A program made the position numbers and the translations under genes. Positions 1-46,927 of a stretch of DNA of 46,927 nt are shown in pieces. Every line of letters starts with the position of its first letter. Within the stretch, counting starts at the first letter, position 1. The stretch covers positions 1 to 46,927 of the forward strand of contig PWEA01000009.1 of assembly GCA_003553905.1 (NCBI GenBank), written 5' to 3'. The notes beneath the pieces are model-generated. The model was not told where the DNA came from and ran no database searches. It saw only the letters and a list, made by a program, of their open reading frames with translations. This DNA is from Candidatus Aenigmatarchaeota archaeon. Lineage in GTDB: Archaea > Aenigmatarchaeota > Aenigmatarchaeia > PWEA01.

Positions 1-1
1 C

Positions 2-787
2 TTTGATAATTCACATGGTTATGTATATTACTCTTATTCGACAGGCGAGATAAAGGGGAGCGATGGTGTCGGCGGACTGATTGGATATATAATAGGTGGT
101 GGAGCCGAGTATTCATACTGGAACACCGAAACGTCGGGTCTTGAAGAGGACGGTGCCGAAGGCTCGGAGCCGAGGACCACCGAGGAGATGACATATCTCT
201 ATGAGGATACATATGTAGACTGGGACTTTGATAACACGTGGGAGGACGGGGCACACGCAACGGTGGAGGATCACGAGGGAAATGTCGGTTATCCTGCACT
301 GCAGTGGCAGTCCGTTATGGATGGTTATACTTTGACCATAGACGTAGTAGGTGAAGGAAGCACGGATCCGTCAGAAGGGGTACATACATACAGCGAAGGT
401 GATGAAGTGGATATAACGGCCTATCCGTATGGTATATGGGAGTTCGACGAGTGGACAGGTGACGAAACAGGAACACAGCAACAGATAACAGTAACTATGG
501 ATTCTGACAAGACCATAACTGCAAACTTTGTGGTCGACGAGAATATCACGATCACAGGCATTGGCCACGAGCTATTCATTAATTATTACGATTCGGATGA
601 TAGTTTCTCTCTGCGTATACACCCAAGTGGACTTATCGTAGATGATCAGACAGGGGAACCATTTGATAATGCGACAGGTACGATGCCTCTTTTGAGACCG
701 GGACGCACAAACGAGGTAAACGTAACTTCATTCTACCCGCTTGATTACAAGTTTACATGGTACGAGTTCGTTAAAGTAGAGCCCTGA
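2..787 (+). CDS. C-terminal part of a GLUG / InlB-repeat surface protein (5' end outside window)
   Basis: The reading frame is open from the window edge, so the true start lies upstream. The first ~60 visible residues follow the GLUG pattern (YSYSTGEIKGSDGVGGLIG, then a Tyr-Trp-x-Thr-Glu-Thr-Ser-Gly segment and a TTEEM end), which occurs in large secreted or adhesin-like proteins. Next comes one divergent InlB-type repeat (GEGSTDPSEGVHTYSEGDEV, then FDEWTGDE and KTITANF). A final ~80-residue domain ends the protein and is unrecognised. No membrane anchor is visible at the C-terminus. The protein is inferred to be extracellular, from the repeat families only. Confidence 0.8.
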   Translation, partial: FDNSHGYVYYSYSTGEIKGSDGVGGLIGYIIGGGAEYSYWNTETSGLEEDGAEGSEPRTTEEMTYLYEDTYVDWDFDNTWEDGAHATVEDHEGNVGYPALQWQSVMDGYTLTIDVVGEGSTDPSEGVHTYSEGDEVDITAYPYGIWEFDEWTGDETGTQQQITVTMDSDKTITANFVVDENITITGIGHELFINYYDSDDSFSLRIHPSGLIVDDQTGEPFDNATGTMPLLRPGRTNEVNVTSFYPLDYKFTWYEFVKVEP

Positions 788-794
788 TGGGTTT

Positions 795-2138
795 CTAGGT
801 GAAATACTTCAGACTTTCTTGTTTCTCTCGTTTGGTTAGAAGTTTCGATACTGATGTCCATTCCTCGAATTCAAGGCCGAGAACACTTTTGAGATAATCG
901 AACGTCTGTTTTCTTCCTTTGAACTTCATCGGTCTTTCCTTTAGTGCACTCCGCACAGACTCTCTTACGTTCCATACACCCACTGGAAGTATATAACCCG
1001 GTTTTGCTTCTCTGAGCACTATGGCACCCGCTTGTTTTCTTTCTTCCTCCATCTTTTCAAGAACCGCAAGCCTTGCCGAATAGTAGCAGCCTCCTATGGA
1101 TGCATATTCGCTTCTTCCGTCGAACTCTTCGTGGTCTCCAAAAATTGTTATTGAGTCTCTGGAAGGGTTCCACGTTGTTTCCGGATAAAAGGCTTCTATA
1201 AGTTCGTATCTCCATGATTCGGGTGTAAAAACGACAACCCACTGATTGTCAAGGTAGTTTGTCTTATATACACGCCATTCGTCTATCCTTTGATACGTTT
1301 TAACATTTCTGCGCATGTCTTTACCTAGGATATCATCTACAGCTGTTATACTCCACCTAGTTGGTACAAACTTTCTCCTTCCCTTTACACCTGTTCCACC
1401 TACCATGAATATATCCTGTATTCTTGATACAGGCACACCCTTCCTATATAGTCTTTTTACACCTTCCTCCGCTCCGAGATCCGTGTCATAAAACACATCT
1501 TCAAGACGACTGTCAGAGTTCATGGTTCCTCTTCGGAATGATTCCATCGGTGCAGATGGGCCGTGTGGCTGTGATCTTCCATCAAGTTTTATTCCATCGT
1601 CAAGACTCTTTTTGAACCTTACCTCTGTTTCTGCAGGATTCTTTGCCAGGGCAAGATATCTTATTTCGTTGTCTTCACCTCCAAGGTTTCGGATATCCAC
1701 GTCCTTGGAGAGCTTTTTCTTGCCCCTGGCCAGACTGCTTCTCATCCTGATGATGTCTTTCATATCGGCGCTTCCGAACCACTCCTCTGGTTGAGAGTAT
1801 ATGGAAGTATCACCCTTTTCGGGCGGCACAAGTGGTCCTATATTCACACGTGGGTAGTTGTAACGTCCGATGAAAACAGAAGGAGGCGAATTTCCCTCTA
1901 TTGTCTTCGTGTCGAATCTCTTGTCTTTTCCTTCTCCCATCCGCGAGTAGTATTTCTCCAGAACAGGACACCTCTCCTTGCCACAGAGCTTTTTGGCTCC
2001 GCGACATTTCAAGCACATGTTCCTTGCGGCGGGATCAAGTTTAGGAGCAACCTCTCTAGAAAAACTTTTTATGTTTCCCTTTACCTTACCCACACTTACA
2101 TTTTTAACAGGAGTCTTTCCGCCCATAGTAGTTAACAA
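795..2138 (-). CDS. nreA: Archaeal DNA-repair protein Nre
   Basis: 447 residues, the usual length for archaeal Nre. Four cysteines near the N-terminus (C42, C45, C52, C57; CLKC and CGKERC) form the expected zinc site, followed by the conserved NYPRVNIGPLVPP block. The last eight residues, QESLKYFT, match a PCNA-interaction (PIP) box; family knowledge from Haloferax NreA links Nre and its PIP box to repair of DNA damage together with PCNA. A second Met four codons inside is an alternative start. It is the last gene of a reverse-strand operon behind an OB-fold protein (gap 38 bases), which supports a DNA-related role. Confidence 0.9.
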   Translation of the reverse strand: MLTTMGGKTPVKNVSVGKVKGNIKSFSREVAPKLDPAARNMCLKCRGAKKLCGKERCPVLEKYYSRMGEGKDKRFDTKTIEGNSPPSVFIGRYNYPRVNIGPLVPPEKGDTSIYSQPEEWFGSADMKDIIRMRSSLARGKKKLSKDVDIRNLGGEDNEIRYLALAKNPAETEVRFKKSLDDGIKLDGRSQPHGPSAPMESFRRGTMNSDSRLEDVFYDTDLGAEEGVKRLYRKGVPVSRIQDIFMVGGTGVKGRRKFVPTRWSITAVDDILGKDMRRNVKTYQRIDEWRVYKTNYLDNQWVVVFTPESWRYELIEAFYPETTWNPSRDSITIFGDHEEFDGRSEYASIGGCYYSARLAVLEKMEEERKQAGAIVLREAKPGYILPVGVWNVRESVRSALKERPMKFKGRKQTFDYLKSVLGLEFEEWTSVSKLLTKREKQESLKYFT

Positions 2139-2176
2139 TAGAATTCAATACTTTTATCCTCTGTTCTCGGACAGAG

Positions 2177-2512
2177 CTATTCCTTAACTTCTTCGATTTT
2201 TTTCAGAGCCTTTTCATAGAGGTCCTTATTGAATTTTTGGAAGTCCTGTATAGCTTCGCCATCGACTGATCCTTCTGAGGGTCTTCCAACAACTCTTACC
2301 AGATCCCCTTCTTCGTAGTTTCCGAGGTCCTTTGAAAGGTCAAATCCTACCTCCAGTGTGCCGGTCCCATCGTCAACGGCAACTCTGCTTTCTCCTTTGT
2401 CTACAATGGTCCCTATCACAGATATACGTATGTCACCTTCATCCACTTCCTCGATTTTTTTGTATACGGCAGGTGCTCGTCTTCTTTCTTCATCCATTGG
2501 CATTCTTATCAT
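2177..2512 (-). CDS. Small OB-fold, RPA-like nucleic-acid-binding protein
   Basis: 111 residues with one OB-fold pattern: strands around DIRISVIGTIVDKG, SRVAVDDGTGTLEVGF and GDLVRVVGRPSE. The DDGTGTLEV turn is typical of RPA/RecG-type single-strand-binding domains. The C-terminal ~25 residues are charged and helical. The gene overlaps the upstream zinc-finger gene; Met1, Met4 and Met6 are all possible starts, and an AAAGGAGCT ribosome site sits directly before Met1. It may be a small RPA subunit or an RPA-associated protein. The Nre partnership is inferred from operon position. Confidence 0.75.
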   Translation of the reverse strand: MIRMPMDEERRRAPAVYKKIEEVDEGDIRISVIGTIVDKGESRVAVDDGTGTLEVGFDLSKDLGNYEEGDLVRVVGRPSEGSVDGEAIQDFQKFNKDLYEKALKKIEEVKE

Positions 2513-2816
2513 AGCTCCTTTGTTTTAAGATATTTTCTATTTCCTGGTTGTTAGGGTCTTCGGTTGTTTCTTCTTGTGTTTCTTCTGTTACGTTGTATTC
2601 ATCGTCAATTCCGTCTACTTCCCCGAGTGCAAGCATGAGTACGATTCCGATCAGAACTATTATTCCCGCAAGGATCCAAGGTCTTGCTGACCTAAGTTCC
2701 AGTGGTTTTTCGGGTTCTTCGGGGCCCTTTGCTATACTTTTGTGGACCTGAGCCTTGTGTATCTTGAGACCCTTTTCCGAATCGAAGCTCTTTCCACACT
2801 TCTTGCATTTTTCCAT
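2490..2816 (-). CDS. C2H2 zinc-finger protein with one membrane segment
   Basis: 108 residues. Residues 1-25 form a single classical C2H2 finger (CKKCGKSF, then HKAQVH). Residues ~48-65 are a hydrophobic segment (WILAGIIVLIGIVLMLALG), followed by an acidic Glu/Thr-rich tail. The arrangement suggests a cytosolic finger tethered to the membrane with the acidic tail outside, but topology is inferred. First gene of the operon leading to the OB-fold protein and Nre. Function unknown. Confidence 0.7.
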   Translation of the reverse strand: MEKCKKCGKSFDSEKGLKIHKAQVHKSIAKGPEEPEKPLELRSARPWILAGIIVLIGIVLMLALGEVDGIDDEYNVTEETQEETTEDPNNQEIENILKQRSYDKNANG

Positions 2817-2890
2817 ATAGACAAATTATTGTGTAATGGTTAAAAAACTTTCTTCGTACTTATTAATCCCCCTGGAGTCACAACAAAGAT

Positions 2891-2898
2891 TTTATATA
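2891..2898 (+). promoter_or_regulatory. TATA box of the 50-residue zinc protein
   Basis: TTTATATA lies 65-72 bases before the ATG at 2963. With a start about 25 bases downstream the mRNA would carry a ~45-base leader, which agrees with the strong GGAGGTGA ribosome site at 2950-2957. Confidence 0.5.
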
Positions 2899-2962
2899 GA
2901 TACAAGGCTAATATGAAATATCTTAAAAAATTCTTAAAAAACGGTTTTTGGAGGTGAAAGCT

Positions 2963-3115
2963 ATGGCTTTGAAGTGTGATGTTTGCGGTTGTGATCTGGA
3001 TGGTTCCAATCTTGGTTTTGTTAAAAATCCCAGGGATTCAAAAAAGGTAACAAAATGCAAGGGATGTCATGAGGTTAATAGACCCAAAAAGGAGAGTAGT
3101 TACACGCTCCTGTAG
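2963..3115 (+). CDS. 50-residue zinc-ribbon protein
   Basis: Translation gives MALKCDVCGCDL... with cysteine pairs CDVC (plus a nearby third Cys) and CKGC about 25 residues apart, a compact zinc-ribbon pattern. The GGAGGTGA ribosome site five bases before the ATG and the upstream TATA box support a real gene in spite of its size. It converges on the reverse-strand membrane gene that ends at 3119. Specific function cannot be read from the sequence. Confidence 0.75.
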   Translation: MALKCDVCGCDLDGSNLGFVKNPRDSKKVTKCKGCHEVNRPKKESSYTLL

Positions 3116-3118
3116 TTT

Positions 3119-3331
3119 TCAGCCACCGGAAGCCCGCCTTAGGGCTACAATCGGAAGATATAGCAAGGCCTTTGGGTGTAGTGCTTCACCAAACAGCAGC
3201 CACGTAAGGAACATAAAAAACAGTCCCATGATAAAAAACTTTATGAGCTTACCAATCAACCCACTCTTCTTGATATAATCGACCCGTAACAGACTTATGG
3301 TTAAAATCAGGTTTTCAGCCAAATACATCAT
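3119..3331 (-). CDS. Small membrane protein, unknown
   Basis: 70 residues with a hydrophobic core (IMGLFFMFLTWLLFGEAL) and a second moderately hydrophobic segment (LLYLPIVAL). The start ATGATG overlaps the end of the upstream gene by 17 bases, so the two are likely co-transcribed. No family recognised; confidence rests on the overlap and the membrane pattern. Confidence 0.45.
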   Translation of the reverse strand: MMYLAENLILTISLLRVDYIKKSGLIGKLIKFFIMGLFFMFLTWLLFGEALHPKALLYLPIVALRRASGG

Positions 3332-3596
3332 CTATAATTTCCTCCTCTCTGGTTTTTTCCTCTCTTTCGACTTTTTTCTCTTCCTTTACGGTGGTGTAAC
3401 CTTTGAAACGCGCACCCTTTATAGTTATTTCCTTCTCCTTTACTGTGCCTTCTGTCATCATCTCATCTAGCCTTTTTCGTAGTTCCTCTTCTTCTACACT
3501 TAAAGCGAACTTGTTTCTTAGTTCATCTCTTATTCTTGAAAAGGTCGGGAGTCCTCTTATCCTCCCTATTGCTTCTTTTATTATTTCGTGGTCCAT
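3315..3596 (-). CDS. Small charged helical protein, possible winged-helix
   Basis: 93 residues; the first ~60 read as helices plus a wing-like strand pair (FSRIRDELRNKF, EEELRKRLDEMMTEGTVKEK), compatible with a small winged helix. The C-terminus is a Lys/Glu-rich stretch. Divergent from nurA across only 66 bases, so the two share a promoter region. No assigned function. Confidence 0.55.
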   Translation of the reverse strand: MDHEIIKEAIGRIRGLPTFSRIRDELRNKFALSVEEEELRKRLDEMMTEGTVKEKEITIKGARFKGYTTVKEEKKVEREEKTREEEIIDDVFG

Positions 3597-3662
3597 TTTA
3601 TCATTTCTTCGAACTCGATTCTTCTGCCTAGTTTTATTAGTTTGGCAGGATTTATTTAAGTT

Positions 3663-4745
3663 ATGCAGGAAATACTATCTGAGCTTGATGAAATAGCAAG
3701 GAAGGTCGGTGTTCTGGAAAACAAAAGAGAAAAACTCGGCAGTTTTCTTCGGGATGTAAAGGACGCAGAGATAGAAGGAGAAAGGATACCCGAAAGGAAA
3801 ATTTCGATACCCGTCGAGGAACATGGGATGAACGGACAGAGTATATGTGGAATCGATGGTGGACTGTTGAAGAAGGCTTACCATGCAGTTGATCTTGTTC
3901 TAACGAAGGCTGTTGCCGTTGTGTTTGAGTTTGAAAATGGACTGGGTGGGGTGGACTACTTCCCAAGTCCCCTGCCCACACCAAAGCTGTCGGTATTCAC
4001 AGAGCCGCTTTCCAGGGAGGATTTTTCACTGGCTGCAAATCTCGAAAGGATGGAAATAGAGATAGATCTTGCTCTTGGTATAATGGATTCAAGGGAGGTT
4101 GATCTCCTTCTTATGGATGGATCCCTTTTACCTCATCCTTCCGTCAATCCTAAAAAGGGTTCTGCAGTTGAAGACAGATTTAATGAGGTAGTCGATATGT
4201 ATGGAGATATGCTTGAAAGACCGCCCTGTCTGATTGCGGGTATATCGGAAGATTCGAGATCGAGAAAGTTTTCAAGGATAGTTTCGGACGATATACTAGA
4301 AAAAGTTGAAAGTACAAAGAAAGACGAACTGAAAAATGTTCTGAAGGGCACAAGGGACACAAACCTGCTTTTTCATGTTTTGAAACAAGGCGAAAGAACA
4401 TCTTATTTTAAATACTACGATGACTCCGAGGGTTCACATCTTCCGAAGGAGCTGGTGAAGGATATCTATTCCTTTTATCTTAAGTCTACTATGTACGATA
4501 GACCCTTTAGAGTAGATTTTCATGCACCAGAAAATCCTGGGAGAGTAGCCGACGAAATAGCATCTCGGCTTCTTGTACTTTCTTCTGAAAACGAAGAATA
4601 TGCCATACCCACTGTTCTCATAGAGGCCGACAAGAGAGCTTCCCTGCGAGAGGAAGAACTCCATTTCATATATTCCTCTCTACAGGACAAAGTTGGCGAT
4701 GTACCTTCTCTTTATAGGCTCAGAAGAGAGAAAAGGCCATTTTAA
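3663..4745 (+). CDS. nurA: NurA 5'-3' nuclease
   Basis: 360 residues with the NurA motifs: ICGIDGG (residues 61-67), LLLMDGSLLPHP (148-159), and later FHAPE and VLIEADK blocks; the acidic residues of IDGG and DGS are the expected metal ligands. NurA works with the hexameric HerA translocase to resect double-strand breaks after Mre11-Rad50. herA lies about 10 kb downstream in the same window rather than next door. The ATG at 3663 follows an A/T-rich TATA-like stretch very closely. The stop overlaps the convergent phosphoesterase gene by four bases. Confidence 0.9.
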   Translation: MQEILSELDEIARKVGVLENKREKLGSFLRDVKDAEIEGERIPERKISIPVEEHGMNGQSICGIDGGLLKKAYHAVDLVLTKAVAVVFEFENGLGGVDYFPSPLPTPKLSVFTEPLSREDFSLAANLERMEIEIDLALGIMDSREVDLLLMDGSLLPHPSVNPKKGSAVEDRFNEVVDMYGDMLERPPCLIAGISEDSRSRKFSRIVSDDILEKVESTKKDELKNVLKGTRDTNLLFHVLKQGERTSYFKYYDDSEGSHLPKELVKDIYSFYLKSTMYDRPFRVDFHAPENPGRVADEIASRLLVLSSENEEYAIPTVLIEADKRASLREEELHFIYSSLQDKVGDVPSLYRLRREKRPF

Positions 4746-5491
4746 AGGTCTTCGAGTTTTCCTAAAAAGGTTCCGTCGAGTAGATATATTCCTGAATCTT
4801 CAATCTCCATCATCCCATTTTTTAACATCGGTCCGAGGAGGCGCTTTTCTCTGTCTTTATTCATGGGCATTCCTGTTATCAGTTCGTTGAATGTGGGTGT
4901 TATGATGATATTTTCCAGTTTTCCTTTACCAAACTTCTTTTTCACAGCATCCCTGTTTACAGGTCCCTTTACCCAACATGGAACTGTAGATGAAAACCCA
5001 AGGCTGTCCTTAAACTGAATCGATGGGTGCGAGTGTCCCCTGATAAGGGTTTCTGAGTTTTTAATATCTTCATCGGGCCAGGACTGGCCGTGGTTGAAGT
5101 AGAATTTACCTTCCCTGAAACCGCTGGTAGGTGATATCTCGACGTCTGCGTTACCTACTAGATCTTCTATATTTCCATCATGGTTTCCTTTGGATATCTT
5201 TATGTCTACGTGTCTGGACAGCTCTTCGAAGAACCCAGGAAGATTTTCTTTCTCGGAAACTGAAGTCCTCGGAACGTTGTGTTTGACGTCTCCGAGAAGT
5301 ACAAGCCTGTCTACTTCTGTGTCTTCTATGAGTTTAAGGATCCTCTTCTTCTGTCTACCTGCCCTGGGTGGGATGGATATACCTTTCTTGTAGATCTCAT
5401 ATTCGAGCCCGAGGTGAAGATCGGCTATAACTAGGGTTTTTTTCGTGAGTTCATCTATAACTAGAGCAGGCTTTTCCTTTAGAAATTTCAT
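4742..5491 (-). CDS. ICC-like metallophosphoesterase (COG1407 type)
   Basis: 249 residues of the calcineurin-like phosphoesterase fold. Metal motifs in order: VIADLHLG (D24, H26), LLGDVKH (D68), KGNHDG (102-106), and RGHSHPS further on. The DLHLGLE start and spacing match the archaeal COG1407 group, often linked by context to DNA metabolism; the substrate is unknown. Its start overlaps the stop of the upstream phosphoesterase gene by four bases (ATGA), so the two are translated as a pair. Confidence 0.8.
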   Translation of the reverse strand: MKFLKEKPALVIDELTKKTLVIADLHLGLEYEIYKKGISIPPRAGRQKKRILKLIEDTEVDRLVLLGDVKHNVPRTSVSEKENLPGFFEELSRHVDIKISKGNHDGNIEDLVGNADVEISPTSGFREGKFYFNHGQSWPDEDIKNSETLIRGHSHPSIQFKDSLGFSSTVPCWVKGPVNRDAVKKKFGKGKLENIIITPTFNELITGMPMNKDREKRLLGPMLKNGMMEIEDSGIYLLDGTFLGKLEDL

Positions 5492-6084
5492 CTTTCCAGC
5501 CTTTTTATTTCCTTGATTTCATCGCCTTCTACTATCAGTCTATAGCCCATAACTTTCTGTGAGGCAGATGCGTTTATGACCTTTGTGTTTCCAACAGTCG
5601 AGACCCCTTCTGCTTCATGTACATGGCCGCATAACCACGCCAAGGGTTGTTTCTCATCTATAATTTCTCTGAATTCAGGAACACCTATTCTAGCACCACT
5701 GTGAATTTCGTCTCTAATCCTCTGTGGTGGTTCATGTGACCCTATTATTACCTTACCCGGATCCACGTCTTCGAATCTTTCGATTACTTTTTTCTTCAGA
5801 TCCGGAAAATGATGTGATCCCACCATCACAAATCTTATGTTTTCATAGTCGAAACTGTCTATATTTTTCAGATATGGGAGCTTCTTCATTCCGTAGTCAC
5901 GGTTGCCTGGTATAAATGACTTTTTCTCTACATCCAGACCTGTGACCAGTTTTGAGAAAAAACGTTTTGACATGAAGTCACCGAGACCCAGGAAAACATC
6001 GTACTGCTCCCTTTCTACCTCGTCCAGGACCTCTCTAAGAAGTCTCATGTTTCCATGCGGGTCGGCAAGTGCAAATATTTTCAT
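5488..6084 (-). CDS. Metallophosphoesterase (COG2129 type), intact parent of the chimeric copy
   Basis: 198 residues. Metal motifs: ALADPHGN (D8, H10), LGLGDF (D36), PGNRDYG (60-64), IGSHEPP, and CGHVHEAEG near the end, so the catalytic set is complete. Homologues hydrolyse phosphodiesters or phosphomonoesters; the substrate is not predictable here. First gene of a two-gene phosphoesterase operon. Its first 60 residues and its promoter are duplicated at 12456-12686 (see there). Confidence 0.85.
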   Translation of the reverse strand: MKIFALADPHGNMRLLREVLDEVEREQYDVFLGLGDFMSKRFFSKLVTGLDVEKKSFIPGNRDYGMKKLPYLKNIDSFDYENIRFVMVGSHHFPDLKKKVIERFEDVDPGKVIIGSHEPPQRIRDEIHSGARIGVPEFREIIDEKQPLAWLCGHVHEAEGVSTVGNTKVINASASQKVMGYRLIVEGDEIKEIKRLER

Positions 6085-6140
6085 ACTATCACTGTTAATA
6101 CCACTAATCTTTTTTGCAAAGGGTTTTATATATTCCGGTT
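5905..6140. repeat. Segmental duplication, copy A (promoter plus first 60 codons)
   Basis: Codons 1-60 of the intact phosphoesterase and the TATA region at 6122-6140 (GGTTTTATATATTCCGGTT) recur at 12456-12686. By hand alignment 52 of 60 residues are identical, while about two dozen of those identical codons differ at synonymous sites. Similarity stops sharply after the IPG residues. Confidence 0.85.
6124..6134 (-). promoter_or_regulatory. TATA box of the phosphoesterase operon
   Basis: Read on the reverse strand this is AATATATAAAA, 40-50 bases before the ATG at 6084. The same element sits upstream of the chimeric copy at 12670-12680, so it moved with the duplication. Confidence 0.6.
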
Positions 6141-6176
6141 CTGTTTGTCTTCGGTCACTAAAGTTCTCCGGGAAAA

Positions 6177-6184
6177 TTTATAAG
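6177..6184 (+). promoter_or_regulatory. TATA box of the MazG-like gene
   Basis: TTTATAAG is 25-32 bases before the ATG at 6209, so transcription should begin at or next to the start codon; a leaderless mRNA is inferred. Confidence 0.6.
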
Positions 6185-6208
6185 TATATTGCAACTGTTA
6201 GAGATAGT

Positions 6209-6535
6209 ATGGGAAAAACGACATTGGACCAACTGGTCGATATTGTCATGGAGCAGGCCCGCGAAAACGGATTTGGCACCGAACCAGATGAGGTCGATGT
6301 AGCGGAGAAAATTGCTCTTATACATTCCGAGGTTTCGGAAGCATTCGAAGCATATCGTCACAAGAATATGGACGGAAAGGACGGATTCAAGGAGGAGCTG
6401 GGTGATGCAGTCCAGCGTATAGTGCATCTCTGTGGTATCTTTGACATAGATATTGAGAAAGAGATACTCGAAAAGATTGAACACAACAGAGACAGAGACT
6501 GGAACTGGAAAGATATGAATGAGAAACATTCCTAA
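6209..6535 (+). CDS. MazG-like nucleotide pyrophosphohydrolase
   Basis: 108 residues, all-alpha NTP-pyrophosphatase type. The metal-binding pattern is seen as EVSEAFEAYR (residues 41-50) and KEELGDAVQRIV (61-72), giving the ExxE...EExxD ligand set. Family members cleave (d)NTPs or house-clean abnormal nucleotides. The start at 6209 is chosen because the TATA box sits at the leaderless distance; the frame is open further upstream, but that stretch lies antisense to the divergent phosphoesterase. It stands before the AddB/AddA-like pair but has its own promoter. Confidence 0.85.
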   Translation: MGKTTLDQLVDIVMEQARENGFGTEPDEVDVAEKIALIHSEVSEAFEAYRHKNMDGKDGFKEELGDAVQRIVHLCGIFDIDIEKEILEKIEHNRDRDWNWKDMNEKHS

Positions 6536-6617
6536 TCAGATCTATGGGATCTAACTCCGGGTTTGTTTTCTTGGGAATTTTTCAAATATTAAATAAAAAG
6601 AGGAGAATGTTTTTTTG

Positions 6618-9206
6618 ATGAAGGTTCAAAAATCTCTGGGTGTGGACGAGATATATGAACAGGTTAAGGGCCGTGGCCTTGTCCTCTCGACCGAGGCACC
6701 GCTTGTCGATGCGCTCAATAGACGTGTTAAAGAGCCGGGACTTGGAAGGTTTGCAGTGACACCAAAACGTCTTGTATACAACGAAACAGGAAAACGTCTC
6801 ATGGATAAAAGAGATCTGTTCCATCTTCTGGTCCGTGAAACGGAAATGGGTTTAAAACAAGCTTCATATCTTCTGGAAAATGCAATAAGCTGTTGGATGG
6901 AGACAGGCGAAGTTGAAAGTATAACCGGATACAGACGTTTTAAGTCAGATGCAATGAAGAAGGTAGTCGAGCTTCTAAAAAATACAGACAATATATTCAG
7001 GGCAATGGAAAGTTTTGAGATAGAGGAAAAGGATGTGGTTGTGGTCGGTATCCATCAGTTCAATGGACTTGATTTGAAGGTTCTCCCTGATAGTTACGAT
7101 GTTTTGGACATATTTGCAGAAGATAAGATAGAACTCCCTGAGTTCAGTGTCTTCAATTCGGAGGTCGAGATAGTCCGCGCGGTTAGAGACAATATAGACC
7201 CAGATAACCCAAACAGGTTTGCTCTGGTTATGGAACCCGGGAGCAGTTATCAGCCCCTTATCGAGACGATGCTCGACGCAGAGGGAGTTCCTTACATGGT
7301 ACAAAGGGAACTAAGGGAGAGCCTTGGGCTCCGTGATTTTCTGTCTTTATGTAGAACAGCTGACTCAGTTAAATCATCGAAGGTTAGGGATCTTCAGCCT
7401 GTTTTACGTTTTCTTGGTATAGAAGTTCCTATCGAATACAACGAACAGTACGCCAAGGACCTTGATATAGAGGAACTTGACGAGTTCAAGGATTTCTTGG
7501 ATAAAATCCAAGGAAGGACTCTTTCCGAAGTTCTTGAAGAGTTCGGAGACGTATATGAAAGGGACCTCGGTGGTATAGAGGAAGTTTTTGAAAGCCTGGG
7601 AATAGAGGACAAGACCCCCAACGAAGAAATTCTCAACGCACTGGAGCTCTATCTGGATATATTCGAGGTTCCTTTCGAGGAGATCAAGAAGAAATCGGTT
7701 TTGTTTGTTTCTCCCAAGAACGTTGCCTGGGTCGACAGGCCCGTGGTATTTCACATAGGTATGGATTCTGACTGGGTCTGTGACGTTCCCAAGAGGCCTT
7801 GGATAGACAAGGACAAAAAGGAGGAAACAAACCTCACAAACTTTAAGATATTACTTCAAAATACGAACAGCTACTATATGGTTCAGGACACATATCTAAG
7901 TGAAAGCGTCACGCCCTGTTTTTATTTCAACGAGCTAACTACCGATAACTTCGATTCTTTCGTGGACCTGAATCATAGCAGATACAACCACCCTTCAGAA
8001 GATAAAAAGAAAAAGTTCAAAAAAAAGCAGATCGATATACAGCCTGACAAAGAAACAACCATAAGCCAGTCCAGCCTCAACAGATTAACACAATGCCCAA
8101 GGAACTACTTTTTCTCAAAGCTTATATCGTCTATTGATCGGGACTTTTTTAGGAAGGGTAATCTTTTCCATGATTTTGCCGAGTTCTATGTTAACCATCC
8201 CGATTTTGTTGAAGAGGGAAGGAATAAACTGGTTGATTTGATGGTTGACGAGATGAAGCCTCTTGTCGATGATCTGGACCTTCCGATTCTCAGGACAGAG
8301 TTTATGGTGGGAACAGACAACATAATAAAATATCTCAAAGAGGAAGGTTTCAGTGGATCCAAGCCCCAAGACTGCTACAGGGAGAAAACAGACAACTTCT
8401 TTTCTAAGGCCACAGGAAGAACTATTGATGTAGAGATAACCGAGATGTGGTTCGAGGATCCCGACCTCGGTGCCAGGGGGATAATAGATCTTGTTAAGGA
8501 CGAAGGCCACCTTGTAGATTACAAAAGTGGTAGAAGGAAGAGTCCGGGTGATGTCGTCAAGAGATCAAATCTAGATCTTTTAGAGGATGACCCCAACTTC
8601 CAGGCCATACTGTACCTCTCTTACCTTAGAAAACAGAGACCACGTCAGAAACTTAAGTTTACCTTCTTCCATTTTTTGGATAACATTGATGATAAGATAT
8701 CTGGGACTGCAGACTACAAGGACAATATATGTACACTTACGTACTTTCCTTGTACGTTTGAGGAACAGATAAAGAGAAGGGAAACGTTTCAAAGCCTTCT
8801 CGGTAGAAGTAAGAAGAGGACAGGATTTCTAAAAGATCTGGGATACAGTAGTTTCAAGGAAGCTCTCGATGAGTTTGAAGTCCCAAGGCAGTTGCAGTAC
8901 GATAAGAGGAGACTTGTAGAAGAAAAGGTGGATGATTTGAGAAGGAGATTCAGCGCATACTTTGATATAGGACACAGAAAGGATTACACTGAAAACCAGA
9001 TACAGGGCATATGCGCCGGGATACTTAAAAATCTTGTTGACTTCAGAAGAAAAAACTACTTCAAGGAGGATCTAGATGCCTTTGATGAATTTCTTGAAAA
9101 AAAGATAGAGGAGCTTAATGACTACAAGAAAAGCAGGTTTCCTGTTGGGGACGTGGATCTTGATAAGATAGACAACAAGGACCTAATTTTGAAGGGGGTC
9201 TACTGA
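6618..9206 (+). CDS. AddB-like protein: inactive helicase fold plus PD-(D/E)XK nuclease
   Basis: About 862 residues. The N-terminal two thirds resemble the helicase-like part of AddB/RexB-type proteins and contain no Walker A motif. The C-terminal third starts with QSSLNRLTQCPRNYFF and carries the RecB-family nuclease core RGIIDLVKDEGHLVDYKSG (D ~623, DYK ~634). The cysteine quartet of the bacterial AddB iron-sulfur site is not evident. A TATA-like stretch at 6587-6594 fits a leaderless start at ATG 6618; a TTG one codon earlier is possible. Four bases separate it from the helicase gene, so the two form a resection pair analogous to AddAB. Confidence 0.75.
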   Translation: MKVQKSLGVDEIYEQVKGRGLVLSTEAPLVDALNRRVKEPGLGRFAVTPKRLVYNETGKRLMDKRDLFHLLVRETEMGLKQASYLLENAISCWMETGEVESITGYRRFKSDAMKKVVELLKNTDNIFRAMESFEIEEKDVVVVGIHQFNGLDLKVLPDSYDVLDIFAEDKIELPEFSVFNSEVEIVRAVRDNIDPDNPNRFALVMEPGSSYQPLIETMLDAEGVPYMVQRELRESLGLRDFLSLCRTADSVKSSKVRDLQPVLRFLGIEVPIEYNEQYAKDLDIEELDEFKDFLDKIQGRTLSEVLEEFGDVYERDLGGIEEVFESLGIEDKTPNEEILNALELYLDIFEVPFEEIKKKSVLFVSPKNVAWVDRPVVFHIGMDSDWVCDVPKRPWIDKDKKEETNLTNFKILLQNTNSYYMVQDTYLSESVTPCFYFNELTTDNFDSFVDLNHSRYNHPSEDKKKKFKKKQIDIQPDKETTISQSSLNRLTQCPRNYFFSKLISSIDRDFFRKGNLFHDFAEFYVNHPDFVEEGRNKLVDLMVDEMKPLVDDLDLPILRTEFMVGTDNIIKYLKEEGFSGSKPQDCYREKTDNFFSKATGRTIDVEITEMWFEDPDLGARGIIDLVKDEGHLVDYKSGRRKSPGDVVKRSNLDLLEDDPNFQAILYLSYLRKQRPRQKLKFTFFHFLDNIDDKISGTADYKDNICTLTYFPCTFEEQIKRRETFQSLLGRSKKRTGFLKDLGYSSFKEALDEFEVPRQLQYDKRRLVEEKVDDLRRRFSAYFDIGHRKDYTENQIQGICAGILKNLVDFRRKNYFKEDLDAFDEFLEKKIEELNDYKKSRFPVGDVDLDKIDNKDLILKGVY

Positions 9207-9210
9207 TAAC

Positions 9211-12033
9211 ATGGGGTTTAAACCAAACGAAAAACAAGACGAGCTTATAAAGAGTACCCAGGGCATATACTTGGTCGATGCCGGCCCGGGTACAGGTAAG
9301 ACAGTTACTCTGACAAGCAGATATACATATCTCCTTGGAAAGGGCATCGAGCCCGATGACATACTTCTCATAACCTTTACGAGAAACGCTGCGGATCAGA
9401 TGAAGGAAAAGATAATAAACAAATCCGATTACAGTCAAGCCAAACTAAGAGACGCTCCTATAAACACATTCCATGGTTACTGTAAGGGCCTCGTGGAGTC
9501 CTACGGTTTCGATGCACCCGACTATCTTGGAATAGACGATAGCATTACATCTACAACCAAAATTATAGAGAATGAGATAGTGGAAGAGAGAAAGTTTGGG
9601 AGATTCATGGACCAGTTCAAGGATAGACATCCCGAATACTCCGATTTTTACATGATGGTATATGATAGAACAAACCTTCTTCGTCTTATAAAATCACTTG
9701 CTTCTAAGGGAATAGTTCCGGTGAAAGATGGCTGGTACAGGAACGGTGAGACCTATCTCAATGGCAGTTTGGATAAGTTCAAAGAAGTTGTAAAAAAGCT
9801 CAACAGACCCAGAGAGGGTAAAAGAGGACCAAAAAACTCCGAGCTAATGGGGAGGCTTTACAGTTACAAAAACTGTTGTCTTACCGAAGATGCTCCATCC
9901 GATGAAGATGTGAGAGGAGGCAGGAATAAGAAGAAAGTGGACTGGGCCATTTTGAAAAAAGCCTTCGATGAAGACAGAGAAGACCTGAAGGATTTTGTCC
10001 ATGATATTTATTTCGAGTATATAGAGTACGCACTATCGAAAAACTATCTCAACTTCAACTTCTATCTTCTCTTTGCATTTGTTCTTCTGTGTGAAGATGT
10101 GGATGTAATCGAGGAAAATGGATTTGGATACGTTATGGTCGATGAGTTTCAGGACACAAATGAGATACAGCTTAAGATTGCGATGCTTCTTTCGGACGAG
10201 GGAAATATCTCGGTCGTCGGTGACTGGAAACAAAGTATATACAGCTTTCAGTACGCCACCGTTGAAAATATACTGAGCTTTGAGGAAAGGCTCATGAAAT
10301 ACAAAGACGAGCTCAATGAAGATACAAAGAGAATAACATATCCGGTTGAAAACGTAACGAGGATAAACCTCGTTGAAAACTACAGATCAACCCAAGATAT
10401 AATAGATTTTTCAGAAGGGGCCCTTACTCTCCGTGCCAATCAGTATGAGAATATTCAAAGGAATGATATTCTAAGAAATATAACCTCTTTGAAATCAAAC
10501 ACAGAGTCCAGTGGTCTGATAGAAGTTTTCCACAGCCATGAAGAGATAAAGGCTATACTTGACCGTATACAGAGGATTGTTGGTAATCCTGAGTACACTA
10601 TAGAGAAGGACGATGAGGAGAGAATGCTCACCTATAACGACATTGCAGTTTTAAGTAGGACAAGAAAGTTCGGGCTTGATTTACAAAGAATGTCGAGAGA
10701 GTTTGGTGTACCTGCGGCCTATGAAGGTGGCATAGAGCTTTTTGAGACTGATCCTGCCGTACTCCTGTTGGCCTGGCTCAGGATAGTTGAATATAAGCAT
10801 TCAAGAAGGGGGTGGGCAGTGGTTCTAGAAGAGTCTGGTTACAGTTTGGATGAAGTAAAATACATTCTTGATGAGGAAGACTATCCTGAAAGTATGCTTG
10901 AGTTTCGAAAGGGGCTCGGTGATCTTGATGATATATCGTCCCTTGCAAGGTCAGTCTTTAGAAGATACGGTATAGATGACCCCTTTTCCGGTAAGATAAT
11001 TGAGGTTTTGAGAAACACTTTCCGTTCTTCATATATGAATCTCGGTGATATAGTTCATTTCATAGAAGAGAATATAGACTCTGGGAAGGTATATGAGGTT
11101 GACAGTACAACAGATCAAAACGTTGTAACACTTCAAACAATACATTCAGCCAAGGGCTTAGAGTATCCAGTTGTATTTATTTCTGATGTAAACTCCCACC
11201 GTTTTCCGGGCAGAGGAAGGGGTGGTGGAAGGATACAGTACGACGATCCGATTGGAATTCGTCAGAAAAAGGTATTTGTTGACGGGAACATGCCATACCT
11301 TTACGACAATTGGAGGATGGAAATACTTTCCAGATGTCTTGATAGGGGATACGATGAGGAAAGACGTCTAATGTATGTTGCGATGACTCGTGCAGAGAAG
11401 TTTTTATTTGTGACAGCAGATACAGAAAGAAAAAGCCAGTTTTTCAAGGACCTTGACTTTCAGAAAAGGGAGGTTAAACCGGACATAGATAGAATAGAGA
11501 GTGTTGGTACTGAAGTAGAAAAGTTTAAAATCGACAAAAAATCAGGCAAATCTCTAAAAAGTCTTCCTGTTAAGTCCGTGATGGAGGATAGAGAGGGAAC
11601 AGGGCGTGGGAAAGATTTTGGTACAAGCGTCCATGTGTTTGCAAGAAGATATGCCGAGGAAGGAACTGTGCAGCCACAGAACCCGGACGAAAGAAACGTC
11701 AAAGAACTTTTAGATTCCTTGGACGGCGATCTTTTGGTGGAAAGGGAATGTAGACTTCCACTTAATTTCAATGGGGATAGGATTGTTCTCATAGGAAATA
11801 TAGACCTTGTTTCAGTCGGAGAAGATGAGGTTTTGGTCGTTGATTACAAAACCGAAAGAAGTAAACCGACGGAGAAGGAGTACATTAAGCAATTGAGCGT
11901 ATACTACCATGTTGTCGATAGTAGGTATGCGGAAAGAAAGGTGCGTCCATGTATATATTATACAGAAGAAGGTAAGCTTGAAGAGATTGAGCCCCACACA
12001 CTTGATCAGATAAAAAGCTATATAGATTTCTAG
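9211..12033 (+). CDS. AddA-like UvrD/Rep-family helicase-nuclease
   Basis: 940 residues. Superfamily 1 helicase motifs are complete: DAGPGTGKT (Walker A, 23-31), LITFTRNAAD, VDEFQDTNE (310-318), VGDWKQSIYSFQ, VENYRSTQD, QTIHSAKGLEYPVVF (~645), and YVAMTRAEKF. The C-terminal ~180 residues are a RecB-type nuclease: GTSVH, IGNIDLVSVGEDEVLVVDYK (~860-879), and a final QLSVYY. This domain order is that of bacterial AddA, rare but known in some archaea. Substrate is inferred to be double-strand DNA ends. It ends four bases into the convergent chimeric gene. Confidence 0.85.
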   Translation: MGFKPNEKQDELIKSTQGIYLVDAGPGTGKTVTLTSRYTYLLGKGIEPDDILLITFTRNAADQMKEKIINKSDYSQAKLRDAPINTFHGYCKGLVESYGFDAPDYLGIDDSITSTTKIIENEIVEERKFGRFMDQFKDRHPEYSDFYMMVYDRTNLLRLIKSLASKGIVPVKDGWYRNGETYLNGSLDKFKEVVKKLNRPREGKRGPKNSELMGRLYSYKNCCLTEDAPSDEDVRGGRNKKKVDWAILKKAFDEDREDLKDFVHDIYFEYIEYALSKNYLNFNFYLLFAFVLLCEDVDVIEENGFGYVMVDEFQDTNEIQLKIAMLLSDEGNISVVGDWKQSIYSFQYATVENILSFEERLMKYKDELNEDTKRITYPVENVTRINLVENYRSTQDIIDFSEGALTLRANQYENIQRNDILRNITSLKSNTESSGLIEVFHSHEEIKAILDRIQRIVGNPEYTIEKDDEERMLTYNDIAVLSRTRKFGLDLQRMSREFGVPAAYEGGIELFETDPAVLLLAWLRIVEYKHSRRGWAVVLEESGYSLDEVKYILDEEDYPESMLEFRKGLGDLDDISSLARSVFRRYGIDDPFSGKIIEVLRNTFRSSYMNLGDIVHFIEENIDSGKVYEVDSTTDQNVVTLQTIHSAKGLEYPVVFISDVNSHRFPGRGRGGGRIQYDDPIGIRQKKVFVDGNMPYLYDNWRMEILSRCLDRGYDEERRLMYVAMTRAEKFLFVTADTERKSQFFKDLDFQKREVKPDIDRIESVGTEVEKFKIDKKSGKSLKSLPVKSVMEDREGTGRGKDFGTSVHVFARRYAEEGTVQPQNPDERNVKELLDSLDGDLLVERECRLPLNFNGDRIVLIGNIDLVSVGEDEVLVVDYKTERSKPTEKEYIKQLSVYYHVVDSRYAERKVRPCIYYTEEGKLEEIEPHTLDQIKSYIDF

Positions 12034-12635
12034 GCTTCGTTTTTTATGGGTTTGTAGTTCCACTCATCGAGTTCGTTTTCTATATCTTCATAGCTTTTAC
12101 CGCAAAGCATGCCGCCTGCTATAAACTCTTCCTGTGTTACATCTGCCAGACAAAAATCAGGGGGATTGAAACTTTCTTTTTCATTCTGTGATTCGAATTC
12201 AAAATCAACTAGAACAAGTCCCTCTAAATCCCCTTTGAAAACATCTATCTCTGCCGTTCTGTCCTTGTATTTTTTGTAGTAACGTACTTTCACAAGATTC
12301 TTTCCATCTATTTCTTTGAGTGCACGGAACTCGCCCTCTGTAAGTGGTATTGTATACTCCTTCTGCGTCGACGAGTCGCCGTTCTCGGGCTCCTTTTTTG
12401 TCATCATGTAGATATCCCCCTTTTTTCTTATTCGAATTATGGGATGTCTCATGTGCCCTGGGATAAATGACTTCTTCTCAACATCCAGGCTTGTGACTAG
12501 CTTCGAGAAAAATTTCTTTGACATGAAGTCTCCTAAACCTAGGAATACATCATACCCACCTTCATCAACCTCTTTGAGCACTTCCTTTAGAAGTCTCATA
12601 TTTCCATGTGGATCTGCCAAGGCAAATATTTTCAT
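12030..12635 (-). CDS. Chimera: first 60 residues of a phosphoesterase fused to a truncated CYTH domain
   Basis: 201 residues with an unbroken frame. Residues 1-60 copy the N-terminus of the phosphoesterase at 5488-6084 (52/60 identical), including DPHGN and GLGD, but the copy ends before the GNRD motif. Residues ~63-201 read as the later strands of a CYTH (triphosphate-tunnel) domain: IIRIRKKGDIYMMTKK, KVRYYKK, TAEIDVFKGDLEGLVLVDFE, then DVTQEEFIAGG and KSYEDIENEL. The usual CYTH opening with the ExExK signature is missing and appears replaced by the phosphoesterase piece. Neither half has a full active site as far as I can see. It may be a relic of a deletion between two genes or a new protein; purifying selection on the first part makes pure decay less certain. 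Confidence 0.7.
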   Translation of the reverse strand: MKIFALADPHGNMRLLKEVLKEVDEGGYDVFLGLGDFMSKKFFSKLVTSLDVEKKSFIPGHMRHPIIRIRKKGDIYMMTKKEPENGDSSTQKEYTIPLTEGEFRALKEIDGKNLVKVRYYKKYKDRTAEIDVFKGDLEGLVLVDFEFESQNEKESFNPPDFCLADVTQEEFIAGGMLCGKSYEDIENELDEWNYKPIKNEA

Positions 12636-12686
12636 AATACCATGTTCTTCACAAGTTATGTATAAAAGGTTTTATATATTGCGGTT
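12456..12686. repeat. Segmental duplication, copy B (promoter plus first 60 codons)
   Basis: Counterpart of 5905-6140. The promoter block GGTTTTATATATTGCGGTT (12668-12686) matches copy A at 18 of 19 positions. The stretch between promoter and ATG has diverged more. Confidence 0.85.
12670..12680 (-). promoter_or_regulatory. TATA box of the chimeric gene
   Basis: Reverse-strand AATATATAAAA, 35-45 bases before the ATG at 12635, the duplicated form of the element at 6124-6134. Confidence 0.55.
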
Positions 12687-12761
12687 ATTCTTTTATTTTT
12701 TAAGTTCGAATGGCTTCCATAACTCTTTCAAGACATATAAATTTTAAACCCTTATTTACTT

Positions 12762-12776
12762 GATACAAAATCAAAT
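12762..12776 (+). repeat. 15-bp inverted repeat, left arm
   Basis: GATACAAAATCAAAT is the exact reverse complement of 13143-13157. The two arms bracket the 105-residue gene. Just outside the perfect part the arms remain loosely similar (TATTTA and CT steps). Confidence 0.6.
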
Positions 12777-12790
12777 AAAGGGGTGACATT

Positions 12791-13108
12791 TTGTCTGAAG
12801 TGAGAAGTTACAAAAAAATGATGGAAGACGGAATAAATGACCAAGAGTTATGTTATGCTTCTGATGCTTTATCCTACGTTGAGGAAAACCTTGAAGAGCT
12901 GAATGTAGAGAAAGGTCAGTTGGACGATGCAAAAGAAAAGATAGAAAGAATGAAGGAGGGTGAGGATGTATCCGGGGAGGTATGCAGCGGCGAGTCATTG
13001 GACTGGATTTCGGATGAACTTCTGGAGAAGCGGGCTGACATTGATCTTGAGGACGAAAAGGCATATACACTTGATAGAATATATCAGGCGAATAAAAGAA
13101 AAAATTGA
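12791..13108 (+). CDS. Small helical protein of unknown function
   Basis: 105 residues, predicted entirely helical and acidic with coiled-coil-like heptads (VEENLEELNVEKGQLDDAKE). The start is TTG at 12791, placed six bases after GGGGTG, a good ribosome site; no ATG fits as well. Two cysteines, no recognisable domain. It is a lone gene: TATA-like A/T stretch at 12734-12747 upstream, T-run terminator downstream, and inverted repeats on both sides. Confidence 0.55.
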   Translation: MSEVRSYKKMMEDGINDQELCYASDALSYVEENLEELNVEKGQLDDAKEKIERMKEGEDVSGEVCSGESLDWISDELLEKRADIDLEDEKAYTLDRIYQANKRKN

Positions 13109-13142
13109 ATGGCATGGGTGTTATCAGGTACCGTGTCCTTGG

Positions 13143-13157
13143 ATTTGATTTTGTATC
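13143..13157 (-). repeat. 15-bp inverted repeat, right arm
   Basis: ATTTGATTTTGTATC, the exact inverse of 12762-12776. It could pair with the left arm in RNA or mark the ends of a small mobile cassette; no target-site duplication is obvious. Confidence 0.6.
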
Positions 13158-13181
13158 CTAGATAAATATTCCTTTATACTA

Positions 13182-13191
13182 TTTTTTTTTT
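13182..13191 (+). terminator. T-run terminator
   Basis: Ten consecutive T residues follow the 105-residue gene, the usual archaeal transcription-termination signal. In the other direction this lies just past the stop of the HxlR-like gene. Confidence 0.6.
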
Positions 13192-13199
13192 AGTCTAAG

Positions 13200-13541
13200 T
13201 TAACTTCTCTCGTCTATCCACTCCAGAAGTGGCCTTAGTTTTTCGTTCATCTTTCTTCCGTCCTCTGTAAGTATATATCTTACTTCTGGTGGTTTCGTAT
13301 TTTTTACCTTCCTTTCCACTAGTTCTTGTTCCTCAAACTCCTTGAGTCTATTCGAAAGAGATTTCGGACTTATACCGTCTATGGATCGCTCCAGTTCGTT
13401 GAACCTGTAACCTTCTTTTTTGCTTCCAAGATGATTTATTATACAAAGAGTCCATTTCTTGGATATAAGATCCAGAACTCCTTCCGTGGAACATAGACAG
13501 ACGATGTCCTCGCAACAACATTCTCCGTTCTTTTTTGTCAT
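13200..13541 (-). CDS. HxlR-family winged-helix regulator with N-terminal cysteine cluster
   Basis: 113 residues from the ATG at 13541. The HxlR core is clear: TEGVLDLISKKWTLCIINHL, FNELERSIDGISPKSLSNRL, VRYILTEDG. Before it stand five cysteines (C8, C9, C10, C15, C17; CCCEDIVCLC), more than the one or two redox-sensing cysteines known in this family, so metal or thiol sensing is inferred. The frame opens 22 codons earlier, but AGGTGA six bases before 13541 and a TATA box inside that extension favour the shorter start. Divergent from the cysteine-rich peptide gene, its probable target. Confidence 0.85.
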   Translation of the reverse strand: MTKKNGECCCEDIVCLCSTEGVLDLISKKWTLCIINHLGSKKEGYRFNELERSIDGISPKSLSNRLKEFEEQELVERKVKNTKPPEVRYILTEDGRKMNEKLRPLLEWIDERS

Positions 13542-13592
13542 GTATTCACCTACTTTAGTTTTTCCAGTACCTTCACATTGATTAACTTCTGG

Positions 13593-13600
13593 ATTTAAAT
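13593..13600. promoter_or_regulatory. Palindromic TATA box shared by the divergent pair
   Basis: ATTTAAAT reads the same on both strands and lies 36-43 bases before the peptide ATG (13636) and 52-59 bases before the regulator ATG (13541), so it may drive both genes. A regulator bound here would control both. Confidence 0.45.
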
Positions 13601-13635
13601 ACTTCATTTTCTATAGTAGGTTACGATGTGATACC

Positions 13636-13815
13636 ATGTGCGGAAAAGACTGTAACTGCGACTGCTCATGTGGATGTTCTTGCGGCTGCACCTGCGGACA
13701 CGGATGGAGAAGGTTCAGGACCGAGGAGGAGAAGGCAAAAAGACTTCAGAACTACAAGGAAGAGCTGGAGAAAGAACTCAAAGCTGTAAAGGAGAGGCTG
13801 GACGAACTCCAGTAA
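13636..13815 (+). CDS. Metallothionein-like peptide with alternating cysteines
   Basis: 59 residues. Cysteines occupy positions 2, 6, 8, 10, 12, 14, 16, 18 and 20, eight of them in strict every-second-residue array (CNCDCSCGCSCGCTC), followed by His22. Residues 25-59 are a charged amphipathic helix (KAKRLQNYKEELEKELKAVK). C-x-C arrays of this density bind soft metals such as Cu, Zn or Cd, so a metal-buffer or chaperone role is inferred; the helix may dimerise. The gene is divergent from a cysteine-rich HxlR regulator and is followed by a T-rich terminator. Confidence 0.8.
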   Translation: MCGKDCNCDCSCGCSCGCTCGHGWRRFRTEEEKAKRLQNYKEELEKELKAVKERLDELQ

Positions 13816-13822
13816 CCCCTTT

Positions 13823-13834
13823 CTTTTATTTTTT
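13823..13834 (+). terminator. T-rich terminator of the peptide gene
   Basis: CTTTTATTTTTT begins seven bases after the TAA of the peptide gene. Confidence 0.4.
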
Positions 13835-13910
13835 AGACACTACATCTTTTGGAAAGTAAAGATTTCTAAGAATACATAGAAATAGTATCTCAAGACAGTC
13901 CTGCTCCGGG
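13829..13910. repeat. Dispersed repeat motifs, first occurrence
   Basis: TTTTTTAGACACTACATCT (13829-13847) recurs with one change at 14591-14609. CCTGCTCCGGG (13900-13910) recurs exactly at 14545-14555. The order of the two motifs is reversed between the sites, which flank the membrane gene 14010-14375. Confidence 0.5.
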
Positions 13911-14009
13911 CGCAATCAATTTTCCTTAGAAGGTTGTGGTTAGGACGTTTGGTTGGGTTTGTTCTAAAAAGAAATTTCTAAAACGTTAAAAACTTGGGCT
14001 TGTCATGAC

Positions 14010-14375
14010 TTAAAGCTTTTTTACAGCCTCTATTATGCCTGCAGCCCTGAGCAAGATTGCTATACCCGGTATTATCAAGAAGGACAAAGGGAATATTATA
14101 AGGTAATAAGCCAAAGGCGAAAGTAAAATCACCACAATAAATACTATTTCTGGCACTGCTAATACATCCCTCTGTCTGTATCTCCTAACTATGGAGAATA
14201 AAGCTAGGATTACTGCTGCCGCGAAGGGTTGAATAGTATATGTCCAAGGACTAAACCATCCATAAGGAGCTCCTAGAAAGTCTCCCAGAACCACTAGAAT
14301 CCAGACTGAGGAAGAAAACGTGATGAGTAGGCCCGTAATAATATCTATAATTTGATCAGTGTCTTCCTCTCCCAT
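14010..14375 (-). CDS. Multi-pass membrane protein, unknown
   Basis: 121 residues with three or four hydrophobic segments (IIDIITGLLITFSSSVWILV, FAAAVILALFSIV, VFIVVILLSPLAYYLIIFPL, FLIIPGIAILL). The start at 14375 has GGTGG nearby upstream on the reverse strand. It stands alone between two non-coding stretches that share repeat motifs. No family recognised. Confidence 0.55.
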   Translation of the reverse strand: MGEEDTDQIIDIITGLLITFSSSVWILVVLGDFLGAPYGWFSPWTYTIQPFAAAVILALFSIVRRYRQRDVLAVPEIVFIVVILLSPLAYYLIIFPLSFLIIPGIAILLRAAGIIEAVKKL

Positions 14376-14771
14376 ATTTCCACCAGACTTCTCTACTAGA
14401 TTGTATGTTAAGTTCTATTAAAAAGGTTTATACGAAGGTTGAAAGGTCACAGCTTCCTGATATTTATCAAGTAGGTAAAGACCGGGTTCCGGCACTGAAC
14501 CCAAAACCATTCGGCGCCCTCTTTATGTAACTTTAATACCGTAGCCTGCTCCGGGTACCATAAATTTTTTCTGTGGAGTTTTGATTACACTTTTTTAGGC
14601 ACTACATCTCACCGTGACCTTTCTAAAGACCTTAGTCACAGCTTCAAAGCAGAGAACTCTTAAAATACAACCACCCTTAACTTAAACTACAAATTGTTAA
14701 TCTTCGTCTAATGGAGGAACCAAAGCATTTGTAAATGAGAAAACTTAGTAGTATGTTATCGGAGGATTATC
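14376..14771. other. Non-coding stretch before herA
   Basis: No convincing gene in about 400 bases. It holds a 6-bp hairpin (GGGTTC 14484-14489 with GAACCC 14497-14502), the repeat motifs at 14545-14609, and a direct repeat GTCACAGCTTC at 14446-14456 and 14635-14645. The herA ribosome site GGAGG is at 14761-14765. A structured RNA is possible but I recognise no known class. Confidence 0.5.
14545..14609. repeat. Dispersed repeat motifs, second occurrence
   Basis: CCTGCTCCGGG (14545-14555) and TTTTTTAGGCACTACATCT (14591-14609), the partners of the motifs at 13829-13910. Confidence 0.5.
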
Positions 14772-16295
14772 ATGACAGAGCAGATAGGAACAGTTATATC
14801 GACACCCGAGGGACCGTCTGCATCACAGTTTAGTTTTGTTATCGATGAGGGATCCAGGGACATACCAGTCAGGCAGAACCAGTTTGTGATGTTAGGTTCC
14901 GAAGAAGGGAATCTTATAGCAAGGGTTTCGAATATATACAAAACTAACCGGTATTTCGACCGTGCCGAATCTGTCCGTGAATACGAAAGAAAGGGCAAGA
15001 AGCTTACGGAGATATTTCCTGCGGAAAGATGGGAGTACCTTGTTGGTGAAGCAAAGCCTCTCGGCGTCTATTCAGATGGCCAGATAAAAAGAGCCACGTT
15101 CCCTCCTTCACCGGGGACCGAGGTGAACACGATAAACGAGGACATACTTTCTGATTTCTTGGGACTTGACAACAGCAACGGCCTTCATATAGGAACTGTC
15201 GGCCATCATAATATACCTGTTAAACTTTCTATGACAAAACTTCTGCAAAAACACCTTTCCGTGCTTGCTTTATCCGGGGCGGGCAAGTCCTATCTCACAA
15301 GTGTGTTAATAGAAGAACTTCTCGATAGGGACAGTGGTGCAGGACAGGTAGGAACCGTTGTAATAGACACCCACGGCGAGTATATAGGATTTGGCGAAGA
15401 CGAAGAATACAGTGATAGAGTGAATGTCATAAGAGGAACTGATTTTAAGATAGGAGCGTCTAATCTATCACCTTCTCTATTTTTCCATCTCAAACCCAAC
15501 CTTTCGAGTGCTCAGAGAAGGGAGATAAGCAGGATACTGAGAAATATAAGAAAGGAAAAATCTGGGGATGTCTATAGTCTTTCCAGCATAGCAGATGCAG
15601 TCGCGAGAGACGATTCTATAAAAGCATCAACTAAGGAGGTACTTTTGTCCGAGATTTCGCATCTTGAGAGGACGGGTATTTTTGATGCTACAGACAACCC
15701 GCCCATAGAGGATCTTGTAAATCCCGGCGAGGCTTCTATAATAGATATCTCTGACTTTACATCACTTGAAGAGCGTCAGATGCTCGTGACATACATAGCC
15801 AGAAAACTTTTCTTTAAGAGACAGAACGATGAAGTCCCCCCATTTCTCCTGGTGTTGGAAGAAGCACATAACTTTGCTCCCGAGGGTAAAAAAAGACATA
15901 ATGCTCTTTCAAGGCCCGTTATACAGCGCATAGCGAGAGAGGGAAGAAAGTTTCATTCGTCTTTGTGTCTTATATCTCAGAGACCTATAAAGCTTGATAC
16001 CACGGCTCTTTCTCAGTGCAACACAAAGATAATAATGAGAATAACAAATCCGTATGACCAGAAGCATATAGGAAAGAGCAGCGAAGGACTGACAAGCGAT
16101 GTCCTCGAAACAATTTCTTCTCTCCGTGTCGGGGAAGCCTTTGTGGTCGGGGAAGCCGTTAACTATCCTCTATTTGCACAGATCAGGAAGAGAAAGAGTG
16201 AGGAAAGTGAAAGAGGAATGCCTCTTGAGAAGGCTGCAAAGAAATATTTAGATCAGGTTGAGAAAAAGAGTAGAGATGCCGAGTCGTTTATGTAG
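14772..16295 (+). CDS. herA: HerA bipolar DNA helicase / translocase
   Basis: 507 residues, normal for HerA. Residues 1-60 form the N-terminal HAS barrel; the FtsK-like RecA core has Walker A ALSGAGKSY (166-174), IDTHGEY (198-204), Walker B FLLVLEEAHNF (358-368), and the arginine-rich IQRIAREGRKFHSSLCLISQ segment. HerA forms hexamers that pump DNA into NurA. A GGAGGATT ribosome site precedes the ATG. The stop directly abuts the stop of convergent rad50. The NurA, Mre11 and Rad50 partners are all encoded in this window. Confidence 0.93.
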   Translation: MTEQIGTVISTPEGPSASQFSFVIDEGSRDIPVRQNQFVMLGSEEGNLIARVSNIYKTNRYFDRAESVREYERKGKKLTEIFPAERWEYLVGEAKPLGVYSDGQIKRATFPPSPGTEVNTINEDILSDFLGLDNSNGLHIGTVGHHNIPVKLSMTKLLQKHLSVLALSGAGKSYLTSVLIEELLDRDSGAGQVGTVVIDTHGEYIGFGEDEEYSDRVNVIRGTDFKIGASNLSPSLFFHLKPNLSSAQRREISRILRNIRKEKSGDVYSLSSIADAVARDDSIKASTKEVLLSEISHLERTGIFDATDNPPIEDLVNPGEASIIDISDFTSLEERQMLVTYIARKLFFKRQNDEVPPFLLVLEEAHNFAPEGKKRHNALSRPVIQRIAREGRKFHSSLCLISQRPIKLDTTALSQCNTKIIMRITNPYDQKHIGKSSEGLTSDVLETISSLRVGEAFVVGEAVNYPLFAQIRKRKSEESERGMPLEKAAKKYLDQVEKKSRDAESFM

Positions 16296-18308
16296 TTATT
16301 TTATTTCCTCGACCTTTGTTGGATTGTCCCTTCTTTTGTTTCTTTTTAGGTTATAGAGGTAAGAATTAGCAGCATTTTCCATGATTTCGTTGTGTGTTAT
16401 GAGAAATATCTGGTCTGCGAAATCAGTGATTCCTGTCCGGAGGAGTTCTGATAGATCCCCAACTGCTCGTTTGTCAAGGTTATGTGTGGGTTCATCTAGT
16501 ACAAGCCACCCCAGGTTTGGTGCAAGAACGAGGGAAAATGCGATCCTTAATGCAAGACATGAGGAGGTTCTTTCACCTCCAGAAGCTACACTGTCCACGG
16601 GTTTCCACTTTTGTTTGTTTTTAAGCTGTAGTTCGTAGTCACCGTCGTTCACTGTAAATCTCAGGCCGGTAAAATCTTGGTATGGGTATAGCCTGTTCCA
16701 TATCTTTGCAAGTGTTTTATTGATGTCTTCTATAAACCTCGACCTAAGCTCTTCTTGGGTGGACTTGAGAGCACCTCTGAATTTTTTTAGATTTTCGACA
16801 ACTCTTTCAGATCTTTTTATCTGTTTCCTTAGTTTTTCATATCTCTTTTTTCTATTCTCAATTTCTTTTCTTTTGACCTTTTTTTCCTTTAAAGTCCTTT
16901 TTTTGTTTTCGATTCGTTCTTTCAGTCTTTCCCTTTTGCCCGATAGATTATTTATCTTATCCTGTTTTCCCTCCAGGTCACTGAGATCATGATTTTCTTT
17001 CTTTTTCTTGATCTTTTTCTTTATCACTTCGAGCTTTTCTTTCTTTCTTTTGGCTTTATCTTTCTTTTCTTTTAGTTCTTCTACTATCCTTTTCTGATTC
17101 TCTGCGGTCTTTTTGTCATCTTCCTCCACTTTGATTTTATTCTTTATTTTTTCCAGGGCCTCTCCTTTATTTTGTATTTTTTCTTCGAGGTCCTGTTTTT
17201 CTTTTCCCAGTTCAGAAATTCTTTTCCTTTTTTCCTCTATGATTTCTTTTCTATGTGTTTTGTCGAGTTCTCTTTCGCACGTGGGGCACTGTCCACTTAT
17301 ACCCTTAACCTTCTGTATACCTTTCTGTAAGTTTCTTATCCTGATCTTTTTTTCTCTTTCTTTTTCTTTTATATCATCCAAGTCCTTTTTATGGTCTTCT
17401 TTACGTTTTTCAAGTGTTTTAAGGGCTTTATCTGCTTTTTTTAATATTTTATTGATTTTTTCCACTTTTAAGTCCTTTTTAGACTTAAGAGAGTCTATTT
17501 CGTCTTCTAAGTTATTTATAGCTCCTTTTATCTCACTTTTTTTATTTTCAAGTGTTTTTACATCTTCTAATGCTCTTTTACCTTCTTCTATGTCTTTTTG
17601 AATTCTTTTATACTGTTTATTTGTCTTTTGTAGACGTTCATTGATGGTTTTTATTAAATCATCTGTTTCGTTCTCTTCCTCCTTGAGCTTTTCTATCCTA
17701 GAAAAATCTTCCTGGGTTTCCATGCTTTCAAGTACGTTTTCCCCTGAATCTATCTTATCACCGAGTCTGTTTATTAGAGTTGTTGCATTCCCTCTACATT
17801 TTTCGAATTTATCTATCTGGAGTAGGCTGTCTATCTTTTTCATTCGTTCTCCCTTTCTTATTTCCAAGAAGTTGTCCAGGCCATCCTGTTCCGAATAAAC
17901 GGCCCTCGAAAAAAGGTTGTAGTCGACCTTCAACTTCTTCTCTACTATCTCAGTGACTCTAGAAGGTCCTGTATCTATTATTTCGCCGTCATTTCTTATG
18001 TAGGCTTCTGTGGTTCCCTTGCCTCTTTCCACAGTTCTTTTTATTTCAAACTCCTTGCCGTCCACGGTGAAAACAAGCTGTACATCTGCTTTATCCTTTT
18101 TTTGTGGCCTGTTCATTATAGTTTCGTCTAGAGTAACTTCTCTTGATCGATGGGAAGGAAAGGTTCCAAACAGTGCAAACGAAATTGCAGAAAGCACAGA
18201 ACTCTTTCCAGATCCCATGACACCGACCAGAACATTCGTACCTCTATCGAACTTGAACTCAGAATCTGAGTGACTCTTCCAGTTCTTGATCTTCAGTCCT
18301 TTTATCAT
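16296..18308 (-). CDS. rad50: Rad50 ATPase of the Mre11-Rad50 complex
   Basis: 670 residues, shorter than most archaeal Rad50 (commonly 800-900), through a shorter coiled coil. Walker A GVMGSGKSS (29-37), YSEQDGLD (Q-loop region), zinc hook CPTC (341-344), signature SGGER (576-580), Walker B WLVLDEPTHNLD (601-612) and a D-loop are all present. Residues ~190-510 are Lys/Glu-rich coiled coil. It is the last gene of the Mre11-NYN-Rad50 operon, 14 bases after the NYN gene. Confidence 0.93.
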   Translation of the reverse strand: MIKGLKIKNWKSHSDSEFKFDRGTNVLVGVMGSGKSSVLSAISFALFGTFPSHRSREVTLDETIMNRPQKKDKADVQLVFTVDGKEFEIKRTVERGKGTTEAYIRNDGEIIDTGPSRVTEIVEKKLKVDYNLFSRAVYSEQDGLDNFLEIRKGERMKKIDSLLQIDKFEKCRGNATTLINRLGDKIDSGENVLESMETQEDFSRIEKLKEEENETDDLIKTINERLQKTNKQYKRIQKDIEEGKRALEDVKTLENKKSEIKGAINNLEDEIDSLKSKKDLKVEKINKILKKADKALKTLEKRKEDHKKDLDDIKEKEREKKIRIRNLQKGIQKVKGISGQCPTCERELDKTHRKEIIEEKRKRISELGKEKQDLEEKIQNKGEALEKIKNKIKVEEDDKKTAENQKRIVEELKEKKDKAKRKKEKLEVIKKKIKKKKENHDLSDLEGKQDKINNLSGKRERLKERIENKKRTLKEKKVKRKEIENRKKRYEKLRKQIKRSERVVENLKKFRGALKSTQEELRSRFIEDINKTLAKIWNRLYPYQDFTGLRFTVNDGDYELQLKNKQKWKPVDSVASGGERTSSCLALRIAFSLVLAPNLGWLVLDEPTHNLDKRAVGDLSELLRTGITDFADQIFLITHNEIMENAANSYLYNLKRNKRRDNPTKVEEIK

Positions 18309-18322
18309 TTTGTTTCAGAGTT

Positions 18323-18826
18323 TCAGTCCATTAGGTAAAGGTCCTTTTTTTTGTCCATGTTTAGGAAAACATCTGCTGCTTCTACCAGTTCACCTGCGGT
18401 GGACTTTCCAAAGGACATGACCTCAACTTGCAGACCCTCTGATTTGAGATGTCTGACCAACGAGCTGAAGTCGCCGTCTCCTGTTACGAGTACTGCAACA
18501 TCTATTCTGTCAGTCATTTCTATTGCATCTATTGCTATACCCATGTCCCAGTCTCCCTTCTTACTTCCACCGTAGAACTCCTTAAGATCCTTTTTCTTTA
18601 CCTGGAAACCTATTTCACTCAGTGCTTCGAAGAAGTTTTCTTCGTCTCTTGTCTCTGCTTTTATTACATATGCTATTGCCCTAATGAGCTCCCTGTTGTC
18701 CTCCGCCACCTCTATAAGCGAGGAGTAGTCTACCTTACTGTCGTAGATGTTTTTCGCAGAGTAATACATGTTTTGGATATCCACGAATACAGCTACCCTC
18801 TGATTCTTTAAAGAAGATTTTCTAAT
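18323..18826 (-). CDS. NYN-domain (LabA/DUF88-like) putative ribonuclease
   Basis: PIN-like NYN fold: VAVFVDIQNMYYSA (first Asp), KKGDWDMGIAIDAIE, and VLVTGDGDFSSLVRHL carry the metal-binding Asp set. Homologues are RNA-processing or RNA-degrading nucleases. The start is odd: no ATG, GTG or TTG lies in frame between the upstream stop and GTG 18784, and starting at that GTG would remove the first beta-strand. An ATT at 18824-18826, four bases after GAGGTGA, would give the full domain (IRKSSLKNQRVAVFVD). I use that start; GTG 18784 is the conservative alternative. It lies between mre11 and rad50. Confidence 0.75.
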   Translation of the reverse strand: MRKSSLKNQRVAVFVDIQNMYYSAKNIYDSKVDYSSLIEVAEDNRELIRAIAYVIKAETRDEENFFEALSEIGFQVKKKDLKEFYGGSKKGDWDMGIAIDAIEMTDRIDVAVLVTGDGDFSSLVRHLKSEGLQVEVMSFGKSTAGELVEAADVFLNMDKKKDLYLMD

Positions 18827-18901
18827 ATTCTCACCTCTTGTTTTATACTTATATCCGACTTTTCACATACAACTCTCTCTACAAGAATTTAAAACTTTAG
18901 T

Positions 18902-20197
18902 TTATTTTACCCACCACTCTTTTTCTGCTTCTTCTGATCTTTGTGCGTTCCTTTCCTCTTCATGGTCTTTGGTTTCTTTGTCTTCCATCTTCTCCATTGC
19001 AGCTTCAATCTTACCCTCTGCAAGATCTTCGAATATTTCATCGGGACTTATATCGATTCCAAGTTCGTCCATCTTTTTATGTAGTATATTCATACCCATC
19101 TCGTCTACCGAAAGTCTATTTTCCCGCGTTTTTTCAAAGGATTGTTTTTTTCCTTCCGTGTTGTCTTCTTTCAGGTTTTCTGAAAAACTAATCAAAGCCC
19201 TTTCACTATATTTTTCTTCTATTCTTGAAAGATCTATATCAGACGAAGTCAGTCCTCTTTGAAGATTTCCGGTTGTCTTTATTCTTACAAGGGGTTTCTT
19301 TTCAGAGTTTTCGGGTATATCCTCCAGCAACGAGGATATCTTTTTTTCTATTTCTCTTTCATCTGCATCAGTCAACTCGATTTTTTTGTATACGAACTCT
19401 CTCGGTACTTCGATTTCTACAAACTCTATATCATCTTTTTGTGTGGATATGTTGTAGAAACCCTTTGGTGTTTCCGAATCCTTTTTCTTTAGTTGTGTGG
19501 GTATGAGGCTACCTGGTATTATGAACGGTTTTCCGTTGACCTTCTGTTTATCTTTCCAGTGTATGTGGCCTGATACATATAGATCAAACCCACCCGGAAG
19601 ATCCTCGAGACCGAGATCTGGTGGACTAACAGGATTGTATATGTACTGCTTTAGATCCTGGTGTATTACGAATATATTGTATGCATCTTCAAAGGGTTCG
19701 GGATTCCATTTCTTTAGGATCTCCTTTGAATATCTTTCCGGAACTCCGCCCATTCCATGTATCCCCACTTTCTCATCGCCCACCTTCAGTTCTACGGAGC
19801 TACAGTGGAGGTGTATAAGAAATCCAGCCTTTTCCATCGCCTCTATACTATTTTTTTGTTTATTTGTCCTTCTCTCATGTGTTCCATGTACTGCAACCAC
19901 GGGGATACCATCAAAAACTTCTTTGGATACATCACCTCTGCCTGTTGTTTTTTCGACTTCTATATTCTTTGTCCCATCCGCGGACGAAATCATATTCATG
20001 AATTTGGACCAGTATTCGGGTCTCGGTAGTCTAGAATCAAAAATATCACCGGCAACAACGACAAGATCCGAGTCCATGTCGACTGCTTTTCTGAAGGCAT
20101 TTTCTGCTGCAACCAAAGCATCTTCTTCCCTTTCCGTGTCCCTTTTAAATCCAAGGTGCAGGTCGGACATTATTGATATGTTTGCCATGAGAATCAT
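18902..20197 (-). CDS. mre11: Mre11 nuclease
   Basis: 431 residues. Phosphoesterase motifs: MSDLHLGF (10-17), VAGDIFDSR (48-56), VHGTHERR (103-110), VIHQD (177-181), SGHIHWK (209-215). The third motif has Thr where GNHD/E has Asn. The C-terminal ~170 residues include the capping region and a Glu/Lys-rich helical tail for Rad50. A TTTAAA box at 20217-20222 fits a near-leaderless start at Met1 (20197) or Met4 (20188). First gene of the operon with NYN and Rad50; the complex processes DNA double-strand breaks. Confidence 0.92.
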   Translation of the reverse strand: MILMANISIMSDLHLGFKRDTEREEDALVAAENAFRKAVDMDSDLVVVAGDIFDSRLPRPEYWSKFMNMISSADGTKNIEVEKTTGRGDVSKEVFDGIPVVAVHGTHERRTNKQKNSIEAMEKAGFLIHLHCSSVELKVGDEKVGIHGMGGVPERYSKEILKKWNPEPFEDAYNIFVIHQDLKQYIYNPVSPPDLGLEDLPGGFDLYVSGHIHWKDKQKVNGKPFIIPGSLIPTQLKKKDSETPKGFYNISTQKDDIEFVEIEVPREFVYKKIELTDADEREIEKKISSLLEDIPENSEKKPLVRIKTTGNLQRGLTSSDIDLSRIEEKYSERALISFSENLKEDNTEGKKQSFEKTRENRLSVDEMGMNILHKKMDELGIDISPDEIFEDLAEGKIEAAMEKMEDKETKDHEEERNAQRSEEAEKEWWVK

Positions 20198-20257
20198 GGA
20201 GTATTTACTTCTTGAACTTTAAATGATTTCAGATATTATTTGTAGTAGACAACTTTC

Positions 20258-20380
20258 GGGCCGGTGGTGTAGCCAAACGGAAGTTCCACTTTTGATTTAC
20301 AGGACTTTCGTTGCTATAATGGTCTAGCATCGGGCGTTCGGGGCGCCCAGACCCGTGTTCAAATCACGGCCGGCCCACCA
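20258..20380 (+). tRNA. tRNA-Pro (CGG) with an intron in the D-loop and encoded CCA
   Basis: The acceptor arms GGGCCGG (20258-20264) and CCGGCCC (20370-20376) pair perfectly, followed by A and encoded CCA. The anticodon arm GGGCG-TTCGGGG-CGCCC (20332-20348) has anticodon CGG at 20339-20341, and the T-arm CCGTG-TTCAAAT-CACGG is at 20353-20369. The D-arm is split: TGGTGTAGCC, then about 45 extra bases, then TGGTCTAGCAT. With the insert removed a normal D-loop with GG is restored. Confidence 0.92.
20275..20319 (+). other. Predicted tRNA intron in the D-loop
   Basis: The insert folds on itself: 20276-20287 pairs with 20302-20312 (one bulged T, one G-U). Next to it exon bases TAGC (20270-20273) pair with intron bases GCTA (20313-20316), a four-bp helix flanked by short bulges, as in a relaxed bulge-helix-bulge splice substrate. 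The exact cut sites are uncertain by one to two bases. Confidence 0.75.
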
Positions 20381-20471
20381 TATATAGAATTATTACGAGG
20401 AACATGGACACGAACCGAGAAATTTGCAAACTTTCAACTGGTGGTAGTTATATTTTAAAGATTAATTATAT

Positions 20472-20492
20472 TATCAAAAATCCTTTTTGATA
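20472..20492. promoter_or_regulatory. Perfect palindrome just before the ferredoxin start codon
   Basis: TATCAAAAA-TCC-TTTTTGATA is a perfect 9-bp inverted repeat ending two bases before the ATG. An A/T box (ATATTTTAAA, about 20449-20458) lies at a distance that places the transcription start inside the palindrome, so an operator for a repressor is the simplest reading; an RNA hairpin hiding the start is the alternative. Confidence 0.6.
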
Positions 20493-20494
20493 GA

Positions 20495-21541
20495 ATGTCG
20501 ATAGTTTATTTTTTTGAGACTGATTCGGAATCCTTTGACCCAAAGGAACTTGCAGATGTACTTGAACCTCTTTTTGGAGAACTTTCTGATGGTAAAACGG
20601 CATTAAAACTTCATTTCGGCGAAAGAAAGGGCGATACTTATCTAAAGCCCAGGTGGGTAGAACCCATCTACAACTCTCTTGATAGAAAAAGCAAGGAATG
20701 TGTTCTCTTGGAATGTACTGTACTCTACAAAAGTCCTCGTGCCTTTGCTTCTACTCATAAGGAGGTTGCAAGGGAAAACGGGTTTACATTTGCACCCATT
20801 GTCATAGCGGATGGCGAAAGAGGAAACGATGAAACCGAGGTTGAAATAGAAGGTGAAATATTTGATAGAGTAAAACTTGGAAGCTCACTCGATAATTATG
20901 ATTCCTTAGTTGTGTTGACACATTTTACAGGTCATCTCGGTAGTGGTTTTGGAGGAGCACTAAAAAACATAGGGATGGGCTTGGGAAGCAAGGCAGGTAA
21001 GATGGAGATGCATGGAAACTTCGATTTAAAGATCAGTTCAAATAAATGCGTGGCTTGTGGTGAGTGTGTTGATCATTGTCCAGAAGAAGCTATTTCAATC
21101 TTTTCAAAAGGATTTCCTACAAATTCCAAAACAGCTTCTATAGATAAGGAAAAGTGTGTTGGTTGTGGAAGCTGCATCGCTGTCTGTCCCGAGGAAGCCG
21201 TTAAGATACCTTGGGCATCCAGATCTCGTAGGGGACTCCAGGAAAGAATATCAGAGTACGCGAAGGGGGTAGTAAAGAATAGAAATACGCTTTTTGTGAA
21301 TTTCCTTCTTAATATAACAAAAAAGTGTGACTGTGTAAATAAGAAACAGGAGCCCTTTACTGACGATATAGGAGTACTTGTTTCAGAGGACCCAGTTGCA
21401 GTAGATCAAGCCAGTATCGACATCATCGGCAAATCAAAATTTATGATAAGTGAAATGATGGTTAGTCCCGACAGACAGCTAAAACATGCTGAAAAGATAG
21501 AACTAGGTGAAAGAGAGTACGAAATCAGGAGCCTCAATTAA
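20495..21541 (+). CDS. DUF362-family protein with two [4Fe-4S] ferredoxin clusters
   Basis: 348 residues. The N-terminal ~170 and the last ~100 residues match the DUF362 fold (KTALKLHFGE, HFTGHLGSGFGGALKNIGMG, EDPVAVDQASIDII). Between them sit two complete cluster motifs, C185-C188-C191-C195P and C221-C224-C227-C231P. Such proteins are soluble iron-sulfur redox carriers of unknown partner. A single gene with its own promoter and the adjacent palindrome as likely control site. Confidence 0.88.
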   Translation: MSIVYFFETDSESFDPKELADVLEPLFGELSDGKTALKLHFGERKGDTYLKPRWVEPIYNSLDRKSKECVLLECTVLYKSPRAFASTHKEVARENGFTFAPIVIADGERGNDETEVEIEGEIFDRVKLGSSLDNYDSLVVLTHFTGHLGSGFGGALKNIGMGLGSKAGKMEMHGNFDLKISSNKCVACGECVDHCPEEAISIFSKGFPTNSKTASIDKEKCVGCGSCIAVCPEEAVKIPWASRSRRGLQERISEYAKGVVKNRNTLFVNFLLNITKKCDCVNKKQEPFTDDIGVLVSEDPVAVDQASIDIIGKSKFMISEMMVSPDRQLKHAEKIELGEREYEIRSLN

Positions 21542-21568
21542 ACAAAACTAGATTGTTTTCATGTCCTT

Positions 21569-23524
21569 CTATGCTACTCCTGTCCCGGCTTCTAGATCTC
21601 CTTCAGGTTCAAGCAGAACAGGCTTCTTGTTTCCTGCAACCGCAGCGAGAATCATACACTCGCTTTTGACACCCATAAGCTCCGATGGTTCGAGGTTGAC
21701 AAGCACAGGCAGTTTTTTACCTTCGAGTTGGTCCTTGGTATAGTGTCCTTTGAATCCACCCACCGACTGCTTGGTTTCTTCGCCGACATCTACTGTAAGT
21801 TTGAAGAGGTTTTTAGAATTTTCTATATCCTCTACCTTTTTTATTTCACCTATCCTGATGTCGAGTTTTTTGAATTCGTCAAAACTGATCATGTTTTTTT
21901 CACCTCCGGATATTTTGTTTTTGTTTTTTAAGTTATCGTTTCCAGAATCTACTTCTGTTTCATCTTCATGGATCATATCTGGTATATCTTCTTTATCTAT
22001 CTTTTCGAATAGTGGTTCGGGGTCTTTTATTTTCTGATTACCTAGGCCTAGTTCCTTCGACTTATCCCAGCTTTCTTCGTGTATATCCGTTTTCTGTCCG
22101 ATGTATTCCCATATCCTTTCTGCTGTTTCTGGCATAAATGGCTCAGAAACTATTGCGAGAGACTTTACAATATTAGCACAGATATAGAGGGTTTGTTTAC
22201 AGTCTTCTGCATCATTTTTCACTGTTTCCCATGGTTCATTTTCCTGAAAGTATCTGTTTCCAATGGAAGAAATTTCCATTACTTTTTTTAGGGCTCTATG
22301 TAGATGGAAGCCTTCCTCCATCTCTTTTTCTATATCCTCGATCCTTTCAACTACTTCATCAAAAATCTCTTTACCTTCCTCGTCTAAATCATCGACATGA
22401 GGTATATTACCAAAACTATTTTTTGTGAACTTAAGAGATCTATTGACAAAGTTCCCAAGGTTATCTGCGAGCTCAGAGTTGAGTTTTTCAACAAGTATTT
22501 CTTCAGAAAAGTCACCGTCTTCTAAAGTTGGTATTGCAGTCAATAGTGCGTATCTTGTTGGATCAACGCCAAACTTCTCGACCTCTTTATCGGGCCTGAT
22601 TACATTTCCCAGGCTCTTGGACATTTTTCTTCCACCGACAGTAAAGAACCCGTGGATCAATATCATTTCGGGTGTTTCCAAGCCAGCCGAAAGGAGTATG
22701 GCAGGCCATATCAGTGCATGGAATTTGTGTATGTCTTTGCCTATCAGGTGTATGTCTGCAGGCCAGTATTTTTCAAATCTGTCCTTGTCTGTAGTATAAC
22801 CTATTCCCGAAAGATAGTTCGTGAGAGCATCACACCATACGTACATGACCTGCGTTTCATCACCCGGAACGGGTATTCCCCACGGAAGAGTCTCCCTTTC
22901 TCTTGAAAAACTTACATCATCGGGACCATCTTCAATCATATCAAGAACTTCATTTCTTCTTGACTTTGGATAAACCTCCATCTCACCGCTTTCAATGAGT
23001 CTTTTGACTTCATCAGCATATTTTGAAAGTCTGAAAAAATAGTTTTCCTCGCTAACAAGCTCGGGCTCTTTGTCATGATCAGGACATTTTCCATCCTCGA
23101 GATCCCTTTTCTTTACAAAGCTTTCACAGCCTGAACAGTAGAGCCCGTGGTACTCCTTTTTGTAGATGTCACCGTTTTCTTCTAGCCTTTTCCAAATATC
23201 TCTTACAGTGGGGTAATGAACCTCCTTGTCAGAAGTTCGAATAAAGTTATCAATTGAAAGATTTAGTATATCAACCAGCTCTATGAACTTTGGTGCCATC
23301 ATATCAACAAAGTTTCTAGGATCCATTCCCTTGTCTTTGGCAGTCTCAAAATTTTTCTTACCGTGTTCATCCGTGCCGGTTAGATAAAATGTATCGTAGC
23401 CCTTTAGCCGGTTATATCTAGCAATAGAATCTGCGATAATCTTCTCAAAGGCGTGTCCTATATGAGGTGGTCCGTTTATATAATCAATTGCTGTAGTGAT
23501 GTAAAAGCTCCTTTCTTTGTTCAT
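21569..23524 (-). CDS. metG: Methionyl-tRNA synthetase, bacterial type, with C-terminal tRNA-binding domain
   Basis: 651 residues. Class I signatures: PPHIGH (19-24) and GRKMSKSLGN (~295-304). The zinc insert has one knuckle, CSGC and CPDH, as in the bacterial single-zinc form rather than the double-knuckle form common in archaea. After a polar linker the last ~105 residues are an EMAP/Trbp111-like tRNA-binding domain (FKKLDIRIGEIKKVEDIENS, GEETKQSVGGF, LVNLEPSELMGVKSECMILA). Charges tRNA-Met. Bacterial origin by transfer is inferred from the zinc insert and overall style. Confidence 0.92.
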   Translation of the reverse strand: MNKERSFYITTAIDYINGPPHIGHAFEKIIADSIARYNRLKGYDTFYLTGTDEHGKKNFETAKDKGMDPRNFVDMMAPKFIELVDILNLSIDNFIRTSDKEVHYPTVRDIWKRLEENGDIYKKEYHGLYCSGCESFVKKRDLEDGKCPDHDKEPELVSEENYFFRLSKYADEVKRLIESGEMEVYPKSRRNEVLDMIEDGPDDVSFSRERETLPWGIPVPGDETQVMYVWCDALTNYLSGIGYTTDKDRFEKYWPADIHLIGKDIHKFHALIWPAILLSAGLETPEMILIHGFFTVGGRKMSKSLGNVIRPDKEVEKFGVDPTRYALLTAIPTLEDGDFSEEILVEKLNSELADNLGNFVNRSLKFTKNSFGNIPHVDDLDEEGKEIFDEVVERIEDIEKEMEEGFHLHRALKKVMEISSIGNRYFQENEPWETVKNDAEDCKQTLYICANIVKSLAIVSEPFMPETAERIWEYIGQKTDIHEESWDKSKELGLGNQKIKDPEPLFEKIDKEDIPDMIHEDETEVDSGNDNLKNKNKISGGEKNMISFDEFKKLDIRIGEIKKVEDIENSKNLFKLTVDVGEETKQSVGGFKGHYTKDQLEGKKLPVLVNLEPSELMGVKSECMILAAVAGNKKPVLLEPEGDLEAGTGVA

Positions 23525-23587
23525 ATCCCGTAATAATAAATATCCAAGATTTATAAAAACTCTTCTATTGCTTCTGATCTTTTGCGT

Positions 23588-23737
23588 CTATTCGTTCTCG
23601 TCCTTCTTTTTCTTCTTCGTAAAGTGATTTATCAGTACATAAGTAAAGACTATTACGAACAGTATCGCAAGAAATGCAACTATTCCGTGGAACAGCATCT
23701 CAAGAAACTCTACGTTTATGAACTCCTCTGTTGCCAT
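23588..23737 (-). CDS. 49-residue single-pass membrane protein
   Basis: Translation gives MATEEFINVEFLEML, a hydrophobic stretch (GIVAFLAILFVIVFTYVLI), and a KKKKK-containing tail, so the C-terminus should face the cytosol. AAGGTGA lies five bases before the ATG. It is separated from metG by 63 bases and may share its transcript. No function known. Confidence 0.6.
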   Translation of the reverse strand: MATEEFINVEFLEMLFHGIVAFLAILFVIVFTYVLINHFTKKKKKDENE

Positions 23738-23830
23738 ATTTTCACCTTAAAGGGCATTATATAGTTCAATGTTTTTAATATTACTCTTCTGAAAGCTTAA
23801 AAACAATACCGAGAATATTTAAGTGATAGG

Positions 23831-24322
23831 ATGCCCGAGAAAGACGTTGAGGAAATCAAAGATGAGATATATTCGTCCTTTTCAAACACAGCTTCTTCGA
23901 TAGGTTACGATGAAATACACGGCAGGATAATAGCTGCGCTTATAATGGATGGCGATGAAATGTCACTTCAGGAACTTTCTGAAGAGACAGGATATAGCTC
24001 TTCTTCTATATCACTTTCCCTTGATCTTCTTGAGGTTTTGGGTATAATAAAAAAGATTAAGAAGAAGGGAGATAGGAAACTATATGTTGGTATGGAGGGT
24101 GATATACTCCAGGGCCTGAAACAGGCTATAGTTATACAACTGCAAAAGACTATCACAGGGACAATAGAAAGTCTCGACAAACGCGAAGAAAAACTTAAGG
24201 AGATAGACTCCGATGAATCCAAGAACATACTCGATGGACTTCAGACCCTTAATAAGGAAATGGGAAGACTTGAAAGATATGTAAACAAGCTCTCCGAGGT
24301 AGAAATACCAAACAAGGATTAA
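23831..24322 (+). CDS. GbsR/MarR-like winged-helix regulator
   Basis: 163 residues: a winged helix at ~25-90 (GRIIAALIMDGDEMSLQELS, TGYSSSSISLSLDLLEVLGI, GDRKLYVGMEGD) followed by a coiled-coil C-terminus (ESLDKREEKLKEIDSDES). This layout is that of archaeal GbsR-type regulators, often tied to osmolyte or membrane-stress genes. It is followed one base later by a small zinc protein, a probable partner. Confidence 0.8.
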   Translation: MPEKDVEEIKDEIYSSFSNTASSIGYDEIHGRIIAALIMDGDEMSLQELSEETGYSSSSISLSLDLLEVLGIIKKIKKKGDRKLYVGMEGDILQGLKQAIVIQLQKTITGTIESLDKREEKLKEIDSDESKNILDGLQTLNKEMGRLERYVNKLSEVEIPNKD

Positions 24323-24323
24323 G

Positions 24324-24455
24324 ATGAAAGGAATTTGTCAGTCCTGTGGGAAGAACAAGAAGTTAATGGGTTGTCCTTTTTGTGGGGCCATGGTCTGTTC
24401 TGAATGTATCTTAGACGAAGGATGTAAGATATGCAGAGCAAAGATCCAGGGTTAG
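24324..24455 (+). CDS. 43-residue double zinc-finger protein
   Basis: Eight cysteines in four CxxC pairs: CQSC, CPFC, CSEC, CKIC, a cross-brace spacing like small RING/B-box or HIT fingers. Its ATG begins one base after the TAA of the GbsR-like gene, so translation is coupled. The pairing suggests a cofactor of that regulator; this is inferred from position only. Confidence 0.7.
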   Translation: MKGICQSCGKNKKLMGCPFCGAMVCSECILDEGCKICRAKIQG

Positions 24456-24462
24456 ACCAATC

Positions 24463-25017
24463 TCAGAGACCTAACTTATCATGAATATTTTTCATAGCTT
24501 CTAAAGAAAGCTTCGAAAGTTCATCCAGGCGAAAACCCAGTTCTTCACAGTATTTTATTCTGTTTCTATCCACACTCTTTGCAAATGAGCTATCATCGAT
24601 TTTTTTCATGATGGATTCTACACGAACCTCATCGAGTGTAGATTCTGGCATTACGAGTGCTGTAGCTACTATAAGGCCCGAGATTGCATCCGCAGCGATA
24701 AGGGCCTTAGATATACTATTTTCTGGTTCTGTGTCTGTGTGTTTAGAATTATGTGCCTTTATTGCCTTTAGACAGTTTTCGGGCAGTTTTTCTTTCAAAA
24801 TCTTTGCCGATATCAGGCCATGTTCTTCAGGATCATCCTTGGTTTCTTCGTAGTCTATGTCGTGTAAGAGACCTGTAAGTTTCCATTCTTTCTGGTCTTT
24901 ATCGAGTTCGTCTGCAAGCCTTTCCATGATCGCCGAGACAGCATACATATGTTTTCTAAGATTTCGGTTCTCTACTCTGTCCTCTAAAATTTCGACAGCG
25001 TGTTTTTCATCTATCAT
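24463..25017 (-). CDS. HD-domain phosphohydrolase
   Basis: 184 residues. HD superfamily ligands: H23, H52-D53 in LLHDIDYEE, H66 in EEHGLIS, H89 in KAHNSKH, and D110 in AADAISG. Proteins of this group hydrolyse phosphate esters or nucleotides; the specific substrate is unknown. Divergent from the acetyltransferase gene. Confidence 0.8.
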   Translation of the reverse strand: MIDEKHAVEILEDRVENRNLRKHMYAVSAIMERLADELDKDQKEWKLTGLLHDIDYEETKDDPEEHGLISAKILKEKLPENCLKAIKAHNSKHTDTEPENSISKALIAADAISGLIVATALVMPESTLDEVRVESIMKKIDDSSFAKSVDRNRIKYCEELGFRLDELSKLSLEAMKNIHDKLGL

Positions 25018-25070
25018 GGTTTGAAATTCATCTGCTCTTGTATAAATATTCCCCCCAATGTTTTAAGATA

Positions 25071-25078
25071 TTTATATC
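25071..25078 (+). promoter_or_regulatory. TATA box of the acetyltransferase
   Basis: TTTATATC lies 21-28 bases before the ATG at 25099, the spacing of a leaderless transcript. This decides between 25099 and the longer open frame upstream. Confidence 0.6.
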
Positions 25079-25098
25079 CCATAAATCATTTTCTTTGT

Positions 25099-25647
25099 AT
25101 GAAGGTTGTAGAGGCATCAGATCTGGAAAGGATAGATGATATGGCAGGGGACCATCCTCATATAACTAAACCAACAGAGAACCAAGAGGACCGTGAGTAT
25201 TTCCTTCTGAAAGACGGAGAAGATATTGTAGGATGTGGCTATATACGCGTCTTCCTCGAGAAACTTGGGAATATAGGCTCGGTTTTCATTGTAGAAGATA
25301 GAAGAGGTGATGGTGCTGGAACTTTCTTTGTGGGCGAACTCGAGGACAGGCTCGAGGAGAAAGGGGTAAGTTTATGTATTATAGGTGTGCATTCTGGAAA
25401 TAAGTCTGCAAAGAAGTTCTGGGAAAAGACAGGGTACCATGTTCTTGTCCAATCAATAGGGGATGATGTATTTGAAAGCGAAACCTTTAGGAAGGTTCTT
25501 CAGGTTGTCAGTCCCAAACCCGTACCAGAAAATGGAGTAACAATAATGGGGAAGAGGTTTGGATCATCTGATGACGAGAACACACATCCCTTGAAGGAGC
25601 TTTACGACTTAAAGGACTTTGTTGGTTCTCTTGAAACAGGTTTCTAG
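25099..25647 (+). CDS. GNAT-family N-acetyltransferase
   Basis: 182 residues. The acetyl-CoA motif is VEDRRGDGAGTFFVGEL, followed by the typical VHSGNKSAKKFWEKTGY segment. A ~45-residue C-terminal tail beyond the fold (ENTHPLKELYDLKDFV) is unusual. The acceptor substrate is unknown. The start is set by the TATA spacing. Confidence 0.85.
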   Translation: MKVVEASDLERIDDMAGDHPHITKPTENQEDREYFLLKDGEDIVGCGYIRVFLEKLGNIGSVFIVEDRRGDGAGTFFVGELEDRLEEKGVSLCIIGVHSGNKSAKKFWEKTGYHVLVQSIGDDVFESETFRKVLQVVSPKPVPENGVTIMGKRFGSSDDENTHPLKELYDLKDFVGSLETGF

Positions 25648-25693
25648 TCTGAGTACGAAAGCTATTAAATAAAAAGCAAGAATCTATGTTCAT

Positions 25694-26245
25694 ATGTCCG
25701 ACAATATATATCCAGATAGCTTACTTGATTATATCATGGGGAAGGACTTCGTATCGCTTTTAAATGCTATATTCGGGTTCTACTCGATATTCTTTTTTGT
25801 TCGTGGAAGGATAGAAGTGGGTATTTACATGCTAATCCTCGCTTTTGTGATGGATACACTTGATGGTGAGGTTGCAAGAAGACTTTTTGAGACCACGGAG
25901 TTTGGTAAAAGGATGGATATGGCAGACCTCATTTCATTTGGTGTTGCTCCGGCTGTATTTTTGTTCGTATGGATATCACCTACTACTTCACTGGAAAGTC
26001 TGGTTCTGCATTCATCGATGGTTTGTCTTATTTCCGCAGAGATTCTCCGGCTTGCAAGATTCCAAACAAGGGAATCCGATGAAAGCCATTTCTTAGGCCT
26101 TCCAGGTACAGCAAACGGTGTGATATATCCACTTCTTTACGTTCTTAATCCAGGGCTATATCCTGTAGTTATAATAACTTTTTTAGTAAGCATTCTTATG
26201 GTAAGTTCTATCAGATTCCCTGTCAAACCAAAACGACTCAAATAA
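25694..26245 (+). CDS. CDP-alcohol phosphatidyltransferase, archaetidylserine-synthase-like
   Basis: 183 residues, five to six membrane segments. The CDP-alcohol motif is seen as DTLDGEVARRLFETTEFG (54-71) followed by KRMDMADLISFG. Relative to the family pattern D-x2-DG-x2-AR-x8-G-x3-D-x3-D, the last two Asp (D75, D78) are one residue too close. RLARF and FLGLP in the second half match the serine-transferring (PssA) branch. It should add a polar head group to CDP-archaeol at the membrane. Confidence 0.85.
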   Translation: MSDNIYPDSLLDYIMGKDFVSLLNAIFGFYSIFFFVRGRIEVGIYMLILAFVMDTLDGEVARRLFETTEFGKRMDMADLISFGVAPAVFLFVWISPTTSLESLVLHSSMVCLISAEILRLARFQTRESDESHFLGLPGTANGVIYPLLYVLNPGLYPVVIITFLVSILMVSSIRFPVKPKRLK

Positions 26246-26250
26246 ATCTA

Positions 26251-26258
26251 TTTAAATC
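26251..26258 (+). promoter_or_regulatory. TATA box of the sulfur-carrier operon
   Basis: TTTAAATC is 22-29 bases before the ATG at 26280, supporting that start over the TTG two codons earlier and a leaderless mRNA. Confidence 0.55.
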
Positions 26259-26279
26259 TAAACAGAACATTTCTTGTCC

Positions 26280-26474
26280 ATGCCTGTGACTGTAGTTTAT
26301 GATGACAAGAGCTTTGAAATAGAAGGATCTCAAACAGTAGAGGAAGCTGTGAAAAAAGTGGGGGTTAACACTGAAACTATTATAGTAGAGAAGGATGGAA
26401 AGCTTGTTTCTCTTGACGAGGAATTAAATGGTAGGGAAAAATTGAAGTTAATAAATGTGGTATCAGGAGGTTAA
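26280..26474 (+). CDS. Ubiquitin-like small modifier / sulfur carrier (SAMP2/ThiS-like)
   Basis: 64 residues, beta-grasp pattern (VTVVYDDKSFEIEG, TVEEAVKKVGV, KLKLINVVSGG) ending in Gly-Gly, the terminus activated by an E1-like enzyme. In archaea such proteins carry sulfur for tRNA 2-thiolation and can be conjugated to proteins. The TtuA/Ncs6-like enzyme two genes on supports the tRNA role. Two bases separate it from the HD gene. No E1 homologue is in the window. Confidence 0.85.
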   Translation: MPVTVVYDDKSFEIEGSQTVEEAVKKVGVNTETIIVEKDGKLVSLDEELNGREKLKLINVVSGG

Positions 26475-26476
26475 AG

Positions 26477-27076
26477 ATGATAGAAGAAGTGATGAAGTTC
26501 GCCAAGAAGCACCTGGAGGAAAACGATCCCATGCACTCCTGGCCACATACAAAAAGGGTCTACAATCTATGCACTGATATAGGTAAGAAGGAAGGTGCTG
26601 ACCTGGAAGTTTTGAAAAGAGCCGCGCTTCTCCACGATATAGGTATGCATATAGACAGAGACAACCACGCCAAAGTAAGTGCAAAGTTAGCTGAAGAAGT
26701 ATTGGAAGGTTTCGACAAAAAAGAAGAGGTCCTTAACTGCATAAAGTCACACAGGTTCGCTAACGACATCAAAGCAGAAACGGTTGAAGCGAAAGTACTT
26801 CAAGATGCAGACGACCTCGACGCTATGGGAGCTACTGGAATAGCCAGAGCCATGGCACATTCCGGAGCCTTCGACAGACCTATATACACCCCGGAAAGGG
26901 GAGGGGAGGAATACAACGGAAACAGTGAAAGTGCGGCAGCCCACATACGTGAAAAACTTCTAAAGATAAAAGAAAATTTGAATACTATTACAGCTAAAGA
27001 TATGGCAAATAAGAGGCATACATTCATCGAAAAATATCTGGAACAACTGGAAAAAGAATATAGAGGGGAAGCATGA
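26477..27076 (+). CDS. HD-domain phosphohydrolase (COG1418 type)
   Basis: 199 residues with the HD ligands H24 (SWPHTKRV), H53-D54 (LLHDIGMH) and the DADDLDAMG block (110-118). The HDRxNH-like spacing is that of small stand-alone HD hydrolases acting on nucleotides. It lies between the sulfur carrier and the tRNA thiolase, with a four-base ATGA overlap to the latter; why is unknown. Confidence 0.82.
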   Translation: MIEEVMKFAKKHLEENDPMHSWPHTKRVYNLCTDIGKKEGADLEVLKRAALLHDIGMHIDRDNHAKVSAKLAEEVLEGFDKKEEVLNCIKSHRFANDIKAETVEAKVLQDADDLDAMGATGIARAMAHSGAFDRPIYTPERGGEEYNGNSESAAAHIREKLLKIKENLNTITAKDMANKRHTFIEKYLEQLEKEYRGEA

Positions 27077-27990
27077 GCAATGAATGTTGGAAATGCGGAG
27101 AGCCTGCGGTTATACATAGAAAGTACGAGGGCAAATCATGGTGCTCAGAACATTTCAAACAACAGTTTGAGTCCCTTGTGAAAAAAACTATAAGAAAGGA
27201 ACAACTTTTTGAAAATGATGATAAGGTTTGTGTAGCTCTTTCTGGTGGAATGGATTCTTCTGCACTTCTCATACTTCTTTCGGAGCTTTTTGATGATTGG
27301 CCGAATGCGGATCTTTTTGCACTTGCAATAGATGAGGGCATAGAGGGCTATAGAGACGAGAGCCTGGCTATAGCAGAGAAGTTGTGCGATAGGCTGGATC
27401 TGAATCTACATATAGCTTCCTTCAAGGAAACATTTGGCAAGACACTGGACGATATAATGAATGACAAGGAGTACGGATGTACATACTGTGGGGTTCTCAG
27501 AAGATGGGTATTGAACAAAAAGAGCAGAGAACTTGGTGCAACAAAGCTTGCCACAGGACACAATATGGACGACGAACTCCAGAGTATTTTTATGAACTAT
27601 CTCAGGGGAAACATGAACAGGATGATAAGGCTTGGAGCAAAACCGGCTGTACTCCAAAATAACAAGTTTGTGCCAAGGGTAAAGCCTTTTAGGAATACAC
27701 CCGAGAGGGAGATTGCGCTTTACGGGAGGATCAGAGACATCGAGTTGCACCAGACAGAATGTCCTTATGTTGAGAACAGCTTACGCTTCGACGTAAGGGA
27801 TTTTCTCAATGAGATGGAAACAAAAAGACCTTCTACCAAGTACACAGCATTGCGTGCATTCGATAAAATACTCCCTATACTTGAAGAAAAGTTCTCGGCG
27901 GAGGATCCTTGTGTTGGAGAGTGTAATGTATGTGGAGAGATCACAAGCGGAGAAGTATGCAAGACATGTGAACTAAGAGAAAGGATCTAA
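27073..27990 (+). CDS. TtuA/Ncs6-family tRNA 2-thiolation enzyme
   Basis: 305 residues. N-terminal zinc site CWKC (5-8) with CSEH (24-27), PP-loop ALSGGMDSS (55-63), iron-sulfur cysteines CTYC (136-139) plus a third Cys in QTECPY (~230), GHNMDDELQ, and a C-terminal zinc ribbon CNVC and CKTC. The enzyme adenylates a tRNA uridine and takes sulfur from a Gly-Gly carrier, here encoded in the same operon. The exact tRNA position (54 or 34) cannot be told apart by eye. Confidence 0.9.
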   Translation: MSNECWKCGEPAVIHRKYEGKSWCSEHFKQQFESLVKKTIRKEQLFENDDKVCVALSGGMDSSALLILLSELFDDWPNADLFALAIDEGIEGYRDESLAIAEKLCDRLDLNLHIASFKETFGKTLDDIMNDKEYGCTYCGVLRRWVLNKKSRELGATKLATGHNMDDELQSIFMNYLRGNMNRMIRLGAKPAVLQNNKFVPRVKPFRNTPEREIALYGRIRDIELHQTECPYVENSLRFDVRDFLNEMETKRPSTKYTALRAFDKILPILEEKFSAEDPCVGECNVCGEITSGEVCKTCELRERI

Positions 27991-28457
27991 AAATCTTTCT
28001 CGAGGGCATATCGTATAGGATCTTTCTGATCGTTTTTTTCCATGTATTTACAGATCAGGGTTTCCGTTTCTTCGACCGCTTCAAAGTCTCTGATCTTGTC
28101 CAGAGTTCTGTCGAGTTCTTTTTCATCCTTTACCAGAATCTCCAGTATCATATCAAAACGTCCAAATGTATGGTGCATCTGACTTATATTTTCAATCTTT
28201 TTGGCTTCCCCCACAAACCTATGTCTTAGTTCGGAGGAAGGTGCAATATTTAGTATAACATAGGCCTTTGTGTTAAGTCCAACCCTGCCTTCGTCAATTT
28301 TTACACTAAACGAGTCTATTATCTTTTTTTCTTCCATACCCCGTATCTTCTTGCTGACGGTTTGTCTTGATATTCCTAGCTTCTTAGCTATGTCTGATAT
28401 ATTCTTTCTTCCGTCTTCGACAAGTTCTAATAGTATTTTTCTTTCGTTGTTTTTCAT
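27987..28457 (-). CDS. Lrp/AsnC-family regulator
   Basis: 156 residues. HTH ISDIAKKLGISRQTVSKKIR (~16-35) and a RAM-like effector domain (AYVILNIAP, FGRFDMILEILVKDEKELD). Usual role: amino-acid-responsive control. Its stop overlaps the convergent thiolase gene by four bases. Confidence 0.85.
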   Translation of the reverse strand: MKNNERKILLELVEDGRKNISDIAKKLGISRQTVSKKIRGMEEKKIIDSFSVKIDEGRVGLNTKAYVILNIAPSSELRHRFVGEAKKIENISQMHHTFGRFDMILEILVKDEKELDRTLDKIRDFEAVEETETLICKYMEKNDQKDPIRYALEKDF

Positions 28458-28521
28458 GGGGTTAACATTCTGTCATTATAATACTTATAAATTTAACGGT
28501 TCGAAGTCACAGAACTTTTAC

Positions 28522-28926
28522 CTATACTAGAAAAGCAAGTACGAGAAAAAAGGAGCCCGTTGTAACAGTTACAAAGTATCCAAATACTATCCTTTCTATT
28601 ATATCTTCTTTTAGGAATATTTTGTATATTTTGTCCAGTACCACGTTATCGGACTCTCTTTTCTTTGCGGCGAATTTGAAGAACCTAATCAGTAGATCGT
28701 TTATCCCATCTATAAACCTCCCTAAAACTGGCATCCATCCAAACAGGAACTTGAAGGATTTACCAATAAAGCTTAGAAATATGTATACGGGCTTTACAAG
28801 ATGCTTTGGTGCCATGAGTCCTATGAAAAGGGAAAGAAGAAACTGACCTCCAAAATCAGGGCATGGTGATGGTGGTGTTGGGATTAACTGACATCCTATA
28901 AAAAACAGTATACCCTCGTCGAGCAT
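28522..28926 (-). CDS. Membrane protein, unknown
   Basis: 134 residues with about three hydrophobic segments (FLLSLFIGLMAPKHL, YIFLSFIGKSFKFLFGW, FGYFVTVTTGSFFLVLAFLV) and a Pro-rich N-terminus (PTPPSPCPDFGG). No family recognised; it stands between two reverse-strand genes without clear coupling. Confidence 0.55.
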   Translation of the reverse strand: MLDEGILFFIGCQLIPTPPSPCPDFGGQFLLSLFIGLMAPKHLVKPVYIFLSFIGKSFKFLFGWMPVLGRFIDGINDLLIRFFKFAAKKRESDNVVLDKIYKIFLKEDIIERIVFGYFVTVTTGSFFLVLAFLV

Positions 28927-28969
28927 ACCCTTTGTTCGTTTCTTGAGTTTAAATTAATTAAGAATGACA

Positions 28970-30226
28970 TCAGGAAACGATCTCTTCTGCGGCTTCTGTG
29001 AACTTCCTTTTGACATCTGCTTCGTCTATCTTTGTAAACTTTCCTTCTTTCATAACAATCTCTCCATCTATTATAGATGTAACGACCTTTGCTCCTGAAT
29101 AGATAAGGTTAGATTTGAGATTGTGTAACGGGTTCATATTTATATCGCTCAGATCTACAAGAACGATATCAGCCAGATTGTTTTCCTCGATTTTTCCTAT
29201 CCTCTGATCAAGGGCATTCCCTGCATTGGTTCCTGGGAGTTTTAATATATTCTCGACAGGCATCGTGGTTGGATCCGAGCTATTTAATTTATGTAGAAGC
29301 CCTGTGAGCTTCATTTCCTCAAACATATCGAGGTTGTTGTTTGAAGCTGCTCCGTCCGTTCCAAGACATACATTCAACTTCTTTTTCATCATTTTTGGCA
29401 CAGGCGAAATCCCAGATGCCAGTTTCATATTTGAACATGGATTGTGCACTATATTGGCATTACTTTTTCCGAGAATCTTTATATCTTCGTCGGTGAGATG
29501 AACACCATGTGCACCTATGAAGCCACTGTCCAGTATGCCAAGTTCTTTAAGGTGTTCAACAGGTCTTTTCCCCTTTTCCTTCAACAACTTTTCCACCTCT
29601 TTGTGAGTTTCACCAAGATGCATGTGAAGAGGTATTCCGTTCTTATCAGAAATACTTTTTGCCTTCCTTAGAAGTTCATCTGAGCATGTTTCACAAGAGT
29701 GCGGTGCCACGGTTGGTGATATTCTGTCGGAAAAATCTCCTTTAAGTCTTTTAATAGTCCTTTGAGTTTTCTTTAACTGTTTGTCCGTGGAATTATCACC
29801 GAGATCTATCATTCCATAGCCCAGGTTCCCACGGATACCTATCTCCTCTGCAGCCTCTGCGACCTTGTCCATATAGAAGTACATGTCGTTGAAGCACGTG
29901 GTTCCTGTCCTTATCATCTCTAAGAAGGCATGCATTGCGCCACTGTAGCATTTGTCACCGTCCAGTTTTTCCTCCAGCGGCCATATGTCCTCCTGGAGCC
30001 ATTTCTGCAACTTCTTATCGTCGGAGATGCCGCGGAAAAGATTCATCGAAGCGTGTGTGTGCATATTTATGAGCCCGGGCATAACAGCGAGATTTGACGC
30101 ATCAATTACCCTTCCTGACTTATCGGTTTTGCCTATCGACTTGATTTTGTTCCCCTTTATTAGTATGTCCTTATTTTCAAGAAGACCGTTGGGTGTCAGC
30201 ACGAACCTTGCGTCTTTTATGAGCAT
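28970..30226 (-). CDS. dadD: Amidohydrolase: adenosine-type deaminase (MTA/SAH or 5'-deoxyadenosine)
   Basis: 418 residues. Metal ligands: INMHTHASMNLFRG (HxH), LHMHLGETH, GAHGVHLT and CLGTDGAASNNNLDMF, plus RTGTTCFNDMY. This set matches the MtaD/DadD group, which in archaea deaminates 5'-deoxyadenosine, methylthioadenosine and S-adenosylhomocysteine, recycling radical-SAM and methylation by-products. Which substrate is preferred cannot be read from the sequence. Confidence 0.85.
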   Translation of the reverse strand: MLIKDARFVLTPNGLLENKDILIKGNKIKSIGKTDKSGRVIDASNLAVMPGLINMHTHASMNLFRGISDDKKLQKWLQEDIWPLEEKLDGDKCYSGAMHAFLEMIRTGTTCFNDMYFYMDKVAEAAEEIGIRGNLGYGMIDLGDNSTDKQLKKTQRTIKRLKGDFSDRISPTVAPHSCETCSDELLRKAKSISDKNGIPLHMHLGETHKEVEKLLKEKGKRPVEHLKELGILDSGFIGAHGVHLTDEDIKILGKSNANIVHNPCSNMKLASGISPVPKMMKKKLNVCLGTDGAASNNNLDMFEEMKLTGLLHKLNSSDPTTMPVENILKLPGTNAGNALDQRIGKIEENNLADIVLVDLSDINMNPLHNLKSNLIYSGAKVVTSIIDGEIVMKEGKFTKIDEADVKRKFTEAAEEIVS

Positions 30227-30365
30227 ATTATTAAGTTGTGGGGTAGAATTTAAAACGTTTGTACTATATTTTATAATCAGAGTGTTTTTGTCGAAATTTA
30301 CTCAAGATATTTAAGTTTTTCTATTGATTAGTTGTAACAGGTTAGTAAGAACTGAGGGGTTTTGG

Positions 30366-32351
30366 ATGAAATACAAGACAATAGGACTTTTGATGGCTGT
30401 GTTTTTTGTAGTTGCCGCTACTGCAGGGATTAGCTCTGCTTTTCCGGACACGGAAAAACCAGTGGTTGAAGGAAGCATTACATATGACCCAGTTACTGTA
30501 CATGCCGATGTTGTAGATCTAGGAGATCTCGATGATATAACTGTGTACTTTAGATATAGAGAAAAAGGAAGAGTGGGATGGACTGAGACCGAAAAACGTA
30601 AGATGTCTTCTGAAGGTACCTATTCTAAGATTTTAACCGATATAGATCCTGACATAAACTACGAGTTTCAGGTTGTCGTTGAATGGATAGGCGACGAGGA
30701 CCTTATATTTGAAACAGAGAAAAAGCCCGCCGAATTCCAGCTAAGTAACCTTAGAGCTGTTCCCGAAGAAGCATACGTTGATGAGTACACAAGTCTCGAG
30801 GTGGATGTTGAAAACATTGGTGGTCAGACGGGGGATATAACTGTTGATTTTTTTATAAATGAAAGGACAAAGATTTCTGAAAAAGTGGAGGTTGGTGCAG
30901 GCGATAGTAAAACTGTGACTGCTTCTTATGTTCCAAGTAAGGGAGGCGTTTATAATGTTAGGGCGGATGGAATGACTACTGATTTTAGGGCATATGATCT
31001 TCCTTCGGTGGAAGCAAAACATGTGACCGGAGTTACCCATGATTCTGCTGTGCTTGTTGCTGAGTTAACAAACATGGGACTTGAAGACAGTGTTGATGTC
31101 TTTTTTAGATACAGGACAGAAGAAGATGGCTGGGTCGAAACACCCAAACAGACAATGCTTTCCGAGGGAAAGTTTTCATATAAGGTCGATGATCTTGATA
31201 TGGATTCCGATTACAGATTTAGGGCCGTTGTCGAATGGGACGACAGACACAGAGTAGGTGAAGCTCAGTTTATTGAGACTAGAGATATAGATATCAAGCC
31301 GAACGCAGTTGCAGATGAGGTCCTCAGGGGTGTAAATGATATAGGAGTTTTCTTTTGGGGCGAGGGAGTTAGCCTTGATAGCAACATAGCTGAATACAGA
31401 TGGGACTTCGATGGCGACGGAGAGTGGGACTATGTCAGCGATGAAACAGGTATCACAAGCCATGTCTTTAAAGAGCCTGGTATATATGAGGCAGTTTTTG
31501 AGATCGATGACGATAAAGGAAGAACAGATTCCAAGTCCGTTGATGTTATTATAGAAGAAAGAAAACAACCTCTTTACAAGATAGAGGAGACAGCCGATGG
31601 GCATACAAGAGATGTGTACTTCGATACAGACTACAGATACGATGAAGAAATGGATAAGACCAGGGTAGCGATCAACGTAAAGAACTCAGCCAGAAGATCG
31701 CGTGATGTAAGTGTAACCATAGATGTTCCCAAGGAAGTAGTAGATTCCATAGAAAACATGAATATTTATCCCCGACCAACGGAAGTGGTTAAAACAAACC
31801 CCGAGTTCATGTGGGAGTTCGAGTTAGATGTTGGCGAGACTGGTCGCGTTGAAATGGAGTTTGATGGTTTTGTCGAGGCAGGACGTTTCGATGAAATGGA
31901 GATGGTTCAAGCCTACGGCGAGGAAGACAAAAGAACAAGAACTGTTACCGGTCTTATTTTACAAGGCGTCAGAAGAATATGGGGCTTTATAGTTATTGTG
32001 ATCGTTGTAATTATTGTCATCCTTCTTGCCGTCAGTGATAGGAATAGACATATTGTGAAAAATGTATTCTCAAAGTTTAGTCAGACCTTTCTTGAGAATG
32101 GTGAAAGCGATGAAAGTTCGATGGAAACCAGTAGAAAAGATGAGCTTGACAGAGAGTTTGTAGAGACTGCTAGAAGAGTAAAGGAAGCTCTTAGAAGAGA
32201 TAAAGTGATCAGTCCAAACAGCGTTGTTGACAGATTGGAAAAGGCAAATATGGCCTTAGAAAACGGCGATTTTGAATGTTTTAGACATTATTTAGGAGAA
32301 GTAGAGAACCAGATAAACTACAGCTTTACAAACAACAGCATGGTTTCGTAG
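30366..32351 (+). CDS. Secreted, membrane-anchored PKD/CARDB/FN3-like protein
   Basis: 661 residues from ATG 30366 (14 codons inside a longer frame; this Met begins a normal signal peptide, KTIGLLMAVFFVVAATAG, cleaved near SSA). Two FN3-like repeats (ending INYEFQVVVEW and DYRFRAVVEWDD) surround a CARDB-like domain (SLEVDVENIGGQTGDITVDF). A PKD domain follows (YRWDFDGDGEWDY, ITSHVFKEPGIYEAVFEIDD), then another beta domain, one membrane helix (FIVIVIVVIIVILLAV), and a ~90-residue cytosolic helical tail. A cell-surface role is inferred. Confidence 0.8.
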   Translation: MKYKTIGLLMAVFFVVAATAGISSAFPDTEKPVVEGSITYDPVTVHADVVDLGDLDDITVYFRYREKGRVGWTETEKRKMSSEGTYSKILTDIDPDINYEFQVVVEWIGDEDLIFETEKKPAEFQLSNLRAVPEEAYVDEYTSLEVDVENIGGQTGDITVDFFINERTKISEKVEVGAGDSKTVTASYVPSKGGVYNVRADGMTTDFRAYDLPSVEAKHVTGVTHDSAVLVAELTNMGLEDSVDVFFRYRTEEDGWVETPKQTMLSEGKFSYKVDDLDMDSDYRFRAVVEWDDRHRVGEAQFIETRDIDIKPNAVADEVLRGVNDIGVFFWGEGVSLDSNIAEYRWDFDGDGEWDYVSDETGITSHVFKEPGIYEAVFEIDDDKGRTDSKSVDVIIEERKQPLYKIEETADGHTRDVYFDTDYRYDEEMDKTRVAINVKNSARRSRDVSVTIDVPKEVVDSIENMNIYPRPTEVVKTNPEFMWEFELDVGETGRVEMEFDGFVEAGRFDEMEMVQAYGEEDKRTRTVTGLILQGVRRIWGFIVIVIVVIIVILLAVSDRNRHIVKNVFSKFSQTFLENGESDESSMETSRKDELDREFVETARRVKEALRRDKVISPNSVVDRLEKANMALENGDFECFRHYLGEVENQINYSFTNNSMVS

Positions 32352-32357
32352 TCTATT

Positions 32358-32374
32358 ACTATAACTTTTATAGT
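32358..32374. other. Short inverted repeat between two genes
   Basis: ACTATAA-CTT-TTATAGT begins seven bases after the upstream stop and could help terminate the surface-protein transcript; the A/T content would also serve as a TATA region. Not decided. Confidence 0.35.
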
Positions 32375-32429
32375 TTCCTAATTCTTTACTAAGCATGGAA
32401 AACAATCACGGAGGTGTTCTTTTATACAC

Positions 32430-33680
32430 ATGACGGCCTATTTGAAAACATATGGTTGCTGGACCAACTATTTAAACAGCGAAGTTATATCCGGATTCCT
32501 TAAGAGAGTGGGCTGTGACGTAACCAGCAACGAGGAGATGGCCGATGTTCTGATACTTAATTCATGTATAAGAGGCGATGTTTGTGGTGAGATTGCTGAT
32601 AAACTCAAGGAATGGAATAAAAACCACCCCGACAAAAAGATTATACTGGCAGGTTGCATGCCATGTTTTGAATATAAAATGGCCAGTGAACTGGTCCCCG
32701 AAGCTTCTTTATTGGGTCCTAACAACTGTAGGGATGTTCCAAAAACAGTTAAGAAGACAATGGATGGCTCTAGGGTAGAGTTTTTGGGGAACAGAACCGA
32801 GGATAAGTTTAGAGTTCCAAGGGTTTGCAAAAACAGTAATGTATTTATCTGTGAAATAAACCAAGGTCTTCCGGACTGCGTTCATGTAAACCAAGATGAA
32901 AATAAAACTCCATTTGTGAGTTATCAACCCCAGGATATTATCGAAGAAATAAAAAGGAACTTTAAATCAGGATCTAAGGAAATATGGATTTCTGCTGGTG
33001 ATACTGCTTCTTATGGTAAGGACATTGGAACAAGTCTACCAAAACTTCTAGAGAAGATCGTAAATATTTCTGGGAAGTTAAGGGTTAGGGTTGGGCCTCT
33101 TAAGGTTGATACGGTCAGACCAATCCTAGATGATGTCCTTGAGATTTATGGCTCAGAGAAAATATATTCGTCTGTTTGTATGCCGCTTGTTTCAGGATCG
33201 GATAAGATTCTAAGAAAAATGAACATGGACTATACATCCCAGGAATTTATCGATGTTGTAAAAAGATTCAGAGAAAGGTTCCCGGATTTAAGTCTGCACA
33301 CTGAAATTATAGTTGGTAATGAATTCGAGACACCAGAGGACTTCGAGGATACAAAAAGAGTTTTGGAAGAAATAAAACCGGATAGTACTAGAATTTCAGA
33401 ACCCCCCGAAGATAGTAAATCTGATGATGACGCCGAAATAAGAAGCAGAATCAAAAAGGCTTCTCAGTTCACAGAAAAAATTTCTCTTAGAAATAAGAAA
33501 AAAATTATTGGAAAAGAAGTAGAGGTATTGGTTACAGACAACGGTCCTGGTAAAAGACTATGGATTGGAAGAGATCCTAGCTACCGCAAAGTTCTCGTAA
33601 AAGATTCTTCCTGTCGTGTTGGGCAGTTCAAAGACGTTAAAATAAAAAAAGCTACAAAATCAGCCCTAATTAGTAATTGA
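32430..33680 (+). CDS. Methylthiotransferase-like protein lacking the radical-SAM cysteines
   Basis: 416 residues, full length for the MiaB/CDKAL1-like archaeal family. The N-terminal UPF0004 domain is intact with its three cluster cysteines (C10 in TYGC, C46 in LNSC, C76 in AGCMP). Where the family has CxxxCxxC after INxG, this protein reads INQGLPDCVHV (143-153) and no such motif occurs anywhere. The rest still aligns (EIWISAGDTASYGKDIGTSL, MPLVSGSDKILRKMN) and a TRAM RNA-binding domain closes it (~353-410). It cannot make a SAM-cleaving cluster in the usual way; a regulatory or scaffold role on tRNA is inferred. GGAGGTG lies 15 bases before the ATG. Confidence 0.8.
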   Translation: MTAYLKTYGCWTNYLNSEVISGFLKRVGCDVTSNEEMADVLILNSCIRGDVCGEIADKLKEWNKNHPDKKIILAGCMPCFEYKMASELVPEASLLGPNNCRDVPKTVKKTMDGSRVEFLGNRTEDKFRVPRVCKNSNVFICEINQGLPDCVHVNQDENKTPFVSYQPQDIIEEIKRNFKSGSKEIWISAGDTASYGKDIGTSLPKLLEKIVNISGKLRVRVGPLKVDTVRPILDDVLEIYGSEKIYSSVCMPLVSGSDKILRKMNMDYTSQEFIDVVKRFRERFPDLSLHTEIIVGNEFETPEDFEDTKRVLEEIKPDSTRISEPPEDSKSDDDAEIRSRIKKASQFTEKISLRNKKKIIGKEVEVLVTDNGPGKRLWIGRDPSYRKVLVKDSSCRVGQFKDVKIKKATKSALISN

Positions 33681-33836
33681 ATGTTTTAAACAATTTTTTT
33701 ATTTATTTTAAACCTTTAAAATTGTTTTTTGATATTATAAAGTGCCTTGAATGATTTATTATAGCTTTTAAAGGATTAAAATATCATATTATATACCATA
33801 GGTAGTAGAATATTCCTCGATTGACGAACCAAAAGG

Positions 33837-33844
33837 TTTAAATA
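33837..33844 (+). promoter_or_regulatory. TATA box of the racemase / ATP-grasp operon
   Basis: TTTAAATA; a start ~25 bases on (about 33865) would give a leader near 155 bases, long for this genome, where many genes look leaderless. Confidence 0.5.
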
Positions 33845-33864
33845 ATTTTTTGAGTAAAATAAGG

Positions 33865-34022
33865 TATAGGGATTATGTATAAGGTTTAACTGGGTTACCA
33901 GGTTCTTTATATCCCTTTTTTGGTCCACGGCGGGACTCAAAAGACCCATGTGGGTTTTTAATTCTAGTCCCAGCAATTAAGAGGCCAACCGATAAGACAA
34001 TAGATTTAAGGAGGCGTTTAGA
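33865..34022 (+). promoter_or_regulatory. Structured 5' leader of the racemase operon
   Basis: Stems visible by eye: CTGG-GTTA-CCAG (33890-33901); an outer stem GGGACT (33932-33937) with AGTCCC (33966-33971) enclosing an inner hairpin ACCC-ATGT-GGGT (33944-33955) followed by TTTTT. The ribosome site AAGGAGG is at 34008-34014. The nested stems with a U-run resemble an attenuator or riboswitch, but I recognise no known class. A decayed tRNA-like remnant is an alternative. Confidence 0.4.
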
Positions 34023-34937
34023 ATGGCTTTATTGAAGAAAAAAAGCATAAAGGATGATAAAATAGATGAAAATAGACAAATGGGCTTATTTGAGGATTTA
34101 AAGTCATTAGATCTTTTTTCTGATTCTTTTGATGGTACAAAGTTGGTAACAGATGCTATAAACGGTTTTGTAGGGAAATTGGAATCAGGTATACGTCTTA
34201 CTTTTAACAAAAACTGTTCGCCTAGTTCTAGTTTCAGGACAGCGGGTGTTCTTGGTGGTATGGGACCAGAAGCTACTCTTGATCTTCACAAAAAGATACT
34301 TTCGAAGACGGACGCAGAAAAAGACCAAGACAACATTCCTCTAATAATCTTCAACAACCCACAGATTCCCGATCGTTCTGATTTCATCCTAAACAAAGGA
34401 GATAGTCCTCTTGAAGAGATGATAAGGACAGCAAGATCCCTTGAGAGAGCGGGGGCAGATTTTATAGTTATACCTTGTAATACTGCACACCATTTTTTCG
34501 ACAAGATCGACTCATCTGTAGAAATAGAAACGATAAACCTTATAGAAGAGGTCACGGACCATATAAATAAAAACTATCCAGAATCCGAGAACATTGGACT
34601 TCTGATAACGACAGGGTCGATGGAAACAAAGGTATATTCGAATTTTATAAGAAAATCGGGTAGAACACCCCTTCTTCCCGAAAAAAACTTCCAGGAAAAC
34701 GTGATGAAATCAATATATGGAATAAAGAAGGGAGAAAAATCTAAAACAAAAGTAAAACTAAGACGGGCGACCGAGCATCTGATAAGACAGGGCGCAGACT
34801 TGGTAATAATGGGTTGTACAGAAATACCCCTGGTTCTGGAAAACGATGAGTTCCCTGTACCCCTTATAGATCCGGTCGATATCCTGGCCGAGAAAGTTAA
34901 AGAGGTGAGTAGATATGAAGGTAGCTATTCTGCATGA
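34023..34937 (+). CDS. Asp/Glu racemase-family protein with N-terminal extension
   Basis: 304 residues. The racemase fold begins at ~73 with AGVLGGMGPEATLDLHKKIL; both catalytic cysteines are present, C152 in VIPCNTAHH and C265 in IMGCTEIPL, so activity on aspartate or glutamate is expected. About 70 residues precede the domain (KSIKDDKIDENRQMGLFEDL, SDSFDGTKLVTDAINGFVGK), which family members of ~230 residues lack. Strong AAGGAGG ribosome site. First gene of a four-gene operon; its end overlaps the next gene by 23 bases. Confidence 0.85.
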   Translation: MALLKKKSIKDDKIDENRQMGLFEDLKSLDLFSDSFDGTKLVTDAINGFVGKLESGIRLTFNKNCSPSSSFRTAGVLGGMGPEATLDLHKKILSKTDAEKDQDNIPLIIFNNPQIPDRSDFILNKGDSPLEEMIRTARSLERAGADFIVIPCNTAHHFFDKIDSSVEIETINLIEEVTDHINKNYPESENIGLLITTGSMETKVYSNFIRKSGRTPLLPEKNFQENVMKSIYGIKKGEKSKTKVKLRRATEHLIRQGADLVIMGCTEIPLVLENDEFPVPLIDPVDILAEKVKEVSRYEGSYSA

Positions 34938-35847
34938 AGAACTTGAATGGAGTGAAAGAGAATTCAAAAGAACACTCGAAAGCAAGGGTACAGAACCCGA
35001 GCTTTTTGATGTGAGGACAACGGATTATGATGATCTCAAAAAATATGATCTTGTAATCAACAGGGTATATGCGAGCGTTGCTAACAGAAACTATAGCGCA
35101 CTTTTGAAAACACTCGATTTGCTCAGTAAACTTGAAGAGAGGGGAGTGGAATGTATAAACTCTCTAGAGACATCGAAGGCGGACTACAGTAAAAAATATG
35201 CTATAGAAAAGAGAAAAGAGAATGGCTTGGAAGTACCAAAAACAGAGTTTCTTTTGAACCTTACACAGGCGATAGATTTTGCTGAAGAACTGGGATATCC
35301 TGTAATTATCAAAAGGGATTCCGGCGGCCGCGGAAAAGACGTACAGAGAATAGACAACGAAGAACAACTCAGAAGTTATGTTGAAAAAATAGCTATTTCC
35401 GATAATCAGTACGTGGCTTCAGGTGGAAGGTACATAATACAGGAGTTTCTTGAACCTGCTAAGAAGAACGATGCACGGGTTGGCGTATTGAATGGGAGTA
35501 TATTGCTTTCATTTAGAAGAACTTTGGTAAGGACCGAGGAAAATGGCCAAAAGTGGCTTGCAAGTGTTTCAAACGGGTCACGGATAATACCATATGAGAA
35601 AACCCCCGAGGATATAAAGAAAGTTGCAATCGAAGGATCTAAAGCAATTGATGCAGTTTACAATGCAGTAGACATAGCCCTTACAGAAAGGGGTCCTGTT
35701 ATAATCGAGGACAACCCAACACCGAACTTCATAAACGATCCTGACAGGCCAGAGGATACAAAGGAAGATAAAAAGAATATGGAAAAATTGATAAACGGTT
35801 TCTTGGGTTACATCAAGGAAAGAGAAAAGGTTGAAATAAGGGTGTAA
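34915..35847 (+). CDS. RimK/LysX-like ATP-grasp ligase
   Basis: 310 residues. ATP-grasp landmarks: N-terminal Rossmann-like part (MKVAILHEELEW), YPVIIKRDSGGRGKDVQRI (nucleotide lysine and Gly loop, ~125-143), YIIQEFLEP, and metal ligands in GPVIIEDNPTPNF. RimK-like enzymes join an amino acid to a carboxylate through an acylphosphate; an amino-acid or peptide substrate is inferred. Translationally coupled to the racemase, whose product may be its substrate. GAGGTGAG precedes the ATG within the upstream gene. Confidence 0.82.
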   Translation: MKVAILHEELEWSEREFKRTLESKGTEPELFDVRTTDYDDLKKYDLVINRVYASVANRNYSALLKTLDLLSKLEERGVECINSLETSKADYSKKYAIEKRKENGLEVPKTEFLLNLTQAIDFAEELGYPVIIKRDSGGRGKDVQRIDNEEQLRSYVEKIAISDNQYVASGGRYIIQEFLEPAKKNDARVGVLNGSILLSFRRTLVRTEENGQKWLASVSNGSRIIPYEKTPEDIKKVAIEGSKAIDAVYNAVDIALTERGPVIIEDNPTPNFINDPDRPEDTKEDKKNMEKLINGFLGYIKEREKVEIRV

Positions 35848-35850
35848 AAA

Positions 35851-36951
35851 ATGGAACTGAAAAAAGGACTTGATTCTCCAGAAAAGGTCGTCGGTAGAAT
35901 AGAAGAGTTGATGGGAGATGTTGAATATGAAGAGGGAAAGGTTGCAGTTTGTTGTAATGATGACATAGTTCAAAATCCATCGGGATATTCTTCAACCAGA
36001 GAGCTTATTCCGATGCTCGATGAGTATCATGATACTTCCGTAGTTTTAGTTGGTGATTACATGGAAGATGGTTTTGTAGGCAAGACATATAGGCCGATTG
36101 AAAAAAATGGAGAAGTTAGGTTTGTGGAATATGAGACAGAGCCAATCGAACTTGAATGCGACGTACTGTTCGTTAGAGGAATGAACTATCATGCAAGCCC
36201 CTCGGAGGAAGAGTTTAAAAAACAGATGAAAATGCTAGGAGATTTTGATGTTGGTCGTTATATAAACACACCGGAAGCACAGTCCTTTCTTGAGTCAAAG
36301 GACAATTATAGTGAAAATCTGGAGAACGTTCCTATACCAGAGACGTATAACTTTGAAGATATATATGATCTAATGGAAGTCCTTGAGGAAGAAGGTAATC
36401 TAGTTGGAAAGCCACCCATAGGCGGCCAAGGAACAGGTGTATTGAAACTAGACAAGGACCAAGCCAACGAAAAATATTTACAAGAGTGTTTTGAGGGATC
36501 GATAGACGACTTTACATTCCAAAAACTTGTAAAACAGGAAGAAAAGGAGAGGGAAAGGAGATTTGTATTCTTAAATGATGAATATGACGTATACGATAAT
36601 CAAATAGACGGGGATTATGAGATAGTTGCTTCAAGAGAGATAATAAACAGGGATAGGCCATGGGATCCGGACGGAAAGGTTTTGGATAAGATAAGAAGGC
36701 TACATGAACCCGAAGAGGACGAAATAGAGATAGTTAATACGGTTATTGAGCAGACACCTCCAGGAACTATATTCGGGTGTGTGGATATGCTTGTTGACGA
36801 TGATGATAATAAATTTGTAATAGAAATGAATGGCAGCGGTACGGGCCTTTTCGGCGATTCTAAAGAAGCAGGAACAAAAGAATGGGGAGAAAGGTACTAC
36901 AACCTAACACCACATATGGTTAACTACGTTTGTAGACTTGTTGGTGATTAA
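35851..36951 (+). CDS. Glutathione-synthetase-like ATP-grasp protein
   Basis: 366 residues. The central KPPIGGQGTGVLKLD loop, FQKLVKQEEKERERRFVFLN and the closing TIFGCVDMLVDDDDNKFVIEMN have the layout of GshB-like ATP-grasp ligases, with E and N metal ligands in IEMNGSGTG. The N-terminal ~130 residues form the substrate-side domain (DVLFVRGMNYHASPSEEEF). The substrate is unknown. Three bases after the previous gene. Two different ATP-grasp enzymes in a row suggest stepwise peptide or amide synthesis. Confidence 0.75.
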   Translation: MELKKGLDSPEKVVGRIEELMGDVEYEEGKVAVCCNDDIVQNPSGYSSTRELIPMLDEYHDTSVVLVGDYMEDGFVGKTYRPIEKNGEVRFVEYETEPIELECDVLFVRGMNYHASPSEEEFKKQMKMLGDFDVGRYINTPEAQSFLESKDNYSENLENVPIPETYNFEDIYDLMEVLEEEGNLVGKPPIGGQGTGVLKLDKDQANEKYLQECFEGSIDDFTFQKLVKQEEKERERRFVFLNDEYDVYDNQIDGDYEIVASREIINRDRPWDPDGKVLDKIRRLHEPEEDEIEIVNTVIEQTPPGTIFGCVDMLVDDDDNKFVIEMNGSGTGLFGDSKEAGTKEWGERYYNLTPHMVNYVCRLVGD

Positions 36952-37825
36952 AACGAAAACACAGACTGTTCACCTGGTTACATCTTCTTCGAAAATAACC
37001 AAAGATGAATTGGAAAACGCTAAAAGATTTGTTAGAAACTTGGATTATAAATGCAGTTATTTTAGTTCTGTCATGGAAAACCATCTTGGTTTTGCTGGTA
37101 CACCGGAAAGTAGATCGAATGAAATAAATAGATCCTTGTGTACAGATGCTGATATAATCTGGGCTGTGAGAGGCGGTTACGGATCTGTCCAGGTAATAGA
37201 TAAGGTAAAATATTCTAAAGTAAAGAATAAGCTGTTTATTGGTTATAGCGATTTTTCACTTCTGTTGAATGTTATACACGATAAAACAGGTTTGATAACA
37301 TTACATGGCCCCATGCCCTCTAAAAATATTAGCGAATATCACGATGATAGCATGAATACATTGAAAAAGGCTTTGTCGTTTGAAAACTACAGTTGGTCTT
37401 TTGGAGACGAAAACGTGCTTGTTCCTGGTAAGTTTAAAGGAGATGTTGTTGGTGGTAACCTCGAGCTTTTTATTAGATCCCTCGGAACAGAATACGAGTT
37501 CGATTCAAACGGTAAGGTTGTTTTTCTTGAAGACAACAAAGTCAAGGGAAAGAACATATACGATATGCTTGAGCAGCTTAGGTTGGCTGGAAAGTTTGAT
37601 AAAGCATCAGGCATAGTAGCCGGTAAGTTTACAAATGCAAAACAACCGATGAAGTATGTGAAAGATTTTTTTGGGGACTTTGATATACCAGTTTTATATG
37701 ACATGGACTTTGGTCACGAGGAGCCAAACCTTACCTTTCCCATAGGAGCGGAATGTACTGTTGATCCCAGTTCAGAAAAGGTCTATTTTGATTTTGAAGG
37801 TAAACATAAACCTTGGTCTATATAA
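36944..37825 (+). CDS. S66-family serine peptidase (LD-carboxypeptidase / MccF-like)
   Basis: 293 residues from GTG 36944 (two TTG codons just before are alternatives; no ATG is near). The S66 triad is seen: S102 in FIGYSDFSLL, E196 in VFLEDNKV, H258 in DFGHEEPNLTFPIG. Members cut bonds next to D-amino acids in peptidoglycan peptides or inactivate peptidyl-nucleotide antibiotics. In this operon it fits trimming, turnover or self-immunity for a D-amino-acid-containing product, which is an inference. It overlaps the previous gene by eight bases. Confidence 0.85.
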   Translation: MIKTKTQTVHLVTSSSKITKDELENAKRFVRNLDYKCSYFSSVMENHLGFAGTPESRSNEINRSLCTDADIIWAVRGGYGSVQVIDKVKYSKVKNKLFIGYSDFSLLLNVIHDKTGLITLHGPMPSKNISEYHDDSMNTLKKALSFENYSWSFGDENVLVPGKFKGDVVGGNLELFIRSLGTEYEFDSNGKVVFLEDNKVKGKNIYDMLEQLRLAGKFDKASGIVAGKFTNAKQPMKYVKDFFGDFDIPVLYDMDFGHEEPNLTFPIGAECTVDPSSEKVYFDFEGKHKPWSI

Positions 37826-38150
37826 GACCCAGTAGACCGAAATATCCTATAACATAGTTTACAAGGAACGTCAAAAACCCTAAGAAAAAATACTCCTTTG
37901 GTGTGGTTTTAGGCACTACAAAGTTTGCCAACCCAACCCATGTGACTATTTGAAGAACCAATCTCATATGTGGAATCGGAACTAATCCAGCAATGGCCAT
38001 CACGTAGTCAAGAACATACATTATAAACAGCTGCCCTAGTACAGCTATTCCCAGGAGTTTATGTCCGGGTACACCCGAAGAAATTATTTTATTTCCTATT
38101 AAAAGTGTAACAAAACTCAGTATTATTTTCAGTATAAGGTTTATGATCAT
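37818..38150 (-). CDS. Four-helix membrane protein, unknown
   Basis: 110 residues, about four membrane segments (LILKIILSFVTLLIGN, LLGIAVLGQLFIMYVL, LVLQIVTWVGLANFVV, FFLGFLTFLVNYVIGYFGLL). Its ATG overlaps the gatE stop by four bases (ATGA), so it is co-translated with gatDE. No known role in tRNA amidation. Confidence 0.65.
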   Translation of the reverse strand: MIINLILKIILSFVTLLIGNKIISSGVPGHKLLGIAVLGQLFIMYVLDYVMAIAGLVPIPHMRLVLQIVTWVGLANFVVPKTTPKEYFFLGFLTFLVNYVIGYFGLLGLI

Positions 38151-39994
38151 TTTCTTTCATCCAACTCTTTTCTTAATATATCCGAAACCTTTTCGCCCTC
38201 CGCTTTACCTCCAACTTCTTGCATAACCAAGCCCATTAATTTTTTGAATGCTCTGTCTTTGCCAACAAGTTCCTCTTTGTCATCGACTACCTTTTTTACT
38301 ATCTTCGCCAGGCTTTTATCGTCGATCTTTTCTGTTTTATCTAGCACATCTTTCAGATCCTTGTCCTTGTTCAATAATTCTTCCAGTATTTTTCCAAATG
38401 AGTCCTTCGGAACCTTGCCTTCGTCTATACTTTTTATTATTTTTGTCAGCTTTTCGGAGTCAATCTTCTCGATGTCAAGGCCCTCCCTTTTCTTCAGATC
38501 TTTGAGTTCAATAGTAAGCAGGTTTGCAAGTGTCGGTAGGTCCATGCTAATACTTTGTCTGAGTTCTCTGAAAAGATCGTAAAATCTGCTGTCAAGGATC
38601 TCTTCTGCTAGGTGTTCAGAAAGACCTTCTTCAACCAAACCTTTCTTTTTCTTTTCAAGGCTTTCGGGAATTTCTATTGTTTCCAACTTTTTTTGTCCTA
38701 TCCGTATAGCAGGTACGTCGGTTTCAGGGTACATTCTTGCTTTTCCAGGTAAGGGTCTTGAATAGCTTGTGGTTCCATCGTCGTTTGAATCTCTTGTTTC
38801 CTCGGGAATCTCTTCCATCGCTTTCTTTGCCCTGTCTTTGACTGCTTCGATGGCTTCGTCCAAGCCCTTCGTTCCTGCAGCGACTACTAATACATCATCC
38901 TTTCCCGCATCAAATTTTTTCTTCAGTTCACCGAACTCATCTAATAGATCATATTTTTCTATATCTTCGTCCGTGTGTATTATACCACCCAAACCGTGTG
39001 CCTCTGCGTACTCTGAAAGTTCTTTCCCGAAGGTCTTATCACCGCTTATTTTGTTCGCCAACAAACCACCGAATCCCTTCAGTATAAAGGCCTTGATATC
39101 CTTGTCTTTCATAATCTTTCCGTAGAACTTGGAATCACTCCCTTCGAAGACTTGTCCGACGTCGAAAACATCATCCGGAACCGATGCGCCTCTTCGATTT
39201 AACTTTTCCTTTATCCCGAGAAGTGACTTCTGTCTTTCAACTTCCTTTCTTACAGTATCTTCCAAAATATCAAGTTCCTGCAAGCCTTTGACCTCTATTC
39301 TGGATCCTCCTTCTATTGATACGTTTACATCCTGTCTTATACTTCCTATCCCCCGTTGAACCTTTCCCGTTGCCCTTAACATATTTCCCAGGCTTTTTGC
39401 TACTTCCTTTGCATGTTCCGGGCTTTTTATATCAGGCGCTGTCCCGATCTCGACCAGCGGAATCCCGAGTCTATTGAGTCCATATATTACGGTATTTTCT
39501 TCTCTATTAAGAATTTGAGCACTCTCCTCCTCCAGACAGACGTTTTCAATTCCAACGGATCCCTGGCTCGTTTCTAAGGTACCGTTCATTCCGACGAGCA
39601 TGGTTCTCTGAAACCCGGAGGGATTTGAACCGTCTATAACGGTTTTTCTCATAGGATGTATTTCATCTGGCACTTCGCAGTCCAACATCTTTGTAATCTG
39701 TAATGATATTTCGAGTGCATCTTCTCTAATTTGATGTGGTGGCTCTTCGTCCAGTTCAACTTCACATGACTCTGAAGGATAGATCTTATAGATAAACTTT
39801 CTATCGCGAAGAAATTCATAGAGGGCTGCAGGATCCATTTCTCCTGTCTCTCCCGGAACAACTCTCAGCTTCCTAACTACTTCATCTTCTGGTTCTTCCT
39901 GCATCGAAGAACTGCAGTTGCAGAAAAGCTTCTTTGTGTCCAGTCTCTGGTGAACTTCTATACCACACTTGAATCCAAGTTTCTTGTAGTTCAT
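38147..39994 (-). CDS. gatE: Glutamyl-tRNA(Gln) amidotransferase subunit E
   Basis: 615 residues from ATG 39994 (start MNYKKLGFKCGIEVHQRLDT; a TTG six codons earlier is less likely). GatB-like cradle with ETDVPAI and RPLPGKARMYPETD, the archaeal AspRS-type insert (~250-390), and a YqeY-like C-terminal helical domain (KIVKKVVDDKEELVGKDRAF). Together with GatD it converts Glu-tRNA(Gln) to Gln-tRNA(Gln). GatDE is confined to archaea and is one of the best domain-level markers in the window. Confidence 0.93.
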   Translation of the reverse strand: MNYKKLGFKCGIEVHQRLDTKKLFCNCSSSMQEEPEDEVVRKLRVVPGETGEMDPAALYEFLRDRKFIYKIYPSESCEVELDEEPPHQIREDALEISLQITKMLDCEVPDEIHPMRKTVIDGSNPSGFQRTMLVGMNGTLETSQGSVGIENVCLEEESAQILNREENTVIYGLNRLGIPLVEIGTAPDIKSPEHAKEVAKSLGNMLRATGKVQRGIGSIRQDVNVSIEGGSRIEVKGLQELDILEDTVRKEVERQKSLLGIKEKLNRRGASVPDDVFDVGQVFEGSDSKFYGKIMKDKDIKAFILKGFGGLLANKISGDKTFGKELSEYAEAHGLGGIIHTDEDIEKYDLLDEFGELKKKFDAGKDDVLVVAAGTKGLDEAIEAVKDRAKKAMEEIPEETRDSNDDGTTSYSRPLPGKARMYPETDVPAIRIGQKKLETIEIPESLEKKKKGLVEEGLSEHLAEEILDSRFYDLFRELRQSISMDLPTLANLLTIELKDLKKREGLDIEKIDSEKLTKIIKSIDEGKVPKDSFGKILEELLNKDKDLKDVLDKTEKIDDKSLAKIVKKVVDDKEELVGKDRAFKKLMGLVMQEVGGKAEGEKVSDILRKELDERK

Positions 39995-40008
39995 AGACAA
40001 ACCAACTG

Positions 40009-41334
40009 TCAAAGTTTAGTTTGTGAGCTTCTTTCGGTGATCTCCCCGCGCATGTTCTCGGTCATAAGATCTTTGGCCTCTTCTTTGTTGTAGTTTCCAA
40101 GCAACCATGCTAGTTTTACGTAGGCTGTCTCGGGCAACATATCATTTAGGTTACCGATTACTCCGGTACTTTGTAGATCAATCCCGGTTTCGTAGATATT
40201 CATGTTTACCCTTCCGTTCAAACACTGCGAGGCCATGAAGGCTATGTTTTCTTCTTCATTGTACTTTTTTAGTGCTTCCATTATTTTCTTGTTGTTTGTG
40301 GGAAGGTGTCCCAAACCGGTTCCTTCTACAATCACTCCCTCGGTTTTTTCCAGTTGTTTTTTAAATATATCCGGATCCATACCTGGGTAGATCTTCACCA
40401 TCTCAACATTTTCTTCGAAGTGTTCCTTTATTTTCACCCTTCTTTTTTTGTCTTTCTTTCTATAGTCGCTTCTTATCATTTCAACTCCTAAACCTTCCCA
40501 GTGGACCTTTGCGTAGGGATCTGCGTTTATGGTTCTGAATGCATCCCTTCTTGAGGTATGCATTTTCCTTGTTTTTGTTCCGGGGTGAAGATAGCAGAAG
40601 GTATCGGACCTTTCGCCGTGCATGCATACCATGACTTCGGCCACCTCTGTTGTGGCGGCCTTTACTGCACATGTTAGATTCTGATGCGAGTCACTACTTC
40701 CTCTATCGCTGCTTCTCTGTGATCCCGTCAGTACAACAGGAATAGGAAGATCCTCGAAGACAAAGCTGAGCGCAGCTGCCGTATAACCCATCGTGTCGGT
40801 TCCGTGGGCTACAACAACCCCGTCTTTCCCGTTTTCTATCTCCTTCTTTACAGCTTTTGCTATAGTTACCCAGTCGTCGGGCGATACGTTTTCGGATAGA
40901 GTTTCTATAATTTTTTTTGCTTCTATATTGGCTATACCCGCTATCCGAGGAGCAAATGATACAAGTTCTTCTTCATCTACCGAGGGCTTGACAGCACCTG
41001 TTCTATAGTCTACTCGCGATGCTATAGTCCCACCGGCAATCAAAATTGCCACGTCTTTTTCCGTTTCCTTTTCGATGGATATACTTTTTATAGTTTCATG
41101 CCCCTTCTTTTCTTTTCTAGAATCGACCTTTTCTATTGAAAAATCACCAGACAGCTCGAGTCCTATATTGTATCCACTGTCAAGTTTTAGTATTATTATA
41201 TCTTTTTCATCTGTACCGGTTCTGGGCATCAAAATCCCATCATATTTCTTCTGTTTGTACGAGACTCTTATCCTGTCACCGGTCCTTATACCTTCTTTCT
41301 TTAATTTTTTCTTTAACTCATTGCTATATCGCAT
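40009..41334 (-). CDS. gatD: Glutamyl-tRNA(Gln) amidotransferase subunit D
   Basis: 441 residues. An N-terminal ~70-residue GatD-specific beta domain precedes an asparaginase-I-like core with catalytic T103 (LIAGGTIAS), T179-D180 (VAHGTDTMGYT) and a downstream Lys in KAATTE. It releases ammonia from glutamine for GatE. It lies 14 bases before gatE in one operon. Confidence 0.93.
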   Translation of the reverse strand: MRYSNELKKKLKKEGIRTGDRIRVSYKQKKYDGILMPRTGTDEKDIIILKLDSGYNIGLELSGDFSIEKVDSRKEKKGHETIKSISIEKETEKDVAILIAGGTIASRVDYRTGAVKPSVDEEELVSFAPRIAGIANIEAKKIIETLSENVSPDDWVTIAKAVKKEIENGKDGVVVAHGTDTMGYTAAALSFVFEDLPIPVVLTGSQRSSDRGSSDSHQNLTCAVKAATTEVAEVMVCMHGERSDTFCYLHPGTKTRKMHTSRRDAFRTINADPYAKVHWEGLGVEMIRSDYRKKDKKRRVKIKEHFEENVEMVKIYPGMDPDIFKKQLEKTEGVIVEGTGLGHLPTNNKKIMEALKKYNEEENIAFMASQCLNGRVNMNIYETGIDLQSTGVIGNLNDMLPETAYVKLAWLLGNYNKEEAKDLMTENMRGEITERSSQTKL

Positions 41335-41403
41335 AACTATATATTGTCTGCTCGTTTTAAAATATCTTGAATATAGTTCCGGTTAACTGGATCATCTGCT
41401 GCG

Positions 41404-42327
41404 ATGGTAAACAATTTTAAGCTGCAGTCCAAACTTCTATACGTAATGTTTGATAAATACAAAAAGATTTCTAGTAGACTTTTTGGAAGTTTTGCCGAAA
41501 GACTGGAAGGCAGGCTGGGAGGCCTTAAAAAGGGTCTTCAGAAAAGTGATCTTGGTATACTTTACAGGACATATATAAGTGTAATACTTTTTACAACGTT
41601 CTTGGTATTTTTGGGTTCCCTTGTTTCCGTGCCTTTTTTTATGTATATATTTCTTTCTGAAACCCTCTTTTATTCCATTTTGATGGGTACAGGAATATCT
41701 ATGCTTCTTGCTTCCTTTACCTTTCTGTTTGTTTACTACTACCCCATTCAAAAATCGAATTCAAGGGCAAAGAACATTAAGAGCAACCTTCCGTTTGCTA
41801 TAAACCACATGTCGGCTATAGCCAACTCAAAGGTACCGCCGTATGTGATTTTCAAGCTTCTGGCGCAGTTCGAAGAGTACGGGGAAGTTTCTACAGAGGC
41901 CGGGAAGGTAGTTAGAGATGTGGATGTCTTTGGCCATGACATGTCGACGGCTTTGAAGCAGGCCTCCAAGAGAACACCCTCTGAGAAGTTTAAGGACTTT
42001 CTTAGTGGACTTATATCCGTTGAAGAAACAGGGGGCAGCCTGATTGATTTTCTAGAGGTTCAGGCCGATAAAGCCATGTTTGATTACAGACAAAAGAGGA
42101 AAAGGTACCTTGATACACTTTCTACATATGCTGATTTTTATACAGCTGTACTTATAGCAGCTCCTCTTTTCCTTGTTGCTGTACTGACCACGATGAGCAT
42201 GGTGGGTGGTGAGGTACTTGGTATGGATATAAGAGATGCGATGGCCCTAGGTATCTACGGTGCTATACCGCTTATGAATACGATATTTATAGCATTTATA
42301 CATTTCACTCAGCCGGAGGTTGTATAA
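41404..42327 (+). CDS. TadC/FlaJ-like membrane platform protein 1
   Basis: 307 residues. T2SSF-type helical bundles (INHMSAIANSKVPPYVIFKL, FLSGLISVEETGGSLIDFL) and four or more membrane helices. These proteins form the inner platform of type IV pilus and archaellum machines. Met15 (41446) is an alternative start. It lies two genes ahead of a run of pilins. The matching TadA/FlaI ATPase is not in the window. Confidence 0.85.
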   Translation: MVNNFKLQSKLLYVMFDKYKKISSRLFGSFAERLEGRLGGLKKGLQKSDLGILYRTYISVILFTTFLVFLGSLVSVPFFMYIFLSETLFYSILMGTGISMLLASFTFLFVYYYPIQKSNSRAKNIKSNLPFAINHMSAIANSKVPPYVIFKLLAQFEEYGEVSTEAGKVVRDVDVFGHDMSTALKQASKRTPSEKFKDFLSGLISVEETGGSLIDFLEVQADKAMFDYRQKRKRYLDTLSTYADFYTAVLIAAPLFLVAVLTTMSMVGGEVLGMDIRDAMALGIYGAIPLMNTIFIAFIHFTQPEVV

Positions 42328-42328
42328 A

Positions 42329-43216
42329 ATGGATCTGAATTTAGATAAAGAGAGACTGATTAACTGGTTTACAAAGTCGGAGAAAAGAGAGATATCTTTA
42401 ATCATATCGCTTGTTGTCGGCATATCCATACTGATTGCTAATTTCTTGTTTCTGAAAAATATACCTGCCTTCGAGGGATACTTTCCTCTTATCAACATTA
42501 TAGGTGTGTTTGTGGCCACGGGGCCTATGATGATGATAAAGTACAACGATTACAAAAGAAAGAAGGAGATAGAAAGGAGATTCCCTTTTTTTCTTAGAAA
42601 TGTAACGGAGGGGTCCAAGGCCGGCATGACACTTCCCAAGGCATTAAAGGAAGCTGCCGAGGGTGATTATGGAGCTTTGAATCCACACACTAAGAAGATG
42701 GCATCACAAATAGACTGGGGAATACCCTTCGATGAGGTTTTGAAGAGGTTCTCAGATAGAGTGGGCAGTGATACAATAGGCAGGACGGTCACGACTATAA
42801 TAGAGGCCCATCGGTCCGGTGGAAATGTTTCTGAAGTACTTCAGGTAGTTGGTGAATCTGTGACCCAGATGGAGAGGATAAAAAAGGAAAGAAAAAGCCA
42901 CGTCTACTCGCAGATGGTGACGGGATATACCATATACTTTGTTTTCCTCGGGGTTATGATAGGACTCCAGCGATTCCTGATACCAAGTCTTACAATGGGA
43001 GGAGAACCCGGTATGACTGTAGAAGCCGGCGCGGGTTTGGATATGGAGGGACTTGTAGCCATATATGAGGATATGTTTCAAAACCTCATCATAATACAGG
43101 GCCTTTTTTCGGGACTTGCTATAGGTAAGATGTCGTCGGGATCCGTTATAGCGGGCCTCCAGCATGTATTGGTTCTTGTAGTTGTTGGATATACAGCCTT
43201 CTTTATGTTTATCTGA
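42329..43216 (+). CDS. TadC/FlaJ-like membrane platform protein 2
   Basis: 295 residues from ATG 42329, one base after the previous stop. T2SSF pattern: FFLRNVTEGSKAGMTLPKAL and IIEAHRSGGNVSEVLQVVGE, with membrane helices before and after. Paired TadB/TadC-like platforms are usual in archaeal pilus loci. Confidence 0.85.
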   Translation: MDLNLDKERLINWFTKSEKREISLIISLVVGISILIANFLFLKNIPAFEGYFPLINIIGVFVATGPMMMIKYNDYKRKKEIERRFPFFLRNVTEGSKAGMTLPKALKEAAEGDYGALNPHTKKMASQIDWGIPFDEVLKRFSDRVGSDTIGRTVTTIIEAHRSGGNVSEVLQVVGESVTQMERIKKERKSHVYSQMVTGYTIYFVFLGVMIGLQRFLIPSLTMGGEPGMTVEAGAGLDMEGLVAIYEDMFQNLIIIQGLFSGLAIGKMSSGSVIAGLQHVLVLVVVGYTAFFMFI

Positions 43217-43231
43217 GGTTATAGGGAAAAA

Positions 43232-43239
43232 TATATAAA
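43232..43239 (+). promoter_or_regulatory. TATA box of the first pilin
   Basis: TATATAAA lies 30-37 bases before ATG 43269, giving the pilin its own strong promoter after the platform genes. Confidence 0.55.
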
Positions 43240-43268
43240 AAGGAGAACTAAAGTTTAGATTGGTGGCA

Positions 43269-43784
43269 ATGATAAAGTTTAACAAGAGAGTTAAGAAAGG
43301 TATTTCACCTCTTATAGCAGCAGTTCTTCTTATAGCGTTTACCATGACGATAGCTGCTATTCTTGCAACGTGGGCGCAGACATTTGGCGAGGAACGGCTT
43401 GGGGAAGCAGGTCAAAGGGGCGCCGAGGCTGTTGACTGCCCGCAACTTAATCTCGAGGTAGATTCTGCTTCTTGGAGTAGTGATAGAGTCGAAGGTGCCG
43501 TGGTCTGGAGCTGGACACCTGGAGAAGATATAGATATTACGAGCATACGCTTTTTGATACGTCTCGAAGAAGGAGATCCTGTTTTCCTTGACGTTGATGC
43601 CCCTGAGGATGAGATGGTATCTATATCAACAGCAGACTTTGAAGTTCTAGATTCTGAGACCAGCGACGACATAGATTCTGATAATATAGAAGGACTTGAG
43701 ATGTACGTTAAATCGGATAGGTGTCCTGATGTGCAGCCAATCTATGAATGTGATGGATTCGATGGCGATGACTTCATCTGTTAG
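43269..43784 (+). CDS. Archaeal type IV pilin, class III signal
   Basis: 171 residues. The N-terminus KFNKRVKKG|ISPLIAAVLLI is a class III signal (cleavage after KKG) followed by the hydrophobic assembly helix. The mature part is acidic, with four cysteines (DCPQL, RCPD, ECDG and the final C). TTG 43260 is a less likely start; GGTGG precedes the ATG. Confidence 0.85.
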   Translation: MIKFNKRVKKGISPLIAAVLLIAFTMTIAAILATWAQTFGEERLGEAGQRGAEAVDCPQLNLEVDSASWSSDRVEGAVVWSWTPGEDIDITSIRFLIRLEEGDPVFLDVDAPEDEMVSISTADFEVLDSETSDDIDSDNIEGLEMYVKSDRCPDVQPIYECDGFDGDDFIC

Positions 43785-43819
43785 GCCAAGGTTTTTATAG
43801 GAAGCTTCCAATTTATTTT

Positions 43820-44296
43820 ATGATGAGTTCTTATCCACACGTTAAAGGTATTTCACCTATGCTTGCTTCGATAATTTTAATAGCCTTTGTAATATCTGTT
43901 GCCAGTATTATTGGTCCGTGGCTGGTGGATTTTATCGGCGAGAGCACAGAGGATGCGACCGAAAGAGGTGAGAAGGATATAGAATGTACCTATGCCGGAC
44001 TCCATGTTCGCGGTGTTACCGAGGAACAAAACGAAAACACAACACTTTCTGCCGAGGTCGAAAACGTTGGTGATATAGACCTTTCTGATTTTTGGGTAGA
44101 GTTGACATACGAGGATGCTTCTATAGAATCGATGAGGCCAGAAGGATATGAGGAAGAGCTTGTCAAGGGTAGTAGAAGAGTTTTTTCAGTCGACATCGAT
44201 ACAACGGGCGATGTAGAAAAACTAAGGGTTTTCTCTGCAGACTGTCCGACCGAGGCAAGCGATGAGATCAAAGGCATCCATTTTGATGTTGTATGA
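43820..44296 (+). CDS. Archaeal type IV pilin
   Basis: 158 residues. SSYPHVKG|ISPMLASIILI is a class III signal and helix. The mature domain is beta-rich (TTLSAEVENVGDIDLSDFWV), as in CARDB-like pilin heads. Two Mets in a row; either may start. It has its own A/T-rich promoter (TTTTTATAG near 43792). Confidence 0.85.
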   Translation: MMSSYPHVKGISPMLASIILIAFVISVASIIGPWLVDFIGESTEDATERGEKDIECTYAGLHVRGVTEEQNENTTLSAEVENVGDIDLSDFWVELTYEDASIESMRPEGYEEELVKGSRRVFSVDIDTTGDVEKLRVFSADCPTEASDEIKGIHFDVV

Positions 44297-44365
44297 TTGC
44301 AATAGTCTAAGACTGCTTTGAACCTTCCATAAGTTATTAATCATATGAGTTTTATATGTGAGAAC

Positions 44366-44872
44366 ATGAAAGGATCCAAAAAGGGAATGTCGGATTATAT
44401 ATCCCATATACTTGTACTGGTGGTAGCTATAGTTGTTCTTTCTATAATAGGATCCACCATGCATGAATTCTATGTTGACCTCACTCTCGAATCCCAGAGA
44501 TCCCAGTCGGCATCTCTTTCACGAAAGATACGTAATGGTATATTGGACATGTATTCGGAGCACAAGGGGAGTGGCATTATGCCCGACGAAGGTAAAAGCG
44601 AGGTTCTTTTTTCAGCTGTTATAGATACACCCGAACGAATCGGAAGAAGCAGTTACGATATATATCTTAATACAACGGAATCGGATTCCCCCGTCGAAAT
44701 TGTTCTGAAAACCACGAGCTTTCCAAGGGAGACCTATAGGTACGATATCTACAATATAGACGTAAACGTCACAGGGAAGGTGGCAAATCCCGAGGGTGTG
44801 AGGTTAGAATATATAAGAAAAAACCAAGGTGGCTCTGCAGAAGATTTGATAAGAATGTCAAGAGCCAACTGA
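44366..44872 (+). CDS. Pilin-like protein
   Basis: 168 residues from ATG 44366 (GTGAG before it; the ATG at 44345 adds seven residues). MKGSKKG|MSDYISHILVLVVAIVV matches a class III signal. The head domain has N-glycosylation-type sites (NTT, NVT) consistent with export. Confidence 0.75.
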   Translation: MKGSKKGMSDYISHILVLVVAIVVLSIIGSTMHEFYVDLTLESQRSQSASLSRKIRNGILDMYSEHKGSGIMPDEGKSEVLFSAVIDTPERIGRSSYDIYLNTTESDSPVEIVLKTTSFPRETYRYDIYNIDVNVTGKVANPEGVRLEYIRKNQGGSAEDLIRMSRAN

Positions 44873-44907
44873 AAAGTTATTTATTTACGGTTCTTTAATT
44901 TACACAC

Positions 44908-45726
44908 ATGCATAAAGGTATTAATCAGATAGACTTCGCTGTAGCTATATCGGTGATTATATTTTTATTTGCGTTTACGGTGAGCACTGTATCGGACTAC
45001 TATTCTATACCGATCCAGTCTATCGACAGATCAGAGCTCCGTGATCAGTCCGTGAACATGTGGGATTTGTTTTTTTTCCAAGAGGGTGTTCCGTCCGACT
45101 GGCATGTGGAAGAAGAAACCATTAGACCTAGTCTGGGTGGGAACATATGGAAGACACGGGTACATATCAAAGAGTACAACAAGACCGGTGGGAAGTACAA
45201 TATCAGTGTTCCTATAGATGTTGGTGAAGAAAACGGAGTTCCGAAGGCATGGAACGGCTCAATAAAGGCATATCATGACGGCGAGCCTCTTATGACTGAC
45301 ATAAAGAGCGAAGAAAACGGTTTCCTTGGGAGTTTTGATGTTGTTTTTGAATTGAATATAGCCGATGGAGAGGAAATGACCGTGGATGTATACTATTCAC
45401 AGGACAGGACCACTAACGCAAGCTACGGTGACCTCGAAAAATCAACAGAGGCAACGGTTAATATAACCATATTTTCAGAGAGAGGGATCGAGTCTGTATC
45501 TGGTCACAAGACAGATGCAATCAAGGAAATAGAAACCTCCGATATAAGGGGTATGTACGGACACGTCCCAAGATTTAACGTATCTTTTGACAGTTCCGAC
45601 AGAGATTTTTCACATGGAGAAAGAGTTCCAGAAGAGGTCTCCACAGAGAGATATTCAAGAAGAATACTGTATCAAAATAAAGCAGGATACATAGAGATAG
45701 TGGATCCAGAGGTGGTAGTGTGGTAA
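44908..45726 (+). CDS. Large pilin-like protein
   Basis: 272 residues. MHKG|INQIDFAVAISVIIFLF is a short class III signal and helix; the ~240-residue beta-rich head is large for a pilin and holds several N-x-S/T sites. It may be a tip or minor pilin (inferred). Overlaps the next gene by seven bases. Confidence 0.75.
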   Translation: MHKGINQIDFAVAISVIIFLFAFTVSTVSDYYSIPIQSIDRSELRDQSVNMWDLFFFQEGVPSDWHVEEETIRPSLGGNIWKTRVHIKEYNKTGGKYNISVPIDVGEENGVPKAWNGSIKAYHDGEPLMTDIKSEENGFLGSFDVVFELNIADGEEMTVDVYYSQDRTTNASYGDLEKSTEATVNITIFSERGIESVSGHKTDAIKEIETSDIRGMYGHVPRFNVSFDSSDRDFSHGERVPEEVSTERYSRRILYQNKAGYIEIVDPEVVVW

Positions 45727-46121
45727 GGAATACAGGAAAGGGTGCTTTGCTCACAATGGAGGCATTTATAGCAGCGATGTTGGTACTTATTACAGTGTTT
45801 TTCCTTTACTCTGATCCGGTTGGTTCACCCTCTTTCAATGAAGACGAAATCGGCAGGAGGCTTGATAACTGTTTGGTCGAACTTGATATTTCATCCGATA
45901 TACGTGATCTATCAAATATAGATGAAGAAAGTCCCTTTGAACAAGAGTTTTCGGAATGTCTTCCCATAGGAGTAGAGCATGAGGTTGTAGTCTGTGATGA
46001 GTATGGATGTGACGAGTTCGATCCACCAGAGGATAGAGCCGTCGTCGGTTCGAGATACTTTGTTGGAGGGCCTTCTGAGGACTTTCCAAAAAAGATAGTC
46101 GTCTATGGGTGGTCAGTCTGA
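45720..46121 (+). CDS. Minor pilin-like protein
   Basis: 133 residues, GTG start inside the end of the previous gene. NTGKGALLTMEAFIAAMLVL has the Glu-containing helix start seen in type IV pilins (GxxxxxE). Four cysteines in the head (NCL, ECL, VCDEYGCDE). Confidence 0.7.
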   Translation: MVRNTGKGALLTMEAFIAAMLVLITVFFLYSDPVGSPSFNEDEIGRRLDNCLVELDISSDIRDLSNIDEESPFEQEFSECLPIGVEHEVVVCDEYGCDEFDPPEDRAVVGSRYFVGGPSEDFPKKIVVYGWSV

Positions 46122-46744
46122 AACAGATATTAGATTCAAAGGGCCAGATAATCCTTATAATAGGGATAGTTATGGCCCTATCTCTTTACCTTATAGCCTT
46201 TAGTACAGACTTTGAAACAGCTTTTAGAAGTGAAGAACTTCGTGGTACCGACGGAAGCCTTGTCCTGAACAATGTTAACAACGAGATCAGAGAAACCTAC
46301 GGTTCGGCTGTTAGGAACGATCCAAGTTACAGTAATATCAATCTCAGGCTAAATGATTTTATCGGTTTTGTTAGGGATGAGTCCGATGGGAGGTATATTA
46401 GAATACTTTTGTCTGTTGCTGTTCATAACAGTACTCACATCGAAGCAGGAGTCCACAACTATCTTGATACGGCTTTGGAGGAAGTTGAAATAAACGGATA
46501 TACATGCTCGGATTTTCTTGAGCACGGTAGTGGATGTTCTGTGGAGTTTGAGGACGACGGCGACGAATATACTGTTACTGTTTCCTATGTGAACACCGGA
46601 ACCACAAAAAGCTACACAAAGAGTTACGATGGTAGAGTAGGAGACGGGGGCAAACATACTTCGATATTTTATCGCACCGAGTTAGAGATAGATAATATGG
46701 AAGTTGTCGGTGAGGATAACGCGTGGTCAAAATCCGTCCAATGA
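46109..46744 (+). CDS. Minor pilin-like protein
   Basis: 211 residues, GTG start at 46109 overlapping the previous gene by 13 bases. DSKGQIILIIGIVMALSLYL resembles a prepilin leader and helix without a classical cleavage context. The head has one Cys pair (TCSDFLEHGSGC). Co-translated with the two preceding genes. Confidence 0.7.
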   Translation: MVSLKQILDSKGQIILIIGIVMALSLYLIAFSTDFETAFRSEELRGTDGSLVLNNVNNEIRETYGSAVRNDPSYSNINLRLNDFIGFVRDESDGRYIRILLSVAVHNSTHIEAGVHNYLDTALEEVEINGYTCSDFLEHGSGCSVEFEDDGDEYTVTVSYVNTGTTKSYTKSYDGRVGDGGKHTSIFYRTELEIDNMEVVGEDNAWSKSVQ

Positions 46745-46791
46745 CCTTCAGATGATCAACATTTAAGTAATATGGAAAGTTAATGTGTACT

Positions 46792-46927
46792 ATGGATAAA
46801 GGCATATCTCCACTGGTTGCTGCCGTAGTTCTAATAGCATTTGTCGTTGCTATAGCAGCCATAACCTCAGGATTCTTCACCGACCTCACCGCAGACTGGG
46901 GTGAGGACGTTGAAAGAAGGGGAGCAA
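46792..46927 (+). CDS. Archaeal type IV pilin (3' end outside window)
   Basis: MDKG|ISPLVAAVVLIAFVVAIA is a clear class III signal and helix; 45 residues are visible before the window ends. An ATTTAAGTA box at 46761-46769 is at leaderless distance from the ATG. Confidence 0.85.
   Translation, partial: MDKGISPLVAAVVLIAFVVAIAAITSGFFTDLTADWGEDVERRGA

Follow-up and report, generated by a model that had tools for sequence, protein, structure and literature searches.

Gene content and layout of the locus

The DNA analysed here, a 46,927-nucleotide stretch of an Aenigmatarchaeota (DPANN) genome referred to below as the window, carries four complete open reading frames, found at the coordinates first assigned to them, which encode a racemase (RAC), two ATP-grasp ligases (RIMK and ATPG3) and a peptidase of the S66 family (Table 1). 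Two of the three junctions between them are overlaps (23 bp and 14 bp) and the third is a 3-bp gap, and a strong Shine-Dalgarno motif (AAGGAGG) precedes RAC. The earlier note had read them as one unit; these junctions, together with the conserved co-occurrence of the genes in other DPANN genomes (see below), support the view that the four are a single functional unit. The hairpin in the predicted leader had no match in an Rfam search.

Table 1. Features of the cassette and its flanks (positions in the window)
Feature	Position	Strand	Evidence
MiaB-like methylthiotransferase gene (left flank, outside the operon)	32430..33680	+	NCBIfam MiaB-like-B, 4.1e-84; kept in congeners
Candidate BRE/TATA promoter, AAAAGGTTTAAATAATTT	33831..33848	+	By-eye reading of the sequence
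Leader hairpin, terminator-like inner stem and U-run	33930..33974	+	Leader fold z -1.45, not significant
RAC, PLP-independent Asp/Glu-type racemase, 304 aa	34023..34937	+	Pfam Asp_Glu_race, 3.5e-43
RAC N-terminal extension, 70 aa	34023..34232	+	No Pfam family match
RIMK, RimK-like ATP-grasp ligase, 310 aa	34915..35847	+	Pfam RimK, 2.6e-13
ATPG3, divergent ATP-grasp ligase, 366 aa	35851..36951	+	YheC/D-like, 5.4e-6, slightly below cut-off
S66 LD-carboxypeptidase-like serine peptidase, 295 aa, non-ATG start	36938..37825	+	PF02016 and PF17676, above cut-off
Small membrane protein, gatE and gatD (right flank, outside the operon)	37818..41334	-	Synteny kept in G003 and G005

Family assignment of the four proteins

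RAC scores well above the thresholds of PF01177 (148 bits, cut-off 31) and of the aspartate racemase model TIGR00035 (asp_race; 201 bits, cut-off 93). It also passes the equivalog cut-off of the cysteate racemase CuyB (NF052483; 247 bits versus 190), against which the cassette racemase of G309 reaches 252 bits, whereas with the glutamate racemase model TIGR00067 it remains, at 25.8 bits, far under the equivalog cut-off of 146.65. The closest solved relative is the aspartate racemase of P. horikoshii (1.9e-55). From these matches, D-aspartate or D-cysteate would be a more likely D-residue than D-glutamate. Both catalytic cysteines, already anticipated from the sequence, were found (C152 and C265) and are invariant in the nine cassette racemases, as are R118, Y232 and K235. 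The RAC sequences form a single cassette clade, and the N-terminal extension is unique to this genome, being missing from the other eight cassette racemases in the alignment.

The remaining family assignments of the earlier note (a RimK-like ligase, a second ATP-grasp ligase and an S66 peptidase) were likewise borne out by Pfam and profile matches. RIMK is the constant core gene of the cassette, with 13 orthologues accompanied by partner genes, and its family profile matches RimK/LysX. In a tree with 18 further RimK-like proteins from the phylum, they constitute a clade of their own (support 100), and residues K93, K133, D253, E265 and N267 are invariant in the cassette relatives. ATPG3, despite its weak match, is a real ATP-grasp ligase: the profile of its 10-member family matches the RimK-like family with 98% probability (E 3.4e-14), and K187, E235, R237, D312, E325 and N327 are invariant in the 10 members. 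The top matches of this profile are graspetide synthetases of the AMdnB, CdnC and MdnC type (best 1.9e-9), which are the closest solved structures, with RimK also found. At 20-25% identity, ATPG3 is fast-evolving, which counts against the D-residue peptide operon proposed below.

Although profiles place RIMK and ATPG3 in the same superfamily as RimK, LysX, MptN and CofF, the cassette ligases fall under every curated cut-off: LysX_arch (90 bits versus 275.6), CofF, responsible for F420 tailing (55 versus 300), MptN (84 versus 350) and the RimK S6 models (rimK_fam, 103 versus 143.4; PRK10446, 22 versus 331). Together with the separate RIMK clade, this sets them apart from the families with assigned substrates, such as lysine or F420, that the earlier note had named as a possible objection to its reading. 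AlphaFold, run on alignments of two sequences each, gave models of low quality, with mean pLDDT values of 30 and 50.

The peptidase contains both S66 domains (Pfam, 3e-24 for the N-terminal and 6.8e-30 for the C-terminal one) and the triad S104, E198 and H260, invariant in all cassette relatives. It shares these fold domains and the Ser-Glu-His triad with LdcA and MccF, but belongs to a cassette-specific clade (support 95) and scores only 108 bits against PRK11253, the model of LdcA, a muramoyltetrapeptide carboxypeptidase that cleaves between L-Lys or DAP and D-Ala; the equivalog cut-off of this model is 378. With an LdcA-type enzyme, the alignment runs unbroken over the full length.

Distribution and genomic context of the cassette

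The cassette is not found in five congeners, nor elsewhere in the sampled phylum, so that its genes are absent from the close relatives rather than scattered in them, as the earlier note had considered. The RimK-like ligase is, however, encoded together with partner genes in 13 more genomes from the Pacearchaeota/Nanoarchaeota group, a recurrence that chance cannot give. The co-occurrence that the earlier note had proposed to look for in archaea is therefore present: the order racemase-RimK-ATP-grasp-S66 is kept in G309, G516, G496 and G578 (two exactly, two with one added ligase, inserted between RimK and ATP-grasp), and nine more genomes have partial sets. Racemase and ATP-grasp ligase occur together at nine of the 13 checkable loci, with the racemase missing at the other four, and five of the 14 clusters have no S66 gene. 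The cassette racemase is the sole PF01177 gene in all nine genomes that carry it. No PF01177 racemase was detected genome-wide in G156, G537, G574, G575 and G265, an absence that is soft since these are draft genomes; in G265, an alanine-racemase-type gene lies inside the cluster.

The slot between the MiaB-like gene and gatE holds the cassette here and other genes in three congeners; in two of them, G003 and G005, these are one or more ligases paired with an AstE/AspA hydrolase. Since both flanks are syntenic with the congeners, the cassette is part of this genome and contamination is ruled out. GC content and codon usage of the cassette agree with those of the window, with no foreign composition, and the case for transfer thus leans on distribution and trees, from which we infer that the cassette has moved horizontally between DPANN groups. 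Neither a tRNA nor an Rfam element was found at the insertion site in the window. tRNAs flank four other clusters. A viral or plasmid origin was rejected, as ATPG3 had no match in plasmids or viral contigs and RIMK no relative in viral contigs; plasmids and phages yielded only ordinary RimK-like matches (24-27% identity). Anti-phage defence was also discarded, since PADLOC gave no match.

Comparison with known systems and alternative explanations

In Lactococcus lactis, the aspartate racemase RacD and the ATP-grasp D-aspartate ligase AslA are encoded in one operon, and Aslfm of Enterococcus faecium is grouped with this type (PMC4155827). The cassette is likened to it by gene arrangement, an aspartate-type racemase sharing an operon with an ATP-grasp ligase; however, its ligases are of the RimK-like type, with two or three of them per cassette, and an S66 peptidase is added. 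AslA uses D-Asp and acts on a peptidoglycan stem; to our knowledge, no peptidoglycan precursor is known for this archaeon. Iyer et al. (2009, cited in PMC8939145) are reported to have surveyed amidoligase-peptidase gene neighbourhoods; in these, ATP-grasp or GCS2 ligases adjoin a peptidase, as in the G003 and G005 cassettes, and, as in the operon studied here, peptide-ligase genes and a peptidase share one operon without an NRPS. The combination of racemase, S66 and RimK-like ligases in DPANN was, as far as we know, not known before, and a search of the open literature returned no described archaeal system with this set.

We consider it probable that the cassette is a horizontally mobile DPANN operon whose enzymes assemble, independently of the ribosome, a short peptide that contains a D-residue. 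The invariant catalytic residues, the cassette clades and the conserved gene order support such an operon, as do the RacD-AslA precedent for a racemase-ligase pair and the alanine-racemase-type gene that takes the place of the PF01177 racemase in G265. Its mobility is supported by the absence from congeners and by the ligase-hydrolase cassettes in the same slot. Points against the D-peptide are the missing racemase in five genomes, the clusters lacking S66, and the graspetide synthetases as first matches of ATPG3, since those enzymes act on ribosomal peptides. Of the D-Asp/D-Glu peptide of the earlier note, the D-aspartate side is favoured, while D-glutamate, and a D-residue in every member of the family, find less support.

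It is rather unlikely that the two ligases act on a protein or peptide whose gene lies outside the operon, adding a tail or closing a ring in the manner of RimK on S6 or of a graspetide-like RiPP, and that S66 is the peptidase belonging to them. The profile matches of ATPG3 and RIMK described above would suit this explanation, and peptidase-linked ATP-grasp branches without visible precursors have been described (PMC8939145). However, unlike graspetide (microviridin-type) clusters, the operon encodes neither a precursor peptide nor a transporter or GG peptidase, a racemase and an L-D-specific peptidase are not expected components, and no conserved precursor-sized ORF lies near the 14 clusters: an all-against-all comparison of the small ORFs within 2.5 kb of them recovered only flanking-gene fragments, tRNA-derived frames and ordinary small flanking genes.

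The option of a toxic peptide made by the ligases, with S66 as an MccF-like immunity enzyme, had been raised in the earlier note and found little support. MccF-type S66 enzymes are among the solved relatives (7.7e-20), and a patchy, horizontally exchanged distribution suits conflict genes; yet the phmmer alignment with MccF breaks into two pieces, the inter-domain linker being 30 residues here versus about 60 in MccF, whereas the LdcA-type enzyme aligns in one. With no exporter, precursor or adenylating enzyme in the operon and no PADLOC match, we give this explanation a very small chance. The chance is slighter still for scavenging of bacterial muropeptides, in which racemase and S66 would degrade peptides of the wall and the amino acids released would be put to new use by the ligases: S66 and an acidic-amino-acid racemase resemble the catabolic YkfABC set of B. 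subtilis (S66 carboxypeptidase, epimerase and endopeptidase), but two or three ATP-consuming ligases serve no purpose in catabolism, the gene that is always kept is RIMK while S66 can be lost, importer and endopeptidase are missing, and the racemase is of neither YkfB nor glutamate racemase type.

Proposed pathway and implications

For the D-residue peptide operon, the reaction order and amino acids would be as follows. The PF01177 racemase would convert an acidic L-amino acid, most likely L-aspartate (or cysteate), to its D-form, and RIMK would join an acidic residue, via an acyl-phosphate, to an acceptor that may be an amino acid, a peptide or a carrier. The next amide bond would be formed by ATPG3, and elsewhere also by a third ligase, and the S66 serine peptidase, predicted to be cytosolic, would cut at an L-D bond for trimming, proofreading or recycling of the product. 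This product may be an envelope component, a solute or thiol, or a signal to the host.

DPANN archaea are generally seen as host-dependent cells that have lost the greater part of their biosynthesis. D-residue peptide chemistry would be unexpected in such minimal cells and, if true, would mean that DPANN lineages invest in a specific small molecule; with the cassette, archaea would also gain a candidate anabolic role for D-aspartate. More tentatively, and at somewhat less than even chances, it may represent a new archaeal natural-product class, a ribosome-independent D-acidic peptide from DPANN symbionts with genomes of 0.5-1.2 Mb, whose cassette crosses DPANN phyla and, at a single chromosomal slot, trades places with other ligase-hydrolase cassettes, as if lineages were exchanging alternative surface or host-interaction peptides. 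The cassette thus offers a defined gene set for asking about surface, solute or host-directed molecules in DPANN archaea.

Composition of the cassette

The four ORFs claimed in the earlier note are all present in the window and are translationally coupled, neighbours overlapping by 23 bp and by 14 bp or lying 3 bp apart. Based on Pfam and NCBIfam, the first encodes a racemase of family PF01177 (201 bits for asp_race and 247 bits for CuyB cysteate racemase; far under cut-off for the glutamate racemase models), the second a RimK-like ATP-grasp ligase, the third (ATPG3) a divergent ATP-grasp ligase and the fourth an S66 peptidase. The weakest family assignment is that of ATPG3; its 10-member family profile matched the RimK-like family with 98% homology probability, the solved relatives in the profile comparison were graspetide synthetases and RimK/LysX, and the ATP-grasp residues are conserved and invariant across the family. 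The 47-kb contig belongs to an assembly of 702 kb that is 87% complete.

The racemase carries a 70-aa N-terminal extension without family match, which the eight remaining cassette racemases lack and whose ATG is preceded by a strong Shine-Dalgarno sequence. A hairpin in the operon leader includes a U-run and an inner stem that resembles a terminator; its folding z of -1.45 is not significant and it has no Rfam match. Elsewhere in the window, an ORF appears to be a partial duplication or fusion, given that its start is a near-copy of a phosphoesterase N-terminus, joined to unrelated sequence.

Coordinates of the cassette, the variable slot and other features (window positions unless a locus is named)
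Feature	Location	Remark
Racemase	34023..34937	+ strand
Racemase extension	34023-34232	
RimK-like ligase	34915..35847	+ strand
ATPG3	35851..36951	+ strand
S66 peptidase	36938..37825	+ strand
Leader hairpin	33930-33974	
Duplication/fusion ORF	12030-12635	
Phosphoesterase copied in part	5488-6084	
Slot, window	33681-37817	
Slot, other genomes	L040:5314-8525; L041:3253-6366; L042:4153-7648; L049:7707-8822	
Variant cluster	L128:7213-11494	G265
tRNA genes	L130:6602-6676; L145:6620-6694; L146:381-455; L147:2833-2906	beside four other clusters
Second genus-conserved locus	L073:4748-11060	G000, contig C22; also L071, L072, L075, L076

Distribution and spread

A check of archaeal genomes for co-occurrence of the four families, proposed in the earlier note, was run and the cassette was found to recur in other DPANN genomes. 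The top match of an S66 alignment scan of GTDB genomes was a Pacearchaeota contig (PFCU01000054.1, L077) with homologues of RimK (35%), ATPG3 (27%) and S66 (35%) ordered as in the window; this contig stops 170 bp upstream of RimK. A RimK profile search of 371 genomes of its phylum and 200 of its order identified orthologues in 13 distinct genomes with at least 217 bits, the next best match having 68. Two of these (G309, G516) have racemase-RimK-ATPG3-S66, and G578 and G496 have the same set plus an inserted glutathione-synthetase-like ligase gene (GSHL) or a circularly permuted ATP-grasp. The remaining arrangements are racemase-RimK-GSHL-ATPG3 (G593), racemase-RimK-GSHL (G589, G518), racemase-RimK-GSHL-440 aa (G270), RimK-ATPG3-S66 (G156, G537), RimK-(GSH-synthetase-like)-ATPG3-S66 (G574, G575) and, in G265, RimK followed by a YheCD-like ATP-grasp and an alanine-racemase-type gene. 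In this last cluster, the PLP-type gene and adjoining C39-like peptidases replace the PF01177 racemase and S66. RimK is thus the constant core of the cassette; with the window counted, ATPG3 is present in 10 of 14 loci, S66 in 9 of 14, and an adjacent PF01177 racemase in 9 of the 13 that are checkable (all but G156).

Within the window's own phylum, no orthologues of the four genes were found in five congeners (77-94% complete), nor of ATPG3 among 156 genomes, and the single further match to a RimK profile above 200 bits (in G124) is a solitary gene without a cluster.

In the trees, a branch separates the cassette racemases (99/98) from 11 racemases of the phylum that stand alone, the cassette RimK from 18 others (100) and the cassette S66 from 34 others, including two from the window's own phylum (95). 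The window racemase is closest to that of G309 by tree and identity, as is RimK by identity (45%). The conservation across phyla, the absence from congeners and the clades in the trees together indicate that the linked gene set spread horizontally within DPANN. The composition of the cassette bears no mark of foreign origin. The tRNA genes adjoining four other clusters fit insertion at those places and suggest that it was tRNA-linked; two of these clusters have tRNA-Asn upstream, and the other two have tRNA-Glu just past their end.

A slot with exchanged contents

As far as contigs reach, the congeners share a gene order that runs from a PKD protein and the MiaB-like gene through a variable interval to a small membrane protein, gatE and gatD (complete in G003 and kept also in G005; the G004 contig stops within it). 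In G003 the interval contains genes for a GCS2-type ligase, for an ATP-grasp and for an AstE/AspA hydrolase. An AstE/AspA hydrolase is present in G005 too, here with an unknown protein and one of 493 aa that has a weak ATP-grasp-type match. G004 has a phosphosugar-mutase-like gene and a PHP-type protein, together with a short protein that matches ATP-grasp weakly. In genomes of the same order (G006, G007, G012) the interval is empty, with MiaB and the gatE side directly convergent, and in one of the same class (G024) it contains an ATP-grasp alone. The ATP-grasps of G003 and G024 are remote relatives of the window ATPG3 (about 1e-6 to 1e-8), and the 493-aa protein of G005 is remotely related to one encoded in the G270 cassette, from another phylum (2e-8). 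The interval is an exchange site: its gene set, mostly ligases plus a hydrolase, differs in each of four congeners, and in related families of the order there is none.

The second genus-conserved locus, possibly a further system for a peptide or osmolyte, encodes a C39-like peptidase with a fused mechanosensitive channel domain, two tandem RimK-like ATP-grasps and an ATP-grasp on the opposite strand.

Proposed function

PF01177 racemases work with two Cys, ATP-grasp ligases form amide bonds via acyl-phosphates, and LdcA-type S66 enzymes cleave L-D bonds. By analogy with the RacD-AslA operon described below, the racemase would produce a D-acidic residue, which would be ligated into a short peptide that S66 would trim or recycle. 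The racemase family scores favour D-Asp or D-cysteate as this residue rather than D-Glu. The PF01177 racemase is single copy in each of the nine carriers, and a genome-wide search did not find it in the five remaining cassette genomes, which are incomplete assemblies; the alanine-racemase-type gene of G265 fits the need for a D-residue, and in the others, lacking a racemase, this residue may be supplied otherwise or not needed. The characterised precedent is RacD-AslA, a racemase and an ATP-grasp ligase in one operon that incorporate D-Asp into lactococcal peptidoglycan (PMC4155827).

Less probably, the operon could modify a protein or RiPP; no RiPP precursor was found near the cassette clusters. 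Peptidase-linked ATP-grasp branches lacking precursors are on record (PMC8939145). The D-peptide pathway is the best inference for the operon and, in our judgement, a somewhat probable one; the co-occurrence strengthens the earlier note's broader view that the genes form a peptide-making unit. No description of such an ATP-grasp and racemase system in DPANN, Pacearchaeota or Woesearchaeota was found in the open-access literature. The operon belongs with the known ATP-grasp peptide-ligase operons with peptidases, among which its racemase and S66 make-up, its DPANN range and the cassette exchange are unusual.
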